64,000 nt of DNA from Chloroflexota bacterium (GCA_902810745.1 CADDYW010000008.1:1-64000), one strand, 5' to 3'; positions 1 to 64,000 are shown, counted from the stretch's first letter. Notes: generated by a model from the sequence alone, not told the origin. Numbers and translations: made by a program.

Positions 1-32
1 TCAGTACCTTTGCACCGGGACGCCAGGAGACG

Positions 33-118
33 TTCACTACAGAGGCACAGAGCTGACGCGGAGGACACCGAGGAGATCGAAAATATTCTGCAGGCTTTCT
101 CTGTGCCTCGGTGGTGTG
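33..118. repeat. Imperfect inverted repeat, dispersed-repeat type
   Basis: Arms at 33-52 and 99-118 are complementary at 16 of 20 positions (core AGGCACAGAG / CTCTGTGCCT), separated by 46 nt. The wording 'cacagaggcacagag' is typical of intergenic palindromic repeats found in several environmental phyla; this comparison is from memory. The element lies just upstream of the acyl-CoA dehydrogenase. It could be transcribed as a hairpin in that leader or be only a repeat relic. Confidence 0.5.
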
Positions 119-165
119 ACTGCTACGTCCGGCACTTGACCCATCGGCTACAATGACCATTGAAG

Positions 166-1308
166 ATGAACGTTGACTATTTCGACCTCGACGCGTTCCT
201 CACGACGGAAGAGCGGCTCCTGCGGGACACGGTCCGCCAGTTCGTGGACGAGCGTTGCGCGCCGCACGTCGCCGAGTGGTTCGAGCAGGGCCGCTTTCCG
301 GTCGAGCTCGCGCGGGAGCTTGGCCAGCTCGGCTTGCTCGGGGCCGAGCTGGAACAGTTCGGCGGCGTGTCGCCCATTGGTTATGGCCTGATCTGCCAGG
401 AGCTCGAGCGAGGAGACTCCGGTCTGCGGAGCTTCTGTTCGGTCCAGAACAGCCTCGTCATGTTCCCAATCGCCCACTATGGATCGCCGGAGCAGCGGCA
501 GCAATGGCTACCTCGTCTGGCCGAAGGGAGTGCCATCGGCTGCTTCGGGCTAACTGAGCCCGAGCACGGCTCTGATCCGGCCAGCATGGAGACGACTGCG
601 CACTACGAAGACGGCAGGTGGACAATCCGGGGCTGTAAAGCGTGGATCACCAATGCCCCGATCTGCCACGTGGCAGTGATCTGGGCAAAGACCGGCCAGA
701 GCGCGGATACGATTCGCGGATTCCTCGTACCGAGCGACACGCCGGGCTTCGTCGTCGAATCGATCGAGCGCAAGCTGTCGATGCGCGCCTCCAGCACCGG
801 CATCATCTACCTGAACGACTGCGTCGTGCCCGACGCGAACCGACTTCCCGACGCGGTCGGGCTGAAGGCGCCCTTGAGCTGTCTGACCGAGGCGCGCTAC
901 GGCATCTGCTGGGGAGCGGTTGGCGCGATGCAATCGTGTTACGAGTCTGCGGTCAGCTATGCCAGGCAGCGGATGCAGTTCGGCCAGCCAATCGCCCAGT
1001 TTCAGCTCATCCAGGAAGGCCTGGTCGACATCATGACCAACATCGTCAGCTCGCAGCTCATGGCGTATCAGCTCGGACGCCTCAAGGCCGAGAAGCGCTT
1101 ACGCCACCAGCAGGTGTCACTCGTCAAGCGTCACAACGTCGCCGCTGCCCGCGCAGTCGCGGCACGCGCACGCAGCATCCTTGGCGCAAACGGGATTACG
1201 CTCGACTATCCGCCGATGCGGGTGATGGCCAACCTCGAGTCCGTCTACACCTACGAAGGGACTCACGAGATCCACACGCTGGTCGTCGGAGCTGACCTCG
1301 TGAAGTGA
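166..1308 (+). CDS. gcdH: Acyl-CoA dehydrogenase, glutaryl-CoA dehydrogenase type
   Basis: This is a flavin-dependent dehydrogenase of the acyl-CoA dehydrogenase superfamily, 380 residues, cytoplasmic. The FAD-binding block GCFGLTEPEHGSDP lies at about 126-139. The C-terminal YEGTHEIH block holds the candidate catalytic base Glu364. The segment around Arg88 (LRS, then SVQ-SLVM) matches the substrate-carboxylate-binding region of glutaryl-CoA dehydrogenases, which oxidise and decarboxylate glutaryl-CoA to crotonyl-CoA in lysine/tryptophan catabolism. I chose the ATG at 166; a TTG two codons upstream is also possible. The gene is monocistronic and converges on the zincin gene with an 11-nt gap. 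Substrate assignment is by motif only. Confidence 0.85.
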   Translation: MNVDYFDLDAFLTTEERLLRDTVRQFVDERCAPHVAEWFEQGRFPVELARELGQLGLLGAELEQFGGVSPIGYGLICQELERGDSGLRSFCSVQNSLVMFPIAHYGSPEQRQQWLPRLAEGSAIGCFGLTEPEHGSDPASMETTAHYEDGRWTIRGCKAWITNAPICHVAVIWAKTGQSADTIRGFLVPSDTPGFVVESIERKLSMRASSTGIIYLNDCVVPDANRLPDAVGLKAPLSCLTEARYGICWGAVGAMQSCYESAVSYARQRMQFGQPIAQFQLIQEGLVDIMTNIVSSQLMAYQLGRLKAEKRLRHQQVSLVKRHNVAAARAVAARARSILGANGITLDYPPMRVMANLESVYTYEGTHEIHTLVVGADLVK

Positions 1309-1319
1309 GGCAGCGTACG

Positions 1320-1709
1320 TCAGAAGGGCAGATCCTCCTCCTCGAATCCCCAGTGATGCGCGACCTCGTGCACGATCGTTCGGCGAATCTCTTCGACGAT
1401 CTCTTCCTCCGAGAGGCAGGCGCGCTCGATCGGGCGACGGAAGATCGTGATCCGATCCGGCAGCGTGGGGGGTTCGAGCAAGCCACGGGACGGACGCGGT
1501 ATTCCTTCGTACAGACCGAACAGTGTCTCCCCCGGCCCGAGGCCACCGGCCGCTCGCTGCTCGGACGTGGGCTCATCCGCGACGAGAATGGCGACATTGT
1601 CAAGGTAATGCTCGAAGCCACGCGGCAAACGACGCATTGCCGCTCGTACCAGTCTTTCGAAGCGGCGGCGATGGTGCTCTTCGACTCGGGCACAGTGTGC
1701 GCGTCGCAT
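1320..1709 (-). CDS. Zincin-like metallopeptidase family protein
   Basis: A small protein of 129 residues with a C-terminal zinc site HEVAHHWGF, in which His114, Glu115 and His118 form HExxH, followed by an acidic EEED run. This arrangement and length match the short 'metallopeptidase family / possible zinc metallopeptidase' group (PF06262-like), whose substrates are unknown. The ATG start is preceded by GGAGG only one base away, so the real start may differ slightly. It lies 11 nt downstream of the enolase-superfamily gene on the same strand, so the two are probably co-transcribed. Confidence 0.8.
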   Translation of the reverse strand: MRRAHCARVEEHHRRRFERLVRAAMRRLPRGFEHYLDNVAILVADEPTSEQRAAGGLGPGETLFGLYEGIPRPSRGLLEPPTLPDRITIFRRPIERACLSEEEIVEEIRRTIVHEVAHHWGFEEEDLPF

Positions 1710-1720
1710 ACCTCCGTCTC

Positions 1721-2803
1721 TCAGGTATGCTCCAGGTTCCAGCGAATGGCATCGCGGTCGACGATATAACCAATTCCTGGCTCGTCGCCCAGAGTGATGT
1801 AGCTGTCCTCGACTGCGACGGGCTGGACGATCGGCGGACGCGAGGGCTTTCGCCCGGCGTACAGTCCTACCTCGACGATCATACCGTTGGCAGCTCCCGC
1901 GACGCAGACGGCACCAACGTGAGGGTTACCGTGGGGCGCCATCGGAAGGTTGTGCGCAGCAGCATAATCGGCAATCTTCCGCCACTCGGTGATCCCGCCG
2001 CAGATGAGTGGATCTGCCTGGATGATGTCAGCCGCCCGCGCGTCGATCATCTCACGAAAGGCGTACCGTGTGCTGACATTCTCGCCCGTAGCTACCGGGA
2101 CGTCGAGAGCTCGGGCGACCTCGGCGCAGCCGCGATAATCCCACGGATAGACTGGCTCTTCCAGCCAGTATGGGTTGTAGGCATCGATCGCTCGGGCGAA
2201 CCGAATCGCCTCGGACGGCGTCCAGGCGTGATTCACGTCAACCATCAGCTCGATATTCGGCCCGATCGCCTCTCGGACCGCCCTGACCCGTGCGACGTCC
2301 TCCTGGAACGGCGCGCCTCCGACCTTCATCTTCACCGCCTTGAATCCCGCGTCGACAAATCCGACCATCTCGTCGACCAGCTCGGAGATGCCCTTGCCAT
2401 CCTGGTACATGCCACCGGCCGCGTACGCGCGCACCCGCTGACTCGCGCCACCCAGCAGCCGCCAGACCGGCTGCCCGAGCAGCTTACCGATGAGGTCCCA
2501 GATCGCCGCGTCGACGCGACTGATCGTCAGAACGTCGTCCATCTTCGGGTGTCGCCATCCCTGATAGAGGCGCGACCAGATCCGCTCGATCTCGAGCGGG
2601 TTCTCACCGACGATCATCTCTTTGAGCTCGTTTTCGACCAGCGACGGTGGGGCGGCAGCCGGACAGAATCCGGTCAGTCCCTGGTCCGAGAATACCTCGA
2701 CGTACCCGAAGATACGCTTCTGGTTTCGATAGCCGCCGTCGCTGTTCGGTCGGTCGCCCGGACCGAGATCGACGTAGACGGCCTTCACATCGGTAATCTT
2801 CAT
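1721..2803 (-). CDS. Mandelate racemase/muconate lactonizing enzyme family (enolase superfamily)
   Basis: A 360-residue cytoplasmic enzyme of the enolase superfamily that would abstract an alpha-proton from a carboxylate substrate bound to Mg2+. Visible landmarks are the KxK catalytic pair Lys158/Lys160, metal ligands Asp189 (VDVNHAW), Glu215 (EEP) and Glu241 (GEN), the general acid/base His291 (PHGNPH) and Glu311. This is the mandelate racemase subgroup rather than enolase; sugar-acid dehydratase activity is the commonest function there, but substrate cannot be read from sequence. The start ATG is preceded by GGAGAT at a suitable distance. It heads a two-gene minus-strand unit with the zincin. 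Confidence 0.85.
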   Translation of the reverse strand: MKITDVKAVYVDLGPGDRPNSDGGYRNQKRIFGYVEVFSDQGLTGFCPAAAPPSLVENELKEMIVGENPLEIERIWSRLYQGWRHPKMDDVLTISRVDAAIWDLIGKLLGQPVWRLLGGASQRVRAYAAGGMYQDGKGISELVDEMVGFVDAGFKAVKMKVGGAPFQEDVARVRAVREAIGPNIELMVDVNHAWTPSEAIRFARAIDAYNPYWLEEPVYPWDYRGCAEVARALDVPVATGENVSTRYAFREMIDARAADIIQADPLICGGITEWRKIADYAAAHNLPMAPHGNPHVGAVCVAGAANGMIVEVGLYAGRKPSRPPIVQPVAVEDSYITLGDEPGIGYIVDRDAIRWNLEHT

Positions 2804-3160
2804 CGTCTATCTCCATTCAGCGTTCGCCGGTGGTCGAGTAGGCACCGATAAGTGCCCGATTCACGCCTGCGCGGCCGTCATCATACAACAATTCTCGCGC
2901 CGTCGGGCATCCGGGCAGATGCCGGGCGATCGTGGGGATTCGTACGTCTCGCGTCGGCAGCTGCGTGAGTGGTTGCCGGCTCCGTCGGTGGGCTCGACAC
3001 TTCGATCACGCGCACGCCGACGCACCTTCCGAACCAGCGACGACCTCCACGACGTGCGTCTCGACGTCCAGCGAAGGTCAGCGCTCCAGACAGGCCCGGT
3101 ATGGCCGTCCCGAGACCTCGTCAGGCGAGGCGCGGAGCAGTGCCCGCGAGCGAGCCCTCG
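2804..3160. other. Intergenic region upstream of the enolase-superfamily gene
   Basis: No convincing gene. On the minus strand a TATGAT hexamer (2880-2885) is a plausible -10 box for the enolase-superfamily gene, without a good -35. A short stem (GGCAC 2841-2845 with GTGCC 2852-2856) would lie in its 5' leader. The remaining 200 bases toward the GerW-like stop codon show no coding pattern or repeat that I recognise. Confidence 0.35.
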
Positions 3161-3610
3161 CTACCTGCTCGCTCGGCCAATCCTGCGAAGCACTGCGACC
3201 ATCGCACCGAAGACAGCCAAACTAGCGATAGCGAGCTTGGTCGCATCGACGACCGGTTTTACCTGAACGCCATCCGGGCCAATCACGATGACGGCGACCG
3301 GTCGGCCGTGTGACCCGCCTCCGCCACCGCCCCCGCCCGCGATCTGTTCGGGCGCTGGCGACGAGGTGCCCTCCGCCTCCGGCGTCTCTGGACGGTGGAT
3401 CGGACGCGCCGGCCCGAAGCCCTTTCCATAGCCAAATCCTCCACCGGCGGCGATCTCGCTCGCCGTGATCACGGTGTAGGATCCGGACACGACCGGTTGA
3501 CCGAACACTGCCCCGGGCTGGGCGGCGGAGAAGATCTTCTCGATCACCTCGGCGCTGTGATCCAGGGCTTCATTAATCGCCGCGATGGAATGATTCGCTG
3601 ACTCGATCAC
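3161..3610 (-). CDS. GerW/YtfJ-like protein with C-terminal membrane segment
   Basis: A 149-residue protein. The N-terminal half has the GerW (sporulation protein YtfJ) pattern: an FGQPVVSG-YTVI strand, a GGGFGYGKGFG loop and a poly-Gly stretch before RPVAVIVI. The C-terminus adds a hydrophobic helix (LAIASLAVFGAMVAVL). GerW is known from endospore formers, but relatives are common in non-sporulating Actinobacteria and Chloroflexota, so sporulation should not be inferred. The start is GTG at 3610, because AAGGAG sits 7 nt upstream; it overlaps the preceding gene by 38 nt, which suggests translational coupling. Confidence 0.75.
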   Translation of the reverse strand: MIESANHSIAAINEALDHSAEVIEKIFSAAQPGAVFGQPVVSGSYTVITASEIAAGGGFGYGKGFGPARPIHRPETPEAEGTSSPAPEQIAGGGGGGGGSHGRPVAVIVIGPDGVQVKPVVDATKLAIASLAVFGAMVAVLRRIGRASR

Positions 3611-3890
3611 GTGCTCTCTCCTTTTTCCAGATCGATACGCCAAGCCGACTGATCGCGACGAGCAACGCGATGCCCACCAGTCCGATCTGCAGGCGACGTG
3701 TCACGTCAACAATGGGGATGCGCTGCACGTGGCCCGCGCGCTCGACGACGACGGCGACGGGCCGGTTCCAGACGACGGTGCTTCCTCGCACCCGCAGGAT
3801 CAGCGCCTGGGCCTCGGGTGTCACGCGGAGGTCGCCGACCGCGAACGTCTCGCCAGGGCGAGTAGTCCGCTGCAGCGTGACCTGATTCAT
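3573..3890 (-). CDS. Small membrane-anchored partner of the GerW-like protein
   Basis: A 105-residue protein with an N-terminal soluble part and one hydrophobic helix (LQIGLVGIALLVAI) near the C-terminus. The stretch RPVAVVV-G-VQRIPIVDVTRRL before the helix aligns with RPVAVIV-G-VQVKPVVDATKLA at the equivalent place in the downstream GerW-like protein, so the two share a C-terminal module. Start ATG 3890 or the adjacent ATG 3893, with AAGGA upstream. I know no function; joint expression and shared architecture suggest a membrane-associated pair. Confidence 0.65.
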   Translation of the reverse strand: MNQVTLQRTTRPGETFAVGDLRVTPEAQALILRVRGSTVVWNRPVAVVVERAGHVQRIPIVDVTRRLQIGLVGIALLVAISRLGVSIWKKERARDRVSESFHRGD

Positions 3891-4018
3891 CATTCCGTCC
3901 TTTTTCGCGTAAGCATACGACGGAAGCCATCTCGGAGGTAGATCGAGCCGAGTGACTCGCCCGTGCATCAGAACCTTCGACCCTCCAGGTTGCTCCGTCG
4001 GTTACGGACGGTCTCTCG

Positions 4019-4198
4019 ATGGTAACAGCCGGCCAGTTCAACCCGACTTACAACATTGGCTCGGGGCCAGATCCCCTGGCCGTAAAGCTCGCGGGCAAAG
4101 CGTCGGACACCCAGGTAACGGGGCTCGACGTCTCGCCGGCGATGGTCGAGATGGCAAAACGCGTGGGCCTGCCGGGCTGCTACCGTGCACCGTCCTAA
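4019..4198 (+). pseudogene. Remnant of a class I SAM-dependent methyltransferase
   Basis: A 59-codon reading frame reads YNIGSGPDPLAVKLA, then VTGLDVSPAMVEMAKRV, before a stop. The first piece is methyltransferase motif I (the SAM-binding Gly loop). The second is motif post-I, with the acidic residue at the end of strand 2. A complete enzyme needs about 200 residues, so this is only the SAM-binding N-terminal piece of a decayed gene. The ATG has no good ribosome-binding site, and downstream sequence runs into the convergent DUF3500 gene without the remaining motifs. No intact homologue is adjacent. Confidence 0.6.
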
Positions 4199-4261
4199 CC
4201 CGGCGAGGTTACTGGCACAGCTCGTTCCCGGGCGGGAGAGCGCCAATGTGGGTTTGCCACC

Positions 4262-5419
4262 TCAGTGCGCCAGGCGATAGTGCTCGGCCAGCAGATCGAT
4301 ACCGAAATCGCCTTCCGGGTCGCGCCAGACCGCGTGAATGTGGTTGGCATCGTTCTGGGTATTGTCGTACTCGATGAGCAGGCGTGGTCCCTGAATGCGA
4401 TAGTAGTGCGGTTGTCGACGCTCCTGTCCGCCAGCCCAGGCGAAGTGCATCGCGTCGAACGCCGTCCCGGTCAGTCGCGCCGCGTGAAGGTCAGCAAGCT
4501 CGTCCGGTAACCGATCGACGTACTGACGAATCAGCGCGGCGAATATCTCGCGCTGCGCGGGTGTCATCCGCGACGCAGCCAATCCCTTCGGCCGATTCTC
4601 GTAGCGCAGCGCCCCCCGGTCATTGGCGGGGGTCGATGGATGGCCGTGCTGATTGTCCGCGCCAAGAAACTCCTGCACCGAGGAAGCCGGCACCGTGCGC
4701 CCGAATAGCTGCGCCGCGGATCGTGGAAGCGCACCGACCTCGACAATGGGTCGGTTGGACTGGACAATGTCGGTCGGCGCGACTGGCGCCAGAACGGCGA
4801 TCGAGAGCTGCTCGGGATCCAGCGCTCGCAGCAATTCGCGGCCGAGGTCTTCCTCGCCGGCCAGGGGACGAAGCACCCCCGGCCCGACCAGACGTGCCTC
4901 GGCGGGATTCGCACCGAAGAACAGAGGCGTGGGCGACGCGATCCGCCCGTCGACGATCGTGTAGCTGACCGAGAGGTGATGGCCACCCACGCGCCATCCC
5001 CACGCCTTGCCGCCGGGCTGCCCAAAAACCGTCACGAAGTATAGCTGCGGATCGCGTCCTCGGCTTGGCATGGTCCGCCCCGGATACATCGTCCGCCAGC
5101 CCTCGATCGCGTCGAGGACGTTTTCGAGGCCCATGATCGTGGCCGCGGTTGCATAGCCGGGACCGCTCAGGCCGCAGGCGACGAGGCGGTGCGCCAAGCG
5201 CTGCTGAATGGGATCCATCTCTCCCAGCGGCAACCCACCTTGCTCGGTGGGCGTGTAGTACCACGCGGTGCGCTCGTCATTCGCGGGAAAATCATACGTC
5301 GCCTTCGCCCGCTGATCGGTCGAAAGCGAGGTGAGCCAATCGGTCGCCGCCTCCGTCATCCGCTCGACCAGAGCGCGCAGCTGATGGTCGCGAGTCCGGG
5401 CCGCCGCCGTCTCTCCCAT
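4262..5419 (-). CDS. DUF3500 family protein
   Basis: A 385-residue protein of the DUF3500 family, of unknown biochemical role. Family hallmarks visible are the GHHLS central strand (WGWRVGGHHLSVSYTI), the HFAWAGG segment, and the C-terminal block HYYRIQGPRLLIEYDNTQ followed by NHIHAVWRDPEGDFG. The conserved His/Asp/Asn residues would suit a metal site, but this is speculation. No signal peptide, so probably cytoplasmic. ATG at 5419 is chosen because GGAGG lies 8 nt before it; an in-frame ATG nine codons upstream has no such site. It is transcribed divergently from the ferritin-like gene. Confidence 0.8.
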   Translation of the reverse strand: MGETAAARTRDHQLRALVERMTEAATDWLTSLSTDQRAKATYDFPANDERTAWYYTPTEQGGLPLGEMDPIQQRLAHRLVACGLSGPGYATAATIMGLENVLDAIEGWRTMYPGRTMPSRGRDPQLYFVTVFGQPGGKAWGWRVGGHHLSVSYTIVDGRIASPTPLFFGANPAEARLVGPGVLRPLAGEEDLGRELLRALDPEQLSIAVLAPVAPTDIVQSNRPIVEVGALPRSAAQLFGRTVPASSVQEFLGADNQHGHPSTPANDRGALRYENRPKGLAASRMTPAQREIFAALIRQYVDRLPDELADLHAARLTGTAFDAMHFAWAGGQERRQPHYYRIQGPRLLIEYDNTQNDANHIHAVWRDPEGDFGIDLLAEHYRLAH

Positions 5420-5548
5420 CTCCGGTTCCTCCAACGTGCTCCGCATCGGCGCGCTCTACGCTCGCCGTGGCGACAGTATAGCATTCCGGGCCGCGCGGCA
5501 AGCTATGTGCGGGTGGGTATGGCTCATCCATCGTAACTGGAGGGTCCA

Positions 5549-5797
5549 ATGGCACAACCACTTCCAACGGCCGGTGGCAGGGTCGAAGCCCTCAGCGACG
5601 TGATGTACGACGTGGTCACCGAGCTCTACAACTGCAGCACGGCCGTCGATGCGCTGGACATGTACATCGACGATGCGAAAAGAGCAAACGATCAGCAGGC
5701 GCTTCAGGCGTTCGAGCAGATGCGCCAGGACGAACTGCGTCATTGCGATCTGCTGCGCGCCATCATCCGGAACCAGGTTCAGCAGGGGACCTTCTAA
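5549..5797 (+). CDS. Short ferritin-like helical protein, unknown function
   Basis: An 82-residue, almost wholly alpha-helical acidic protein with GGAGGG placed 3 nt before the ATG. Two predicted helices carry acidic residues, and the second contains DELRHCDLL, an ExxH-like metal-ligand spacing as in ferritin/rubrerythrin helices. The length corresponds to half of a four-helix bundle, so a dimer could assemble a di-metal site. That is inference; no named family is certain. The gene stands alone, divergent from DUF3500. Confidence 0.6.
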   Translation: MAQPLPTAGGRVEALSDVMYDVVTELYNCSTAVDALDMYIDDAKRANDQQALQAFEQMRQDELRHCDLLRAIIRNQVQQGTF

Positions 5798-6164
5798 GGG
5801 CGATTCGCGCAGAGCACGGGGGGCTTTTCCGCCCCGGGTGAAATCCGAGGCGTTTCATAAGCCAGGCCAGACAGAGACCACCAGGTCGCTTCCGCAGCTG
5901 GTCGGCCAGATTGCGCACGGGGCAGGTGCGCTCGGATCAGCGCGCCCCTCCGTCGCCGAAAACTCTGCTGAAAGGACCGAGTGGCACACGAGCCGCGGGA
6001 GGAGCGCGCCCAGCGTCACAATCCAGGGGCCTCGGGCGCGCCAACCGGCTCCCAGGGCCGCACCGCGCCCGGAGGCAGCCCAGGATTCTGCCGCCCGGTA
6101 CAGAAGTTGCCGAAAAAGCGTTGCGCGAACCGTTGCTTGACCCACACACCAGGGAGAGCCCTTG
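5798..6164. other. Intergenic region before the redox operon
   Basis: No gene recognised. A GC-rich hairpin (about 5816-5836, CGGGG with CCCCG) follows the ferritin-like gene and could terminate it, but there is no T-tract. The rest carries the leader of the redox operon; AGGGAGAG before ATG 6165 is the ribosome-binding site. No clear promoter is seen. Confidence 0.3.
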
Positions 6165-7220
6165 ATGCGCGAACGCGTGCTGCCGGCTGCCGCGGTGGCA
6201 AGCGCGGCTGCTGCGGTCCTCGTCGTTCTCATCTACGTTGGGTCCGGGGGGCTACGCGACTTCGACGCGGCACTGATCGGCTACGCTGTCGCAAGCGTGT
6301 TTGCCCTGGCCGCCGTTATCTACCGCTATGCCCTCTGGGTCACGCGTCCACCAACCAGGCTGTATCTCAACGCGGGCTGGTCGAGCTTTCTGTCCTGGAG
6401 GAACTTTCGCCAGTATACCACTCTGGTGCCAGTCGCCCTCTGGACACACATATTCGGCCAGACTTTCATCCTGAAGCGCGGGGCCAGGCGCTGGGCTGCC
6501 CACATGGCGATCTTCTGGGGAGTTCTGCTCTCGCTCGTGATCACGTTCCCGCTTACCTTCGGGTGGCTTCGCTTCACCCTGGTGCCGCCCCGCGAGTACC
6601 TGATCTGGGTTGTCGGCTTTCCACTCTTTCAGTTCCCGGTCGAGTCGGTCGTCGGCTTCGTGCTGTATCACGGCCTCGACTTTACCGCTGTGCTCCTCCT
6701 GATCGGGATCGCCCTGGCGTTCGGGCGGCGTGTCACCGACCTCGGACTACTCGCGACACAGCGATTCGAATTCGACCTGCTGCCATTGACACTGCTCTTC
6801 CTCATCGCGGTAACCGGCCTCGCCCTGACGGCATCATCACTCTTCTGGCGTGGGGCTTTCTACTGGTTTATCAGCCTCACGCACCAGGTCGTGGTCGTCA
6901 CCTGGCTACTCTCGCTCCCATTTGGGAAGTTCTTCCATATCGTCGAACGGCCCGCGAGCATTGGCGTCACACTCTATCAGACGGTCTATCGAGAGTTTGA
7001 GCAGGCTGATCCGCCAGGCGAGGTCTGGCACTGCGCGCGCTGTGGTCACGAGCTTCCGTCGCGTCGGTTCATTTCGGACCTGAAGGCAACGCTGGGCGCG
7101 TTGCACCAGGATTACACGCTTGGTGATGGCTTCGGATCGCTCGTGGATTACTGCCCGACCTGCAAGCGCGTTCTGCGGGGAGAAGCATACTTCCAACTGA
7201 TGAAGAATCGGTTCCTCTGA
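6165..7220 (+). CDS. Polytopic membrane subunit with C-terminal zinc-ribbon-like tail
   Basis: A 351-residue protein with about six to seven hydrophobic helices, and His residues in or near several of them (for example WTHIFGQT, AAHMAIFWG, YHGLDF, LTHQVVVV). This recalls NarI/DsrM-type quinol-oxidising cytochrome b subunits, so heme binding is plausible but unproven. The last 70 residues are soluble and contain CARCGHE and YCPTCKR, two Cys pairs likely to bind a metal. It is the first gene of the operon, 12 nt before the molybdoenzyme gene, so the likely job is exchanging electrons between the quinone pool and that enzyme. Start ATG 6165 has AGGGAG upstream. Confidence 0.6.
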   Translation: MRERVLPAAAVASAAAAVLVVLIYVGSGGLRDFDAALIGYAVASVFALAAVIYRYALWVTRPPTRLYLNAGWSSFLSWRNFRQYTTLVPVALWTHIFGQTFILKRGARRWAAHMAIFWGVLLSLVITFPLTFGWLRFTLVPPREYLIWVVGFPLFQFPVESVVGFVLYHGLDFTAVLLLIGIALAFGRRVTDLGLLATQRFEFDLLPLTLLFLIAVTGLALTASSLFWRGAFYWFISLTHQVVVVTWLLSLPFGKFFHIVERPASIGVTLYQTVYREFEQADPPGEVWHCARCGHELPSRRFISDLKATLGALHQDYTLGDGFGSLVDYCPTCKRVLRGEAYFQLMKNRFL

Positions 7221-7232
7221 GGACGTGCGGGT

Positions 7233-9533
7233 ATGAGCGTCAACAAGGACTTCTTCGATCCCTCGCGGGCGTACAACTACGATTTCGAAGCGACCGGTAC
7301 GCCGGCGGTTGGATGGACCGACGCCGACCGGCTGCCCGAGCTGCTTGTCCCAACGCATTGCTGCTTCTGTGGCATCCAGTGCGGAATGTACCTGCGCGTG
7401 GGCGAAGGAACGGTCATAGGCGTCGAGCCGCGCAACTTCCCGCACAACCGTGGCCATCTCTGCCCGAAGGGCGTCGTTGCCTACCAGCAGGTTGGACATC
7501 CCGATCGTCTGACCTATCCGATGCTGCGCGTTGGAGGGAAGGCAGGTCCACTGGTGCGCGCGTCCTGGGATGAGGCCCTCGACTACGTCGTCGAGCGTTG
7601 GCGGGACATCCAGGCGAGGCACGGTAACGACGCCATCGCGGTGTACAGCGGCTCGTCAATGACCAATGAAAAGTGTTACCTGATGGGCAAATTTGCCCGT
7701 GTCGCGTTGCGAAGCCGCAACGTGGATTACAACGGGCGCCTCTGCATGTCGTCGTCGGCATACGCGTACGCAAAAGCATTCGGAATCGATCGCGCGCCGC
7801 TGCCGATGACCGATATCCCCCTCACCGAGTGTCTGCTCGTCGTCGGGACGAACGCGTCCGAGTGCTTTCCCATCGTGATGGACTGGATCTGGCGCGCGCG
7901 GGACAACGGGGCCAACCTGATCGTCCTCGATCCGCGGCAGACTGCCATCGCCCGTACCGCGGACCTCTGGCTCCCCGTCAAGCCAGGAACGGACGTGGCC
8001 GTGCTGAACGCAATGCTACGACAGATTGACTACGACGGTCTGGTCGACCGGGCGTACGTTGCCGAGCGTACCGTCGGGTGGGAGGCAGCTCGTGCTGCCG
8101 TCGAACCGTATACGCCCGAGGTTGCTGAGCGTCTCTCTGGCGTTCCAGCGGAGACAATTCTGGCTGCCGCCCGACTCTACGGTCGAGCGACACGATCGCT
8201 GATCCTGCACGGTAAAGGGATCGAGCACAGCACCCACGGCGTGCAGCAGTGCTGGGCCTGTACGAATCTCGCGCTTGCGCGCGGCCAGGTCGGAAAACCT
8301 GGGAGCGGCACAATGATGCTGACCGGCCAGGGCAATGGTCAGGGAGGACGGGAAGTTGGGCAGAAGGCGAATCAGTTGCCCGGCTACCGCAGCATCGAAG
8401 ATCCCGAGGCTCGCGCCTACATCGCGAGTGTCTGGGGAATTCCGGTCGAGGAGCTTCCGGGCGAGGGTGCCTCGGCAACCGAGATGGTGCGCTTGATGGC
8501 CGATGGAGAGATCCGAAGCTGTCTCGTCTTGTGCTCGAATCTCATGGTCTCACTGCCGGAGATCTCGATCGTTCGGAAGGCACTCCAGAATCTGGATCCG
8601 CTCGTCGTGATGGACTTCTTTATGTCGGAGACGGCCGAGCTTGCCGACGTCGTTCTGCCGACGTCAGTCTGGTGCGAAGACGAGGGAACGACGACAAATC
8701 TCGAGGGACGGGTCATCAAGATAAACGCGGCCGCGGAGCCTCCGGGTGAGGCGCGGAGAGATTGGCAGATTGTCTGCGACCTCGCGCGTCGCCTGGGGAG
8801 AGGAGAGTTCTTCCCCTTCCGCTCCGCGCGCGAGATCTGGGATGAGCTGCGACTCGCGTCGAAGGGTGGCATCGCCGATTATTATGGGATCACCTGGGAG
8901 AAGATCGAGGCACAGGGAGGCGTCTTCTGGCCCTGCCCAACCGCCGATAGCCCTGGTACCCCGCGTCTCTTCACCGATCGCTTCGCGCACCCGGATGGTC
9001 GCGCACGTTTCTTTCCAGTTGAGTTCGAGAATCCAGCGGAAACGCCTGGCGGCGATTTCCCGTTTCGCCTGACGACGGGCCGGGTGGTCTATCACTACCT
9101 GAGCGGTAATCAGACTCGCCGCCTCGGCTTTCTCAAAAGTCAGGCGCCGGAACCGTGGGTTGAGATTCATCCGCGGGCGGCCGAACGACTGGGGATCCGC
9201 ACTGATGACCAGGTACGAGTGCGCACGCCTCGTGGCGCGATGGTGTTGAAGGCACTGGTCACTGCGACGATCCGCCCGGACACCCTGTTCATACCGTTCC
9301 ACTATGGCCACGACGAGGCGGTAAACCAGCTGACCAACCCGGCGGTCAACCCAATCGTGAAGATTCCCGAGTACAAGGTCTGCGCTGCCGCGATCGAGCG
9401 CGTCGACGTCGTGCCGCCAGTAGCGGCCGCGCCGCCGTGCGAGAATCTGACCCCCGACAATGCGCCGAAGGCCTTTCCGTACGCGGCCAGAGGGACACCG
9501 GCGGCAGTCGAGGTCGAGGGCAAGGAGTACTGA
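7233..9533 (+). CDS. Molybdopterin oxidoreductase (NasA/NapA/FdhF-like catalytic subunit)
   Basis: A 766-residue bis-molybdopterin-guanine-dinucleotide enzyme of the DMSO reductase superfamily. The N-terminal [4Fe-4S] site uses Cys43, Cys46, Cys50 and Cys77. NGRLCMSS places Cys171 where the molybdenum-ligating Cys/Sec sits in assimilatory/periplasmic nitrate reductases and formate dehydrogenases; Asp-ligated NarG/NxrA is excluded. The C-terminal molydopterin-dinucleotide domain contains HYLSGNQTRR. There is no Tat signal, so the enzyme is cytoplasmic. Substrate is open: the RLCMSS and GNQTRR motifs lean to nitrate reductase-like enzymes, but the Fe-S and Rieske partners are unusual for NasA. 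Confidence 0.8.
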   Translation: MSVNKDFFDPSRAYNYDFEATGTPAVGWTDADRLPELLVPTHCCFCGIQCGMYLRVGEGTVIGVEPRNFPHNRGHLCPKGVVAYQQVGHPDRLTYPMLRVGGKAGPLVRASWDEALDYVVERWRDIQARHGNDAIAVYSGSSMTNEKCYLMGKFARVALRSRNVDYNGRLCMSSSAYAYAKAFGIDRAPLPMTDIPLTECLLVVGTNASECFPIVMDWIWRARDNGANLIVLDPRQTAIARTADLWLPVKPGTDVAVLNAMLRQIDYDGLVDRAYVAERTVGWEAARAAVEPYTPEVAERLSGVPAETILAAARLYGRATRSLILHGKGIEHSTHGVQQCWACTNLALARGQVGKPGSGTMMLTGQGNGQGGREVGQKANQLPGYRSIEDPEARAYIASVWGIPVEELPGEGASATEMVRLMADGEIRSCLVLCSNLMVSLPEISIVRKALQNLDPLVVMDFFMSETAELADVVLPTSVWCEDEGTTTNLEGRVIKINAAAEPPGEARRDWQIVCDLARRLGRGEFFPFRSAREIWDELRLASKGGIADYYGITWEKIEAQGGVFWPCPTADSPGTPRLFTDRFAHPDGRARFFPVEFENPAETPGGDFPFRLTTGRVVYHYLSGNQTRRLGFLKSQAPEPWVEIHPRAAERLGIRTDDQVRVRTPRGAMVLKALVTATIRPDTLFIPFHYGHDEAVNQLTNPAVNPIVKIPEYKVCAAAIERVDVVPPVAAAPPCENLTPDNAPKAFPYAARGTPAAVEVEGKEY

Positions 9534-9562
9534 GCCGCCAGGGGCGAAGAGGGGAGCATCCC

Positions 9563-10177
9563 ATGCCGAAGATGATCTTCACCGATCCGTCGCGTTGCAT
9601 CGGGTGTCGCGCCTGCGAAGCTGCCTGCCGCGAGTGCGACTCCCACAAAGGCGAGACCATGATCTTTATCGACTTCATTCAGCGCGCGGCGAGCGTGGCC
9701 ACGCAGCCAACGCTGTGTATGCACTGCGTGGATCCTGTCGCTCCGTGCGCACAGGTCTGTCCGGTCATGGCGATCCTCATTACTCCAGAAGGGGTGGTTC
9801 AGCAAGCCGAGCCGGGGCGCTGCATCGCCTGCCGGAACTGCGTCTACGCGTGCCCATTTGGCGTACCAAAGATGGATCTCGAGGCGCGGTTGATGAAGAA
9901 GTGCAACCTGTGCTTTGACCGAACGTCGCAGGGCCTTCAGCCGTGGTGTACCCAGGCTTGCCCAACACAGGCAATCTGGTACGGAACCTTCGAAGAATTC
10001 GTCAGCCAGCGGAAAGGTCGGGCCGTCGATCGAACCGTCTTTGGTGCGCAGGAGGTTCGTACACGCAACTATTTCGTCCTACCGGAAGACCAGTCCAGGC
10101 TCGACGTGGTCACTCTTCTCCGCCAGGCACGAGAGGAGACCGGGCGTCCCGAGCGCGAGGAGGCATGGGTTCTGTGA
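9563..10177 (+). CDS. Four-cluster 4Fe-4S electron-transfer subunit (DmsB/NrfC-like)
   Basis: A 204-residue ferredoxin-like protein with the usual four cysteine groups of the DmsB/FdhB family: CIGCRACEAAC near the N-terminus, CMHC followed by CAQVCP, CIACRNCVYACP, and CNLCFDR with a later CTQACP. Each would contribute to a [4Fe-4S] cluster, forming a wire between the molybdoenzyme and the membrane partner. The start at ATG 9563 follows GGGGAG. The longer frame upstream overlaps the molybdoenzyme and is not used. The stop overlaps the next start by four bases. Confidence 0.85.
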   Translation: MPKMIFTDPSRCIGCRACEAACRECDSHKGETMIFIDFIQRAASVATQPTLCMHCVDPVAPCAQVCPVMAILITPEGVVQQAEPGRCIACRNCVYACPFGVPKMDLEARLMKKCNLCFDRTSQGLQPWCTQACPTQAIWYGTFEEFVSQRKGRAVDRTVFGAQEVRTRNYFVLPEDQSRLDVVTLLRQAREETGRPEREEAWVL

Positions 10178-10713
10178 GGGAGCATCAAACCGACACTGTG
10201 ATCCCGTCACTGGTTGGGGAGGATGATCGAGCGCCGCGCTGGCAGCAGGAGTTCCCTTACCACTGGGATGCCGATACGCTGGTGTCGCGGCGCGAGCTCC
10301 TACGTTTCGCCGTCTATACGTCCGGAACCCTCTTCGCGGCGACGGCTCTCCTCACCGTACTCGGGGCGATCCGGCAGGTACGCCCCCCGACCTTTCCGAC
10401 GAAGCTGATCGGCCGAATCGACCAGGTCGCCGAGGGCGAAGCCTTCTACTTCACCTATCCCGGTCCCCAGGATCAGGCGATGCTGCTCCACTTGCCCGGT
10501 GGACAGTTCGTCGCGTACAGCCAGAAGTGCACGCACCTCTCCTGCGCGGTGTTGTACGAGCCCGAACGCAGCCGCCTGTACTGCCCCTGTCACGATGGGG
10601 TCTTCAACCCGGTGACTGGAGACGCCGTCGCCGGACCACCCCGACGACGGCTGCCCCGAGTGCTCCTCCAGCGCGAGGCCGACCGGATCTTCGCCGTGGG
10701 ACTGATGCCCTGA
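10174..10713 (+). CDS. Rieske [2Fe-2S] protein, membrane-anchored
   Basis: A 179-residue protein with one N-terminal transmembrane helix (about 42-66), followed by a Rieske fold. The cluster ligands are Cys119/His121 (CTHLSC) and Cys137/His140 (CPCH), with Cys124 and Cys139 as the usual structural disulfide pair. SRREL before the helix is twin-arginine-like, as in many bc1-type Rieske proteins exported by Tat. The GTG at 10174 gives a 4-nt overlap and a GAGGAGG site 10 nt upstream; an ATG at 10165 is the alternative. A Rieske protein without cytochrome b/c1 beside it, but coupled to a molybdoenzyme, is unusual. Confidence 0.8.
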   Translation: MREHQTDTVIPSLVGEDDRAPRWQQEFPYHWDADTLVSRRELLRFAVYTSGTLFAATALLTVLGAIRQVRPPTFPTKLIGRIDQVAEGEAFYFTYPGPQDQAMLLHLPGGQFVAYSQKCTHLSCAVLYEPERSRLYCPCHDGVFNPVTGDAVAGPPRRRLPRVLLQREADRIFAVGLMP

Positions 10714-11003
10714 TGCTCGGAAATGGTCGTCGATCGCTGAGCAATCGGACTCCCGGTAGCTCCGAAGCGCAGCAGCCCCTGACTCCTGGCCAGGCGCCGA
10801 TCGTGCTCGCCGGTCTGGTCATTGGCGTCGCCCTCATGGGCGTCCAGCTCTGGCTCTTGACTGTCGCGCTCGATCTCTATCTATCAGGCGCCGCCGATCA
10901 GCTGGTGGGTCTCACGCTAGCGTCGGGCCTGATCTTCCTGGGCGGAATCCTGATGCTTCGCCTGCTCCGTCGCCGTCTGCGGGTCAAGGGGCCGCTGCCC
11001 TGA
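10713..11003 (+). CDS. Small two-helix membrane protein, last gene of redox operon
   Basis: A 96-residue protein whose ATG overlaps the Rieske stop (TGATG). Two hydrophobic helices (APIVLAGLVIGVALMGVQLW and LVGLTLASGLIFLGGILML) are joined by a short loop, with a basic C-terminus. I do not recognise a function. Its position suggests an accessory or assembly subunit of the Rieske/molybdoenzyme complex. Confidence 0.6.
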   Translation: MLGNGRRSLSNRTPGSSEAQQPLTPGQAPIVLAGLVIGVALMGVQLWLLTVALDLYLSGAADQLVGLTLASGLIFLGGILMLRLLRRRLRVKGPLP

Positions 11004-11090
11004 CGCGGGCCGGGCAGGAAGATTGACCGCGATCACGGCGATGGACTCGTCCGCTTCGGATTCCGACGCACGGGCGCGTGGCATCCTTCT

Positions 11091-11122
11091 TTGACCATAG
11101 ACCCTCGGCGGTCTCGTATTCT
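11091..11122 (+). promoter_or_regulatory. Candidate long-spacer promoter with dyad, upstream of uspA
   Basis: TTGACC (11091-11096) and TATTCT (11117-11122) are separated by 20 bp. The spacer contains the perfect dyad AGACC (11099-11103) / GGTCT (11110-11114). A 19-20 bp spacer with an internal dyad is the arrangement used by MerR-family activators. The rest of the 11004-11313 gap shows GTTAACCAACGGTTTAC at 11185-11201 and no gene. Confidence 0.35.
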
Positions 11123-11313
11123 CTCCGTTCCAGCTAGATGAGTCCGATCCAGAGTACTCAACCCATCGTGCCAGCCCCGCGACCGTTAACCAACGGTTTA
11201 CCTTCGACAACCTGCCTTCAAACCTGCCAATGGCATTCTGTCGGTGGAACAAACTCGGTCGACAGCTCCGCGAACCTCAGGCGCTCGGATGGCGACTGTC
11301 TCGGAGGCTGATG

Positions 11314-12249
11314 ATGTTTCACACGATACTCGTGCCGCTCGACGGCTCGGAGCTCGCCGAACGCGCCTTGCCATACGCCGAGGTCTTGGCCCGAGCAAGT
11401 AGATGTCGCATTCTCTTACTACGTGTCGTCCCTGCGACGCACGTGATCCTCGGCGATCCGATGACGGACCAGGCAAAGGCGGTGCGCGAGGCCGAATCGT
11501 ATCTCGCCGACGTTGTTGCGCGGCTGAAAACGCCACAGATCATCGAGTCAGCCGTGTTCATTGGAGATCCCGCGGACTCGATCGTCGAGGAGGTCGGCCT
11601 GCGAAACGTCGATCTGATCGTGATGTCGACCCACGGGCGTTCGGGACTGGGACGCTGGGTCTACGGGAGCGTCGCTGACCAGGTCATGCGGCGCGCGATG
11701 GTTCCGGTGCTGCTGATCCCTGCCTCGTGCCGTGCCGAGTGGTGGTCTCACCGTCCGTCGCGTGTGCTGGTACCACTCGACGGCTCGGATCTCGCCACCA
11801 CGGCCTTGCCGATGGCGTCGAAGCTGGTCTCCTGGCTCGGGGGCGAGCTTTTTTTACTACGCGTGATCGTCCCCACGACACCCGTCTACGCAGATGGCGC
11901 CCCTCATACCGGGATTGACCGCGAGTCGGAGAGGGACGTAGCGCGGCAGTATCTCGAGGAGGTCGCAGCGGGGCTCCGTGAAGGCGGTCAGAACGTCAAG
12001 CTGGTTGATGCGTACGGTCCGGCCCCAGCTATGATCGCCGCGACCGCTGCCGACCAGCAGGTCGATCTGATCGCCATGTCGACCCACGGAAGAGGCGGAA
12101 TTACTCGACTCCTCATGGGGAGCGTCGCGACCGGCGTCGTTCAGCAAGCATCGGTCCCGGTGCTCATCGTTCCTTCAGCGAGCTCTCGAGACCTCCGCGA
12201 CGAGCCAGACGTGGCACGCACGACGGATGAAGCGACGGCACGACGGTGA
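11314..12249 (+). CDS. uspA: Tandem-domain universal stress protein
   Basis: A 311-residue cytoplasmic protein made of two Usp domains (about 1-147 and 152-290). Each starts with a V-PLDGS strand and ends with the nucleotide-binding signature: STHGRSGLGRWVYGS in the first and STHGRGGITRLLMGS in the second, so both domains probably bind ATP. Such tandem proteins respond to starvation, hypoxia or other stress. The start is ATG 11314 (or 11311), with GGAGG just upstream; the longer in-frame extension is not supported. The baeRF gene follows after 6 nt, so the two form an operon. Confidence 0.85.
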   Translation: MFHTILVPLDGSELAERALPYAEVLARASRCRILLLRVVPATHVILGDPMTDQAKAVREAESYLADVVARLKTPQIIESAVFIGDPADSIVEEVGLRNVDLIVMSTHGRSGLGRWVYGSVADQVMRRAMVPVLLIPASCRAEWWSHRPSRVLVPLDGSDLATTALPMASKLVSWLGGELFLLRVIVPTTPVYADGAPHTGIDRESERDVARQYLEEVAAGLREGGQNVKLVDAYGPAPAMIAATAADQQVDLIAMSTHGRGGITRLLMGSVATGVVQQASVPVLIVPSASSRDLRDEPDVARTTDEATARR

Positions 12250-12255
12250 AGAGCT

Positions 12256-13392
12256 ATGGCGATGCAAGAGGTAGGCGCAATACCAGCGCTTCTCAGGCAG
12301 CTTCAAGCAGCACAGCCACCACGCGGAAAGGTCCTGTCGACCTACCTGGACACGTCTCCCGCGCGAACCTTCGGACAGGCGTATCTTCTGACCTATCGCG
12401 ACCTTTGCAAGACGCTACGATCGCGCCTGCCCGCGGAGGAGCGCGAATCGTTCGAGCTGGCCGCGGCCCAGGCTGAACGGTTTCTCGTGGATGACTTCGT
12501 TCCTCGTCACCCCGGCCTTGTCTTGTTTGCGTCGGGAGGACCGGGATATTTTTACGCGGTGCCACTGCCGCGCCGTCCGGCGGAGCAGATGGTCTGGAAC
12601 GATCTTCCCCTCCTGGAACCGTTACAGGCGATCCTCGATGAATACGAGCGAATCGCGGTCGTGCTGTTCGACCGAAAACGCGCGCGTGTCCTGACGGTGT
12701 ACCTTGGAGAGATCGAGGAGCATCTCATCATCGACGGCGAGGTGCCACGAAAACAGAAGACTGGTGGCTGGGCCGCACTCGCGCAATCACGTTACGCGCG
12801 TCACCTCGATGATCACCTCCTTCGGCATGCCCGTCATACTGTCTCGGCATTGCAGACGATCCTCCGAACACACCCCTTCGACCGTCTTCTCGTCGGAGGG
12901 CCGGATGAGACGCTGGCGGTTCTGCGGCATCAGCTCCCCCAGCCGCTTCGGCGTCGGCTTGCCGGCGTGGTGCATCTCGAGCCATTCGCGAGCCACGATC
13001 AGATTTTGCGGGCAGCGCTCGAGGCGCTCCAATCCAGCGAACGCCAGGCTGAGATGGCGATGGTCGACGAGCTGTTCGAGGCCGAGACGTCCGCACACGC
13101 GGTCCTGGGGCTGGATGCGACCCTCCCGGCCGTGAGCGACGGACGAGCTCACGTGCTCCTGATTGCCGACTCGTTCGCCGCGGTCGGTGGCGAATGCCCG
13201 TCCTGCGGCCGGCTCGTCGCGGGTCCGGGCCCCTGCCCGTCCTGTGGGCACGCGACGGAGCCACTGGCAGACCTGGGAGACCGCGTCGTCCAACGTGCCT
13301 TAGCGCTTGGTGCGAGGGTCGAGGAAGTGTCCGGCGACGCAGCGGAGCGGCTTCTCACGCGCGATGGCATCGGAGCCTGGACTCGATATTGA
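12256..13392 (+). CDS. Bacterial archaeo-eukaryotic release factor-like (baeRF/VLRF1) protein
   Basis: A 378-residue protein of the eRF1/Vms1-like superfamily found in bacteria. The N-terminal and middle domains include KQKTGGWAALAQSRYARH, where GGW (170-172) and Gln177 occupy the place of the GGQ-type catalytic loop. The C-terminal domain includes a zinc ribbon (Cys314, Cys317, Cys327, Cys330). Family members are proposed to act on stalled ribosomes by hydrolysing or cleaving peptidyl-tRNA, but individual bacterial groups are largely untested. It is co-transcribed with uspA, consistent with a stress/ribosome-rescue role. Confidence 0.75.
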   Translation: MAMQEVGAIPALLRQLQAAQPPRGKVLSTYLDTSPARTFGQAYLLTYRDLCKTLRSRLPAEERESFELAAAQAERFLVDDFVPRHPGLVLFASGGPGYFYAVPLPRRPAEQMVWNDLPLLEPLQAILDEYERIAVVLFDRKRARVLTVYLGEIEEHLIIDGEVPRKQKTGGWAALAQSRYARHLDDHLLRHARHTVSALQTILRTHPFDRLLVGGPDETLAVLRHQLPQPLRRRLAGVVHLEPFASHDQILRAALEALQSSERQAEMAMVDELFEAETSAHAVLGLDATLPAVSDGRAHVLLIADSFAAVGGECPSCGRLVAGPGPCPSCGHATEPLADLGDRVVQRALALGARVEEVSGDAAERLLTRDGIGAWTRY

Positions 13393-13468
13393 GCCGCTGC
13401 CGGAGCCGTCGTTAGTCCGTGCGGCACAGTGTGGCGCTTGATGCGCTGGGCATCCGCAGGAGGGCCGC

Positions 13469-15241
13469 GTGAATCTGAGTGAGAACGCCATCCGCGTGCT
13501 AGAGGCTCGCTATCTCCGGCGCGATTCCGGCGGCAAGCTCTGCGAGACACCCTCCGAGCTCTTTGCACGCGTTGCCCGCGCCGTGGCCCACGCCGAGCTG
13601 CTTCTCGGCAATGCCGAGCTGGCGAGACGCTGGGAGGAGAGGTTCTATAACCTGCTCGTTCATCTCGACTTTCTGCCGAACTCCCCGACGCTCATGAACG
13701 CGGGCACCCCGCTGGGTCAGCTCTCGGCCTGCTTTGTCCTGCCCATCGAGGACACGATGGAGTCGATCTTCGGCGCGATTCGGGACGCCGCCTTGATCCA
13801 GCGCACCGGCGGAGGTACCGGCTTCACCTTCGGTCATCTGCGTCCCGCTGGCGATCTGGTCAAATCCACCGGTGGAACCTCATCTGGACCGCTGAGCTTC
13901 ATCAAGATCTTCGATTGTGCGACCGAAAACATCAAGCAAGGTGGCAAGCGCCGTGGTGCAAACATGGGCGTTCTGCCGGTCGATCATCCCGACATCCAGG
14001 CGTTCATCGACGCCAAGCGCACGGCGGGCAATCTTACGAACTTCAACCTTTCGGTCGGGGTGACCGATGCCTTCATGGACGCGGTCGAACGTGACGAGCC
14101 GTATGATCTGCATCATCCGTCGAGCGGGCGAGTGACAGGGCGGATCAAGGCGCGCGCGATATTCGACCGTATGTGTGAGGCTGCCTGGGAAACCGGCGAC
14201 CCGGGGCTGATCTTCCTGGACGCGATCGCCCGGTCCAATCCAACCCCGTCACTCGGCCAGATCGATGCGACAAATCCGTGTGGCGAGGTTCCCCTCCTCC
14301 CTTACGAATCGTGCAACCTGGGTTCGATCAATCTGTCGCGTTTCGTTCGGAAAGGCGAAGGGTTGGCTGACGTCGACTGGAACCGCCTCGGCGAGGTGGT
14401 CCACCAGGCAGTGCGCTTCCTGGACGACGTCCTCGTCGTCAACCGATTCCCCTTGGCGGAGGTCGAGAAAGCCACGCGGGCCACGCGCAAGATTGGCCTC
14501 GGGGTTATGGGCCTTGCCGACCTCTTCCTTCGTCTCGGCGTCCCCTATCGCAGCGAGCGCGCGGTTACGCTCAGCGCCAATCTCATGAGCTTCATCGCGC
14601 GGGAGGCACGACGGGAGTCCGTGGCTCTGGCCGAGACGCGGGGAGTCTTTCCAGCCTGGCCCCAGAGCCGTCTTGCTGGCGCGGGGCTATCCGTGCGTAA
14701 CGCGACGCTTACGTCTATTGCGCCGACCGGTACGATTTCGATTATCGCCGGAACAACGTCCAGCATCGAGCCCATCTTTGCACTCAGCTACCGGCGTGTT
14801 GGCGTCCTGGATGGTCAGACCCTCGTCGAGATCAATCCGCTGTTGCTGACAATCGGCGAGCAGCTTGGCTTCCTCACTCCGGCCGTGCTACAGTTCGTGG
14901 AAGAGTTCGGCACGCTCAGCGGTGCCCCCGGGGTTCCAGAGACGGCGCGCGAGCTGCTGGCGACCGCGCTGGAGATAGATCCGCACCAGCATCTCCGGAT
15001 CCAGGCCGCTTTCCAGTCGGCGGTCGACAACGCGGTGTCCAAGACGATCAACCTGCCGGCTGACTCTACCCCCGGAACAATCGCCGACATCTTCCTCGCG
15101 GCCTTCCATCTGGGCCTGAAGGGCATCACCGTCTACCGAAACACCAGTCTGTCGAATCAAGTCCTCCAGATCGGCTCCGGCGAGGAGCCGTTCGAGAAGG
15201 AATACGCCGCGAAGTGCGACCCGTACCAGTGCAAGCTGTAG
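13469..15241 (+). CDS. nrdJ: Adenosylcobalamin-dependent (class II) ribonucleotide reductase
   Basis: A 590-residue enzyme that reduces ribonucleotides to deoxyribonucleotides using a B12-derived radical, so it works with or without oxygen. The NPCGE motif contains the thiyl-radical Cys (about 270) with its Asn/Glu partners. Cys88 (LSACF) and Cys281 (SCNLGS) are the expected redox pair, and the C-terminal CDPYQCKL tail carries the shuttle cysteines. Length is on the short side for NrdJ, with no ATP-cone and no C-terminal extension. The GTG start has GGAGGG 5 nt upstream. The 76-nt upstream gap is too short for a cobalamin riboswitch. Confidence 0.9.
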   Translation: MNLSENAIRVLEARYLRRDSGGKLCETPSELFARVARAVAHAELLLGNAELARRWEERFYNLLVHLDFLPNSPTLMNAGTPLGQLSACFVLPIEDTMESIFGAIRDAALIQRTGGGTGFTFGHLRPAGDLVKSTGGTSSGPLSFIKIFDCATENIKQGGKRRGANMGVLPVDHPDIQAFIDAKRTAGNLTNFNLSVGVTDAFMDAVERDEPYDLHHPSSGRVTGRIKARAIFDRMCEAAWETGDPGLIFLDAIARSNPTPSLGQIDATNPCGEVPLLPYESCNLGSINLSRFVRKGEGLADVDWNRLGEVVHQAVRFLDDVLVVNRFPLAEVEKATRATRKIGLGVMGLADLFLRLGVPYRSERAVTLSANLMSFIAREARRESVALAETRGVFPAWPQSRLAGAGLSVRNATLTSIAPTGTISIIAGTTSSIEPIFALSYRRVGVLDGQTLVEINPLLLTIGEQLGFLTPAVLQFVEEFGTLSGAPGVPETARELLATALEIDPHQHLRIQAAFQSAVDNAVSKTINLPADSTPGTIADIFLAAFHLGLKGITVYRNTSLSNQVLQIGSGEEPFEKEYAAKCDPYQCKL

Positions 15242-15279
15242 TATCGCGACTGCCCGTCGGAAAGCGGGTGCTGGGGTAT

Positions 15280-15309
15280 CGGCGGGTCGCCTTCACCCCG
15301 TCCCCGCCG
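15280..15309. terminator. GC-rich hairpin between convergent nrdJ and HPF genes
   Basis: CGGCGGG (15280-15286) pairs with CCCGCCG (15303-15309) around a 16-nt loop, in the 75-nt gap between two convergent genes. No T-tract follows on either strand, so termination is inferred from position. Confidence 0.35.
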
Positions 15310-15316
15310 GCAGCCT

Positions 15317-15664
15317 CTACGCCGACCTACGGCGGCTAGGTGTGCCGAAGCTGGGCTCACCACGCTGCTTCGCCTGGTGACGTTCGAGCTGTCGCTGAAC
15401 GTCGCGGACTGCCAGGTGCACCGCACGGTCAACCGTCTCGGCGGCCTGGTGGCTGATCAGGTGCGTGCCCAAAGGACCAAGCTGGACACGCAGGTCCGCG
15501 CCGTATCGACGTGGCGACGGATATTCCAGGAGTGTCAGATCGACGACGGGATCCGGATAGTGAACCAGGCGACGGCCGAGCGAGTCAATCTGCCGGTGGA
15601 TACGCTGTTCGTCAAGGGACGAAAGTGTGAGGTCTCGCAGGTTCAACCGCGTCGTCAGTCCCAT
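15317..15664 (-). CDS. HPF/RaiA-like ribosome-associated protein
   Basis: A 115-residue protein with the beta-alpha-beta-beta-beta-alpha pattern of hibernation-promoting factor/RaiA: helix 1 DEQRIHRQIDSLGRRL, a strand VVDLTLLEY, the strand YGADLRVQLG, and the final helix ETVDRAVHLAVRDVQRQLERH. Such proteins bind the 30S decoding region and silence ribosomes during starvation. There is no long C-terminal dimerisation domain, so it is the short type. The ATG start has AAGGAG 8 nt upstream. The conserved 16-bp motif described below lies 125 nt upstream. Confidence 0.65.
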   Translation of the reverse strand: MGLTTRLNLRDLTLSSLDEQRIHRQIDSLGRRLVHYPDPVVDLTLLEYPSPRRYGADLRVQLGPLGTHLISHQAAETVDRAVHLAVRDVQRQLERHQAKQRGEPSFGTPSRRRSA

Positions 15665-15788
15665 GGCAGCACTCCTTCTGGCTCATACTGCTGGCGCACT
15701 CGACGGCCGGAGGTCATCTCCTCGACCCGGCTCAGCCGCCGGTGCACCACAATCTTGGCCCGGATGGGTTACGCGCCGCGTAGAAGTC

Positions 15789-15805
15789 TGTAAACACGGG
15801 GTAAC
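15789..15805 (-). promoter_or_regulatory. Stress-motif copy 1, upstream of HPF-like gene
   Basis: Read on the minus strand this is GTTACCCCGTGTTTACA. It matches the consensus GTWACCYCGYGTWWAC built from four sites in this window. It lies about 125 bp upstream of the HPF-like start codon and could be an operator or part of a promoter. Confidence 0.5.
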
Positions 15806-15866
15806 GGCGGGGAGTGGTCAGCAGCAGGTGAGGAGGTAAGTCGCACGGGAGATCCTGGGCTGAAGT

Positions 15867-15882
15867 GTTACCTCGCCGTAAC
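15867..15882 (+). promoter_or_regulatory. Stress-motif copy 2, upstream of candidate structured RNA
   Basis: GTTACCTCGCCGTAAC contains the perfect dyad GTTAC-N6-GTAAC and shares GTTACCTCG with the copy at 17795. It deviates from the consensus at two positions. It sits about 50 bp before the hairpin-rich non-coding segment, on the side away from the HPF-like gene. Confidence 0.45.
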
Positions 15883-15929
15883 CTTCCGCAACCTTCGCGT
15901 CTACGTTGACGTGCGATAGTGAGCCTGTC

Positions 15930-16250
15930 TGATGAGCCAGGGCACACGAAAGGGTCGGGAGAGCTCACACTCGAAACACCGAAAGGAAGGAACGACCCCC
16001 GCCTCGATCGGACGAAAGTCTGATATCAGCGTCGTGAGAAGGCTGAAAGAGGCTGCCCAGAAGTGGCAACGCTACTGGGCTGTGGCCCTGGACCATTAGA
16101 TGATCGACGACCACTGTTGGGCCAGCACTTTGCTGGGCAACGACGTGGAGAGCCGATCAGATGGTCGACTTTCCCGTCGCGGTCAGCTTATACAGTGGAG
16201 ACGTCGATCGCTCGGCGGCACCCATTGTCGATGGGTGCCGCCGAGCTGCG
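15930..16250 (+). ncRNA. Candidate structured non-coding RNA
   Basis: The segment has no plausible protein frame but contains consecutive stems. GGGTCG (15952-15957) can pair with CGACCC (15993-15998). TCGGAC-GAAA-GTCTGA (16008-16023) forms a GNRA tetraloop on the + strand. GCCCAG (16055-16060) pairs with CTGGGC (16075-16080) around an inner TGGC/GCTA stem. A GTTG/CAAC plus CCAGC/GCTGG hairpin spans 16116-16141, and a perfect 15-bp hairpin closes the series. No known RNA family was recognised. Alternatives are a long untranslated leader or chance hairpins in GC-rich DNA. Confidence 0.3.
16211..16245. repeat. Perfect 15-bp hairpin with 5-nt loop
   Basis: CTCGGCGGCACCCAT (16211-16225) is exactly complementary to ATGGGTGCCGCCGAG (16231-16245), with loop TGTCG. 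It lacks a downstream T-tract. It lies beyond the 3' end of the minus-strand site-2 protease gene (stop at 16362), so it may terminate that gene or the + strand transcript. The remaining ~115 bases to 16361 show nothing further. Confidence 0.7.
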
Positions 16251-16361
16251 TCTACGGGCAGATCGTACGTCGAGCAGCTGGACCGAAGGATCGATGGATT
16301 CTCCGTCTGACGTCACGGGGGAATCATCAGATCCTTCCGCCGTCCGACCGCGTCCTCGACC

Positions 16362-17489
16362 TCAGGTGGCTGCCGCTGCCGTCTCTCGATATGCCTCCAG
16401 GACGGCATAGGCCTCCCCAACGTCGGTTGTCGTCAGCAGACCCGCGAGATTTCCATCGTCGATCACCGGGACCGCCTGCATGCCTGCGGCGACCATGCGT
16501 TGCTGCGCCTCGAAGAGAAGGTCATGCGAGGTGACCACCGGGAAAAGCGTGTGCATGACCGATGCGACTGATGCGCCTGCCCCGTGGTGGTGCAGCCCTC
16601 GGAGCACATCCTCGCGCGTCAAAAAGCCCACGACCGTGGCAGTTAGCTCGTCGACGACCGGGAAATCGGACTGAGACGTCGACAGCGTCAGATCAACCGC
16701 ACGCGCGAGCGTATCCCCCGTCGTCAGTGTGCGTGGCCGGCGGGTCATCGCCTGCTCCACTCGCACCGCGCCGAGAACTCCACGTACCTGCGCAAGTCCG
16801 CCCTCCTGGCTCGCGCCGATCCAGACGAAGAAGGCAATCAGAACAAGAAAGAAATTGCCGACCAGGAAGCCAAGAAATCCAAGACCGATCGCCAGGCCTT
16901 GCCCAACTGCGACTGCGATCGCCGTTGCTCGGCGATAATCCATCCGCATCGCCAGAAGCGCCCGCAGGATTCTTCCTCCGTCCATGGGGAAGGCAGGGAT
17001 GAGATTGAAAAGTCCCAGCAGCACGTTCGCAATCGTAAGGTACGCTACGAGACCGAACCAGCCCTGGCCGCCGAGGGTGGCAGACGGACTCGCGAGATTC
17101 GCGAAAACGTCTCCCCAGATCAGCACATTTACCAGGTACAGCACGATCGAGATAGCGAAACTGGTGAGGGGTCCGACGATCGCGATCCGCAGCTCCTGTC
17201 CGGGCTTCCCCGGCAGATCTTCGATCTGCGAGACTCCGCCAATCGGGAGGAGGATGATATCGTGCACACGGAGACCGTAGCGAAGCGCCTCGAAGCTATG
17301 CGCGAGCTCGTGCAGAGTGATACAGACAAAGAGCAGCAGCATCGCCACGACGCCCAGCAGGGCTTCGCCGATACCGCCACCATCGGTCGTGCCCCACACG
17401 AACGCGGCCCAGATCAGGATCAGCACGAACGTTAGATGGACCTTGACGTCGATTCCTTTGATCCGAAATAGTCTGACTGACCAACTCAT
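16362..17489 (-). CDS. Site-2 protease family metalloprotease with two CBS domains
   Basis: A 375-residue intramembrane zinc protease (M50 family). The catalytic motif HELAH (His60, Glu61, His64) lies in one helix and the third ligand Asp170 in NLIPAFPMDGGR. Four to six transmembrane helices precede a soluble tail of about 130 residues with two CBS motifs (from about 245 and 310), which usually bind adenine nucleotides and could gate the protease by energy state. S2P enzymes cleave membrane-bound anti-sigma factors or similar regulators; no such substrate gene is adjacent. GGGAG lies upstream of the ATG. Confidence 0.9.
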   Translation of the reverse strand: MSWSVRLFRIKGIDVKVHLTFVLILIWAAFVWGTTDGGGIGEALLGVVAMLLLFVCITLHELAHSFEALRYGLRVHDIILLPIGGVSQIEDLPGKPGQELRIAIVGPLTSFAISIVLYLVNVLIWGDVFANLASPSATLGGQGWFGLVAYLTIANVLLGLFNLIPAFPMDGGRILRALLAMRMDYRRATAIAVAVGQGLAIGLGFLGFLVGNFFLVLIAFFVWIGASQEGGLAQVRGVLGAVRVEQAMTRRPRTLTTGDTLARAVDLTLSTSQSDFPVVDELTATVVGFLTREDVLRGLHHHGAGASVASVMHTLFPVVTSHDLLFEAQQRMVAAGMQAVPVIDDGNLAGLLTTTDVGEAYAVLEAYRETAAAAT

Positions 17490-17512
17490 CGCGTTTCTCC
17501 CTGTTACAGAAA

Positions 17513-17583
17513 GGTGTCAGGCGCCGGGAGATGGGAGAAGGATCGACTGCCCCACATTGCTACGTGTGCCGGCGCCTGACACC
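17513..17583. repeat. REP-like inverted repeat, 15-bp perfect arms
   Basis: GGTGTCAGGCGCCGG (17513-17527) and its exact complement CCGGCGCCTGACACC (17569-17583) flank a 41-nt loop. Arm sequence and size resemble palindromic REP/MITE units seen in many genomes. It lies in the leader of the site-2 protease, 24 nt before its start codon, where transcription would create a large hairpin close to the ribosome-binding site. Confidence 0.7.
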
Positions 17584-17653
17584 ACGGTCAAGACTCGCGA
17601 CTTGCAGCGCTGTCCCGGAGGTAGCTGCTCTCGTCGTTCGACCCCGGGTGCTC

Positions 17654-17746
17654 TTAGACGGACGGACTCACAGGCCGAATCGCGTCAGAATCTGGGGGAT
17701 CCACATCACGGCCGAAGCCCCGGGCGAGTTTCGCGTGCGCTGGCAT
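17654..17746 (-). CDS. Possible 30-residue small protein or leader peptide
   Basis: An ATG preceded 4 nt earlier by the strong site AGGAGGA opens a 30-codon frame (begins MPAHAKLARGFGRD, ends in a Pro/Ser-rich tail). It lies 49 nt downstream of stress-motif copy 3 and upstream of the site-2 protease on the same strand. There is no recognisable domain. It could be a leader peptide or an unrelated short protein, and the call rests on the ribosome-binding site and position only. Confidence 0.35.
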   Translation of the reverse strand: MPAHAKLARGFGRDVDPPDSDAIRPVSPSV

Positions 17747-17794
17747 CGCATCCTCCTCCACCCTCGATCTTCCGTTGCCGTGGTTGCGCGCGAC

Positions 17795-17810
17795 GTTACC
17801 TCGTGTAAAC
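17795..17810 (-). promoter_or_regulatory. Stress-motif copy 3, upstream of small ORF and site-2 protease
   Basis: The + strand reads GTTACCTCGTGTAAAC, a full match to GTWACCYCGYGTWWAC. On the minus strand GTTTACACGAGGTAACG is followed by the small frame and then the protease. Compared with the Hsp20 copy, similarity extends a few bases beyond the core (TAACC-N2-GCGTTTACAC). Confidence 0.5.
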
Positions 17811-17915
17811 GCACGGTTAATGAAGATTGGCACGGTTTCGGTCGTCGAGCCGTCGGGCCGCGTTCGTCGCCGACGACCGACGTAGCGCATCGTCGCTGCG
17901 AACTCCTGGCGGCGC

Positions 17916-18305
17916 TCACGATTGGGCGCCAAGAAGACTACGTGCCTTGGCGACGATTCTTCCCACGTCTGATGGATGCTGCAGCACCGCCGATGGGGGT
18001 ATCTGGAGTAGCGTGGCAATCGCGGCGACCTTATCCGCGGCGAGGAGGAGTGGGACGTCGGCCGCCCAGGGACGCCCCGCCAGCCGCTGAATCTGACCGA
18101 GCGAAACTCGGTCAGCCGCGTCCAGGTGAAGAATGACAAGACTTGGCCGTCCCAGCGCCGGGGCCCATCGCGCTGACTGCGCCAGCACAAGGTCGGTCTG
18201 CTCCACGAGGAAGCCGCGCAGGCGCAGGTTGAGAGCGATCAAGCCCCCGAGATCCGGCTCATCGCTGATCACGAGTATTGACGCACCCGGTCGATACAAA
18301 ATCAT
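17916..18305 (-). CDS. Stand-alone pseudo-receiver domain
   Basis: About 128 residues forming one response-regulator receiver fold and nothing else. The strand-1 acidic pair is present (ISDEPD, Asp15/Glu16), but the strand-3 position of the phosphorylated Asp is His60 (SLVILHLD), so normal phosphorylation is not expected. The start is uncertain: ATG 18305 gives a minimal domain, and an in-frame GTG at 18368 adds 21 residues; neither has a good ribosome-binding site. No kinase or output gene is adjacent. It may act by protein-protein contact. Confidence 0.6.
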   Translation of the reverse strand: MILYRPGASILVISDEPDLGGLIALNLRLRGFLVEQTDLVLAQSARWAPALGRPSLVILHLDAADRVSLGQIQRLAGRPWAADVPLLLAADKVAAIATLLQIPPSAVLQHPSDVGRIVAKARSLLGAQS

Positions 18306-18702
18306 GGATTCATCTGGACGCCGAAAATCGTCAGATGACACAGAGGCTGTCGTATCGTTTGGTTCCACGAGTCGCAGTGATGCCCGGTGTTACATTGGAT
18401 GAACCATAGCCGGCATCTCCTGATCGTAGCCTGAACAAACTGCGGCCACACCTGAAAATCTCCTGAAGATTCAGCGGACCCGAAGCCACGTGAACCACCA
18501 GGCCCGCTGGCCCTACCCGAATATCCGCGTGCCCCCGGTCGAATGGACCCCCTGCCGTCGTACAGGAAATATTCAGGCTCGACGATAGCTTTTTCGAGGG
18601 ACATTCAGGGCGGTCCGAGAGAATCGGAGTAGATGATCAGGCATTCCTGGGTAGGCAGTGCTTGATCTTGGTCGGCTGGTGCCGTCTGACGAGGATGCAA
18701 TG
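18306..18702. other. Divergent intergenic region
   Basis: It separates the pseudo-receiver gene (minus) from the ferredoxin-oxidoreductase operon (plus), so promoters for both are expected. A short palindrome CTGAA-GA-TTCAG occurs near 18463-18474. I see no gene, and no promoter strong enough to call. GAGGA at 18691 is the ribosome-binding site of the oxidoreductase gene. Confidence 0.35.
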
Positions 18703-19653
18703 ATGGAATCGAACGGATCCGATCAGGGCGTGGTGCGCGAGATACGCATTCACGGACGGGGCGGCCAGGGAAACGTCTCGGCCGCCGAGCTGCTGGCGCA
18801 GGCAGCATTTCTCGCCGGGGAGTACGTCCAGGCGTTTCCCGCGTTCGGGGCCGAGCGCATGGGTGCGCCGGTCGTTGCCTTTGTTCGCCTGAGCAACGCT
18901 CCGATTCGTTTGCGCAGCCAGGTCTACGCCCCGCACGACGTGATCGTGCAGGATCACACCCTTGTCACCGCCGACGCGGGAGGCATCATCGCCGGCTTGC
19001 GTCCGAACGGGCTGGTAGTAATCAACGCGGCACGCGTTCCGGACCAGGTCATCGCGGTGCTGCCAGCGCGAGCACGCGCGGTTGCAGTGCCCGCGACCGA
19101 TATCGCGCTCGAGGTTATCGGACGCCCAGTGCCGAATACGACGCTCCTCGGTGCATATGCCGCTCTGACTGGTCTCGTGCCGCTGGACGCGATCCAGCGG
19201 GCAGTGAAGGAGCGCTTCCCGGGCGATGTCGGCGCACAAAACGCCGCCGCGGCAGAGCGCGGCTACCGAGCTGCGCTGAGCGCCACGGTCTCGAGCGGGC
19301 TTGTCTCCCCGGCATCCTCCACGCCGGCGCGGTCCGATGCACCACGCGCGGGCCCTCTTCTGACGGTTGGGCTGGTCGGTAGTCCCGGGTCGAGCGCCGG
19401 AGCGAATGGCTACCACACCGGCGTCTGGCGCGTGTTTCGCCCGGTGTGGGATCCCACCAGGTGTACCGGCTGCAACCTGTGCGAAGTCTACTGCCCGGAT
19501 TCGGTCGTCTTTCATCGTGGCCCACGGGACTACGGTGCCGATCTGGCGTTCTGCAAAGGGTGTGGTCTCTGTGCAGCCGAGTGTCAGCCAGGAGCGATCA
19601 GCATGGTACGCGAGGATGAGCTGCTGGCAGCCGCCGACGTCAGGGGAGGATAG
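18703..19653 (+). CDS. 2-oxoacid:ferredoxin oxidoreductase, fused gamma-delta subunit
   Basis: A 316-residue fusion. The N-terminal 190 residues are the gamma domain (IHGRGGQGNVSAAELLA, then PAFGAERMGAPV). The C-terminal part is the delta ferredoxin domain with two [4Fe-4S] motifs (CTGCNLCEVYCP and CKGCGLCAAECQP). The complex converts a 2-oxoacid plus CoA into acyl-CoA, CO2 and reduced ferredoxin, or the reverse. A Pro/Ser/Ala-rich linker joins the two parts. ATG 18703 (or 18700) follows GAGGA. The alpha subunit gene begins 6 nt downstream. Confidence 0.85.
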   Translation: MESNGSDQGVVREIRIHGRGGQGNVSAAELLAQAAFLAGEYVQAFPAFGAERMGAPVVAFVRLSNAPIRLRSQVYAPHDVIVQDHTLVTADAGGIIAGLRPNGLVVINAARVPDQVIAVLPARARAVAVPATDIALEVIGRPVPNTTLLGAYAALTGLVPLDAIQRAVKERFPGDVGAQNAAAAERGYRAALSATVSSGLVSPASSTPARSDAPRAGPLLTVGLVGSPGSSAGANGYHTGVWRVFRPVWDPTRCTGCNLCEVYCPDSVVFHRGPRDYGADLAFCKGCGLCAAECQPGAISMVREDELLAAADVRGG

Positions 19654-19659
19654 CAACCG

Positions 19660-20940
19660 ATGAGACGACTTCTCGAAGGATCCCAGGCAATTGCCTCGGC
19701 CGTCGCGGCCTGCCGACCGCGCGTCATTTCGGCCTATCCGATCACGCCACAAACACATATCGTCGAGGCGCTGGCGGAGATGGTAGCCCGCGGCGAGCTG
19801 GCTGCCGAGTGCCTCAACGTGGAAAGCGAATTCGCCGCGGCCTCGGTCGTGCTCGGCGCTACTGCCGCCGGAACTCGTGCCTACACCGCGACATCCTCAC
19901 AGGGCCTTCTGCTGATGAGCGAGGTCCTCTACAATATCGCCGGCCTGCGATTGCCCGTGGTCCTAACCTGTGCCAATCGCGCGGTCTCCGCGCCGCTCAG
20001 TATCTGGAACGACCACCAGGACGTCATGGCCGTACGGGACGCCGGTTGGATCCAGCTCTTCGCTGCCGATAACCAGGAAGCCGTCGACCTCCATCCCCAG
20101 GCATATCGCCTGGCCGAGCTGCTCCGTGTGCCGGTTATGGTCAACGTTGATGGCTTCATCCTCACCCACGCCTTTGAACCCGTTGACGTCCCGAGCACCG
20201 CCGACGTCGATCAGTTTCTAGCCGAGCCGACGCTGAACCTGCTTGATCCACGGGTACCCCGGACCATTGGAATGATGGCCGAGCCAAACACCTTCCTGGA
20301 GACGCGTTACGCCCAGCATCAGGCAACGCTCACGGCGCTGGACGTCATCCCGTCAGTCGGGCAAGAGTACAGAAGCCGATTCGGGCGGCCTGGTGTTCAG
20401 CTGGTCAAGTCGTACCGCCTCGAGGATGCCGTGGTCGCGGTCGTATCGCTAGGCTCTCTCGCGGGAACCATACGTGACGCGATCGATCGTCTCCGCGATA
20501 GTGGACAGCCTGTGGGCGCGGTCGAGATCCAGACGTACCGGCCGTTCCCATCCGCCGAACTGCGTCGGCTGGTTGGCCATTGCGACAAGATCGGCGTCCT
20601 CGAGAAGGCACTCGCGCCCGGTACGCCGGATGGGGCGATCGTCGCATCCGAGATCAAGGCCGCGCTGTATGGCCAGCCTCGTCCACCCGAGGTCCAGTCG
20701 TACGTGCTCGGGCTTGGCGGTCGTGACGTCACCGTGGACGATGTCTGCCGTATCGTCGCCGACCTCCAGCGAGGGCCCTCCCGTGACGACGCTGCCAGCG
20801 GCCACTTCATCGGCTTAGACCGTTCCATGCTTGGCGAGGATCCGGCAGCGTCGGTCGTCACGATGGGTCGGCCACGTGACACAGATCCGCTGGAGTCTCT
20901 GTCGGTCAACGGCATTCGCAGCAAGGCGAGGCCAGAATGA
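19660..20940 (+). CDS. porA: 2-oxoacid:ferredoxin oxidoreductase alpha subunit (pyruvate type)
   Basis: A 426-residue subunit containing the pyrimidine-binding thiamine diphosphate domain (SAYPITPQTHIVE near the start, VESEFAAASVVLGA with the activating Glu) and the transketolase C-like domain. It pairs with the beta subunit to form the active site. The alpha N-terminus matches pyruvate/2-ketoisovalerate enzymes rather than 2-oxoglutarate types, and gene order gammadelta-alpha-beta is that of pyruvate synthases. An extension of about 35 residues follows the conserved core. GGGAGG precedes the ATG. Confidence 0.85.
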   Translation: MRRLLEGSQAIASAVAACRPRVISAYPITPQTHIVEALAEMVARGELAAECLNVESEFAAASVVLGATAAGTRAYTATSSQGLLLMSEVLYNIAGLRLPVVLTCANRAVSAPLSIWNDHQDVMAVRDAGWIQLFAADNQEAVDLHPQAYRLAELLRVPVMVNVDGFILTHAFEPVDVPSTADVDQFLAEPTLNLLDPRVPRTIGMMAEPNTFLETRYAQHQATLTALDVIPSVGQEYRSRFGRPGVQLVKSYRLEDAVVAVVSLGSLAGTIRDAIDRLRDSGQPVGAVEIQTYRPFPSAELRRLVGHCDKIGVLEKALAPGTPDGAIVASEIKAALYGQPRPPEVQSYVLGLGGRDVTVDDVCRIVADLQRGPSRDDAASGHFIGLDRSMLGEDPAASVVTMGRPRDTDPLESLSVNGIRSKARPE

Positions 20941-20989
20941 GATCCACGGTGGAGACGTCTCACTGGAACGAGCGCGAAGGGGTAGCAAC

Positions 20990-21994
20990 ATGATTAGTCG
21001 TTCGGGAGCCGACACAACCGCGACAATACCGGCGCAGAGCAGCGCTGGAAGAACACCGCATCGAGTACCGCCACCGACGACACTCCGCTCATTCCCACCG
21101 TCTCTCGGCCCCGGGCACCGCGCCTGTCTCGGCTGTGGCGAGGCACTTGGCGCGCGCCTGGTGCTGGACGCAGCGCGTCGGGCAGCCCAGGCCGCCGGTG
21201 GAGATATCGTCGTCGTCAATGCGACCGGCTGCCTGGAGGTATTCTCGTCCGCGTACCCCTACTCGTCCTGGAACGTTCCTTGGCTGCATTCCCTCTTCGA
21301 GAACGCGGCTGCAGTCGCGTCGGGGGTAGAGGCGGCGCTGCGTGCACAGGGCCGGACCGATATACGGGTGATTGCCCAGGGAGGCGACGGCGGAACGGCA
21401 GACATCGGGTTACAGACCCTCTCGGGAATGTTCGAGCGTGGGCACGACGTCCTCTACGTCTGCTACGACAATGAGGCGTACATGAATACCGGCGTTCAGC
21501 GTAGCAGCCTTACTCCGGCTGGCGCCCGCACCTCGACCACGCCTCCCGGACGGTTGACGATAGGCAACGACCGTCCGAAGAAGGATCTACCCGAGATTGC
21601 CGCGGCCCACGGTGTTCGCTACATTGCGACCGCGACCGTGGGCTACTACCGCGACCTGGAGAAGAAGGTCGAAACGGCAATGCAGTATCACGGTCCGCGC
21701 TATCTTCAGGTGCACGTTCCCTGCCCACTTGGCTGGGGTCACGATGGGAGTCTCACGATCAGGGTTGCACAGCTTGCCGTTCGCGTTGGGCTCTATCCGC
21801 TGTTCGAGATGATCGACGGGAAGCTGACCAACGTTCGAAAACTCCCCAAGCGGCTGCCGGTCGACGAATATCTGAAGACTCAGACACGTTTCCGTCACCT
21901 GTTTATGTCGAATGGTTCCGACGGTTCGGCTCGAGGTCTGGCCGAGCTACAGGCGATCGCCGACCGAAACGTCGAACGCTACGGGCTCGCCTGA
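20990..21994 (+). CDS. porB: 2-oxoacid:ferredoxin oxidoreductase beta subunit (pyruvate type)
   Basis: A 334-residue thiamine-diphosphate-binding subunit. The GDGGTADIGLQTL segment followed by CYDNEAYMNTG is the Mg-TPP motif, and CLGCGE plus a later CPLGW supply cysteines for the [4Fe-4S] cluster of the pyruvate enzyme. ATG 20990 is chosen because AAGGGG lies just upstream; the longer frame overlaps porA. About 35 N-terminal residues are low complexity. Together with the two upstream genes this forms a complete oxidoreductase able to feed ferredoxin. Confidence 0.85.
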   Translation: MISRSGADTTATIPAQSSAGRTPHRVPPPTTLRSFPPSLGPGHRACLGCGEALGARLVLDAARRAAQAAGGDIVVVNATGCLEVFSSAYPYSSWNVPWLHSLFENAAAVASGVEAALRAQGRTDIRVIAQGGDGGTADIGLQTLSGMFERGHDVLYVCYDNEAYMNTGVQRSSLTPAGARTSTTPPGRLTIGNDRPKKDLPEIAAAHGVRYIATATVGYYRDLEKKVETAMQYHGPRYLQVHVPCPLGWGHDGSLTIRVAQLAVRVGLYPLFEMIDGKLTNVRKLPKRLPVDEYLKTQTRFRHLFMSNGSDGSARGLAELQAIADRNVERYGLA

Positions 21995-22125
21995 GGGGCT
22001 GAGCGAATGCCCGTATCGCCCGATCTGGATCGCCCCGCGCCGTGGTGTGGCAGCTGAGTAGGTCGGTCTGAGGGGCTGAACGTCTCCTCGCGCTCACCGC
22101 GCAGCGTCAGCAGCCCGTACGAATC

Positions 22126-22171
22126 GCAGGGACGGAGCCGCATGACCTGGGAGAGGCTGCTCCGTCCCTGC
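22126..22171. terminator. Strong bidirectional terminator-like hairpin
   Basis: GCAGGGACGGAGC (22126-22138) pairs perfectly with GCTCCGTCCCTGC (22159-22171) across a 20-nt loop. It lies between the convergent porB and zinc-ribbon genes. There is no long T-tract, so it would act as a GC-stem type terminator. Confidence 0.55.
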
Positions 22172-22192
22172 TACTGGTCCGTCGATTCCGGG

Positions 22193-22453
22193 TCACACGG
22201 GAAGTGGCTCCGCTACGTCCTCGTCCGCGGTGGCGTCAGCTTCCACCAGGACGCGGTTCACGCTGAGCTCGTCAAGGTACAGCGGACCACCACACCGCCC
22301 ACAGCGTGGTAGCTGACCCGGACTGAGACGGAAACCGGGGCCTGCACTCGACGGGATGAGCCGAGCCTCGGCCAGCGGTTGGTCCCGGTCCCCCTCGACC
22401 GTTCCCGCTATGTAGCCGCAGTGGTAGCAGCAAAGGTCGGCTCGAATTCTCAC
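22193..22453 (-). CDS. Small zinc-ribbon protein, unknown function
   Basis: About 86 residues with two Cys pairs (CCYHCGYIAGTVEG near the N-terminus and CGRCGGPLYLDEL later), expected to bind one zinc. No other domain is visible; the C-terminus is acidic. GTG 22453 is chosen because GGGGAG lies 10 nt upstream; an in-frame GTG at 22486 would add 11 residues. Function unknown. Confidence 0.6.
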   Translation of the reverse strand: MRIRADLCCYHCGYIAGTVEGDRDQPLAEARLIPSSAGPGFRLSPGQLPRCGRCGGPLYLDELSVNRVLVEADATADEDVAEPLPV

Positions 22454-22629
22454 GTTCGGTATTCTCCCCAAGATCTCTGGCGGCACCCCGGGGCAGGCCG
22501 CGGCGTGTGCAGAACGTGCGTCGACCGTGCTGGGGGCTTTTTAGACACCCCCAGGGTCGATCTCGTGCGCCTCTCGAGGCACCCAGGCGCCGCGCCTTCG
22601 CGCTGGCGAAAGCGCGGCTCTCGGATCAA

Positions 22630-22911
22630 TCAGTCAGTTCCACGCACGATCTCGATCGAGCACTCGGTCAGCAGAGCGGCGATCGCTCCGAGCGCCGCGA
22701 GCTGGGGAGCAAGCAAGGACCCGATGACCCCCACCGTCAACGGAAACTCGACGACCGTTTTCCCGTCGTGCTTGACGATGACACGACGGACGTTACCTGC
22801 CGCGATGAGCTCGTTCACCTTCTCGACGAGCTGGCTTCCGCGCACGCGGAACTCCTCACGTACGCCGCCTGTCCTCGTTGCTTCGTCAGGTCGCGCCTGC
22901 TGGTCGACCAT
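22630..22911 (-). CDS. DUF4342 family protein
   Basis: A 93-residue protein matching the DUF4342 pattern: an N-terminal EEFRVRGSQLVEKVNELI helix, then NVRRVIVKHDGKTVVEFPLTVGV, and a hydrophobic C-terminal helix (LLAPQLAALGAIAALL). It may associate with membranes. The family's function is unknown; it often occurs near stress or chaperone genes, and here Hsp20 is divergent from it. The third-codon ATG at 22911 is used because GAGGAGG lies 6 nt upstream. Confidence 0.8.
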   Translation of the reverse strand: MVDQQARPDEATRTGGVREEFRVRGSQLVEKVNELIAAGNVRRVIVKHDGKTVVEFPLTVGVIGSLLAPQLAALGAIAALLTECSIEIVRGTD

Positions 22912-23010
22912 GGCCATCCTCCTCGCTTCGCACTTCTTACTCGTTCGCCAGCTCGCATCCTAGCCCGGTTTCCGACGCGCTCCTGCGCCGAGATTCGACT
23001 GAGAGCGCGG

Positions 23011-23180
23011 GGCGGTACGAATGAGCTGCCAGCCGTTCAATCCCCTCTCCCTTTGGGAGAGGGTAAGGGTGAAGGTCGCAGACCGTGCGCCGCGGATCCA
23101 CGCCCTCACCCCGGCCCTCTCCCACGGGGAGAGGGAGACAGCCGTCTGCCCGATAGTTCAACCTTTCTGCTCGATGCTAA
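23011..23180. repeat. Dispersed palindromic repeat, copy A
   Basis: The element begins GGCGGTACGAATGAGC and contains the short palindrome CCCTCTCCC-TTT-GGGAGAGGG (about 23042-23063). A second CCCTCTCCC / GGGAGAGGG pair follows (about 23115-23135), and the element ends near CTTTCTGCTCGATGCTAAGAT. A shorter relative is at 45125-45226. CCCTCTCCC-type palindromes are widespread in environmental genomes; no transposase is nearby. Confidence 0.65.
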
Positions 23181-23380
23181 GATGGTGCCGGTCGAGCACA
23201 CCCAGTCTGCTGCATCAACGTTACCGACTGCGCTACCGAAGGTTACAGAAGGGTTACAGCAAAGAAATCTCCTGCCAGGCGACTTTCTTCCCGACCGTCC
23301 CCACTCGAAGGTCCACGCCGTCGGCGGATCGGCGGGGCCAGACGCGGTATGGATCGGCGACGTGACCCGGGCATCACCTC

Positions 23381-23396
23381 GTAACCCCGCGTTTAC
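23381..23396 (+). promoter_or_regulatory. Stress-motif copy 4, upstream of hsp20
   Basis: GTAACCCCGCGTTTAC fully matches the consensus GTWACCYCGYGTWWAC and differs from the HPF copy at only two positions. It lies about 200 bp before the hsp20 start. It is not a CIRCE (HrcA) element, whose 9-bp arms read differently. Confidence 0.5.
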
Positions 23397-23599
23397 ACAA
23401 GATTACGCAACTGGCAACGTTGAATCGGGAGCATGAAGGCTGGACCTGAAACCTCGAGATCGGAGGCGCCGCAGCGTGACTGCACCGCAAACGTCGGATG
23501 ACCAATTGACCGTCCGACGCGAGGTGATTGTCACGGTGGACGGCAGTCGCGGTTGAGTACGGTGACCACGTAAGACAATCTCGGTGAAAGGAGCCAGGT

Positions 23600-24100
23600 A
23601 TGGCTGAGACAACTACCGTGCCCGCGAAGAGGAACGCCGAAGTTGCGCGTCGCTGGAGGCCATTCGAGCTCTTAGACGAGCTGCAGGAAGAGATGGCTCG
23701 ATTCTGGGACGAGCCATGGCCAGTCACGTTCCGTCCTTTCCGTTCCCTGTGGATGAGGCCGACGACGTGGATGCCCCGGACAGACGTATTCGAGAAGAAT
23801 GGGAACCTCGTGATCAAGACCGAGCTGCCCGGAATAAAGCCAGAGGACGTCGAGGTTACGCTCGAGGAAGGTGATCTGATCATCCGCGGAGAGCGCAAGG
23901 GGGAGGAAGAGGTCAAGGAAGAGAACTACTACCGAATGGAGCGCACGCGCGGAAGCTTCTATCGCTGCCTACCCCTCCCGGAAGGCGTCAAGCCGGAGCA
24001 GATTCAGGCAACCTTCTCCAACGGCGTGCTGGAGATCGTCGTGCCGCGAGCCAAGACCGAAAAGCCAGCGGCACACAAGATCGCAGTTACGACGAAGTAG
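23600..24100 (+). CDS. hsp20: Small heat shock protein, Hsp20 family
   Basis: A 166-residue ATP-independent chaperone that holds unfolding proteins. The alpha-crystallin domain runs from about 60 (PRTDVFEKNGNLVIKTELPG) to 150. It ends with the conserved A-x-x-x-NGVLEIVVP segment (Gly142, Leu144), and the C-terminal tail has an I-x-V oligomerisation motif (Ile161, Val163). AAAGGAG precedes the ATG. A single-gene transcript is likely; the upstream region holds repeated GTTAC-type elements, suggesting tight stress control. Confidence 0.9.
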   Translation: MAETTTVPAKRNAEVARRWRPFELLDELQEEMARFWDEPWPVTFRPFRSLWMRPTTWMPRTDVFEKNGNLVIKTELPGIKPEDVEVTLEEGDLIIRGERKGEEEVKEENYYRMERTRGSFYRCLPLPEGVKPEQIQATFSNGVLEIVVPRAKTEKPAAHKIAVTTK

Positions 24101-24180
24101 GCAGTCACCAGATGCCCTGATTGGCGCGAGCGCCTCGATCTCCACCGTTCGCAACCGCGACCGACGAGTGTGTAGAGTAG

Positions 24181-24239
24181 CGTCCCCGGTCCCGCGTCCT
24201 GACCTCGAACTCGAACACGGCGCCGTATGACCGGGGACG
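24181..24239 (+). promoter_or_regulatory. Stem that buries the only RBS-like sequence of the CbiM-like ORF
   Basis: CGTCCCCGGTC (24181-24191) is exactly complementary to GACCGGGGACG (24229-24239), with a 37-nt loop. The right arm contains the GGGGA that would serve as ribosome-binding site for the ATG at 24247. It could be a translational switch, or simply the terminator of hsp20. Confidence 0.4.
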
Positions 24240-24246
24240 TCTCGTC

Positions 24247-24387
24247 ATGACTGAGGATACGATGTCGCACCTGCACGTCCCCGACGGCCTTCTTCCGATC
24301 TGGATCGTCGTCATCGGCTGGATCATCTCCGGCGGGATCCTCCTCATCATCACGAGACGTTTCAGCCCCAATTACCCACACCTGTAG
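24247..24387 (+). CDS. CbiM N-terminal-like mini protein
   Basis: A 46-residue frame reading MSHLHVPDGLLPIW followed by one hydrophobic helix and a basic TRRF tail. The H-V/I-P-D-G-L-L start is the signature of CbiM/NikM, the metal-binding integral component of cobalt/nickel ECF transporters, whose N-terminal Met-His binds the metal. A complete CbiM has over 200 residues and seven helices; only helix 1 is present, and following sequence does not continue it. It is either a truncated remnant or an independent small membrane protein. Confidence 0.45.
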   Translation: MTEDTMSHLHVPDGLLPIWIVVIGWIISGGILLIITRRFSPNYPHL

Positions 24388-24695
24388 TATCGTCGGTTTG
24401 GCCCGAAAAGAGCCTGAAAACCGCTGACTTCGGACTGCACGTCCCGTGAACAATGGAGGTGAGAGTCGCGGAATCAGGCACACGTCTCTTCCGCGCGGGC
24501 CACACCCGTGCGTGCAGCCCGGCATACCCTCGGGTTGAGGCCAGGCGACGTGCGGTGAATAAGCAAGAGCAGCGCGCGCTCTCCAGGCAGGATGCTACCG
24601 ATGGAGACCACGAGCCGGCCATGCGTCACCAAGGGCCGGCCGGGACGAGCCACCAGCACGACCTTCCGACGGTCTGTGCTCGGCACGAGAACCGC
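24388..24695. terminator. Convergent intergenic region with hairpin at 24395-24424
   Basis: CGGTTT (24395-24400) pairs with AAACCG (24419-24424), and GGC/GCC extends the stem inside. It starts 8 nt after the CbiM-like stop, between that gene and the convergent LuxR-type regulator, so it is a plausible terminator. The remaining 270 bases show no gene or repeat. Confidence 0.4.
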
Positions 24696-25409
24696 TCAGC
24701 TGCGGTAGCCGGCCCTGGCCAGGGACGCCGGTGGCAAGGTACCATCGGCTCGGTCGCCGTACCGAGAGGTCAGCGCAAACGCTGCTGCCTGAACCCGGTT
24801 TGATAGCTGAAGCTTGTCCAGGATGTTATGAATGTGGCTCCGGACCGTGCTCTCCGAGACGTAGAGGCGCTCAGCAATCTCACGATTCGTAATCCCCTGC
24901 GCGACGAGCTCAAGAACCTCGCGCTCGCGCACCGTCAGTCGGTCGACTCGCGATTGCTCGGAGGGCGCATCGGGCTGAATGAGCATGTTGATCAGGCTGG
25001 TCAAGGATTCTGGGCCGAGGACAGCCTGCCCCTGGGCAACAAGGCGAACTGCTTTGACCAGGTCGGCAACTTCGCTATCCTCGGAAATACAGCCTCTCGC
25101 ACCAGCCCGAATGGCCTGGTAAAGGAAGTTGGGATCCTCGCCGTCGTGCGTAAGGATGAGGATATTCGCGCCGGGAACTTTGAGTCGGAGCTCAGCAGCC
25201 GTCTGAAGAACATCGCTACCCGCGACGTGCATGTTGATCAAGATCACGTCTGGACGGAGCTCACGAGCTTTTTCGAGAGCGCTCCAGCCGTCGGCAACCT
25301 CGGCGACGACATCCAGATCGGGATACTTCTTCAGGAGCGCGCGGAGGCCTTGTCGGAAGATGGACCGGCTATCCACCAGGAGAAGTCGATACGCCTTTAT
25401 TTGCATCAT
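24696..25409 (-). CDS. NarL/FixJ-type response regulator with degenerate receiver
   Basis: A 237-residue DNA-binding protein. The N-terminal receiver (about 6-120) lacks the key residues: the strand-3 phospho-acceptor is Asn59 (VILINMHV), the second acidic residue is Ser14, and the conserved Lys position near CISEDS is Glu110. The C-terminal LuxR helix-turn-helix (about 158-220, LTVREREVLELVAQG, NREIAERLYVSESTVRSHI) is intact. It probably binds DNA without phosphorylation control, perhaps sensing a ligand or partner. It sits directly before the polysaccharide locus, on the opposite strand, and could regulate it. Confidence 0.8.
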   Translation of the reverse strand: MMQIKAYRLLLVDSRSIFRQGLRALLKKYPDLDVVAEVADGWSALEKARELRPDVILINMHVAGSDVLQTAAELRLKVPGANILILTHDGEDPNFLYQAIRAGARGCISEDSEVADLVKAVRLVAQGQAVLGPESLTSLINMLIQPDAPSEQSRVDRLTVREREVLELVAQGITNREIAERLYVSESTVRSHIHNILDKLQLSNRVQAAAFALTSRYGDRADGTLPPASLARAGYRS

Positions 25410-26201
25410 CTTCGTGCACCTTCTGGCAATTCAGCGCCAGACTCGGACGTAACGCGACAACCACTATAGCTGCCACTGTGTATACCCACCCGCTAAGGCT
25501 TTCGCCTGTCCGTGCTCACACTCGTCCGCGTGGCTAGCAGTGACCGTGCAGGCGGTTGCTACTGGCCAGGGATCCCCCTTGTCGACGGTTGGTCGAGATC
25601 TACCGTCGTCCTTTGGTCGAGCGCGCGTCCCATCATTTCTCAGCCTTCCTCCTTACTGTCTCTACGCTGTCTGTCCGTACCTCATCGACGGGCAGCATGG
25701 ACTGAAAAAGGGCAGATGTGAGAATGGAATACCGCGTCGGGTGTATCAACTCGAAGAAGGCGAAACCGAGTGAAAGCACGAGAGAGTCGCTGTGACATTC
25801 CGATCGTGTTTGGACTGATAACCATGGGAACCACAGGACTGCATCGATACATGTCTGATGCTACCAGACAACTGGATGATTATGGTTGAGTTCTAGTTTA
25901 GATTTGGTTGAGACATTGCTGGAGAGTAGATCTACCCTCTGGATGTGCCCATATCGTCCGGTTGATCTAATCAAAACGTCCATGCCGCCGAGAGACGTGC
26001 CGTCCATCGGGTCGAGCTTGCATCAGACATTTGGCCTGTTCAGGGTCTGGTCAGTCGATTGACGGCCAGATCATCCGATGGACCGTTGTGAGCCCGCATC
26101 CTTCTCGGCTACAGTCAAGACAGACCTCATGCGGACTTCCAGCCAGCGCGGCACGCACGCAGCGGCGGGAGAAAGATGCTAGCAATCACGAGATGTTCCC
26201 G
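25410..26201 (+). promoter_or_regulatory. Long non-coding leader of the polysaccharide locus
   Basis: There is no gene in these 790 bases, which separate the divergent LuxR-type regulator from the antiterminator. The stretch 25780-25990 is clearly richer in A+T than the rest of the window. It holds the direct repeat GGTTGAG (near 25884 and 25906), a GTCTG/CAGAC hairpin (25853-25869) and the palindrome TAGATCTA (25927-25934) within near-symmetric flanks. These are reasonable places for the promoter and operators of the locus, but no -10/-35 pair is clear. Confidence 0.4.
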
Positions 26202-26720
26202 ATGAAGCAATGGTATGCGCTGCGATCCAAACCTCGGCAGGAAATGCTCGCGGTGACTCTCCTCGCTGGTGCTGGCATCGAGGTCTTCTTTCCGCAGGAG
26301 CGCGTGCACAAGCAGCACGGGAAGCCGCCGGTGTCTGAGCCCCTCTTTCCGGGGTACCTATTTGGACGTTTGGATCCAGAACGGGCAGAACTTCGTCTTG
26401 CCAGCTTCACCCCAGGCGTCCACTACGTCGTCGGCTACGGAGGGGAACCGTATCCCGTTCCCGACGATCTGATCCTGTACATTCGCCAACGCCTGGCCCG
26501 CCTCCAGGCACGGCTAGATCACGACGACCTTCGTCACGGCGACCGGCTCATCATCCTGAGCGGGCCGCTTCGGGGGGTGGAGGCCGTCTTCGACCGCCAC
26601 CTGTCGGCGACCGGTCGCGTGCGGATTCTCGTGCAGATCCTGAAGCGCCTCTGTCCAGTCGAGGCGCACGTGCGCCAGCTACGGCGGATTGGCAAAGCAG
26701 CGAGTATCGTTTCGAGCTGA
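26202..26720 (+). CDS. NusG-family transcription antiterminator (RfaH/UpxY/LoaP-like)
   Basis: A 172-residue specialised NusG paralogue. The NGN domain begins KQWYALRSKPRQEMLA and includes FFPQERVHK and EPLFPGYLFGRLD. The C-terminal KOW-like segment reads GDRLIILSGPLRGVEAVF. Such proteins ride on RNA polymerase and prevent premature termination in long polysaccharide or antibiotic operons. As the first gene of a locus of more than 37 kb, it most likely controls its own operon. Start ATG 26202 (or 26193) lacks a strong ribosome-binding site. Confidence 0.85.
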   Translation: MKQWYALRSKPRQEMLAVTLLAGAGIEVFFPQERVHKQHGKPPVSEPLFPGYLFGRLDPERAELRLASFTPGVHYVVGYGGEPYPVPDDLILYIRQRLARLQARLDHDDLRHGDRLIILSGPLRGVEAVFDRHLSATGRVRILVQILKRLCPVEAHVRQLRRIGKAASIVSS

Positions 26721-26901
26721 CTGACCCGCGCTTCCGGGCTCGGCTCGAGCCGACTCGCGAACAGACATTCCCGGACGGCGAGGCCCTTCGACGAAGAAGG
26801 GCGTTGCGATGGCGGTAGCCCGTGCCTCGACAGGTACCTCTAGCGCCGAATCCTCCGCGTTGATTCCGCTCGGCTCGGTCAGGCCGGATCAGGAGAAGAC
26901 G
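26721..26901 (+). promoter_or_regulatory. Inter-cistron leader with two hairpins and ops-like word
   Basis: Between the antiterminator and the first glycosyltransferase lie a GGCTCG/CGAGCC hairpin (26737-26751) and a GCCCTTC/GAAGGGC hairpin (26783-26802). Eight nt later comes GGCGGTAGCCCGTG (26811-26824), close to the enterobacterial ops recruitment element (GGCGGTAGCGTG) apart from one extra base. It could be where the antiterminator loads, but the resemblance may be accidental. Confidence 0.35.
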
Positions 26902-27900
26902 ATGATGGGCCAGGCAACTGGTGTTGCGCCCCGCGATCGGTACCGGCGAGGTCGGCACCTTCCCCTCACCGGCGTTCTCGTCGCGATTCCGGCGTATAAC
27001 GAAGAGCGCTTCATCGGAAGTGTCGTCCTGCAAGTGCGTCGTGCCGGTCTGTCGGTCCTGGTGATCGACGATGGCTCTTCGGATCAGACGTCAGAGGTCG
27101 CTGAGGCCGCGGGAGCCTTCGTCGAGCGACATCCCGAGAACCGGGGGAAGGCCGAAGCACTGAATACTGCGTTCCGGTATGCCCGCTCTTCCGGCGCGTC
27201 GGCGCTCGTCGTCCTCGACGGCGATGGGCAGCACAACGCCGCCGAGATCCAGCGGTTGCTGGAGCCCATTCTGTCCGGGGAGGCAGACATCGCAATCGGC
27301 TCGCGCTTCCTCGCAGAATCGCCCGGCTCGATTCCGCGCGTTCGGCGCCTCGGTCAGAAGGCAATGACCGCCGTGACCAATGCCTGCTCGGGCGCGGCCG
27401 TGACCGATTCTCAGAGTGGATTTCGCGCATTTTCGCGTAAGGCGATCGAGACGCTCCTCTTCAGTGCGAAGGGTTTCAACGTCGAGGTCGAGATGCAGTT
27501 CTGGGCATCCGAGCACGGGCTCCGCCTCGTGGAAGTGCCGATCACCGCAGTCTACCTGGATCCGCCGAAGCGCAACGTGCTCAGCCACGGACTCCACGTC
27601 CTGAATGGCATCCTGTCTCTCGTCGGCCGACGACGACCGCTGCTCTCGTTCGGCGTTCCCGGATTCATCGTCCTGCTCGTCGGCCTGAGCTTCGGCGTCA
27701 TGGTCACCCAGATCTACCAGACTACGCACGTCCTTGCCGTCGGCTACAGTCTGATCACCGTGCTGTGCACGATCACTGGCCTGCTGTCGATCTTCACCGG
27801 ACTTCTCCTCCATTCGGTCCGAGGAACCTTCATCGACCTCGAGAAGCGCATCATCGACCTTGCGTCGGCCTCGTCGTTCAGTCATCGACGCGTTCGCTAA
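26902..27900 (+). CDS. GT2 glycosyltransferase, polyprenyl-phosphate type
   Basis: A 332-residue family 2 transferase. The GT-A domain (about 20-235) has VAIPAYNEE, VIDDGSSD and the metal-binding VVLDGDGQH, with SGFRAFSR near its end. Two transmembrane helices follow (about 248-275 and 283-312). This layout is that of DPM1/GtrB-like enzymes that transfer sugar from a nucleotide sugar to a polyisoprenyl phosphate. ATG 26902 has AGGAG 6 nt upstream; an in-frame ATG at 26809 would add 31 low-complexity residues without a ribosome-binding site. Confidence 0.85.
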   Translation: MMGQATGVAPRDRYRRGRHLPLTGVLVAIPAYNEERFIGSVVLQVRRAGLSVLVIDDGSSDQTSEVAEAAGAFVERHPENRGKAEALNTAFRYARSSGASALVVLDGDGQHNAAEIQRLLEPILSGEADIAIGSRFLAESPGSIPRVRRLGQKAMTAVTNACSGAAVTDSQSGFRAFSRKAIETLLFSAKGFNVEVEMQFWASEHGLRLVEVPITAVYLDPPKRNVLSHGLHVLNGILSLVGRRRPLLSFGVPGFIVLLVGLSFGVMVTQIYQTTHVLAVGYSLITVLCTITGLLSIFTGLLLHSVRGTFIDLEKRIIDLASASSFSHRRVR

Positions 27901-27970
27901 GCCCGCAAGAAGATCTGGAGCCGGATACTCCGGAGCATCACGACCAGCCACGCCAGGGAGGCACCAGAGG

Positions 27971-29257
27971 ATGCCAGACACAACGATGACAGCGGCCGCG
28001 ACCGGCTCAATACCGGCACTAGCGCCTCGTCGTCGAGCAGCGAGCACACGCCTGCGCATCGCCCACGTGACCGCGACCTTTCCCCCGTACTGGGCGGGGA
28101 CCGGGAACGTAGCCTATCACAACGCCAGGGAGCTGGCTCGACGGGGCCACGCGGTGACCGTCTTCACCGCCGCGTCGCCTGGGGGAGACCTCGATCCGGT
28201 ACTGGGCGTCGAGGTTCGGCGGCTACCCGCCTTGCTTCGGCTGGGCAACGCGCCGATACTTCCGCGGCTGCTCGGCGTCGGCGGATTCGACGTCGTCCAC
28301 CTTCATTACCCGTTCATCTTCGGGGCGGAGCTGATCTGGGCCGCGGCGAAGATCCGGAGATTTCCCTACGTGCTGACCTACCACAACGATCTCATCGGCG
28401 ACGGGTGGCGACGGTACGCCTTCGACGCCTACTCCGCCGCCTGGGCCAGACCTGTGTTTGCGGGCGCGCGAAAGATCGTCGTCGTTTCGCTGGACCACGC
28501 CTTCTCCTGTCGCCAGGCACCAATCTTTCGCGACCGCCAGCCAGACGTTCTGGCTGTTCCCAATGGTGTAGACAGCACCGTCTTCCGTCCTGGCCTGGAC
28601 GGCGACGCCATCCGGCGGCAGCACCGGATACCGCCAGACGCGGGATTGATTCTCTTCGTCGGAGCACTCGATCGCGCGCATCACTTCAAGGGAGTTCCAC
28701 ACCTGCTCGCAACGTTCTCTTCCATCCGTGAACGCGATGCGATCTTGATGCTCGTCGGCGACGGAGACCTGCGGGAAGCCTTCACCCGGATGGCGCACGA
28801 GTACGGAGTACTGGATCGGGTGCGGTTCGCAGGGTCCGTTCCACACGCGGGTCTGCCCTCCTACTACGCCGCCTCCGATGTCGTGGTCCTGCCATCGTTT
28901 CCTCCGGAGTCCTTCGGCCTCGTCCTGATCGAGGCGATGGCGTGCGGCAGACCGGTCGTGGCACACGACATCCCTGGCGTCCGAGCGGTCGTGGACGATG
29001 GCGTCGATGGCTTTCTCGTCAGGCCGGGCGATGCCGCGGACCTTGCCGAAAAGGTCAGCATCCTCCTCGCTGATCCGAATCTCCGCACCCGGCTGGGCAT
29101 CGCGGGCCGGCGCAAGGTGGAGCGCCGCTACGACTGGCGGGTGATTGGCGAACAGCTCGAGCAGCTATACCTGGAGGTCGTAGGCGATGCGCGACGAGCA
29201 CCTGAGACCGGGCCGACGCCGACCGCTACCGAGATGTCAGCACGTGAACGGGGGTGA
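27971..29257 (+). CDS. GT4 family glycosyltransferase
   Basis: A 428-residue GT-B enzyme. The N-terminal Rossmann domain starts RIAHVTATFPPYWAGTGNVAYHNARELARRGH, typical of acceptor-binding GT4 domains. The C-terminal domain has ILFVGALDRAHHFKG and the EX7E motif (PESFGLVLIEAMACGRPVVA), which binds the nucleotide sugar and retains anomeric configuration. No membrane span, so peripheral on the cytoplasmic face. GGGAGG precedes the ATG. Donor and acceptor unknown. Confidence 0.85.
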   Translation: MPDTTMTAAATGSIPALAPRRRAASTRLRIAHVTATFPPYWAGTGNVAYHNARELARRGHAVTVFTAASPGGDLDPVLGVEVRRLPALLRLGNAPILPRLLGVGGFDVVHLHYPFIFGAELIWAAAKIRRFPYVLTYHNDLIGDGWRRYAFDAYSAAWARPVFAGARKIVVVSLDHAFSCRQAPIFRDRQPDVLAVPNGVDSTVFRPGLDGDAIRRQHRIPPDAGLILFVGALDRAHHFKGVPHLLATFSSIRERDAILMLVGDGDLREAFTRMAHEYGVLDRVRFAGSVPHAGLPSYYAASDVVVLPSFPPESFGLVLIEAMACGRPVVAHDIPGVRAVVDDGVDGFLVRPGDAADLAEKVSILLADPNLRTRLGIAGRRKVERRYDWRVIGEQLEQLYLEVVGDARRAPETGPTPTATEMSARERG

Positions 29258-29262
29258 TGGCC

Positions 29263-30033
29263 ATGAAAGTAGCGATCCTGGCCGGTGGCGTGGGAACACG
29301 CCTCGCCGAAGAGACCGAAGTCAAACCAAAGCCCATGGTCGAGATCGGCGGGAGGCCGATTCTCTGGCACATCATGCAGCACTATTCCTACTACGGCTTC
29401 AACAATTTTGTGATCGCCCTCGGCTACAAGGGCGAAGTCATCAAGAAGTTCATGACCGATTACTGCTCGCTGCATAGCAACCTGACGGTCAAGATTCGCA
29501 CCGGCGAAGTCACGATGAACGGCGGCTTCAAGCCGGATTGGACGGTCGAGCTGATCGACACGGGTATTCCCACGCTGACTGGCGGCCGAATCAAGCGGCT
29601 GGCTCCCTATCTTGGCAACCAGACGTTCATGCTCACCTGGGGCGATGGGGTTTCAAACGTCGACCTGCGCAAGCTGCTCGCCTTTCATCGGTCGCACGGT
29701 AAGCTCGCGACCCTCACCGCGGTTCGACCGCCCGCGCGTTTCGGCCATCTGGATCTGGACGGCGACCGGGTGATGGAGTTCTCCGAGAAGCCCCAGACGA
29801 AAGAAGGATGGATCAACGGCGCCTATTTCGTCCTCGAGCCAGGGATCTTCGACTACATCGAGGGCGATGATACGCAGTGGGAGCGAGGCCCACTCGAACG
29901 CCTCGCGAAGGATGGTCAGCTCATGGCGTACCGCCACGAAGACTTCTGGCAGTGCATGGATACGCTGCGCGACAAGCGGCTTCTGGAGGAGCTGTGGCAA
30001 TCGGGGAAGGCCCCGTGGAAGATCTGGGAGTAA
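29263..30033 (+). CDS. rfbF: Glucose-1-phosphate cytidylyltransferase
   Basis: A 256-residue nucleotidyltransferase forming CDP-glucose from CTP and glucose 1-phosphate. The signature LAGGVGTRLAEET is followed by KPKPMVEIGG, and the RfbF-specific features KPDWTVELIDTG and WINGAYFVLEPG are clear; length is normal for RfbF. CDP-glucose opens the route to CDP-linked deoxy and branched sugars. ATG 29263 is chosen because GGGGG lies 8 nt upstream; ATG 29257 overlaps the previous stop. Epimerase and C-methyltransferase genes follow directly. Confidence 0.9.
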   Translation: MKVAILAGGVGTRLAEETEVKPKPMVEIGGRPILWHIMQHYSYYGFNNFVIALGYKGEVIKKFMTDYCSLHSNLTVKIRTGEVTMNGGFKPDWTVELIDTGIPTLTGGRIKRLAPYLGNQTFMLTWGDGVSNVDLRKLLAFHRSHGKLATLTAVRPPARFGHLDLDGDRVMEFSEKPQTKEGWINGAYFVLEPGIFDYIEGDDTQWERGPLERLAKDGQLMAYRHEDFWQCMDTLRDKRLLEELWQSGKAPWKIWE

Positions 30034-30037
30034 GTGA

Positions 30038-31153
30038 ATGCGCGTTTTAGTGACCGGGCACAAGGGTTACATCGGCACGGTGATGGTGCCGATGCTCGTC
30101 GACGCGGGCCACACCGTGGTGGGACTCGACAGCGACCTGTATCGACGCTGCACCTTCGGCAGCCTCTCCCTGGACATCCCTGAGATCTGCAAGGACATTC
30201 GCGACGTCGTACCATCGGACCTCGAAGGCTTTGACGCCATCGTCCATCTGGCCGCTCTGTCGAATGATCCGCTAGGTGACCTTGATCCAACGCTTACCTA
30301 CGAGATCAACTATCGAGCCTCGGTCCGCCTGGCCCGCATGGCCAGGGAAGCCGGCGTCAAACGCTTTCTCTTCTCATCGTCGTGCAGCACCTACGGCGCC
30401 TCGGGAGATCAGCTTCTGGACGAGCAGGCGGAGTTTCGCCCGGTCACGCCGTACGGCCAATCAAAAGTGCTCGTCGAGCGGGACGTAGCTCTCCTCGCGG
30501 ACTCGGACTTCTGCCCAACCTTCCTGCGCAATGCAACGGCGTTTGGCGTGTCGCCGCGGCTCCGCTTTGATCTCGTCCTGAACAATCTTGTCGCCTGGGC
30601 GTTCACGACCGGTTGCGTGCTTATCAAGAGCGACGGGACTCCCTGGCGCCCGCTCGTCCACATCGAGGATATCGCGCGGGCGTTTCTCGCAGTCCTCCAT
30701 GCACCACCGGAGCTGGTCCGTAACCAGGCGTTCAACGTGGGACGAACCGAGGACAACTACCAGATTCGTGAGCTTGCCGAGATCGTTCGACAGACAGTTC
30801 CCGGCTGTCAGATCGTGTATGCAAAGGACGGAGGACCGGACAAGCGTTGCTACCGTGTGGACTGCAGCAAGATCGCGCGTACTCTGCCCGAGTTCCAGCC
30901 CCGCTGGGATGCGTGGAAAGGCGCGGAAGAGCTCTACCGCGCCTACCGTGCGATTGGACTCCGTCTCGAAGACTTCGAAGGGCCGCGCTACAAGCGCATC
31001 GATCATATCAAGCAGCTCCTGGCCAACGGCGAGCTCGACGCGCGTCTTCGCTGGCGAACACCTGATAGCAAACGAACGGCTGATCACGTCGGAGGAGGGG
31101 ATCGTGCTGCACAGGTCAGTGCTGTGCCGCTCGTGCGGTCAATCGAATCTTGA
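30038..31153 (+). CDS. NAD-dependent epimerase/dehydratase (extended SDR)
   Basis: A 371-residue nucleotide-sugar enzyme. The NAD(P)-binding loop GHKGYIG is at 7-13, the catalytic Tyr139-x3-Lys143 pair in TPYGQSK and the Ser cluster at 113-116. It lacks the TGHTGFKG start of CDP-glucose 4,6-dehydratase, so it may be an epimerase, reductase or variant dehydratase acting on a CDP-sugar. The last 40 residues overlap the start of the next gene and look poorly conserved. It is placed between rfbF and a C-methyltransferase, as expected for a branched-sugar pathway. Confidence 0.8.
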
Positions 31154-32333
31154 GCTCGTTCTGTCGCTGGGGGAGACACCACTCGCCGACCGACTCCTGA
31201 CGCGCGATCAGCTCACGGCGCCGGAGCCGATGGTGCCTCTTGATCTTGCCTTCTGTCCCGATTGTACCCTGGCACAGATCACTGAGACGGTTCCTCCGGA
31301 GATACTCTTCGGCGGGGACTACCCGTACTTCTCCTCGGTCTCGCCAACCCTTTTGCGTCACTCCAGGGAGAACGCCGACGAGCTCATCGCGACGCGCCAG
31401 CTCGGTCAACATAGCCTCGTCATCGAGATCGCGTCGAACGATGGCTACATGCTGAGGAACTTCGTCGACAGAGGCATTCCATCGCTGGGTATCGATCCCG
31501 CCCGAGGGCCAGCGCAGGCCGCGCAGCAAGCAGGTATTCCGACGCTCTGCACGTTCTTTGGGAAGGACCTGGCACGGCAGCTCCGCGCGGAGGGCAAGGT
31601 AGCGGATGTCGTCATCGCTAACAACGTCCTGGCTCACGTGCCGGACCTGAATGGACTGGTGGAAGGTATCAGCATCATCCTTAAGGAGGAAGGCATCGCG
31701 GTCATCGAGGTTCCCTACCTCGTCGACCTCGTCGATCGCTGCGAGTTCGATACGATCTACCACCAGCATCTCTGCTACTTTTCGGTCACGGCACTGGATC
31801 AGCTCTTCCGCCGCAACGGACTCTTTCTCAACGATGTGCGTCACCTGAGCATCCACGGCGGATCACTGCGTCTCTACGTCGGGCACCGCGAAAACGTACG
31901 CGAGGCGGTGCTCGCACGCCTTGAGGAGGAGCGCACACTGGGCATTGGCTCTCTCGCGTACTATCGGGATTTCGCCAAACGTGTGGGCGAGATTCGAGAA
32001 TGCCTCGTGGGTCTGCTCTCTGATCTCAAGGAGCGGCGCCAGCGAATCGTCGGTTACGGTGCCGCCGCCAAGGCAACCACTCTGATGAGCTACTGCGGTA
32101 TCGACGGACGCTATCTGGACTACGTGGTCGACCTCAACCCGTTCAAGCACGGGAAATTCATGGGAGGGAATCACCTCCCGATTCTCCCACCCTCGAAGCT
32201 GCTGAGCGACGCGCCAGACTACGTTCTCCTGCTCGCCTGGAACTTTGCCGACGAAATCCTGCGACAGCAAGGGGAATACCGACGACGCGGCGGCAGTTTT
32301 ATCATCCCAATTCCAAAGCCAGTGGTCGTGTAG
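31104..32333 (+). CDS. Sugar C-methyltransferase (TylC3/NovU/EvaC-like)
   Basis: A 409-residue SAM-dependent enzyme with three parts. An N-terminal zinc-binding domain has Cys8, Cys11, Cys51 and Cys54 (CRSCG and CPDC). The central methyltransferase reads [12 protein letters not shown]. The C-terminal domain begins near [13 protein letters not shown], with [12 protein letters not shown]. This architecture adds a branching methyl to C-3 of 4-keto deoxysugar nucleotides. The GTG start at 31104 has GGAGG upstream and gives a 50-nt overlap with the epimerase gene. With rfbF it suggests a CDP-linked branched sugar. Confidence 0.85.
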
Positions 32334-32375
32334 GCACGAACAGGCATTGTCGCCCCTCGATCAGGCGCGAAGACG

Positions 32376-33650
32376 ATGAAGATTGCATTCGTCAATCAGC
32401 CGATCCACGGTACAACTCTCCCGCCAGTCGGATCAATCTCGATCTGGACCTACGAGGTCGCTCGGCGCCTCGCAGCGTCGAACCAGGTTCTTGTCTATGG
32501 AAGACGCTTTGCCGGACAGGCGCGTCAAGAGATCCACGATGGCGTCACGTATCGGCGCCTGTGGACGGCTGCCGATCAATGGCTGAATCTCTTTCTCCAG
32601 CCCGCGTCGCGAGCCTGCTCGCCTAGGCGTCCTCTCTTTGCGTCACCTCTCTTTTTCCCCGAGTACGCGCTGAAAGTCGCAATCGATCTGAGGCGACGAC
32701 AATTCGACGTCGTCCACGTTCAGAACTTTTCGCAGATGGTTCCTATCATTCGCGCGCTCAATCCGGATATCCGGATCGTCCTCCACATGCACTGCGAATG
32801 GCTGACCCAGCTCGACCGAAAGATCATTGAGCCGAGGCTCGCCTGCACGGACGCCATCGTTAGCTGTTGCGACTACCTGACGAACCGTACGCGCGAGGCC
32901 TTTCCCCGGTTCTCCGACCGCTGCTGCACCCTGCATAACGGCGTAGACGTCAATCACTTTGTCAAGCCAGACGGTGAGGGTGCGGGGAATGGAACGGTGG
33001 CCAGGAGCATTGTCTACATCGGCAGGATTTCGCCTGAAAAGGGAGTGCACGTGCTTCTCGAAGCCTTCGAGCGGGTAATCGAGAGCAGACCGCACGTCGA
33101 GCTCGTCCTGATTGGACCAGATCACGTGCAACCCGAGCAATTTTACGTGTCCATCTGCGACGACCCGAAAGTCAAGCGTCTGTCTCGGCTATGCGCGGGA
33201 AGCTACCGATCATTTCTGCAGCAGCGGCTATCTCCGCGCGCCGCCGAGCAGGTTCATTTCGTTCCCTATGTGGCCCACGATCACGTCGTGCAGTATCTCC
33301 GGCGTGCGGATATCTTCGTGCAGCCGTCGATCTGGGCAGAACCATTTCCCCTGGCGGTCCTTGAAGCGCTCGCGACAGGAGTTCCAGTCGTCGCGAGCAG
33401 CACCGGCGGCCTGGTGGAATGCATCGGCAACGGTGAAACCGGCCTTCTCGTCGAGCCGGATAACGCACCAGAACTGGCCGGTGCGATCCTCCAGCTCCTG
33501 GCAGACGACTGCGCACGCCGCCGGATGGGAGTGATGGCACGTCGACGTGCAGCGGAAGAATTTTCGTGGGAGCATACGGTCCAGCGCTTGGGCACCATCT
33601 ACGGGGAGATAGTCTCGAGATCCTCACGGGTGAGTCGGAGCGATCGATGA
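32376..33650 (+). CDS. GT4 family glycosyltransferase
   Basis: A 424-residue GT-B enzyme. The N-terminus has MKIAFVNQPIHG and later DVVHVQNFSQMV. The donor domain has SIVYIGRISPEKGVHVLLEAF and the EX7E segment AEPFPLAVLEALATGVPVVAS. An insertion of about 30 residues follows the LIGPDHV strand. It is soluble and probably binds the membrane face. The stop overlaps the next start (ATGA). Confidence 0.85.
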   Translation: MKIAFVNQPIHGTTLPPVGSISIWTYEVARRLAASNQVLVYGRRFAGQARQEIHDGVTYRRLWTAADQWLNLFLQPASRACSPRRPLFASPLFFPEYALKVAIDLRRRQFDVVHVQNFSQMVPIIRALNPDIRIVLHMHCEWLTQLDRKIIEPRLACTDAIVSCCDYLTNRTREAFPRFSDRCCTLHNGVDVNHFVKPDGEGAGNGTVARSIVYIGRISPEKGVHVLLEAFERVIESRPHVELVLIGPDHVQPEQFYVSICDDPKVKRLSRLCAGSYRSFLQQRLSPRAAEQVHFVPYVAHDHVVQYLRRADIFVQPSIWAEPFPLAVLEALATGVPVVASSTGGLVECIGNGETGLLVEPDNAPELAGAILQLLADDCARRRMGVMARRRAAEEFSWEHTVQRLGTIYGEIVSRSSRVSRSDR

Positions 33651-34822
33651 ACGACAAAGCGCTTTGCCGCAGTTGCGGCAGTCAGGACCTCGAGATCTTC
33701 TACGAGGTCGGGGACGTCCCAGCTCACAGCGTGCTGCTGATGCCGACGCGAGACACGGCCGTCTCCTATCCACGCGGAGATATCGCGCTCGCCTTCTGCA
33801 GCAACTGCGGCTTCATCGCCAACGTCGCTTTTGATCCTTGCTTACTGGAGTATTCCCAGCAATACGAGGAGACTCAGGGCTTCTCTCCCACGTACGGCGC
33901 GTTTGCCCGTCGCCTCGCCGCCCACCTGATCAGCCGCTACGATCTACACGATCGTGACATTATCGAGATCGGCTGCGGTAAGGGCGAGTTTCTCGCGCTC
34001 CTGTGCGAGATCGGGGGAAACCGCGGGGTCGGATTCGATCCGAGCTACGTGGAAGGGCGGCTGAACGGCGCCACGAGGCATCCGGTCACCTTCATCAAGG
34101 ATTACTACTCCGAGAAGTACGCGGACTACCACGCGGACTTTTTCTGCTGTCGCATGACCCTCGAGCACATTCAGAATGTCGACGAGTTCGTGGGGATCGT
34201 CCGGCGCGCAATCGGACAGCGGAAGGACACGACCATATTCTTCCAGGTGCCAAATGTCTCCCGAATTTTGCGCGATCTCGCCTTCTGGGACATCTACTAC
34301 GAGCATTGCTCCTACTTCAGCGTGGGATCGCTCGCTCGACTCTTTGCGCGACACGCGTTCGACGTCCTGGACGTTTGGACGGATTACGACGACCAGTACC
34401 TCATGCTCGAGGCCGTCCCCGGATGCGCGACGTCCGCCGAGGAGCAGCGCGACGACATTCTCGACCTCGCTCGCGACGTCATCACCTTCCAGAGAAATTG
34501 CCCAGCCAAGATCTCGAAATGGAAGGAACAGCTGCGCTCTATCCGCGAAAGCCACCAGCGCGCCGTGATCTGGGGCTCAGGATCGAAGGCCGTGGCATTC
34601 CTGACCACGCTTCGCGTCGAGCGGGCGATCGGATACGTGGTCGACATCAATCCGCATCGACACGGTACCTTCCTGGCGGGAACCGGCGAGTTGATCGTTC
34701 CCCCGTCCTTTCTGAAGGAGTACCGGCCCGACGTGGTAATCATCATGAACGCAGTGTATCGTGACGAGATCGGGAAGGCTCTCGACGAGCTCGATCTCTC
34801 GCCGCGAATCCTTACACTGTGA
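33647..34822 (+). CDS. C-methyltransferase-like protein, paralogue 1
   Basis: A 391-residue three-domain protein: zinc ligands Cys7, Cys10, Cys51 and Cys54; SAM motif I IIEIGCGKGEFLALL; and a C-terminal domain beginning RAVIWGSGSKAVAFL with VDINPHRHGTFL. It is clearly paralogous to the next gene: both contain LEYS-QYE, IGCG-GEFL-LLCE-GGN and YYEH/IYEH. It is more distant from the TylC3-like enzyme upstream. It probably methylates a sugar nucleotide, but C- versus O-methylation cannot be settled. Start ATG 33647 has GGAG 7 nt upstream. Confidence 0.75.
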   Translation: MNDKALCRSCGSQDLEIFYEVGDVPAHSVLLMPTRDTAVSYPRGDIALAFCSNCGFIANVAFDPCLLEYSQQYEETQGFSPTYGAFARRLAAHLISRYDLHDRDIIEIGCGKGEFLALLCEIGGNRGVGFDPSYVEGRLNGATRHPVTFIKDYYSEKYADYHADFFCCRMTLEHIQNVDEFVGIVRRAIGQRKDTTIFFQVPNVSRILRDLAFWDIYYEHCSYFSVGSLARLFARHAFDVLDVWTDYDDQYLMLEAVPGCATSAEEQRDDILDLARDVITFQRNCPAKISKWKEQLRSIRESHQRAVIWGSGSKAVAFLTTLRVERAIGYVVDINPHRHGTFLAGTGELIVPPSFLKEYRPDVVIIMNAVYRDEIGKALDELDLSPRILTL

Positions 34823-34842
34823 CGACAGGCGAGGGTTGAGGG

Positions 34843-36012
34843 GTGTTGGAAGGCCGCTGCCCGGTGTGTGGAGCGTCGGATCTCAGTCCGGTCGTCGACG
34901 TGCTCGACGTTCCGATTCACTGTAATCTCCTCTGGGATACGCGCGAAGATGCGTTAGCTGCGCCGCGCGGAGACGTGCGGCTGCGTTTCTGCCGCGACTG
35001 TGGCCACATCTTCAACATCGCGTTCGATCCTGGTCGACTGGAGTACTCGCACCAGTACGAAAATTCGTTGCACTTCTCTGCGCGATTTCGGCAGTATGCG
35101 GAGGGACTCGCGCGAGCACTGATCGAACGGTACGCTCTGCACGGGAAGACGATCGTCGAGATCGGCTGTGGGCACGGCGAGTTTCTGGGATTACTCTGCG
35201 AGATGGGGGGAAACCACGGGTATGGCTTCGATCCGGCCTGCCCCGAAACCTCGCCCGATCCCGAGCGAATCGTCTTCATACGTGACTTCTATTCCGAGGA
35301 TGCCGCACGGTTTCCCGCGGATTTTGTCGTGTGTCGCCAGACGTTGGAGCACGTCCGGGATCCCGTCGGCTTTCTCAGCTTGGTTTGCCGATCGATCCGC
35401 GAGCATCTCGCGGCTGTTGCATTCTTCGAGGTGCCGAACGCCGATTTCATCCTCCGCCAGCTTTCGGTCTGGGACATCATCTACGAGCACGTCTCGTACT
35501 TCTGGGCAGGCTCGCTACGGCGCGCGCTCGAGGTCAGCGGATTCGACGTCCTGGACCTGAAGCCCACCTTCGGCGAGCAGTACCTGTGCGTCGAAGCACG
35601 CGTGCGCCCCGCCGACGGTGAACCAGCCCTGGAGAACATCGGCGCGGTCGACGAGTTTGCAGGCGTCGTCAACCTATTTCGCGAGCGTTACCAGGATACG
35701 TGCAAGGCTTGGCGGCAGCGGCTCGACCGGGTCGCGAACGATGGGCAGCGGGCCGTCGTCTGGGGCGCGGGATCGAAGGGAGTAACGTTTCTGAACCTCG
35801 TGAGAGGCAGCGGAGAGATCTCCCACGTGGTGGACGTGAATCCACGCAAGCACGGAAAGTTCATCGCGGGAACCGGCCAGGCTATCGTCGGGCCAGAGTT
35901 TCTCAAAGATTATCGACCTGACCGGGTGATGGTCATGAATCCACTGTACGTGGATGAGATTCGGCAGTGCCTGCACCGTCTTGGCGTAGTGGCCGACGTC
36001 GTTTGCGCATGA
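34843..36012 (+). CDS. C-methyltransferase-like protein, paralogue 2
   Basis: A 389-residue tandem duplicate of the preceding gene: zinc ligands Cys6, Cys9, Cys50 and Cys53; motif I VEIGCGHGEFLGLLCE; C-terminal domain RAVVWGAGSKGVTFL with VDVNPRKHGKFI. All motifs are intact, so both copies look functional and may act on different positions or sugars. GTG 34843 is the start (GAGGG upstream), with TTG 34846 as an alternative. The stop overlaps the next gene by ATGA. Confidence 0.75.
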   Translation: MLEGRCPVCGASDLSPVVDVLDVPIHCNLLWDTREDALAAPRGDVRLRFCRDCGHIFNIAFDPGRLEYSHQYENSLHFSARFRQYAEGLARALIERYALHGKTIVEIGCGHGEFLGLLCEMGGNHGYGFDPACPETSPDPERIVFIRDFYSEDAARFPADFVVCRQTLEHVRDPVGFLSLVCRSIREHLAAVAFFEVPNADFILRQLSVWDIIYEHVSYFWAGSLRRALEVSGFDVLDLKPTFGEQYLCVEARVRPADGEPALENIGAVDEFAGVVNLFRERYQDTCKAWRQRLDRVANDGQRAVVWGAGSKGVTFLNLVRGSGEISHVVDVNPRKHGKFIAGTGQAIVGPEFLKDYRPDRVMVMNPLYVDEIRQCLHRLGVVADVVCA

Positions 36013-37376
36013 CGCGGTCCCAGCCCGCCTTCCGGAACCATGGCGTGAGGCGGCGTCAATTCGTTACTGCCGTCCGCCGAGGTCTGTGCATAGCGGCCGC
36101 GTCGGCGCTGCTCGGCTTCACCGTGGGAGGGGCGGCGGCTCCAGAGATCGCGCCGGCGGTGGGGCAATCGCAGCGCGCGCCGGAGGTGGATTTCTTCCCG
36201 CTCGGGGTCTTCGAGGATGCGAACGTTCTGAGGGGGGATCGGGCCGCGTTCGAAGCAATGGCAAGGGATCTCCTCTCGCGCGGGTTCGATTCCATCTTTT
36301 TCACCAACAATGCGCTCGATCGAGACCGCTCACTCCTCGACCTGGCCGACCAGCTCGGCATCGGCCTCTTCGTCGCCCCGGCCTGGGAGCTTGATCGAAC
36401 CTGGTGGCCTTCGCACGTCCCGGCGACGATGGAGGCCGCGAGTGCCGCGATCCGCCCGATCGTCGATCAGCTACGCGCGCATCGCAGCGTCAAGGGCTAC
36501 TCCATCGCCGACGAGCCGACTCTGCCGATGATGCAGAAGCTGTCGCTTGCGACCCGAGCGTTTCGCGTCCTTGACCCGGATCGACCGGCAATGCCGACGC
36601 TGGTTGGGGTTGATCGCGTGGGTCCGCTGCTCCAGTCCGCGCAACCCGACGTCTTGCTCATCGACGTCTACCCCTTCGGCCGCGACAACGCGATTGGCGA
36701 CTTCCGGATGACCGGCTTTGGCTACGCGGACCTCGACCTCGTCAGCTACGTGCGGCTGGTCGCGCGCGATAAGCCGACGAACACGCCACTCTGGATGATC
36801 CTTCAGGCACACGATTATCGTACCGCTGGGCGCTTTGCGCTCCGGACGCCAACGGCTGCCGAGGTTCGCGCCGAAAACTGGCTGGCGCTCGGCGAGGGGG
36901 CCACCGGAATCTTCTGGTTCATCTATAGCTCTGAACGGAGCTGGACTGGCCTCAAGGACAATCAGACACTCTTTCACGAAGTTTCTCTGCTGGCGCGCCG
37001 CGTCTCAGGGCTGCGCGACGTGCTGCTGAACACGCGACGCGGAGCGGATCGATTTACCTCAAGCCCGAGTGCCAGGTCATACGTGAGAACGCTCCTCAGC
37101 GGGGATGGCTCGCGTAGCTTCGCACTCGTCGTCAACCGCGACTGCGAGCGAAGCCAGAAGCTGACAATCGACGCGCCCGGGTTTTCGGGGAAGCTACACG
37201 ACCTGGAGACAGATCAGCTCTATCCGATAGGGGCCACGCTTAGCTTCGCGCCCGGGGATGGCAGGATCTTCGAGCTGATCGGTCCCGGCTCAGGACCGGA
37301 GCGCGTGTCACACACGCCGATAGCAGACCCGTCACCCGCCCCGGATCCGACGCCGGTACGGCAATGCACCGGCTGA
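36009..37376 (+). CDS. Exported TIM-barrel glycoside-hydrolase-like protein
   Basis: A 455-residue protein with an export signal (RRRQFVTAVRRGLCIAAASALLGFTVGG, twin-arginine-like), so it acts outside the membrane. The mature part begins PLGVFEDANVL and continues as an alpha/beta barrel with KGYSIADEPTLP, where the Glu after Ala-Asp is a good candidate catalytic acid, and GATGIFWFIYSS. A C-terminal beta domain and a Pro-rich tail follow. I cannot name a GH family with confidence. It may trim or remodel the polymer. It is tightly coupled to the upstream gene. Confidence 0.6.
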   Translation: MTRSQPAFRNHGVRRRQFVTAVRRGLCIAAASALLGFTVGGAAAPEIAPAVGQSQRAPEVDFFPLGVFEDANVLRGDRAAFEAMARDLLSRGFDSIFFTNNALDRDRSLLDLADQLGIGLFVAPAWELDRTWWPSHVPATMEAASAAIRPIVDQLRAHRSVKGYSIADEPTLPMMQKLSLATRAFRVLDPDRPAMPTLVGVDRVGPLLQSAQPDVLLIDVYPFGRDNAIGDFRMTGFGYADLDLVSYVRLVARDKPTNTPLWMILQAHDYRTAGRFALRTPTAAEVRAENWLALGEGATGIFWFIYSSERSWTGLKDNQTLFHEVSLLARRVSGLRDVLLNTRRGADRFTSSPSARSYVRTLLSGDGSRSFALVVNRDCERSQKLTIDAPGFSGKLHDLETDQLYPIGATLSFAPGDGRIFELIGPGSGPERVSHTPIADPSPAPDPTPVRQCTG

Positions 37377-37454
37377 CGTCAAGGAGCGCGACCAGGTCAG
37401 ATCTCTTCGGGTTTCATCGCGCGTGATCCACGCAGAACCAGGAGGCTTCAGATC

Positions 37455-38450
37455 GTGCCACCGCTAGTCAGCGTACTCATGGCCGTATACAACGGAGAGA
37501 GGTTCCTGCCCACTGCTATCGAGAGCGTCCTTACCCAGGACGTAGGCGAGCTTGAGCTTGTGATTGGGGACAACGCTTCCACCGACGCGACCGCGGACAT
37601 CGTCGGGACGTATGCACACCGCGACAGTCGAATAAAGTACTTCCGCAACGCATCGAACCTCGGCGCCACGGCAAACTGGAACCTGTGCTATCGCAATTCC
37701 GATCCTTCGAGCACCTACTGGGCGTTCCTGGCATCCGACGACTGGTGGGAGCCGTCTTTCCTGAGAACGACGATTGACATTGCCGAGCACAACCCCACCG
37801 TGACCGTCGTCCACACCGACATGTTCCGGACCGACGCGGCCGGGCGGGTGATCAACCGGTACTCGGACCTTTTTCCTGGTCATCCCGCGCCCGGGATCCA
37901 CCGCGCGGTGCGCGAGCTCTTTGACGGGACCTACATCAACATCATGGCTGCCCTGGTCCGGCGGAGGGCGCAGGAGGCGATCTATCCTGTCGACGATCTC
38001 CTCGATCCTGATCTCACCCTCACCCCGGATCTTCACCTCTGGCTCCAGCTCTTCATCCGCGGGGCAGCTGGCTATTACGTTCCCGAGCCCCTGGCCTGCT
38101 ATCGCAAACACGAGAACGCCATGACCATGCCTGCGAACATCGTCTCCCGCCTCCGCGAAGAGGTCGTGATCTTTCGGGATAAGCTTGTCGATGTGTGTCC
38201 CCCCGAGCTTGAGCCAGCCCGCCGCGCAGCACTTGTCAATCGCCTCGCTGCGCTCGGGTTCGAGCTCCTGCGGAGTGGCCGAGCTGACGAGGCACTCGAG
38301 CCGCTGCAGGCCGCGCTCGCGGCGAGTGCACGACGCCGTCTGGACGTGTCGGTCGCGCACCTGATCTCGGCATTACCGGTGTCTCCGTCACGACGGGCAA
38401 CGATCTGGCAGCTTGCGCGCGCGAGCGCGCGCGCGCTCGGAAGAGCATAG
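37455..38450 (+). CDS. GT2 family glycosyltransferase
   Basis: A 331-residue inverting GT-A enzyme: VSVLMAVYNGERFL at the start, LVIGDNASTDATADIV, and FLASDDWWEP, whose SDD acts as the DxD metal site. PEPLACYRKHENAMT near 215 is typical of rhamnosyl- and similar transferases. It has no membrane span; the C-terminal 80 residues are helical. The GTG start has AGGAGG upstream. Donor unknown. Confidence 0.85.
   Translation: MPPLVSVLMAVYNGERFLPTAIESVLTQDVGELELVIGDNASTDATADIVGTYAHRDSRIKYFRNASNLGATANWNLCYRNSDPSSTYWAFLASDDWWEPSFLRTTIDIAEHNPTVTVVHTDMFRTDAAGRVINRYSDLFPGHPAPGIHRAVRELFDGTYINIMAALVRRRAQEAIYPVDDLLDPDLTLTPDLHLWLQLFIRGAAGYYVPEPLACYRKHENAMTMPANIVSRLREEVVIFRDKLVDVCPPELEPARRAALVNRLAALGFELLRSGRADEALEPLQAALAASARRRLDVSVAHLISALPVSPSRRATIWQLARASARALGRA
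38415..38436. repeat. Alternating CG tract
   Basis: GCGCGCGCG, one A, then GCGCGCGCGCGC lie at the 3' end of the GT2 gene and encode an Ala/Arg-rich tail. Such alternating purine-pyrimidine runs can adopt Z-DNA under negative supercoiling and are slippage-prone. Confidence 0.6.
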
Positions 38451-38464
38451 ACAGGAGTGGCATC

Positions 38465-39430
38465 ATGGTGGTAAGCGGGCGAGTGAGGACACCGCGCGTC
38501 GAGACCCCGGAGTGGCCGTCGCTCGTCGGCGCCCGAATCGTCATAACTGGCGCGGCCGGTTTCATCGGCCGTGCGCTGCTGCGGGCACTGGTCACGAGTG
38601 GCGCCCGGTCGATCGTCGCGATCGACGTGCGTTCAACGGGCGAAATTCCGACTGACGAGCGGGACCGTTGCGAGGTCGTGGTCTGCGAACGTAGTATTCT
38701 CCTTCCTCTCGATGACGTGCTCGACGGCGCTGACGTCGTCTTTCACCTCGCGGCGCAGGTCGGCACGACCGACTCGATCCACAACCCCCACTACGACGCG
38801 GTGACCAACGTTCAGGGAACGATCATGCTCCTCGAGGCGTGTCGAAGGGTGGGCGTTCGTCGGCTCGTCTACAGCTCGTCGGCCGCGGTGTACGGTGCCC
38901 CCGTCTATCTGCCGATCGACGAGAAGCATCCCACCGCGCCCAGCTCTCCCTATGGCCTCTCCAAGCTGACGGCAGAGCGCTACTGTCTCCTGTACGGGGA
39001 GCTATACAATCTCTCGGTCGTCGCGCTCCGCTACTTCAACGTCTACGGACCTCAGCAGACCAGCAGCAGCTACGCCGCGGTAATTCCGCTGTTCCTCCGG
39101 CGCGTGGCCCGGAATGAGCCCCTGATCATCGAGGGCGATGGCTACCAGACGCGCGATTTCGTGCACGTACAGGACGTTGTCCGCGCGAATCTACTCGCGG
39201 CCACGTCTCACTTCGATGGGGTGCTCAATATCGGAAGTGGGCGTGCCACGTCCATTCGCGAGCTCGCGGCCCTGATCGGTGGTCCGTCCTATCCCATCGA
39301 GTACGTGCCGGCGCGAGCGGGAGATATTCCTTACAGCGTGGCGGCGATCGGCGCGGCACGCGCGGCTATTGGCTATTCTCCCAGGATTTCTCTAGAGCAA
39401 GGTCTTCGGACCCTCCGTGGCGCTTACTGA
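38465..39430 (+). CDS. NAD-dependent sugar-nucleotide epimerase (UDP-glucose 4-epimerase-like)
   Basis: A 321-residue extended SDR: GAAGFIG loop near 29-35, FHLAAQVGTTDSI, catalytic Tyr-x3-Lys in SPYGLSK, YFNVYGPQQ, and GDGYQTRDFVHV, which binds the nucleotide sugar. These features match 4-epimerases acting on UDP-hexoses or N-acetylhexosamines. AGGAG precedes the ATG. It probably supplies galactose- or galactosamine-type donors to the transferases nearby. Confidence 0.8.
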   Translation: MVVSGRVRTPRVETPEWPSLVGARIVITGAAGFIGRALLRALVTSGARSIVAIDVRSTGEIPTDERDRCEVVVCERSILLPLDDVLDGADVVFHLAAQVGTTDSIHNPHYDAVTNVQGTIMLLEACRRVGVRRLVYSSSAAVYGAPVYLPIDEKHPTAPSSPYGLSKLTAERYCLLYGELYNLSVVALRYFNVYGPQQTSSSYAAVIPLFLRRVARNEPLIIEGDGYQTRDFVHVQDVVRANLLAATSHFDGVLNIGSGRATSIRELAALIGGPSYPIEYVPARAGDIPYSVAAIGAARAAIGYSPRISLEQGLRTLRGAY

Positions 39431-39516
39431 CGCCGAAACGGTGACCCGGCACCGTGGCGCGAGCCGTCAGAGCATCTCGTCGTTGCGGAGATCGTGGACT
39501 CGCCAGGAGGCTAGGA

Positions 39517-40596
39517 TTGCGCACCGTCGTCACGAAAGATGATACTCCTTCGTTTCCGCCTGGCCAGCCCTGCGTGATTCCGACGCCGGACGGATCTAAC
39601 GAGTGCACGCACCCGAGCGTGATCGACTCGTCCCTGGTTCTGGGCGAGCCGTGGTGCGGATACCGCTACTGGATGGCGTTCACCCCGTATCCGGGGAACG
39701 ATCCGCGACGCTTCCGCCTGGAAAATCCGTGTATCGTCTCAAGTCACGATCTGCGGACCTGGAGCGTACCCGACGGCGTTCGTCTCCCGCTCGTCGGCCC
39801 ACCCGGACCGATCGATCTCGTCCGATCCGTCGCGGCCGACATCCCGACGCGCCTGTTCCTCCTCCAGGTGCGAGGTGTTGTCACGCGGCGTAGCTACAAC
39901 GCGGATCCGTCGCTGTTTCTCTCACGGCGTGGAGTGATGTACCTGGCCTACGTCCGCTCGCTGAAGGGAGGCAGCCACGACGAGCTTGTCGCGATCGAAT
40001 CGCGCGACGGCTGGCGCTCGATCAGCCGGCAGCGAGTCATCCTTCGAACCTACCGCGAGGAAGAGACCCACGAGATCAACGTTCCGTCGATCGTCGAGGG
40101 GGAGCGCGCAGGGATGCACCTCTACTACGGATACATTCCGCGCGGCGCAGATGGTCGCCCGCGGTACGATCGGGTTGGCATCCGCCGCCGAATCGGCCTG
40201 GATCTCGATTCACTCGGTCCCGCGACGGATCTGAACGTGCTCGCTCCACCAGGTCAACGCCTCTGGCACCACGAAGTGCGCCGCGCCAATGGTGGGCGCT
40301 TGATTTGCCTCGGCACCTTCACACCGGACGAAGGTGCGGGACACGAAATGATCTGGCCGCCGAGACTGACCCTGTACTGCGGAGAAATCGAGGGTGAGAC
40401 GGTCCGGTTCGATCGCCACCCACTTCTTGCACCGTCGATAGATGGGTGGGACTCGCAGTGTGTCTACAAGCCGTCATTCTTAGTTCAGTGTGACCCGCAA
40501 CGAACCCGTGTGCATCTCTGGTACTCCGCCCAGGATGCGCACACGCGCGCCTGGAGAATCGGATACACCCGGGGACTGGCACCGTGGGACGATTGA
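39517..40596 (+). CDS. Five-bladed beta-propeller glycosidase-like protein
   Basis: A 359-residue protein with repeated short strands and the turns typical of GH43/32/130-like propellers: NECTHPSVI, WMAFTPYP, NPCIVSSHDLRTW, YNADPSLFLSRRGVMYLAYVRS, INVPSIV, and a final HLWYSAQDA. Acidic residues in the first and third of these would be in the usual active-site places. There is no signal peptide, so it is probably cytoplasmic; it might be a phosphorylase, hydrolase or a binding protein. TTG 39517 is used because AGGAGG lies 6 nt upstream. Confidence 0.6.
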   Translation: MRTVVTKDDTPSFPPGQPCVIPTPDGSNECTHPSVIDSSLVLGEPWCGYRYWMAFTPYPGNDPRRFRLENPCIVSSHDLRTWSVPDGVRLPLVGPPGPIDLVRSVAADIPTRLFLLQVRGVVTRRSYNADPSLFLSRRGVMYLAYVRSLKGGSHDELVAIESRDGWRSISRQRVILRTYREEETHEINVPSIVEGERAGMHLYYGYIPRGADGRPRYDRVGIRRRIGLDLDSLGPATDLNVLAPPGQRLWHHEVRRANGGRLICLGTFTPDEGAGHEMIWPPRLTLYCGEIEGETVRFDRHPLLAPSIDGWDSQCVYKPSFLVQCDPQRTRVHLWYSAQDAHTRAWRIGYTRGLAPWDD

Positions 40597-40605
40597 GAGG
40601 AAGCT

Positions 40606-42102
40606 ATCGAGAGACGCAACTGGCCGGTCAAGGAGATACGTAACGGCCTCTGGAATGGGCTGTCGAATATCGTCGGGGCAGTCACCGGGCTGATCGGATC
40701 AATCCTGATCGTGCGGGACCTTAGCCCCGACGACTACGGCGCGTTCAGCTACTACGTCTGGGTCGCTGGGATCCTGGCCGCAGTCGGCACACTTGCCTTT
40801 CCCGAGGCCATCACGAAGATCACCTCCGAGCTTCGGGGGGAGAGAAGGCTGATCGAGGCGCGCGCCCTTGCACGCTGGGTCACGATAGGCATCCTGGGAG
40901 CGAATCTGCTGCTCAGCGTCATCGTGTGCATCGTCGCGCTCGACGGCTCACCGAGTCGGCGCCCATTTCTGCTCATCGTCGGCGCGCTCCTTGGGCCGAC
41001 GGCGCTTGCGTCGGTCCTGCGCTCCACCCTGATGGGCCGCGAGCGCTACCGACCGGTCGCGGTTGCCTCGCTTTCATCCTCGGTGATCCAGCTTATCTTG
41101 ATCGTAGCTAATTTCCTGGCACGACTAGGTGCACCCGGCTATGTTCTCGCCGTCCTGTCCAGCGGTCTGGTTCAGACCGCGGGATTCGCGGCAGCACTCG
41201 GTCGCGCAGATCTCTCGATCGGCGTGCCGCTGCGGCTTAGCTTCCCGTCGCGAACGACGTTGCGGCGTTATCTCGCGTTCGTCCTTCCAGCAACACTCGG
41301 GATACCTGTGTCGGTGATCGTCTGGGAGAGATCCGAAGTATTCTTCCTCGATCGTTTCTCCGGTCTGGTCCAGGTTGGCTACTACAATCTGGCCTATACC
41401 GTCTTCTCGATGGTTCTGATGCTTGGCTGGGCGCTGGTCAACGGCTTCTATCCCGCGATCTCCCGTGATTATGGCGCTGGCGAGTGGCATCGGATCCGGG
41501 AAAAACTCGGCCGCAGCTTCCTTTTTGGAGCACTGTACGCGGTTCCCCTCAGCTTTGGAGGATGGGCGACGATCGACGGGCTGATCTCCTTGCTGTATGG
41601 GGATAGGATGCTTCCCGCCGTCTCTGTCGCGCGCGTGCTGCTGATCGGACTGGTTCCAGGCGTGCTCTCCGGCGTTCTGGGAACTCTCATCCTGGCCACC
41701 GGTCGTGTCTGGCTCTCTCTGTCCGCGAGCATCCTGCTATCAGCGGTGAATATCGTCCTCGACCTCATCCTGATCCCACGCTACGCTGCCCTTGGTGCTG
41801 CTTTCGCCAGCACGATGTCGCAGCTTGTCTATGCGATGATCCTGTTCGCGATCGTAGCTCGCGTCTTCGGTATCGATCTCCCGTGGCGACGGTTACTCGG
41901 CATCGTCGTGTCTGGCGCTGTCACGACGTTCGTGCTCCCGGTCATGCTGGAGCTCTGGATTCCCGGAGCGCTGGGTCTCGTCAGCGCCATTGTCCTGAGT
42001 GCAGCCGTCTACATCGTCGTCGTCGGCCTCAGCGGCTACCTGCAGATCCTTCTCCCGGCGGAAGGTGCAGCAGATACAGATATCGTAAGGATGCGGGCGT
42101 GA
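40606..42102 (+). CDS. Wzx-type polysaccharide flippase (MOP superfamily), probable ATC start
   Basis: A 498-residue integral protein with about 14 hydrophobic helices, of the flippase family that moves undecaprenyl-linked repeat units outward. The usual first helix begins IRNGLWNGLSNIVGAV and runs into IVRDLSPDDYGAFSYY. No ATG, GTG or TTG is in frame between the upstream stop (40594) and this helix. ATC at 40606 has GAGGAAG at a correct distance and would give the normal N-terminus. A GTG at 40711 would delete helix 1. A sequencing error or true non-AUG start are both possible. Confidence 0.75.
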   Translation: MERRNWPVKEIRNGLWNGLSNIVGAVTGLIGSILIVRDLSPDDYGAFSYYVWVAGILAAVGTLAFPEAITKITSELRGERRLIEARALARWVTIGILGANLLLSVIVCIVALDGSPSRRPFLLIVGALLGPTALASVLRSTLMGRERYRPVAVASLSSSVIQLILIVANFLARLGAPGYVLAVLSSGLVQTAGFAAALGRADLSIGVPLRLSFPSRTTLRRYLAFVLPATLGIPVSVIVWERSEVFFLDRFSGLVQVGYYNLAYTVFSMVLMLGWALVNGFYPAISRDYGAGEWHRIREKLGRSFLFGALYAVPLSFGGWATIDGLISLLYGDRMLPAVSVARVLLIGLVPGVLSGVLGTLILATGRVWLSLSASILLSAVNIVLDLILIPRYAALGAAFASTMSQLVYAMILFAIVARVFGIDLPWRRLLGIVVSGAVTTFVLPVMLELWIPGALGLVSAIVLSAAVYIVVVGLSGYLQILLPAEGAADTDIVRMRA

Positions 42103-43334
42103 GGGTTCTTCATCTGCTCGGGGACCGCAAGCTGCCCCGTGACCCCGATGCCGAAGGAAGCAGCGGGATCGTCCGGGCCGTCCTCGAGCTCGCGCGCGCT
42201 CAGACGGCACTAGGGCACCAGGTGACCGTGGCGGCAACTGGCTACACATCCTGGAAAACGGAGTGGGAAGGCGTTCACCTGCGTGGGATGCCGATGCTGG
42301 CCTGGGCCCGGTGGTCGATTGGCGGAAAGACGATTGACTTCCGCCACCATCTGCCGTTGGTCTGGCTCACTCGACGGCAGACTTTCGACGTTGTGCACGG
42401 CCACTCCTATGGTTATCTGCGCTTCCTGCGTGCACGCGCGCGCATCGCGCACTTCCACGGAGACCCGTTCTTCAAGGGTCAGCCGGGCGAGAGTCTGGAT
42501 CTGAAGCCCGCGGATCTCGCGACCATCGCGCGAGTGACCGATGCTCAGATAACCGTCAACCAATGCTTCGCTCGCGAAATCGAGCGGCGACTGAACGGTC
42601 GCGCGCACGTGCGGGTCGTGCACAACGCCGTCGACGTAGCTCGCTTCGGCTCCGCGGAAAACCTGTCAGCTGCCCGCGTGCTACGGCAGACGTGGCGGGC
42701 GGAAGAGAGTGACGTCGTCTTTCTGTTCGCGGGCGCCATCGTGCCGGACAAAGGGGTCATCTTCCTCGCGCGGGCGTTCGCACGGGTGGCAGCACAGACC
42801 CGCTCCGCGCACCTGGTAATCGCCGGAGCGAGCGGGCTCTGGGGCAGGTCGACCGATCGTCAAACGCCCTTTGGGCGCTATCAGAGTGAGATCGAGCAGG
42901 TGCTTCGGCCAGCGATCGAATCCGGCCAGGTCCACCGCCTCGGGAAGGTTGCCTTTGCCGATATGCCAGCGGTGTACGCCGCCGCCGACGTGCTGATCCT
43001 GCCGTCGATCGTGCGCGAAGGGTGTCCCATGGTGATCCTCGAGGCGATGGCCGCGGGGCGTGCCGTGATCGCTACCGAAGTCGGCGGTGTTCCCGAGATC
43101 GTCGATGCGCGGACCTCCATCCTCGTCCCTCCAGGAGATGATGAGCAGCTTGCGACAGCAATGGGTGCGCTCCTTGGCGACCGTGCGCGCCTCACAAGTC
43201 TGGGCACGTCCGCGAGGCAGAAGGCAGCGGCGTTGTCCTGGGAGACCGCTGCGCTCCAGCTTGACACGATCTACCAGGAGATCGAGCGGCGGAAGTCCAG
43301 GCCTGAAGTTGCTCGATCGGGTTCCGAGCAATAG
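42099..43334 (+). CDS. GT4 family glycosyltransferase
   Basis: A 411-residue GT-B enzyme: RVLHLLGDRKLPRD at the start, GSSGIVRAVLELARAQ as the acceptor-domain Gly loop, then VFLFAGAIVPDKGVIFLARAF and the EX7E segment REGCPMVILEAMAAGRAVIAT. No membrane helix. The GTG start overlaps the flippase stop (GTGA), and AAGGA lies upstream. The long in-frame extension on its 5' side is an antisense-free shadow of the flippase and is not used. Confidence 0.85.
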   Translation: MRVLHLLGDRKLPRDPDAEGSSGIVRAVLELARAQTALGHQVTVAATGYTSWKTEWEGVHLRGMPMLAWARWSIGGKTIDFRHHLPLVWLTRRQTFDVVHGHSYGYLRFLRARARIAHFHGDPFFKGQPGESLDLKPADLATIARVTDAQITVNQCFAREIERRLNGRAHVRVVHNAVDVARFGSAENLSAARVLRQTWRAEESDVVFLFAGAIVPDKGVIFLARAFARVAAQTRSAHLVIAGASGLWGRSTDRQTPFGRYQSEIEQVLRPAIESGQVHRLGKVAFADMPAVYAAADVLILPSIVREGCPMVILEAMAAGRAVIATEVGGVPEIVDARTSILVPPGDDEQLATAMGALLGDRARLTSLGTSARQKAAALSWETAALQLDTIYQEIERRKSRPEVARSGSEQ

Positions 43335-43537
43335 CTGCCCCATCAAGCGGGTGTCTGAGGGCGCTGCCCGTCAGGTACGACCGTCGAACGCGATGGTTCC
43401 AGCTTCAGGCAGTCAAAGCGATTCCGGATGAGCCACACGTGCGTCTTCGCAAGGGAGAAGTTGCCAGACCCTGACTACCTCCCTGTGCTCGTACCGAGTG
43501 AGCATTCGGAACCAGATTCCACATCGCGGGGGAAGAG

Positions 43538-44932
43538 GTGCAAGTTAACCAGCCCGTACCAGCACAGAGACCGGTCCAGATGATCACCGGCGGGGTGATC
43601 ATCGCCGTCGCTCTGGCCCTGAGCGGGTGGGCCGGCGCCCAGTACTCGCTCGTGCAGCCGCAGGATGTCCCGTCGGTCGACCCGAACTACGCGCTCGACG
43701 TCCAGACCTGGTGGGCACAGCATCCGCTGAATCCGGAGAACCCGTCTGGCATTCCGATTGGCGGAATTGGATCACGCCCGCCCGTGATCAACGTCCGGAC
43801 GCAGTTCGACGGCAATACGCAGGCAGCGATCAATGCGCTCCCCGAGAGCGGAGGAACGCTCTTGTTCCCACCCGGCGTATATCAGCCGTTCCAGATCATC
43901 GGGCGGAGTCACATCCACTTCATCTCCGATGGAGGAGCGACCATTGTCGGCCACAGCGGAATCTTCGCGTGTCCGCAGTCGACGAACTATACGAACTTCA
44001 ACCGGCTTGTCTTCACGCGCGACCCCGCGTCTCTCGACTGCTTCAGCCATCCGGTTCAGGACTTCTACTTCAAGAACCTGACGTTCGATGGTAATCATTC
44101 CGCGACTACCGCCGTGGATATGGCCGTCGCTCGGGATGTCGTCTTCGACCGGGTCACGTTCCAGAACTATCGACGGGTCGATGTGACCTACGAAATTGGT
44201 CTGATCAATGCCGACCGTGGATCTGACAACATCTGGTGCCGGGGCTGCCACTTCGTCGGAAGCCAGAGAATGGCCGTCTTCATGGACGGCGTTCATGGCG
44301 GAGGCATCGTCGACTCGCGATTCGAGAAAGACTTCTATGCGATGTGGCTCATGTTCGGTACGAATGACGACTTTACCATCGATGTCAATCACGATGGGAA
44401 ATATGACCTCCAGGAGCAGCGGACCAGCCAGTACATCGTCGTCGCCAACAACACGTTCTATGGCCCGATCTACGAGGGCCTGGACATGAACGGCATGCGC
44501 TCGCTGGTCGCAAACAACGTCGAAAAGGGTACTCTCTATTTCGACTTCGCTCGCTACACAGCCCGCTGCTCCCAGCGGGGCGGCGATGCCGGGCTCGTCT
44601 ACGTCGACGAGGGAAACGTCATCGTCGACAACCAGGTTGATCAGACTCCGATCTTCGTCAAGATGGACCAGAGTGCTGGTCGCCTCAACTGCCCGCACGA
44701 AAACTATGGACGGCTAGGACGGTATATCATTCGGAACAATGCCATTTTGAAGACCCCCCCAGACTTCCGTCTCGTGGCCGAGCTTGGCTCGATCATCGGA
44801 CCCAATTCAGTCGAGGGGAACTGCGTCAACACGTCTCGCTGCCGACCAGCGCCGACGCCAGTGCCCACCGCACCGTCGACTCCGTTTACAGAGCGCCTGC
44901 AAAACGCATTGATCCTGCGACGTCCCGAGTGA
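43538..44932 (+). CDS. Exported parallel beta-helix protein
   Basis: A 464-residue protein with an N-terminal hydrophobic export/anchor segment (MITGGVIIAVALALSGWAGA, about 15-34). Beta-helix repeats follow: GGTLLFPPGVYQP, IHFISDGGATI, FYFKNLTFDGNH, VVFDRVTFQNY, YIVVANNTFYGP, YIIRNNAIL. Pectate-lyase-like helices of this kind bind or cleave uronic-acid polymers. DVNHDGKYDL near 290 looks like a Ca2+-binding loop. The GTG start follows GGGGGAAG; ATG 43580 is an alternative. It may process or cap the secreted polymer. Confidence 0.65.
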   Translation: MQVNQPVPAQRPVQMITGGVIIAVALALSGWAGAQYSLVQPQDVPSVDPNYALDVQTWWAQHPLNPENPSGIPIGGIGSRPPVINVRTQFDGNTQAAINALPESGGTLLFPPGVYQPFQIIGRSHIHFISDGGATIVGHSGIFACPQSTNYTNFNRLVFTRDPASLDCFSHPVQDFYFKNLTFDGNHSATTAVDMAVARDVVFDRVTFQNYRRVDVTYEIGLINADRGSDNIWCRGCHFVGSQRMAVFMDGVHGGGIVDSRFEKDFYAMWLMFGTNDDFTIDVNHDGKYDLQEQRTSQYIVVANNTFYGPIYEGLDMNGMRSLVANNVEKGTLYFDFARYTARCSQRGGDAGLVYVDEGNVIVDNQVDQTPIFVKMDQSAGRLNCPHENYGRLGRYIIRNNAILKTPPDFRLVAELGSIIGPNSVEGNCVNTSRCRPAPTPVPTAPSTPFTERLQNALILRRPE

Positions 44933-45264
44933 ATCACCCATGTTCCCGAGCCGCTAGACGGTAACACCACTGCTCGCCATGCCGGCAGGCCACGACACTG
45001 CGCCGAGCTCTCGATCGCGCGTTCAGCACCTGATCGACCGGCGTCGGGGTTCCGCCAGAGGCCCCGCACCCTACGACGCGGGCACGGCGCGGATCGTAAC
45101 GCACCTCGGCCGCGCCTTAGAGCACGCGGCGGTATGAATGAGCCGGCAGCCTCCCAATCCCCTCTCCCTTTGGGAGAGGGAGATAGTCGCCTTCCCGGCG
45201 GCTCCGCCTTTTTGCTCGGTGCGTTAGATCGTGTGCTCACTCTAGATCCTATGCGGTACGACCA
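44933..45264. other. Intergenic region with dispersed repeat B
   Basis: No gene. The second half is the palindromic repeat B (45125-45226). This is one of the few long gaps inside the locus, and it stands exactly where the N-terminal domain of the following truncated glycosyltransferase would be expected. Confidence 0.5.
45125..45226. repeat. Dispersed palindromic repeat, copy B (shortened)
   Basis: It starts GCGGCGGTATGAATGAGC, contains AATCCCCTCTCCCTTTGGGAGAGGGAGA, whose core is CCCTCTCCC-TTT-GGGAGAGGG, and ends CTTTTTGCTCGGTGCGTTAGAT. It matches copy A (23011-23180) at both ends but lacks about 70 internal bases, as if the two inner palindromes had recombined. Confidence 0.65.
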
Positions 45265-45924
45265 GTGAAGAGGCTATCGAAGACCATTGTCATACCCGAG
45301 GCGCCGAGTCCGATCTTTCGGCCCCTGGACAGATCTGAGATTGCTCCTACCCTGAGGCGTTACGGTATCGATTTTCCGTACATTCTCTATGTCGGATCCA
45401 GCGAGGCACGGAAGAACCTGGCTCGCCTCCTCGACGCGTTCGCCAGATTACTGCGCGGCGGGAGCAGGACGAAGCTCGTCATTGCTGGAGCGCACGACCG
45501 ACAAGCAAGTCAGATCGCGCACACGATCGTGCACTTGGCGCTCGAGCACGACGTGCATTTCACCGGGCCGGTGCAGGACGAGGACCTCCCCGCCCTGTAC
45601 TGCGGCGCGGCTCTATTCGTGTTCCCCAGCCTGATCGAGGGGTTCGGTCTACCGGTGATCGAGGCGATGGCCTGCGGCACGCCGGTCGTCACGTCGAAGA
45701 CCGCCTCCCTACCCGAGATCACCGCGGATGCGGCACTCCTGGTCGACCCGCGCGATCCAGCTGCGCTCGCGGCCGCGATGCGCCAGGTTTTGGACGACCC
45801 GGTCCTCGCCCACGACCTGCGCCTACGCGGCCTGGCCCGAGCCCGAGAGTTCTCCTGGGAGCAGACCGCGCGACAAATGACCTCGATCTACGAGAAGGTT
45901 CTCGCGCAGAGGTCGGGGTGGTGA
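45265..45924 (+). CDS. GT4 glycosyltransferase, C-terminal domain only
   Basis: A 219-residue protein equal to the donor-binding half of a GT4 enzyme. It begins at the interdomain strand (KTIVIPEAPSPIFRP), followed by YILYVGSSEARKNLARLLDAF and the EX7E segment SLIEGFGLPVIEAMACGTPVVTS. The acceptor-binding N-terminal domain of about 170 residues is missing. The GTG start has no good ribosome-binding site. The missing half, of the same subfamily, is present at 50264-50737. It may be a pseudogene fragment or one subunit of a two-polypeptide enzyme. Confidence 0.75.
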   Translation: MKRLSKTIVIPEAPSPIFRPLDRSEIAPTLRRYGIDFPYILYVGSSEARKNLARLLDAFARLLRGGSRTKLVIAGAHDRQASQIAHTIVHLALEHDVHFTGPVQDEDLPALYCGAALFVFPSLIEGFGLPVIEAMACGTPVVTSKTASLPEITADAALLVDPRDPAALAAAMRQVLDDPVLAHDLRLRGLARAREFSWEQTARQMTSIYEKVLAQRSGW

Positions 45925-47060
45925 AGATCGCATTTCTTGACTTCGTTCTCGACCGGCGCCGCCCCGGGTCGAGCGGCCTCAGCGACATCGCCTGGAGTAT
46001 GGCACGGCACCTGGTTCGCGAAGGGCACGAAGCGCACGTCGTCGGTCCCTACCCCGCCCCGACGTGCACCTCACCTGGTGTTACCGTTCACAGTTTCGCG
46101 GTTCCCCCCATAGGATACCGCAATATCATCGGCCATTGCCTGATTGTGCTGAAGATGCGACTGATCGTACAACGTCTCCAGGGGCTGGATGCCATTCACG
46201 CGCCGGAGTATCTCTCCACGGGCATGATCGCTCCGTCGAGCAAGGTGCCGGTCACGCTGACGACGCCGGGGAATATCTATGAGCGAATAGCCCATGGCAA
46301 TCCGTATGACTGGTCGACAACTCTGGTTTATAAGCTCGCCGCGCGCTCGTCCGCCCGCTGGTGCACCCTCGTTCACGCGATCAGTTCCGACCAGGCGCGC
46401 TGGTGGCAGGCGATTGGTACATCTCCTGACCGTGTGAGCGTCTTCCCGCTCGGTGTGAGCTTCGAGCTCTTCCACAGGCGTCCGCGCGCACGAGCCGTGC
46501 TCGGATTACCTCCGAGCGATGCCATCATCCTCTACGTGGGGCGCCTTTCCCGAGAGAAGAATGTCCCAATCCTGCTCGAAGCCGTGGCGCGGCTCGCGGC
46601 GAAGAACCGCAACGTCCAGCTGCACCTCATCGGCACCGGCCCCGAACGCACGACCCTCGAGCAGCTGGCCCACGATCGGTCGATCGCTGATCTGGTCCAC
46701 TTCGACGGGCACATCCCTTTGGATCTCCTTCCGTACTGGTACTCGGCGTCCGACGTTTGTGTCCTTCCGTCGACGAGCGAACCTCTCGGTCGCGTCATGC
46801 TCGAGGCCATGGCCTGCGGAACAATCTTTGTTGGCGCCGCTGTCGGGGGAATCGTCGACCACGTGCACCACGGTATCAATGGCTACCTCGTCGCACCCGG
46901 CGATGCAGAACAGCTCTCTCGGATCCTCGACCAGGCCCTTCACGACGATGACGCCGCGCGCCGAATTCGCAAGCAAGCCGTGTGCTACGCCCGCGAGCAT
47001 TTCGATTGGACGGCCATCGTACGCCAGTACCAGACCGCCTTTGAGAGGGCGATTCGATGA
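45921..47060 (+). CDS. GT4 family glycosyltransferase
   Basis: A 379-residue GT-B enzyme: KIAFLDFVLDRRRPGSSGLSDIAWSMARHLVREGHEAHVVG at the start (read in parts), AIILYVGRLSREKNVPILLEAVA, and the EX7E segment SEPLGRVMLEAMACGTIFVGA, with Glu at both ends. It is complete, unlike its neighbour upstream. GTG 45921 overlaps the previous stop by four bases. Soluble. Confidence 0.85.
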   Translation: MKIAFLDFVLDRRRPGSSGLSDIAWSMARHLVREGHEAHVVGPYPAPTCTSPGVTVHSFAVPPIGYRNIIGHCLIVLKMRLIVQRLQGLDAIHAPEYLSTGMIAPSSKVPVTLTTPGNIYERIAHGNPYDWSTTLVYKLAARSSARWCTLVHAISSDQARWWQAIGTSPDRVSVFPLGVSFELFHRRPRARAVLGLPPSDAIILYVGRLSREKNVPILLEAVARLAAKNRNVQLHLIGTGPERTTLEQLAHDRSIADLVHFDGHIPLDLLPYWYSASDVCVLPSTSEPLGRVMLEAMACGTIFVGAAVGGIVDHVHHGINGYLVAPGDAEQLSRILDQALHDDDAARRIRKQAVCYAREHFDWTAIVRQYQTAFERAIR

Positions 47061-47812
47061 TGCGAAGCTGGTCAGCTCGTTTTTGCGCCTCGGGTCGCGC
47101 TGGTACCGACCAGCCGTCGACGGCCGTAGCGTGGCCTCTCGAATACCGGTTTGCCTTCGACCTCGCGGCAGCCACGCTCTTTGGACACGCCGCCTCGGTC
47201 CCGCGTACTGCCCTCCTGGCGTCGGCGCCCAGCTTCGTCTCCGAGTGGCTCCTACGGGCCGCGGATCCGCCCACGATCATCGCCGACTTCGAGCCCGTCG
47301 AGACCACGGTTCGACTGATCGCGGCGGCGCGAATGACGACGGCGCGCGTCGTCGAAGCCAAGGAGCTCGGCGACGCTCCCGGGCCGTACGGGCAGGCACT
47401 GACGGGCGTGCTGTGGGCCTCTCCTCGCTCTGAGACATGGCGTGCCCTCGTCGGGATGCTCGATGGAATGCTCGAGACGGGCGCACGCGCAGTGATCCTT
47501 ACTGCTGGCCCTCTCCGGCCCCTTCTTGCAGCTATTCGTCGTGGCTGGCGACCGGGCGAGCCCCGATACCCGATTCGCGACATCGACCGCGAGATCGGAC
47601 GTCGCGGTTTCTCCCTGGAAGAGACCTTTACGATTGGTGGACCCGAGGCGATTCGCTGGTCGACCCTGAGCCGCGTAGCTCGATTGCTCGGGCGCTCCGA
47701 TCTGATCGACCGCTACGAAGCCGGCTACCAGTTGGCTCTGGCGCCCCGGCGGGGCCACCGAGTGGGAGTAAATACGGTAATCGTCGCGCGTAAGGAGGGC
47801 ACCGCGACGTGA
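47057..47812 (+). CDS. Degenerate methyltransferase-like protein
   Basis: A 251-residue protein whose strand order resembles a class I methyltransferase. VLWASPRSETWRALVGMLDGMLETGARAVILTAGPL, read in pieces, looks like motifs IV-VI, and GFSLEETFTIGG like the last strands. The glycine-rich SAM loop is not evident, so catalysis is doubtful. ATG overlaps the previous stop (ATGA), and the next gene overlaps by GTGA. It may be a divergent enzyme or a structural relic. Confidence 0.45.
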   Translation: MMRSWSARFCASGRAGTDQPSTAVAWPLEYRFAFDLAAATLFGHAASVPRTALLASAPSFVSEWLLRAADPPTIIADFEPVETTVRLIAAARMTTARVVEAKELGDAPGPYGQALTGVLWASPRSETWRALVGMLDGMLETGARAVILTAGPLRPLLAAIRRGWRPGEPRYPIRDIDREIGRRGFSLEETFTIGGPEAIRWSTLSRVARLLGRSDLIDRYEAGYQLALAPRRGHRVGVNTVIVARKEGTAT

Positions 47813-49125
47813 TCCATGTCGTTCTCTCGACTGTGAGCCTGGCAGTGGCCCGACTTGAGTGCTGGCTCGAGTCCATGCGCACGCCAGGCGGCTACGGTGG
47901 TCCGGTGGTTCACTGGTGGCAGGATTGTCTCGCCTTCTGTGGCGCCGGGCTCGATTGGCGCTACGAGGGGATCATCGCCGGGTATCTTACGCTGTTCGAG
48001 CGGACCGGACAGGAGGCGTGGCTGGAGAAGGCACGGCGCGCCGGTCAAGACCTACTCCGTGGACAGCGCCCTGACGGTCACTACCAGTGCTCCTGCTTCG
48101 AGCTAAATCCTGGCATCGGCGGCACACCGCACGAAGCGGCGGCGGACATCGGCTTACTCCTCCTCGCGCGCGTCCTGCGAAAGCAACGACGTGACGACTG
48201 GGAGCCCTACCTCCGCGCGGCCGAGAGAAATCTGCGAGATTTCTACCTCCGGCGCCTCTGGTCCGAATCAGAGCAGAGATTTTATGACGGCGTGCAGCAG
48301 CCCTCCTTCGTGCCGAACAAATCGGCGACCCTGATCGAGGCGCTCTGCCTCGTGGCCGATCTCACGGGCAATGATGAGTGGCTGCATCGCTACGTTCGGC
48401 CAACCGCCAACGCGATCTTGGAGCATCAGGTGACGTCTCCGGGGAATCGGCTCGACGGAGCCATCGCTCAGAACTCCCTCGGACGCCAGACGATCCACAA
48501 GTACTTTCCTTACTACAACGCGCGCTGCGTGCCGGGACTGGTCCAGGCCTATGACCATCTCGGCGACACGCGTTACGTCGAGGCAGCACTCAAGGCCATG
48601 GAGTTCGTGGCGCGCCACCGCGACCCGCTTGGTCGTTTTCCCCAGGTGCTTTATGCAAACGGTACAGTTAACCGCTTTCCGCAATGGATCGCCGCCTGCG
48701 GGGACATTCTCCGGGCGGCAGATCTCCTTCGGCCGTACGGGCTGGACTTTCCCGCCGAACCGACGCTCCAGTGGATGCTGAACGCCCAGCTCCCAAACGG
48801 CGCATTCGCGGTCGCGAGCGGCTTCGCCAGCCAGATCTCCCAGGTCGAGCCCGGCTGCACTCCGGATGCTCGTGATCTGATGCCAGTCGTCGGCTGGAAC
48901 GACAAGATCTTTCGCTACCTCGCGGGCAAGGTCGCGGAGCTTCCGACCGACGTCGACGGTCCCGAGCCATTCGAGACTGCCTGCTCGTGGCGGGGAAGAG
49001 AAGCTCTCTTCGCCGAGGATCCGCATTGTCTGCGGATCCTGGCTCGAGGACGAGAGCGGGGCGACCTCTATTTCTGGCACAAGGGAGCCGCGTGGGCTAC
49101 CGTTTCGCCGATGGGAAGCGCATGA
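47809..49125 (+). CDS. (alpha/alpha)6-barrel glycosidase-like protein
   Basis: A 438-residue protein rich in paired helices with Trp/Tyr/Asp turns (GGPVVHWWQDCLAF, DWRYEGIIAGYLTLFERTG, GTPHEAAADIGLLLLAR, YFPYYNARCVPGLVQAYDHLGDTRY), as in six-hairpin glycosidases and epimerases. There is no signal peptide, so a cytoplasmic role is likely, perhaps on lipid-linked or nucleotide-linked sugar. I cannot assign a GH family. GTG start; translationally coupled to both neighbours. Confidence 0.55.
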   Translation: MIHVVLSTVSLAVARLECWLESMRTPGGYGGPVVHWWQDCLAFCGAGLDWRYEGIIAGYLTLFERTGQEAWLEKARRAGQDLLRGQRPDGHYQCSCFELNPGIGGTPHEAAADIGLLLLARVLRKQRRDDWEPYLRAAERNLRDFYLRRLWSESEQRFYDGVQQPSFVPNKSATLIEALCLVADLTGNDEWLHRYVRPTANAILEHQVTSPGNRLDGAIAQNSLGRQTIHKYFPYYNARCVPGLVQAYDHLGDTRYVEAALKAMEFVARHRDPLGRFPQVLYANGTVNRFPQWIAACGDILRAADLLRPYGLDFPAEPTLQWMLNAQLPNGAFAVASGFASQISQVEPGCTPDARDLMPVVGWNDKIFRYLAGKVAELPTDVDGPEPFETACSWRGREALFAEDPHCLRILARGRERGDLYFWHKGAAWATVSPMGSA

Positions 49126-50264
49126 GACAAAACAGCCGTGAGGGGGCAGCGCCCTGGCATCTGGTCGTCCTGCTCGGGCTGCTCGCCAGTGGGGTCTACA
49201 ACCTGTGGCGGTGGCGAAGCGATCGCTGCCTGGTTGCCAAGCACCTGCGCCGGTCGAGTCCGCCGCCTCCAGACCAGTGGCGCTCGGCGCCGCGGGTGAG
49301 CGTGCTGGTCGCAGCGTGGAACGAAGCCGATCATATTGATCGCCACGTCCGGAGCTTCGTCGGGCTCCGCTATCCCAACCGGGAGCTGATCCTCTGTGCA
49401 GGAGGTACCGACGATACCTACGCGCGGGCTGCACACTGGACGGGTCCGCAGGTGAAAGTGCTGGAACAATGTCCGGGCGAGGGAAAGCAGCGGGCATTGC
49501 GCCGCTGCTTCGCCATCGCCAATGGCGAAGTGATCTACCTCACCGACGCTGATTGCGTGCTTGACGACGATTCGTTCGAGCGTCTCGTGTTTCCGATTGC
49601 CCAGGGGTTGGAATCAGCCTGCTCCGGTAGCTCTCGTCCGTACTCGGAGCTGTCCCGACATCCTTTCGTCGTCTCGCAGATCGCCTCGCAGTGCTACAGC
49701 GCGCTCCACTCCCCGCTCTACGCGGCAGGTTTACTTGGCCGGAACTGTGCAGTTACCAGGGAACTGCTCCGGCAGTCGGGTGGGCTCGACGCACCTGCGC
49801 CGACCGGGACGGACTACGTTCTCGCCAAGTGTCTGGCCAGGGCAGGCGCCCGGATCCGCCAGATTCCCGACAGTCGGGTCCAGACGGATTATCCGACAAC
49901 GGCGTCCGAGTACCTTCGTCAACAGCGGCGCTGGCTCCGCAATGTGGTCGCGCGCGGCAAGGAGTACGGCGCGATCGACGAGGTACGGAGCTCGCTATTG
50001 ACGTCTGGTGTCGGCGTCGCGATGATCACCCTTCCCTTTCTGGCGCTCGTCATCGGACCGATGGCGCTCGGCCTGTGGGTCCTCCTTCTCGGGCATGCCT
50101 TCCTGGGGCGGATTCGCTACATGTTCGTGGCCCGAGCCTATCAGGGTCTGCCGATCACTCCTGGCCAGATCGGCATGATCGTGCCGCTATTGATTCTCGA
50201 CTTCGTGGCCTGGGCGCGACCGCTTCTCGATTACGTTTTCAAGAAAGGGCAGGACACCTGGTAA
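49122..50264 (+). CDS. Membrane GT2 glycosyltransferase, processive-synthase-like
   Basis: A 380-residue enzyme with one N-terminal helix (WHLVVLLGLLASGVYNLW) and about two to three C-terminal helices. The GT-A domain has RVSVLVAAWNEADHI, YLTDADCVLDDD (the DxD), TGTDYVLA, and QQRRWLRN, equivalent to the QxxRW motif of cellulose and hyaluronan synthases. It may polymerise or add sugars while extruding the chain, but it is shorter than BcsA. ATG overlaps the previous stop. Confidence 0.75.
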   Translation: MRQNSREGAAPWHLVVLLGLLASGVYNLWRWRSDRCLVAKHLRRSSPPPPDQWRSAPRVSVLVAAWNEADHIDRHVRSFVGLRYPNRELILCAGGTDDTYARAAHWTGPQVKVLEQCPGEGKQRALRRCFAIANGEVIYLTDADCVLDDDSFERLVFPIAQGLESACSGSSRPYSELSRHPFVVSQIASQCYSALHSPLYAAGLLGRNCAVTRELLRQSGGLDAPAPTGTDYVLAKCLARAGARIRQIPDSRVQTDYPTTASEYLRQQRRWLRNVVARGKEYGAIDEVRSSLLTSGVGVAMITLPFLALVIGPMALGLWVLLLGHAFLGRIRYMFVARAYQGLPITPGQIGMIVPLLILDFVAWARPLLDYVFKKGQDTW

Positions 50265-50737
50265 TGCGCGTGGCGCTGATCGCGAAGCCGGACGCGGCTG
50301 GTACGGGGGTGGGACGTTATGCCACGGAGCTGGAGCGGGCACTGCGGGCATTGGGGCACCAGGTGGTCGTGGTCCATCCGGTCGTTCCAGTTCCCGTATG
50401 GCTGGCGCGTCTACTCCGTCGCTGGCTTGGGATCGACATCGAGGCATTCCTCCAGAATTACCCGGTCTGGATTCGCTACCCCGACGCCGACGTCTATCAC
50501 CTCACCAGTCAGAACCTGGCTTCGATCATGCTCTTCCACCGCCCGCCCGGCAAGACCGTGGTGACCGTTCACGACATTATTCCCTGGCTGGTTCGGCACA
50601 ATCCCGAGCTACGCGTCTATCGGCACTGGTTCGACGCGATGTTCGATTACCTGACCCTGCGTGGCCTCAAACGCGCGGACGCGCTGGTGGCAGTCTCGGA
50701 GTTTACCGCGCAGTCGCTGATCGGGGTCGTCGAATAG
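50264..50737 (+). CDS. GT4 glycosyltransferase, N-terminal domain only
   Basis: A 157-residue protein equal to the acceptor-binding half of a GT4 enzyme: MRVALIAKPDAAGTGVGRYATELERALRALGH (in parts) with the Gly loop, KTVVTVHDIIPWLV, and RADALVAVSEFTAQSLI just before the stop. The frame ends exactly at the interdomain hinge; the donor domain is absent downstream. The matching half is at 45265-45924. Its ATG overlaps the previous stop (TAATG). Probably half of a formerly intact gene, or one chain of a split enzyme. Confidence 0.75.
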   Translation: MRVALIAKPDAAGTGVGRYATELERALRALGHQVVVVHPVVPVPVWLARLLRRWLGIDIEAFLQNYPVWIRYPDADVYHLTSQNLASIMLFHRPPGKTVVTVHDIIPWLVRHNPELRVYRHWFDAMFDYLTLRGLKRADALVAVSEFTAQSLIGVVE

Positions 50738-50960
50738 GCGCGCGGCTCGGGAAGGCGGCACACGTCACTCCTTTTCATCTACGACTGCCCGGACCGATTT
50801 CCGGCTGGTGCGTCGCGCGGCAAACCGTGCCGCGTCGTCCGAGACGATGGCACGCCGTGACAAACCGCCTGCGTCCCAGTCGAGCCACCTGCCAGCGCAG
50901 GTGCTCGAAAGCGGCGACGGTTTGCCCGAACTTATTCCTCGCGAGGACACGGGGAGTGCA

Positions 50961-53642
50961 ATGAGCCACGAATCGACGGATCCAGGCCCGTTGGCGAAAG
51001 AAGGCTGCGAACGCTGTGGAGCGCCCTGGGATCCCGGGCTGCCGAGCGATGCGCCCTGCCCGGTGTGCTCCCGCTCGGGACACCCGGCACGGCTCTTTTC
51101 GCACCTGCGCCCGGACGATCGGCAATCACTCCTCGCGGCCGTCGGGGGCATTGGAGCAGTCATCTGCGCCTTCATGGTCGTGGTGCTCCTCGAGGCTGTC
51201 TCGAGCTTGCCGCGCCCCCCTACGACTGAGGCCCCGGTGGCGACCCCGGCTCCCGGATCCTCTCCCGCGACCTGGGCAGGCACGATCAATAAGGTTCACG
51301 TCTGGGTAACCGTCGTGCCGCGCGGACACACGATCTCCACGGACGCGCGCCAGCACGAGCCCTGGTGGCGGTGGGGCAACACCTCAACAGATGCTTACCT
51401 GTTTGCCGCGGGCAGCCCCGACCGCGTTCTGCTGATTCTCACCTTCGATACCCGCGCAGACGGATCTCCCGAGGCACGGTTCTATCTGAATCAGATGGGA
51501 GCCAAGCCGGTGGATTACTCTCTCGACGGGACTACACTGACCGTCCGCACCGCTGGCGGACGTCCGACCCTGGTGATGCACCCGGACCACGGGGAGTGGC
51601 TCGTCGATGGTCAGGCAAACTATGATCTGACACTGCTCCTCTACAATTCGATTGCCGGCGTACCGCCGGCTCCGTCGCCAGAGGGTGACGTCCCCGATCA
51701 GGTGATCCACGTCGGAGGTCAGCACCCGGCCATCCCCGATTGGCAAACCCAGCAAGTGCTGCGTGATCCCTTCCCGAATCGCGGTTACTCGCGCTTTGCC
51801 GCGTCGTTGCGCATGGTTGATAGCCCACCGTTCAAGGTCGCCGCGCCGGTCTTTCCAGATTTCCCGTACTTTGGGATCGGTGATGGAAAGATCAACTGGT
51901 TCGAGGAGAATCCAAATCCTCTCTATCTCGACGCGACCCGACCGGAGTTCCACATCTTCTCGTTCACCGGATTCGAAACCGGGGGCTCGTACGAAATCTC
52001 GTCGCTCTCGCGGCCACCCCGTCCCGACTTCGAGGCTCCCTTTGCGTTTTACAATTTCGATCCGACCACGCGTCACGCCCAGCTGATCGTGCGTGCCGAG
52101 AGCTACCCGGCTGGCGACCCATTCGGACCTGCACCCACCAGCCGCCAGCGTTCCAGCTTCCGCTACTCCTGGACCGGCCCGGCCGTCGACCAGTGGCAGT
52201 TTTCGCTGCAGGTTGGCGGCTCCTTCCCGTACAGCCAGCAGATCGACATCGGCGGTATCAAGCTCTGGGGCGTCCCGCCGGGCGAGCTTCCCACCTGGGT
52301 CCTATCGAAAGCCTGGCCGGTCGTGACATTCGTCGAGGCGGTGAACGGGTACCCGGGCTCCGAGGGGATCTACTTTTACACCGTTCAGGGCCCAGGCCCG
52401 TGGCCCTGGCTCACCGGAGCGCGCGACCGTCCGCCGGATTACCTCGGAGAGCCGTATCTACTCCCGGACGTCAGGCTCTCTGACGCCAGCGGCGAAGGGC
52501 TGCCGCCCAGCTTCCGTGGAGAGTACATCGCCGATAACACCCACCGGATCGGGCTCTACCTGAGCCCGATCGACAATCGGGTTCACCTCGTCGACGCTCA
52601 GGGCGGGGTTTGGAACCTGGGGAGCTCACTCGTCCTGCGCGAGCACAACCTCGACGGGGGGGCATACGTCGATGCCTGGACGCTCGAGCGGGTGCCCCGA
52701 CCGGCGGCAGCTGGTGATCCGCCAAGGGCGCTGCCAGGCACGGTCGAGCAGGCCCTCTATGCGCTGGGCAGGTATGTTATCTATTCCGGCCCGGAGGGCG
52801 TCAAAATCCATGAGCTCGCCGATCTTCCGGCAAATCTGCCCCTGTCCCCTCCGTCGGATGTGGCGAGCTGGCGACAGTTCAATCAGCAAACGGCGCCATA
52901 TCTGAAGCAGCAGCGGGATCCGCGGAACCTCGCAAGCTGGCTGACCGCCCTTCCCGGCAAGACGTTGACAATCGAGGGTGCACAGGTCTCGGATGTACGG
53001 TCCACGCAAGGCGGCTACCGCTTTGAGCTTGCCCTGCAACACGGCTTTCGAGCTCACGGCGATGCCGTATTACCGAGCTGGCAGAGCCTTCAGCCAGGAC
53101 GTTGGCTTGTTCGGCTCGATCAAGATATCACGGTGCAGTCCCTGTCGGCGTCCGGCGTCGTTCTGTCTCTGGGTATGATCCCCGATCAGTACCCGCAGAC
53201 CGGCGAACCAGTACAGCTGCGTATCGAGGTGACGGCAACCGGCCTCGCCGATATTCCCGACGCTACGCTACGAATACGCGCGCAGCACGGCACCAGTTCC
53301 GATGACCTCGCCGACGAAACCATCGACGTGCTCGCCGGTCGCCCTGCCAGGACAGCGTTGATCTGGCAGCCAAGCACCTCCGGCCGGTGGAATGTCGAGG
53401 TGCTGCTCGAACGGCCGGGTGGAGAGATCCTCGCCCAAGCCTCGCGTCCGGTGACCGTCTCCAACGGTCCGGCGACGGAAGAGAGAACAGTCCTGGCCCT
53501 GTCGGCCCCTAGTCGCTGGCAGGTCGGGGCACTCGCGCTTCTGATCGTGGTGCCCGTGATCATCTGGGTTCTCCTGCTGCCAATCCTGGGCGATCGTGGC
53601 CCGAGAGAGCCATCGCCGCGGGCCACGCTCAAGGGCGATTGA
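50961..53642 (+). CDS. Large bitopic surface protein with N-terminal zinc ribbon
   Basis: An 893-residue protein of unknown family. The first 45 residues contain CERCGAPWD and CPVCSRSG, a probable cytoplasmic zinc ribbon. A transmembrane helix follows (about 60-85), then more than 700 extracytoplasmic residues of beta-rich sequence. These include repeated Tyr/Trp/Gly-rich strands and a CARDB/Ig-like segment near YPQTGEPVQLRIEVTATGL. A second helix (LALLIVVPVIIWVLLLPIL) precedes a short basic tail. ATG 50961 is chosen because GGGGAG lies 4 nt upstream. It may anchor or sense the surface polymer. Confidence 0.6.
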   Translation: MSHESTDPGPLAKEGCERCGAPWDPGLPSDAPCPVCSRSGHPARLFSHLRPDDRQSLLAAVGGIGAVICAFMVVVLLEAVSSLPRPPTTEAPVATPAPGSSPATWAGTINKVHVWVTVVPRGHTISTDARQHEPWWRWGNTSTDAYLFAAGSPDRVLLILTFDTRADGSPEARFYLNQMGAKPVDYSLDGTTLTVRTAGGRPTLVMHPDHGEWLVDGQANYDLTLLLYNSIAGVPPAPSPEGDVPDQVIHVGGQHPAIPDWQTQQVLRDPFPNRGYSRFAASLRMVDSPPFKVAAPVFPDFPYFGIGDGKINWFEENPNPLYLDATRPEFHIFSFTGFETGGSYEISSLSRPPRPDFEAPFAFYNFDPTTRHAQLIVRAESYPAGDPFGPAPTSRQRSSFRYSWTGPAVDQWQFSLQVGGSFPYSQQIDIGGIKLWGVPPGELPTWVLSKAWPVVTFVEAVNGYPGSEGIYFYTVQGPGPWPWLTGARDRPPDYLGEPYLLPDVRLSDASGEGLPPSFRGEYIADNTHRIGLYLSPIDNRVHLVDAQGGVWNLGSSLVLREHNLDGGAYVDAWTLERVPRPAAAGDPPRALPGTVEQALYALGRYVIYSGPEGVKIHELADLPANLPLSPPSDVASWRQFNQQTAPYLKQQRDPRNLASWLTALPGKTLTIEGAQVSDVRSTQGGYRFELALQHGFRAHGDAVLPSWQSLQPGRWLVRLDQDITVQSLSASGVVLSLGMIPDQYPQTGEPVQLRIEVTATGLADIPDATLRIRAQHGTSSDDLADETIDVLAGRPARTALIWQPSTSGRWNVEVLLERPGGEILAQASRPVTVSNGPATEERTVLALSAPSRWQVGALALLIVVPVIIWVLLLPILGDRGPREPSPRATLKGD

Positions 53643-53652
53643 GGATGCTCGC

Positions 53653-53690
53653 GGGCCTGGTTCTGCGGTCGCTTCAGCATTGCCAGGCCC
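53653..53690 (+). terminator. Hairpin after the large surface-protein gene
   Basis: GGGCCTGG (53653-53660) pairs with CCAGGCCC (53683-53690), 10 nt after the stop codon. No T-tract follows. It may be a partial terminator that the antiterminator overrides, dividing the locus into two parts. Confidence 0.4.
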
Positions 53691-53702
53691 TTCGGCGGCT
53701 GA

Positions 53703-54794
<1,092 letters not shown>

Positions 54795-54800
54795 ACGAGC

Positions 54801-55697
54801 ATGACGATGAGAACCTCCGGTGAGCCTGCCGATCGAGCCGCGGCGGTGATGGCGGCGTCGGTCACGCAGCTCCCAGATCGTCCCGTCGCGATCATCGGAT
54901 CTAGGGGGATGTCGATCGTCGCGGCGCTTCGAGAGGTCTGGGATTATCGCGAGCTGCTCTACTTCCTTGCCTGGCGCGACGTCAAGGTTCGTTACAAGCA
55001 GACTCTGCTTGGCGCGGCCTGGGCGATTCTCCAGCCATTCACGACAATGGTCGTGTTCAGTGTCTTTTTTGGCTACCTGGCTCACCTGCCATCCGAGGGA
55101 ACCCCGTACCCTATCTTCGCCTACAGCGCCCTGGTGCCGTGGACCTTCTTCGCGACTGCCCTGAACCAGGCGACCGGTAGTCTGATCGCCCACGAGCATG
55201 TCATCACGAAGGTCTACTTTCCGCGGCTCGTCCTCCCCACGGCCGCGGTGCTGGCCGGAGTTCCCGACCTGCTCATCGCCTTCACGGTCCTCATTCTCCT
55301 GATGCTGGGGTTCGGTATCAGTCCGACGGTCGCAATCATTGCTACCCCGCTGCTCGCGGGCGTCGCCTTGATGACGGCACTCGCGGCCGGACTCTGGCTC
55401 TCGGCCTTGAACGTCCAGTATCGCGACGTGAAATATGCGATTCCGTTCCTGATTCAGTGCTGGCTGTTCGCCACGCCCGTTGCCTACCCGAGTACGCTCC
55501 TGCCCGAGCCGTGGCGCACGCTCTACGGGCTCAATCCCATGGTCGGGGTGATCGAGGGCTTTCGCTGGGCCCTTCTCGGGACCACCGCGAGCTCGCCAGC
55601 GATGCTGGCCGTCTCGGTCGTCGTGACAACGCTTCTCCTCATCGGAGGCGTCTCCTACTTTCGGCGAGTCGAGAAGACTTTCGCCGACGTGGTGTAA
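54801..55697 (+). CDS. wzm: ABC-2 type polysaccharide export permease
   Basis: A 298-residue membrane protein with six helices. The amphipathic start LLYFLAWRDVKVRYKQTLLGAAWAILQP is the ABC-2 permease signature of Wzm/KpsM/TagG exporters. The family segment YPSTLLPEPWRTLYGLNPMVGVIEGFRWALLG is near the end. With the ATPase encoded 3 nt downstream it exports finished lipid-linked polysaccharide across the cytoplasmic membrane. The first 30 residues are extra and disordered. Confidence 0.9.
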   Translation: MTMRTSGEPADRAAAVMAASVTQLPDRPVAIIGSRGMSIVAALREVWDYRELLYFLAWRDVKVRYKQTLLGAAWAILQPFTTMVVFSVFFGYLAHLPSEGTPYPIFAYSALVPWTFFATALNQATGSLIAHEHVITKVYFPRLVLPTAAVLAGVPDLLIAFTVLILLMLGFGISPTVAIIATPLLAGVALMTALAAGLWLSALNVQYRDVKYAIPFLIQCWLFATPVAYPSTLLPEPWRTLYGLNPMVGVIEGFRWALLGTTASSPAMLAVSVVVTTLLLIGGVSYFRRVEKTFADVV

Positions 55698-55700
55698 GTG

Positions 55701-57041
55701 ATGGGCGAAGTCGCCATCCGTCTCGAAGGGATTGGGAAACGCTATCGGCTCGGCGAGCGCGAGCCGTACCGAGCGCTGCGTGACGCTCTCGCCGAGGCGA
55801 TCGGTAGGCCCCTGCGACGCCTGTCCATGCGCCCGCGTGCTGATACGGCGTCGCCGAGTCGGCCCTCACCGGATGACGGCTGGATCTGGGCCCTGAAGGA
55901 TGTCTCCCTCGAGATCAGACGCGGCGAAGTGGTCGGAATCATCGGGCGCAACGGCGCAGGTAAGAGCACGCTACTGAAGATTCTCGCGCGCATCACCGAG
56001 CCGACGACCGGCCATGGAGAGATCCACGGGCGGGTTGGCGCCCTTCTCGAAGTTGGGACGGGCTTTCACCCCGAGCTAACCGGACGGGAGAATATCTTCC
56101 TCAACGGGGCGATTCTCGGTATGCGTCGGAGCGAGATTCGTCGCAAGTTCGACGAAATCGTCGCTTTTGCCGAGGTCGAGAAGTTCATCGATACACCGGT
56201 GAAACGGTATTCGAGCGGGATGTTCGTGCGGCTGGCGTTCGCCGTCGCGGCCCACCTCGAGACGGAGATCCTCTTGATCGACGAAGTCCTGGCAGTCGGA
56301 GATGCCGCCTTCCAGAGAAAGTGCCTGGGCAAGATGGGTGACGTGGCGAAGCAAGGGCGGACGATACCGTTCGTCAGTCACAACCTGGCGGCGATCCAGC
56401 GGCTCTGCGGGCGTGTCATCTGGCTGGATCAAGGCGTGGTCGTTGACGAGGGTCCTGCTACGAGCGTGGTCTCGCGGTACCTGCGCTCGGCTCTGTCGTC
56501 CCTCACCGAGCGCCTCTGGGATGACATCCGTACCGCACCCGGAACCGAGAAGGTGCGTCTACGCCGCGCCTGCGTCCGACCGGTGACTGGTCGGCCCGAC
56601 GACCAGATTACGACCGAAACTCCGTTCGTCCTGGAATTCGAATACTGGAATCTCGAACCGGATGCTCACCTGAACCTGAGCCTGCATATCTACAACGATC
56701 AGAGCATCCTGGTCTTCAACGCGCTCCCGGTGCGTGAGACTACCTGGCGCGGCCGCCCGTTCCCGCGAGGCCTCTTCCGCGACCGCTGCTACGTGCCGGG
56801 AAATCTGCTGAATGACGGGGTGCACCGCGTCGAGCTCCTGATCGTGCGGGACGAGGCGAACGTCCTCTTCCAGTACGAAGATGTGCTGATCTTCGACGTG
56901 CACGAAACGGTCGGGGAGCGTGGCGCGTGGTATGGGAAGTGGGCGGGCGCCGTCCGGCCGATGCTCGACTGGACAACCGAGCTCGTCGAGACCGACGCGC
57001 CGAGCCCCCTGGCGTGCGGGGTTTTGAGCGGGCCACGATGA
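55701..57041 (+). CDS. wzt: ABC exporter ATPase with Wzt-type carbohydrate-binding C-terminus
   Basis: A 446-residue ATPase. Walker A is GRNGAGKS at 82-89, the signature YSSGM near 170-174, Walker B LLIDE at 191-195 and the switch His227. Residues about 275-420 form a beta-sandwich (ITTETPFVLEFEYWN, LNLSLHIYNDQSILVFN, VHRVELLIV) like the Wzt C-terminal domain, which recognises the terminal modification of the polymer before export. The Walker-A/Q-loop region has a linker insert near 45-60. It pairs with the permease upstream. Confidence 0.9.
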   Translation: MGEVAIRLEGIGKRYRLGEREPYRALRDALAEAIGRPLRRLSMRPRADTASPSRPSPDDGWIWALKDVSLEIRRGEVVGIIGRNGAGKSTLLKILARITEPTTGHGEIHGRVGALLEVGTGFHPELTGRENIFLNGAILGMRRSEIRRKFDEIVAFAEVEKFIDTPVKRYSSGMFVRLAFAVAAHLETEILLIDEVLAVGDAAFQRKCLGKMGDVAKQGRTIPFVSHNLAAIQRLCGRVIWLDQGVVVDEGPATSVVSRYLRSALSSLTERLWDDIRTAPGTEKVRLRRACVRPVTGRPDDQITTETPFVLEFEYWNLEPDAHLNLSLHIYNDQSILVFNALPVRETTWRGRPFPRGLFRDRCYVPGNLLNDGVHRVELLIVRDEANVLFQYEDVLIFDVHETVGERGAWYGKWAGAVRPMLDWTTELVETDAPSPLACGVLSGPR

Positions 57042-57946
57042 ATGGATACGCACACGCACAGTACGCATCTGCGCTGACGCAGTTTGGTCGGCCCCGCCTC
57101 CTTCGTCGGTGTCGTGGCTGGATCCTTGAGCGTGAGATTCCCGGATCTCCGTACCGCGACGGGATGGGCTGCTATCCTCTGTTTGCGTGCGAGGACTGGT
57201 CTCAGCTCGCAGCTGACATTTCGGATCTCGCGGGAGACCTGATTAGCGTCGTGCTGGTCGCCGACCCGTTCGGCGCCTACGACCTTGCCCAGCTCACCCA
57301 GGGTTTTGACCGCGTTGTGCCATTCAAGGAGCACTTCGTCGTCGACCTGAGCTCTCCGCCCAGCGCATTCGTCTCCGACCATCACCGGCGGTACGCGCGC
57401 CAGGCACGAGAGCGAGGCGTCTCGGTCGACGAATGCGCCGAGCCGGTCGCATTTCTGGACGAATGGCTGAACCTCTACGCCTGCCTGATCGAGAGACACC
57501 GGATCGTGGGAATCCGAGCCTTCTCGCGCGAGGCATTCGCGGCTCATCTTGGCGTGCCCGGGGTCGTGGTGCTCCGAGCGGCTGTCGACACGACGACCGT
57601 CGGGGCGACGATATGGTACGTTCACGGAAACGTCGCCTACTACCATCTTGGCGCCTGGAGTAGCCTGGGATACCAGCTCCGCGCATCTTTTGCGCTGTTC
57701 TGGCATGCGATCGACACCTTCGCGGCGAAAGGCCTGCGCTGGCTGGATCTTGGCGGCGGAGCGGGAATCGCCACGAATGGCGACGATGGCCTGAGCCGAT
57801 TCAAGCGTGGATGGGCCAACGGCACCCGAACGGCCTACTTCTGTGCTCGCATTTTCGACCGACACACGTACGATGCTCTCACGCGAGCACGTGGCATCTC
57901 CGAGACAGAGTACTTCCCGGCCTATCGCCAGGGCGAGTTCGCCTGA
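57038..57946 (+). CDS. FemAB/GNAT-like acyltransferase
   Basis: A 302-residue protein with a two-part GNAT fold: a first half ending YARQARERGVSVDEC and a second with GATIWYVHGNVAYYHLGAWS, RWLDLGGGAGI and LSRFKRGWANG. The FKRGW-like ending is typical of FemAB-like/BioF2-like acyltransferases that use aminoacyl-tRNA or acyl-CoA. The role is probably acyl or aminoacyl decoration of a sugar. ATG overlaps the wzt stop (ATGA). After it, 150 bases without features precede the aminotransferase. Confidence 0.7.
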   Translation: MNGYAHAQYASALTQFGRPRLLRRCRGWILEREIPGSPYRDGMGCYPLFACEDWSQLAADISDLAGDLISVVLVADPFGAYDLAQLTQGFDRVVPFKEHFVVDLSSPPSAFVSDHHRRYARQARERGVSVDECAEPVAFLDEWLNLYACLIERHRIVGIRAFSREAFAAHLGVPGVVVLRAAVDTTTVGATIWYVHGNVAYYHLGAWSSLGYQLRASFALFWHAIDTFAAKGLRWLDLGGGAGIATNGDDGLSRFKRGWANGTRTAYFCARIFDRHTYDALTRARGISETEYFPAYRQGEFA

Positions 57947-58100
57947 TCCGTTGCTGGAATCTCCTGCCGATCCCGTCGCGGCGCATCGAAGCAGGCGGAC
58001 CGATCGATCTGCTGCGGATCAGGACCGGCATTCCCCCGGCCACGCGGCACGCCAGAGATGATCACGCGACTGCGGTGACGAGAGACAAGGAGTAAGCACT

Positions 58101-59363
58101 GTGAAGCTCAGCCTCGACGATCTGCGGATTTTCGGCGGACCCCTGGCTTTCGACGAGACACAGCACGTGGGACGCCCGAACATCGGCAATCGTGATCGCC
58201 TGCTCGCACGCCTCGACGATCTGCTAGACCGACGCTGGCTCACGAACAACGGCCCCTACGTGCAAGAGTTCGAGCAGAGAATCGCCGATCTGGTCGGTGT
58301 CAAGCATTGCATCGCGACCAGCAACGCGACCGTGGCACTCGAGATCGCGGCGCGCGCGGCGGAGCTGAGTGGCGAGGTCATCATCCCCTCGTTTACCTTC
58401 GTCGCAACCGCGCACGCGCTTCAGTGGATTGGGATCACGCCAGTCTTCTGCGACGTCGAGTCCGAGGGCCCGAATATCGATCCGGACGCCGTGGAAAAGG
58501 CGATCACGCCCGCGACGAGCGGCATCCTCGGCGTCCACGTCTGGGGCAAGCCGTGCGGCGCCGACCGGCTCGGCGAGATCGCCCGTCGATATGGCCTGCG
58601 GCTCCTGTTCGACGCGGCCCACGCCTTCGGCTGCTCCTACCGAGGGCGTATGATCGGTAGCCTTGGCGATGCGGAGGTCTTTAGCTTCCACGCGACCAAA
58701 TGCGTGAACGCGTTCGAGGGCGGAGCCATCGTCACCAACGACGACGGTATCGCAGCCAGGGCTAAGCTGATGCGCAATTTTGGGTTCGCCACCTACGATG
58801 TCGTAACCAGCCTTGGAATCAATGGAAAGATGACCGAGATCTGCGCCGCGATGGGCCTGACGTCGCTCGAAAGCATGGCGCAGTTCACCAGGATCAACTA
58901 TGACAACTACCGCCAGTATCGCCGCGAGCTTGCCGATCTGCCTGGTATTACCGTGATGGCGTATGACGAGGGCGAGCAGAATAATTACCACTACGTCGTC
59001 ATCGAGATCGACGAGCTGACGACTGGCCTCGGCCGCGATGCCTTCCACCAGATTCTGTGGGAGGAGAACGTGCGGGCCCGCCGATACTTCTATCCTGGCT
59101 GCCATCAGCTCGAGCCATACCGCTCGCTTCCACGCTACGCCGACCTCAGCCTTCCGAACACCGAACGCCTTACAGCCCGGGTCCTGTGCCTGCCGTCCGG
59201 CTCGGCGGTCACACCTGGGATTATCTCCGAGATCTGCCAGATTATTCGGCTCGTCGCCACGCACGGCCGCGAGATCCGCGAGCGACTGAGCAGCGGAGAA
59301 TTCCGGACCTCACGCCAGCTCGCCGCGAACCTGACGGCCGTTTCTGGCCCATCGCACGCGTAG
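58101..59363 (+). CDS. DegT/DnrJ/EryC1 sugar aminotransferase
   Basis: A 420-residue PLP enzyme that aminates keto-sugar nucleotides. Lys200 in SFHATK forms the Schiff base, Asp171 in FDAAHAFG contacts the pyridine nitrogen, and SNATVALEIAARA holds the phosphate-binding residues. The product is probably an amino-deoxysugar; the FemAB-like neighbour could then acylate the amino group. The GTG start has AAGGAG about 9 nt upstream. Confidence 0.9.
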   Translation: MKLSLDDLRIFGGPLAFDETQHVGRPNIGNRDRLLARLDDLLDRRWLTNNGPYVQEFEQRIADLVGVKHCIATSNATVALEIAARAAELSGEVIIPSFTFVATAHALQWIGITPVFCDVESEGPNIDPDAVEKAITPATSGILGVHVWGKPCGADRLGEIARRYGLRLLFDAAHAFGCSYRGRMIGSLGDAEVFSFHATKCVNAFEGGAIVTNDDGIAARAKLMRNFGFATYDVVTSLGINGKMTEICAAMGLTSLESMAQFTRINYDNYRQYRRELADLPGITVMAYDEGEQNNYHYVVIEIDELTTGLGRDAFHQILWEENVRARRYFYPGCHQLEPYRSLPRYADLSLPNTERLTARVLCLPSGSAVTPGIISEICQIIRLVATHGREIRERLSSGEFRTSRQLAANLTAVSGPSHA

Positions 59364-59504
59364 TGTCTTCGCGAGGGAGACGCTTCGGAGAGTGGCCGCG
59401 CGGAGCCATCTTCCCAGAGGCCAGCCCCTAACGACGCCCCTGGCCCTGCACGCGACGCAGCGCACCTGCCTCGATCCACGCTCAGCCACTCGACGGATCC
59501 AGGG

Positions 59505-60476
59505 ATGAATGCACCACGGTCGATGTCGAACGTGAAAGTCAGCGTTCTGATGATCACCTACAACCACGTTCGTTTTGTTGCCCAGGCCATCGAAAGCGTT
59601 CTGGCGCAGAAGACCAGCTTCGCCTACGAGCTCGTCATCGGTGAAGATTGCTCGGTCGACGGGACCCGCGACGTGGTCCGGACGTATCAGGACCGCTATC
59701 CTGACGTGATCCGTGCGCTGCTACGAGACAGGAATCTCGGCATGATGGATAACCTGATCCAGACCCACTGCGAGTGCCGCGGCCAGTACGTCGCGCTGCT
59801 CGAAGGTGATGATTTCTGGACTACCCCCGACAAGCTGCAGGTCCAGGCAGACTACCTCGACGAGCACCCCGCGTGTGCGATCTGCTTTCACGCGAACTCT
59901 ATCCAGTATGAGGACGGACGTCCACCACGCACCTATCTCCCACCTGGGCGGCGCGCGGAGTACAGCATCGAAGACCTCCTCGTCTCCGATCTCATGTACA
60001 CCTGCTCGGTGATGTACCGTCGGGGTCTCTTCGGCGAGTTTCCAGCCTGGTTCCGTGACCTACCAATGGGCGACTGGCCACTTCACCTTCTCAATGCCCA
60101 GCACGGACAGATCGGCTACATCGATCGCGTTATGTCCACCTACCGCGTTCATCCGGGCGGACTCTGGTCTCGTCTTGGCCGGGTCGAACGCTTGCACTGG
60201 GAGATCCGCGCCTACGAGCTTTTCGCTCGTCACCTCGAACCAAAATACCGCCCCGCGATCCGATCAATGATCGGACGGCGCTACTATCGTCTGGCCGTCG
60301 AGCACGCATCGCGGGGCGAGGTCGTGCAGGCGATCGCCTGCGTTCGGAAGTCGCTGACCGCCTGCCCGTTGAACCGGGAGATCAGGGCTTCCGAGTGGGG
60401 CGGTCTGCTGCTCATTCCATTGAAAAAGGTGTTGCTGAGCCATGGCTCGCCAATCAATCGCCCAGGCAGCGGCTGA
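59505..60476 (+). CDS. GT2 family glycosyltransferase
   Basis: A 323-residue GT-A enzyme: KVSVLMITYNHVRFVAQAIESVLAQ, VIGEDCSVDGTRDV, ALLEGDDFWTTPDKL (metal site), and STYRVHPGGLWS. It lacks membrane helices. The last 35 nt overlap the next gene, an unusually long overlap, so the two are likely coupled. Confidence 0.85.
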   Translation: MNAPRSMSNVKVSVLMITYNHVRFVAQAIESVLAQKTSFAYELVIGEDCSVDGTRDVVRTYQDRYPDVIRALLRDRNLGMMDNLIQTHCECRGQYVALLEGDDFWTTPDKLQVQADYLDEHPACAICFHANSIQYEDGRPPRTYLPPGRRAEYSIEDLLVSDLMYTCSVMYRRGLFGEFPAWFRDLPMGDWPLHLLNAQHGQIGYIDRVMSTYRVHPGGLWSRLGRVERLHWEIRAYELFARHLEPKYRPAIRSMIGRRYYRLAVEHASRGEVVQAIACVRKSLTACPLNREIRASEWGGLLLIPLKKVLLSHGSPINRPGSG

Positions 60477-61869
60477 AAGCGGTCGCGGCGCTCGGGTGAC
60501 GGTCGCAGGGAGACGAATTCCGACGAAGGAGGTAACGTTCCACCCACACTCGTTCGGCGATCCCGATGGAAGACTGTTCCAGTGGAAAGACGCTCTCTAC
60601 CGTGGAATCAGCCATCGACAGGAGCCGTTGTTCTCGCGTCTGTTCGACGAGGGGCTGATCAGCGCGCTCGTCGAGCGCGGCTTGCTCGTCGAGTCCGAGG
60701 TAGCGCCGCTGATGCTGGACGGCTACGCCATGGTTCTTCGACATCGGTTGATTCCCTTCGTCTCGTATCCCGAGGAGTGGCCACCCGCGATGCTACGGGA
60801 CGCCGCGATCGCCATTCTGGATCTCGCCGTCGAGCTTGCCGTCCGGGGCCTGAGTCTGAAAGACGGGCATCCCTGGAATGTCGTCTTCGACGCGTGCCAC
60901 CCCGTTTACGTGGACATCACCTCCATCGTACCGCTCGACGATCAGCCGGTCTGGCCCGCGTACGACTCCTTCTGCCGATTCGCGTTCCGGCCGCTTCTCC
61001 TCATGGCTCGTGGCCACGAGCGAATCGCCCGGCGTCTCCTTCCTGAGCACGAGGGCGTCAGTGAATCGGAGCTCCGCGCGCTCACCCGTGGCTCGGGCCT
61101 GCCGCTCATCGGCCTGGCGCTGCGGCGGGTTGCGCGAGGCTACCAGACGATGCGCGTCCAGTCCATTGGCCGCCTGCGGTACCGCGAGCCTGATCCGCGG
61201 CAGCGTATCGCCTTCCTCAATCAAACACGCAAACAGATCGAAGCGATCACCTTTCCCGGCTCTCCTGACACCTTTCTCGAGGCGCTGAACCCGTTCGCGC
61301 ACGATAGCTGGGCTCTGAAACGTCTCGAGCTCGAAAGAATCCTGGACGAGATCCACCCCGAATCGGTTGTGGACGTCGGAAGCGAGGCAGGGTGGGCCGC
61401 GAGAACCGCGGCACGCGCGGGAAGTAAGGTCATCGCCCTCTGTACGGACTCGCGCAGTGCCACGCAGCTCTACTACGACGCGCGGGGTAGTTCCCTCCCC
61501 ATTCTCCCGCTGGTGATGGACTTCACCGACCCAACCCCCTCGCGGGGAATCGACGGTCACTGGGCTATCGCCGCGACTGAGAGACTACGCGGTGATCTCG
61601 TGGTGGCCTCGAGCAGGGTAGTCCGAAGGGCATGGGAGCGTGGCCTCACGGTCGATCAGATCGTCAACGGTCTCGCCGCCTTCGCACGCCGGTGGATACT
61701 GGTCGAGATCGGACCGGTCGAGCGTCACGATGGGCCGCTGCCGGTAACCGGCGACCGCCCGCCGTACACTGCCGACTCCTTCGCCGAATCGCTGCGCCGG
61801 CGCTTCAGTCGCGTCGATTCCCTGCCAACGCACCAGGAGGGACGGGTACACCTTCTATGCGCCACCTGA
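60442..61869 (+). CDS. Two-domain protein: kinase-like fold plus methyltransferase-like domain
   Basis: A 475-residue protein. The N-terminal 200 residues show an LKDGHPWNVVFD segment followed by PVYVDITSIVP. This resembles the catalytic-loop (D-x-x-x-x-N) and DFG regions of kinase/aminoglycoside-phosphotransferase folds. The C-terminal part has SVVDVGSEAGWAARTAARAGSKVIALCTDS, a SAM-binding Rossmann start. It may phosphorylate and methylate a glycan end, the known way some ABC-exported chains are terminated; here this is inference. It is placed after the exporter genes. Confidence 0.5.
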   Translation: MARQSIAQAAAESGRGARVTVAGRRIPTKEVTFHPHSFGDPDGRLFQWKDALYRGISHRQEPLFSRLFDEGLISALVERGLLVESEVAPLMLDGYAMVLRHRLIPFVSYPEEWPPAMLRDAAIAILDLAVELAVRGLSLKDGHPWNVVFDACHPVYVDITSIVPLDDQPVWPAYDSFCRFAFRPLLLMARGHERIARRLLPEHEGVSESELRALTRGSGLPLIGLALRRVARGYQTMRVQSIGRLRYREPDPRQRIAFLNQTRKQIEAITFPGSPDTFLEALNPFAHDSWALKRLELERILDEIHPESVVDVGSEAGWAARTAARAGSKVIALCTDSRSATQLYYDARGSSLPILPLVMDFTDPTPSRGIDGHWAIAATERLRGDLVVASSRVVRRAWERGLTVDQIVNGLAAFARRWILVEIGPVERHDGPLPVTGDRPPYTADSFAESLRRRFSRVDSLPTHQEGRVHLLCAT

Positions 61870-63569
61870 ACGACACGACGGTGCAGGTCAATCGATCGCT
61901 CGCTGGGGCGGCTCCTGGTGAACCCGATGCCAGACCGCTTGTCTCGGCGATCATCATCTTCTGGAATGCCGAACAGTTCATCCAGGAGGCGATCGAAAGC
62001 GTCATTGCCCAGACGTACGATCGCTGGGAGCTCATCCTGGTTGACGACGGCTCGACCGACGCATCCTCCGAGATCGCGACCCGCTACGCCCAGCGCTACC
62101 CGGATCGCGTGCGATACGTCGAGCACGAGGGGCACCAGAACCGCGGGATGAGCGCGTCGCGCAACCTGGGCATTCAAAGAAGCCACGGCAAGTACATCGC
62201 CTTTCTCGACGCCGACGACGTCTGGCTGCCCACGACCCTTGCCGAGCAGGTCGCCTTGCTCGAAGCTCACCCGGAGGCGGCGATGGTGTACGGTCCGGTC
62301 GAGCGCTGGCATAGCTGGACCGGGGAGCCAGGGGATATCGCACGCGACCACGTCGAAAAGCTCGGCCTCGAGCCGAACCGATTAGTCAAGCCGCCGACAC
62401 TGCTCGCCCTCTTCCTGCGAAATGAAGGTGCCAAGCCCTCTGGCCCGATGGTGCGCCGCGACGTCGTCGAGCGAGTCGGGGGGTTCGAGGAAACGTTCCG
62501 AGGCCGATACGAGGACCAGGTGTTTTGCGCCAAGATCTGCCTGGAATATCCCGTCTACGTCGCGGACCGCTGCTGGTACCGCTATCGCCGACATCCCGCC
62601 TCCTGCTGCTCGGCCGAGCGCGACGGTCAGGGCGACGTCGCGTATCGTGCCGCCAGGCTAAAGTTCCTACGCTGGCTCGCGGGTTACCTCGGGGATCGAC
62701 AGGTTCAGCACCCCGACGTCCGCCGAGCACTCCGAAACGAGTTTTGGAGGATTCGCGCTCCGAGGATCTATCATCTCCTCGAGCTCGTCTATCGTCTCAC
62801 CGTGCAATCGAGCCGTCTGGCGCGGAGCGGCGCGCGAAGGATGATTCCAGCCCCGATCCGGGCCTGGCTCTGGGCACGCTGGCGCGGAAACGAGTACGTT
62901 CCGCCGGTTGGCTGGGTACGCTTCGGAAGCTTGCGGCGCCTTACTCCCATCAGTCGCCGCTGGGGTTTCGATCGCGGTCTGCCCGTCGATCGGTACTACA
63001 TCGAGCGCTTCCTCGACGCCCATCGCGCGGATATCCGCGGACACGTGCTCGAGATCGGCGACGATACCTATACGACCCGGTTCGGAGGCAGCCGGGTGAC
63101 GAAGAGCGACGTGCTCCACGTTACCGATCACACGCCGAAGACGACGATCCTGGCGGACCTCACCTGCGCCGACGAGATCTCAAGCGACATCTTCGACTGC
63201 ATCATCCTCACTCAGACACTGCCCTTCATCTACGACGTACGGCTCGCGGTGCAGACGATCTTTCGCATCCTGAAGCCCGGTGGAGTAGTGCTGGCAACCC
63301 TGCCGGGGATCACACGGATCAGCCGTTCAGACATGACGCGGTGGGGACATTACTGGAGCTTTACGAGCCTCTCGGCGCGACGTCTGTTCGAAGAAGCGTT
63401 CCCGCGCCCCGCTATCGCCTGTGAAGCTCACGGGAATGTTCTGGCCGCGACCGCGTTCCTGTATGGGCTTACCGCTGGCGAGCTGAGCACGCGCGAGCTT
63501 GACGAACACGATCCCGATTACGAGCTCCTGATCACCGTCCGCGCCGTCAAACCCGAGCAGGTGCCGTGA
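61857..63569 (+). CDS. Fusion of GT2 glycosyltransferase and SAM methyltransferase
   Basis: A 570-residue protein. Residues about 28-260 form a GT-A domain (SAIIIFWNAEQFIQEAIES, ILVDDGSTDASSEI, AFLDADDVWLP). After a basic linker, residues about 390-560 form a methyltransferase-like domain (VLEIGDDTYTTRFG, ILADLTCADEIS, FDCIILTQTLPFIYD, FRILKPGGVVLATLPG). The GD-D loop is atypical for SAM binding. The ATG overlaps the previous gene by 13 nt and its ribosome-binding site is weak. Fusion suggests transfer and modification of one sugar. Confidence 0.75.
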   Translation: MRHLNDTTVQVNRSLAGAAPGEPDARPLVSAIIIFWNAEQFIQEAIESVIAQTYDRWELILVDDGSTDASSEIATRYAQRYPDRVRYVEHEGHQNRGMSASRNLGIQRSHGKYIAFLDADDVWLPTTLAEQVALLEAHPEAAMVYGPVERWHSWTGEPGDIARDHVEKLGLEPNRLVKPPTLLALFLRNEGAKPSGPMVRRDVVERVGGFEETFRGRYEDQVFCAKICLEYPVYVADRCWYRYRRHPASCCSAERDGQGDVAYRAARLKFLRWLAGYLGDRQVQHPDVRRALRNEFWRIRAPRIYHLLELVYRLTVQSSRLARSGARRMIPAPIRAWLWARWRGNEYVPPVGWVRFGSLRRLTPISRRWGFDRGLPVDRYYIERFLDAHRADIRGHVLEIGDDTYTTRFGGSRVTKSDVLHVTDHTPKTTILADLTCADEISSDIFDCIILTQTLPFIYDVRLAVQTIFRILKPGGVVLATLPGITRISRSDMTRWGHYWSFTSLSARRLFEEAFPRPAIACEAHGNVLAATAFLYGLTAGELSTRELDEHDPDYELLITVRAVKPEQVP

Positions 63570-64000
63570 GAGTACCCGTTCCTGCCCTTGCGCGGCCGCT
63601 GGCCGCCGTCGTTCGTCGTCGCGTCTTTGGCACCGCGCTCATCTTGCTCTACCACCGTGTCGCCGACCTGTCGTCGGATCCGTTTCAACTCGCCGTCACA
63701 CCTCGGCACTTCGCCGAGCACCTGGAGGTCCTTCGGGCAGTCTGCACGCCGGTCACGCTGGCCGACCTCGATCGAAACCCGATCACGGGGCGTGCCCCGC
63801 GACGCCCGATCGCGGTGACATTCGACGATGGCTACGCCGATATCCTGGAGCAGGCCAAACCTCTTCTCGAGCAGTTCGATATCCCGGCCACTGTCTTCGT
63901 AACCAGCGGCTACCTCGGAAGCGCGTCCGGATTCTGGTGGGATGAGCTCGCGGACGCGATCCTGGGGACGGCCATAGTGCCATCCCAGCTCGAGCTGATC
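63566..64000 (+). CDS. Polysaccharide deacetylase, 5' part (runs off the window)
   Basis: A GTG overlapping the previous stop (GTGA) opens a frame that stays open to the last base, at least 145 codons. It reads ALILLYHRVAD, FAEHLEVL, then PIAVTFDDGYADILEQA and IPATVFVTSGYLGS. TFDDGY (85-90) is the NodB-homology metal/catalytic motif of carbohydrate esterase family 4. It would remove N- or O-acetyl groups from the polymer. The remainder lies outside the window. Confidence 0.8.
   Translation, partial: MRVPVPALARPLAAVVRRRVFGTALILLYHRVADLSSDPFQLAVTPRHFAEHLEVLRAVCTPVTLADLDRNPITGRAPRRPIAVTFDDGYADILEQAKPLLEQFDIPATVFVTSGYLGSASGFWWDELADAILGTAIVPSQLELI

Follow-up and report, generated by a model that had tools for sequence, protein, structure and literature searches.

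A Chloroflexota polysaccharide gene cluster encodes a GT4 acceptor domain and a GT4 donor domain as two separate proteins, which by sequence comparison belong to different GT4 subfamilies. Our preferred reading, to which we give a probability of about 0.5, is that the acceptor half is a genuine stand-alone protein and that the donor half is another GT4, of subfamily A, truncated at a repeat junction. The DNA analyzed (the window) covers the opening 64 kb of a contig 101 kb long, which belongs to a draft genome whose relatives are Chloroflexota.

Two half-length GT4 genes and their descent

In GT-B glycosyltransferases, acceptor binding falls to the N-terminal domain and nucleotide-sugar binding to the C-terminal one, with the active site in between; the C-terminal domain’s last helix, in GT4 enzymes as well, packs back onto the N-terminal domain. 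The window carries the two domains as separate genes, with these features around them:

22996–23187, no strand: second, longer copy of the REP-like repeat, with two palindromes (blastn)
40711–42102, + strand: flippase resembling Wzx/MurJ, in the same polysaccharide cluster (PF03023/PF01554)
42090–43334, + strand: intact GT4 glycosyltransferase following the flippase (Pfam)
43538–44932, + strand: 464-aa protein 5′ of the donor half, weakly rhamnogalacturonidase/polygalacturonase-like (weak NCBIfam matches)
45113–45233, no strand: palindromic REP-like repeat copy ending 32 nt before the donor half start (blastn)
45265–45924, + strand: free-standing GT4 donor (C-terminal) domain, subfamily A, 219 aa (Pfam, donor-domain tree, conserved sites, AF2)
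45918–47060, + strand: intact GT4 glycosyltransferase whose start overlaps the 3′ end of the donor half (Pfam, both domains)
47057–47812, + strand: 251-aa protein between this GT4 and the toroid protein, without a Pfam match
47809–49125, + strand: 438-aa protein, probably an (alpha/alpha) toroid, first gene of the module (weak Pfam matches to GH127, GlcNAc 2-epimerase, and C5-epimerase)
49125–50264, + strand: GT2 glycosyltransferase, module member, 5′ of and overlapping the acceptor half (Pfam; precedes the subfamily-B acceptor domain in most relatives whose flanking sequence is long enough)
50264–50737, + strand: free-standing GT4 acceptor (N-terminal Rossmann) domain, subfamily B, 157 aa (Pfam, homologues, clade, AF2)
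50961–53642, + strand: 893-aa protein of no recognized family, 3′ of the acceptor half (homologues in loci L024, L025, L029, L030, L060, and L064)

The first-pass annotation had described the ORF at 45265 as a donor domain only, beginning at the hinge, and that at 50264 as an acceptor domain only, ending there, and Pfam bore out both descriptions. For the donor half, all matches were to models of the GT4 donor domain (PF00534, E = 3e-37; PF13692, E = 1e-35), and for the acceptor half, all were to models of the GT4 acceptor domain (PF13439, E = 5e-13; PF13579, E = 1e-9), so that each half ORF holds a single domain and neither encodes a two-domain GT4 in one chain. NCBIfam returned GT4-type models for the donor half and none for the acceptor half. 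As annotated, the donor half lies upstream, with 4.34 kb between the ORFs and summed lengths of 376 aa. Its GTG start falls a few residues 5′ of the hinge strand (VKRLSKTIVIPEAPSPIF); the acceptor half begins with ATG and stops past the last helix preceding the hinge (VSEFTAQSLIGVVE). Codon use like that of their neighbors marks both ORFs as coding (mean in-frame log-odds of 0.13 and 0.22; the remaining frames gave −0.12 to −0.20).

AlphaFold (AF2) gave confident models of both halves, with mean pLDDT of 91.6 for the acceptor half and 86.0 for the donor half. The best PDB matches of the acceptor model were the GT-B glycosyltransferases BshA, GlgA, Gtf3, and GtfC, with query-normalized TM-scores of 0.50–0.55 for five matches with E < 0.001; a PDB search with the acceptor-half profile gave no convincing sequence match. 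The donor model contains the C-terminal helix, and its hinge segment (residues 1–16) is disordered.

The donor half finds its best matches among GT4s of subfamily A (G009:C64, 59% identity; a paralogue on its own contig, 58%; G003:C279, 56%; G017:C223, 52%), and the acceptor domains of these best matches are quite unlike the window’s acceptor half. The acceptor half is nearest to subfamily-B GT4s, mostly at 50–63%, found in G017, G003, Chloroploca, and others. Profile searches scored the donor half at 285 bits for A vs. 222 for B and the acceptor half at 198 bits for B vs. 32 for A. In a tree of 60 donor domains, the window’s donor half fell inside subfamily A, with a branch supported at 100/97 parting it from all 24 subfamily-B donor domains. 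By these comparisons, the halves have separate histories and are not parts of one gene; because the donor half lies in A and the acceptor half in B, a single split gene is rejected. The annotation’s proposal that a rearrangement broke one gene therefore does not hold, the best matches lying in different subfamilies across the 100/97 split, and its statement that the halves together make one normal GT4 protein was not confirmed.

Searches of the window’s own genome found no orthologue of a subfamily-B donor domain, the best match being the donor half itself (47%), and a search with the subfamily-A acceptor domain gave a close match only in the intact paralogue at C8:70462. A search for repeats linking the two breakpoints to each other returned only chance-like matches. 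We also considered a circular permutation of the cluster because in L060 a fused subfamily-B GT4 directly precedes a homologue of the GT4 at 45918; this was ruled out by the placement of the donor half outside subfamily B.

The acceptor half as a stand-alone gene

Intact fusions, which the annotation had proposed seeking in relatives, proved common: 33 of 37 subfamily-B homologues are fused GT4s of 330–407 aa (the shortest, at 330 aa, is cut by a contig end). The other four are stand-alone acceptor domains ending at the hinge, in the window (157 aa), L053 (158 aa), L054 (171 aa), and L059 (113 aa, a partial sequence whose start is missing at a contig end), so that homologue lengths are bimodal. 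Fused subfamily-B GT4s, such as those of L055 (Candidatus Chloroploca asiatica), L022, and L057, have the same acceptor domain (∼50–57%) in the same gene module, but they carry a donor domain, whereas the window’s protein ends at the hinge. A profile search found no donor-domain remnant 3′ of the window’s acceptor half. In the other three loci, the unrelated reading frame that starts a few nucleotides past the stop is sulfotransferase-like (L053, by eye), flippase-like (L054), or another GT4 (L059), and the exact end point varies among the four members, lying before or after the hinge strand.

The four stand-alone acceptor halves formed one clade, supported at 86/89 in the acceptor-domain tree and at 93/98, with 95% of bootstraps, when the toroid protein, GT2, and acceptor domain were concatenated; the support is good, yet under a strict 95 bootstrap mark. 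An earliest acceptor-domain tree that included very long rows gave the clade only 64/85, and support increased once long branches were dropped and sequences added. As the dropped rows were chosen by the analyst, the value of 86/89 is somewhat favored, and the concatenated tree is the more independent check. The closest pair, L053 and L059, both stand-alone, had a dN/dS of ∼0.10 over 100 codons, a rough value given the high dS (1.7).

The motifs of the fused enzymes are also kept. The window’s acceptor half has the glycine-rich N-terminal loop (TGVGRY) and the HDxxP motif (VHDIIPW); L053 and L054 carry related forms of both, and L059, lacking its start, has HDIIPW. The tryptophan of HDIIPW is present in all four stand-alone members, at a position that is mostly tyrosine in fused ones. 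Stand-alone members miss 1–4 of 21–27 conserved columns (the window keeps 22 of 25), compared with 0–6 in fused GT4s. It is thus well supported by the single clade and the low dN/dS of its closest pair that the acceptor half is a conserved stand-alone gene and not a fresh break, and its conservation in four Chloroflexota genomes argues that a half-GT4 is here a real gene product. No further stand-alone acceptor half, beyond the known one, was found among 396 genomes of the class of G402 or 158 genomes of the class of G389.

The toroid protein, GT2, and acceptor domain form a conserved module that is widespread in subfamily B. Full-length homologues of the 438-aa toroid protein, 45–60% identical, stand next to subfamily-B acceptor domains. 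In the window, the start of the acceptor half overlaps the stop of the GT2 gene (TAATG); in L053, the two genes almost adjoin, and GT2 adjoins several fused relatives too. L054 has the same module, followed by a flippase-like gene and then a protein that by eye resembles the window’s 893-aa protein. Because this order resembles that of the window, an assembly error at the acceptor-half join seems unlikely. All four genomes with free acceptor halves are draft assemblies. Elsewhere in the cluster, a homologue of the 464-aa protein lies 5′ of the flippase in L030, and the homologue of the GT4 at 42090 has an 893-aa-protein homologue directly 3′ of it in L025 and L030; these last two genes are separated in the window.

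The donor half and its repeat-associated edge

The repeat copy that precedes the donor half matches the copy at 22996–23187 in two places (22996–23063, 85% over 68 nt; 23115–23187, 76% over 74 nt; blastn), and its REP-like core palindrome had six matches vs. none in shuffles. We found no acceptor-domain remnant 5′ of the donor half in the window and no clear ribosome-binding site at its start. An intact subfamily-A paralogue (C8:70462-71553) lies on the same contig, ∼25 kb downstream. Because of the repeat at its 5′ edge, the missing remnant, the lack of a clear ribosome-binding site, and the nearby paralogue, the donor half looks like a truncated paralogue. Subfamily-A GT4s (G009:C64, C8:70462-71553, and G266:C12) share its donor domain at 54–59% identity, but they have an intact acceptor domain and a preceding conserved membrane-protein gene, both of which the window’s donor half lacks.

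The donor half retains its catalytic motifs, including E-x7-E (EGFGLPVIE) and the phosphate-binding RK, and 26 of 28 conserved columns (the exceptions being L152I and G174A); the next GT4 begins before its stop is reached. In the donor-domain tree, its sister is the intact GT4 G009:C64 (99/76), and its end branch measures 0.60 vs. 0.17 in the sister, a length that fits relaxed or changed constraint.

A second genome, G400 (that of L053), carries a free acceptor half together with a free donor half that belongs to the same subclade as the window’s donor half. This donor half starts at the hinge and is the closest G400 match to the window’s donor half (55%). The gene just 5′ of it encodes the membrane protein that is also found ahead of intact subfamily-A GT4s at five other loci; ∼137 nt separate the stop of that gene from the donor half’s first ATG. 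Since the same membrane-protein gene stands upstream as in the intact loci, the acceptor domain appears to have been lost in place. The only remnant of it found there was a few hinge residues (3 bits). By eye, a frameshifted trace of an acceptor domain may also be present in G400.

Of the ∼150 PF00534 matches listed for G000, G400, G401, and G402, only the window and G400 donor halves are, by open-frame length, clear cases of a free donor domain that is not at a contig end; long open frames may conceal others. Every other listed match under 300 aa is at the end of a contig. A 314-aa frame (G000:C60) has an acceptor domain only in part; among the other GT4s of the window’s genome, L163 has only a portion of its acceptor domain in the open frame. 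The best match in G400 is also, by open-frame length, its only clear free donor domain off contig ends among ∼40 listed, for which we estimate, post hoc, a chance of about 1 in 40. Both free halves thus occur together in two of the four genomes; in G401 (the genome of L054), nothing closely related to the donor half was found, and in G402 a related donor domain is cut off at a contig end. This co-occurrence is suggestive only. The two known free donor halves form no clade of their own, and they probably arose more than once, since the window’s half is sister to an intact GT4 and not to the G400 half.

Possible roles of the two halves

In the reading that we favor, one subfamily-B lineage would have lost its donor domain and retained the acceptor domain as its own gene in an operon with the toroid protein and GT2, and the donor half would stem from a subfamily-A GT4 whose acceptor domain was lost at a junction associated with a repeat. 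The acceptor half may bind a sugar acceptor, probably lipid-linked, and a donor domain supplied in trans would complete it, as Alg13 does for Alg14. Acceptor binding with catalysis in trans is its most likely role because it retains residues that are conserved in fused GT4s. In this genome, the donor half at 45265 would be the best candidate partner, since it lies in the same cluster and keeps both the sugar-nucleotide site and the C-terminal helix; we consider a mere remnant about as likely.

Two-subunit GT-B enzymes are known in Alg13/Alg14 and EpsE/EpsF, with fused and reversed-order fused relatives in other organisms (PMC8993221). In Alg13/Alg14, a eukaryotic GlcNAc transferase, and its bacterial and archaeal EpsE/EpsF relatives, the acceptor (membrane) and donor halves are separate proteins; likewise, separate genes encode the halves in the window and in G400. 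The known pairs, however, are GT1 enzymes, distantly related to GT28/MurG, whereas both window halves match GT4 models in Pfam and showed no GT1/GT28 homology there. Moreover, unlike Alg13/Alg14, the window halves come from two GT4 subfamilies and make up a candidate pair only. A limited literature search, mostly without subscription papers, found nothing relevant on single-domain or split GT4s. We know of no described GT4 whose acceptor domain is a separate conserved protein. The free acceptor halves hint that enzymes of this kind can function in separate parts. We hold it possible, if tentatively, that the conserved free acceptor subunit works in trans with a free donor subunit taken from a GT4 of another subfamily. 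If so, acceptor and donor specificity could be recombined without a fusion gene, a very large enzyme family could uncouple the glycosylated target from the sugar added, and the origin of GT-B domain swaps, an old question, would become directly testable.

The annotation’s other explanation, a two-chain enzyme, gains support in part: the acceptor side is a conserved free gene in four genomes, and the donor half is a candidate partner. A dedicated two-subunit GT4, a putative heterodimer of the two halves across subfamilies, is a plausible but less than even prospect. The halves lie on one strand of the same cluster, 4.3 kb apart; both retain conserved residues, with the C-terminal helix present in the donor half; the overlap of the donor half stop with the next GT4 start suggests translation; and G400 also carries both free halves. 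Yet the donor half adjoins a repeat without a clear ribosome-binding site, has a long end branch beside an intact sister, and lacks a close counterpart in G401, while its G400 counterpart resembles an in-place truncation behind the membrane-protein gene. The main alternative to a donor domain in trans is that the acceptor half needs no GT4 donor domain at all and serves the overlapping GT2, for example, as an accessory for acceptor binding or membrane anchoring. We find this doubtful. It would fit the stop/start overlap with GT2 in the window, the near-adjoining genes in L053, and the want of a close donor half in G401, but the acceptor half keeps the conserved columns of the fused enzymes, the GxGRY loop and the HDIIP motif among them. 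Were there no donor domain to close over the acceptor half, one would expect these columns to have drifted. Several fused relatives adjoin GT2 as well.

Polysaccharide gene clusters are frequently rearranged, and both halves could be functionless, dying fragments of such turnover. The repeat beside the donor half and the partial acceptor domain in the open frame of L163 agree with this, but it is made improbable by the acceptor half’s single clade, unbroken frames, and low dN/dS and by the normal codon use of both halves. A break of a single GT4 gene at the hinge, with the pieces reordered by rearrangement or assembly error, is very unlikely. The halves are complementary, adding up to a GT4-sized 376 aa with both ends near the hinge, and the gene order in L060 would suit such an event; nevertheless, they come from different subfamilies, stand-alone acceptor halves occur in three other genomes, and on the acceptor side the module has the same gene order in other genomes.

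Free donor half and other GT4 genes

L148 (G400:C518) 1717-2570: free donor half
C8:70462-71553 (L151), on the window's contig but beyond the window: intact subfamily-A GT4, a paralogue of the window's donor half
L163 (G000:C60:2600-5600), same genome as the window: GT4 with a 314-aa open frame

In G400, another genome with a free acceptor half, the gene directly 5′ of the free donor half encodes a membrane protein, and the same gene precedes intact subfamily-A GT4s at five other loci. The acceptor domain of this donor half was apparently lost in place, and its last helix possibly persists as a frameshifted trace. In the window's own genome, the L151 paralogue shares 58% donor-domain identity with the window's donor half, and the L163 frame, which contains the acceptor domain in part only, may represent a further broken GT4.

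Cluster proteins

47809-49125: probable toroid protein, 438 aa
50961-53642: 893-aa protein of no recognised family
61632-63569: 645-aa single chain combining GT2 and methyltransferase domains

The probable toroid protein, named by none of the family models, is conserved phylum-wide at 45-60% identity, usually immediately 5′ of a GT2 and a subfamily-B GT4. Several polysaccharide clusters of Chloroflexota encode the 893-aa protein, conserved at about 23-28%, next to flippases and GT4s.

Palindromic repeat

22996-23187 and 45113-45233: REP-like palindromic repeat, core CCCTCTCCCTTTGGGAGAGGG

The copy at 45113 looks like a fusion to which the first palindrome contributed its left flank and the second its right flank.
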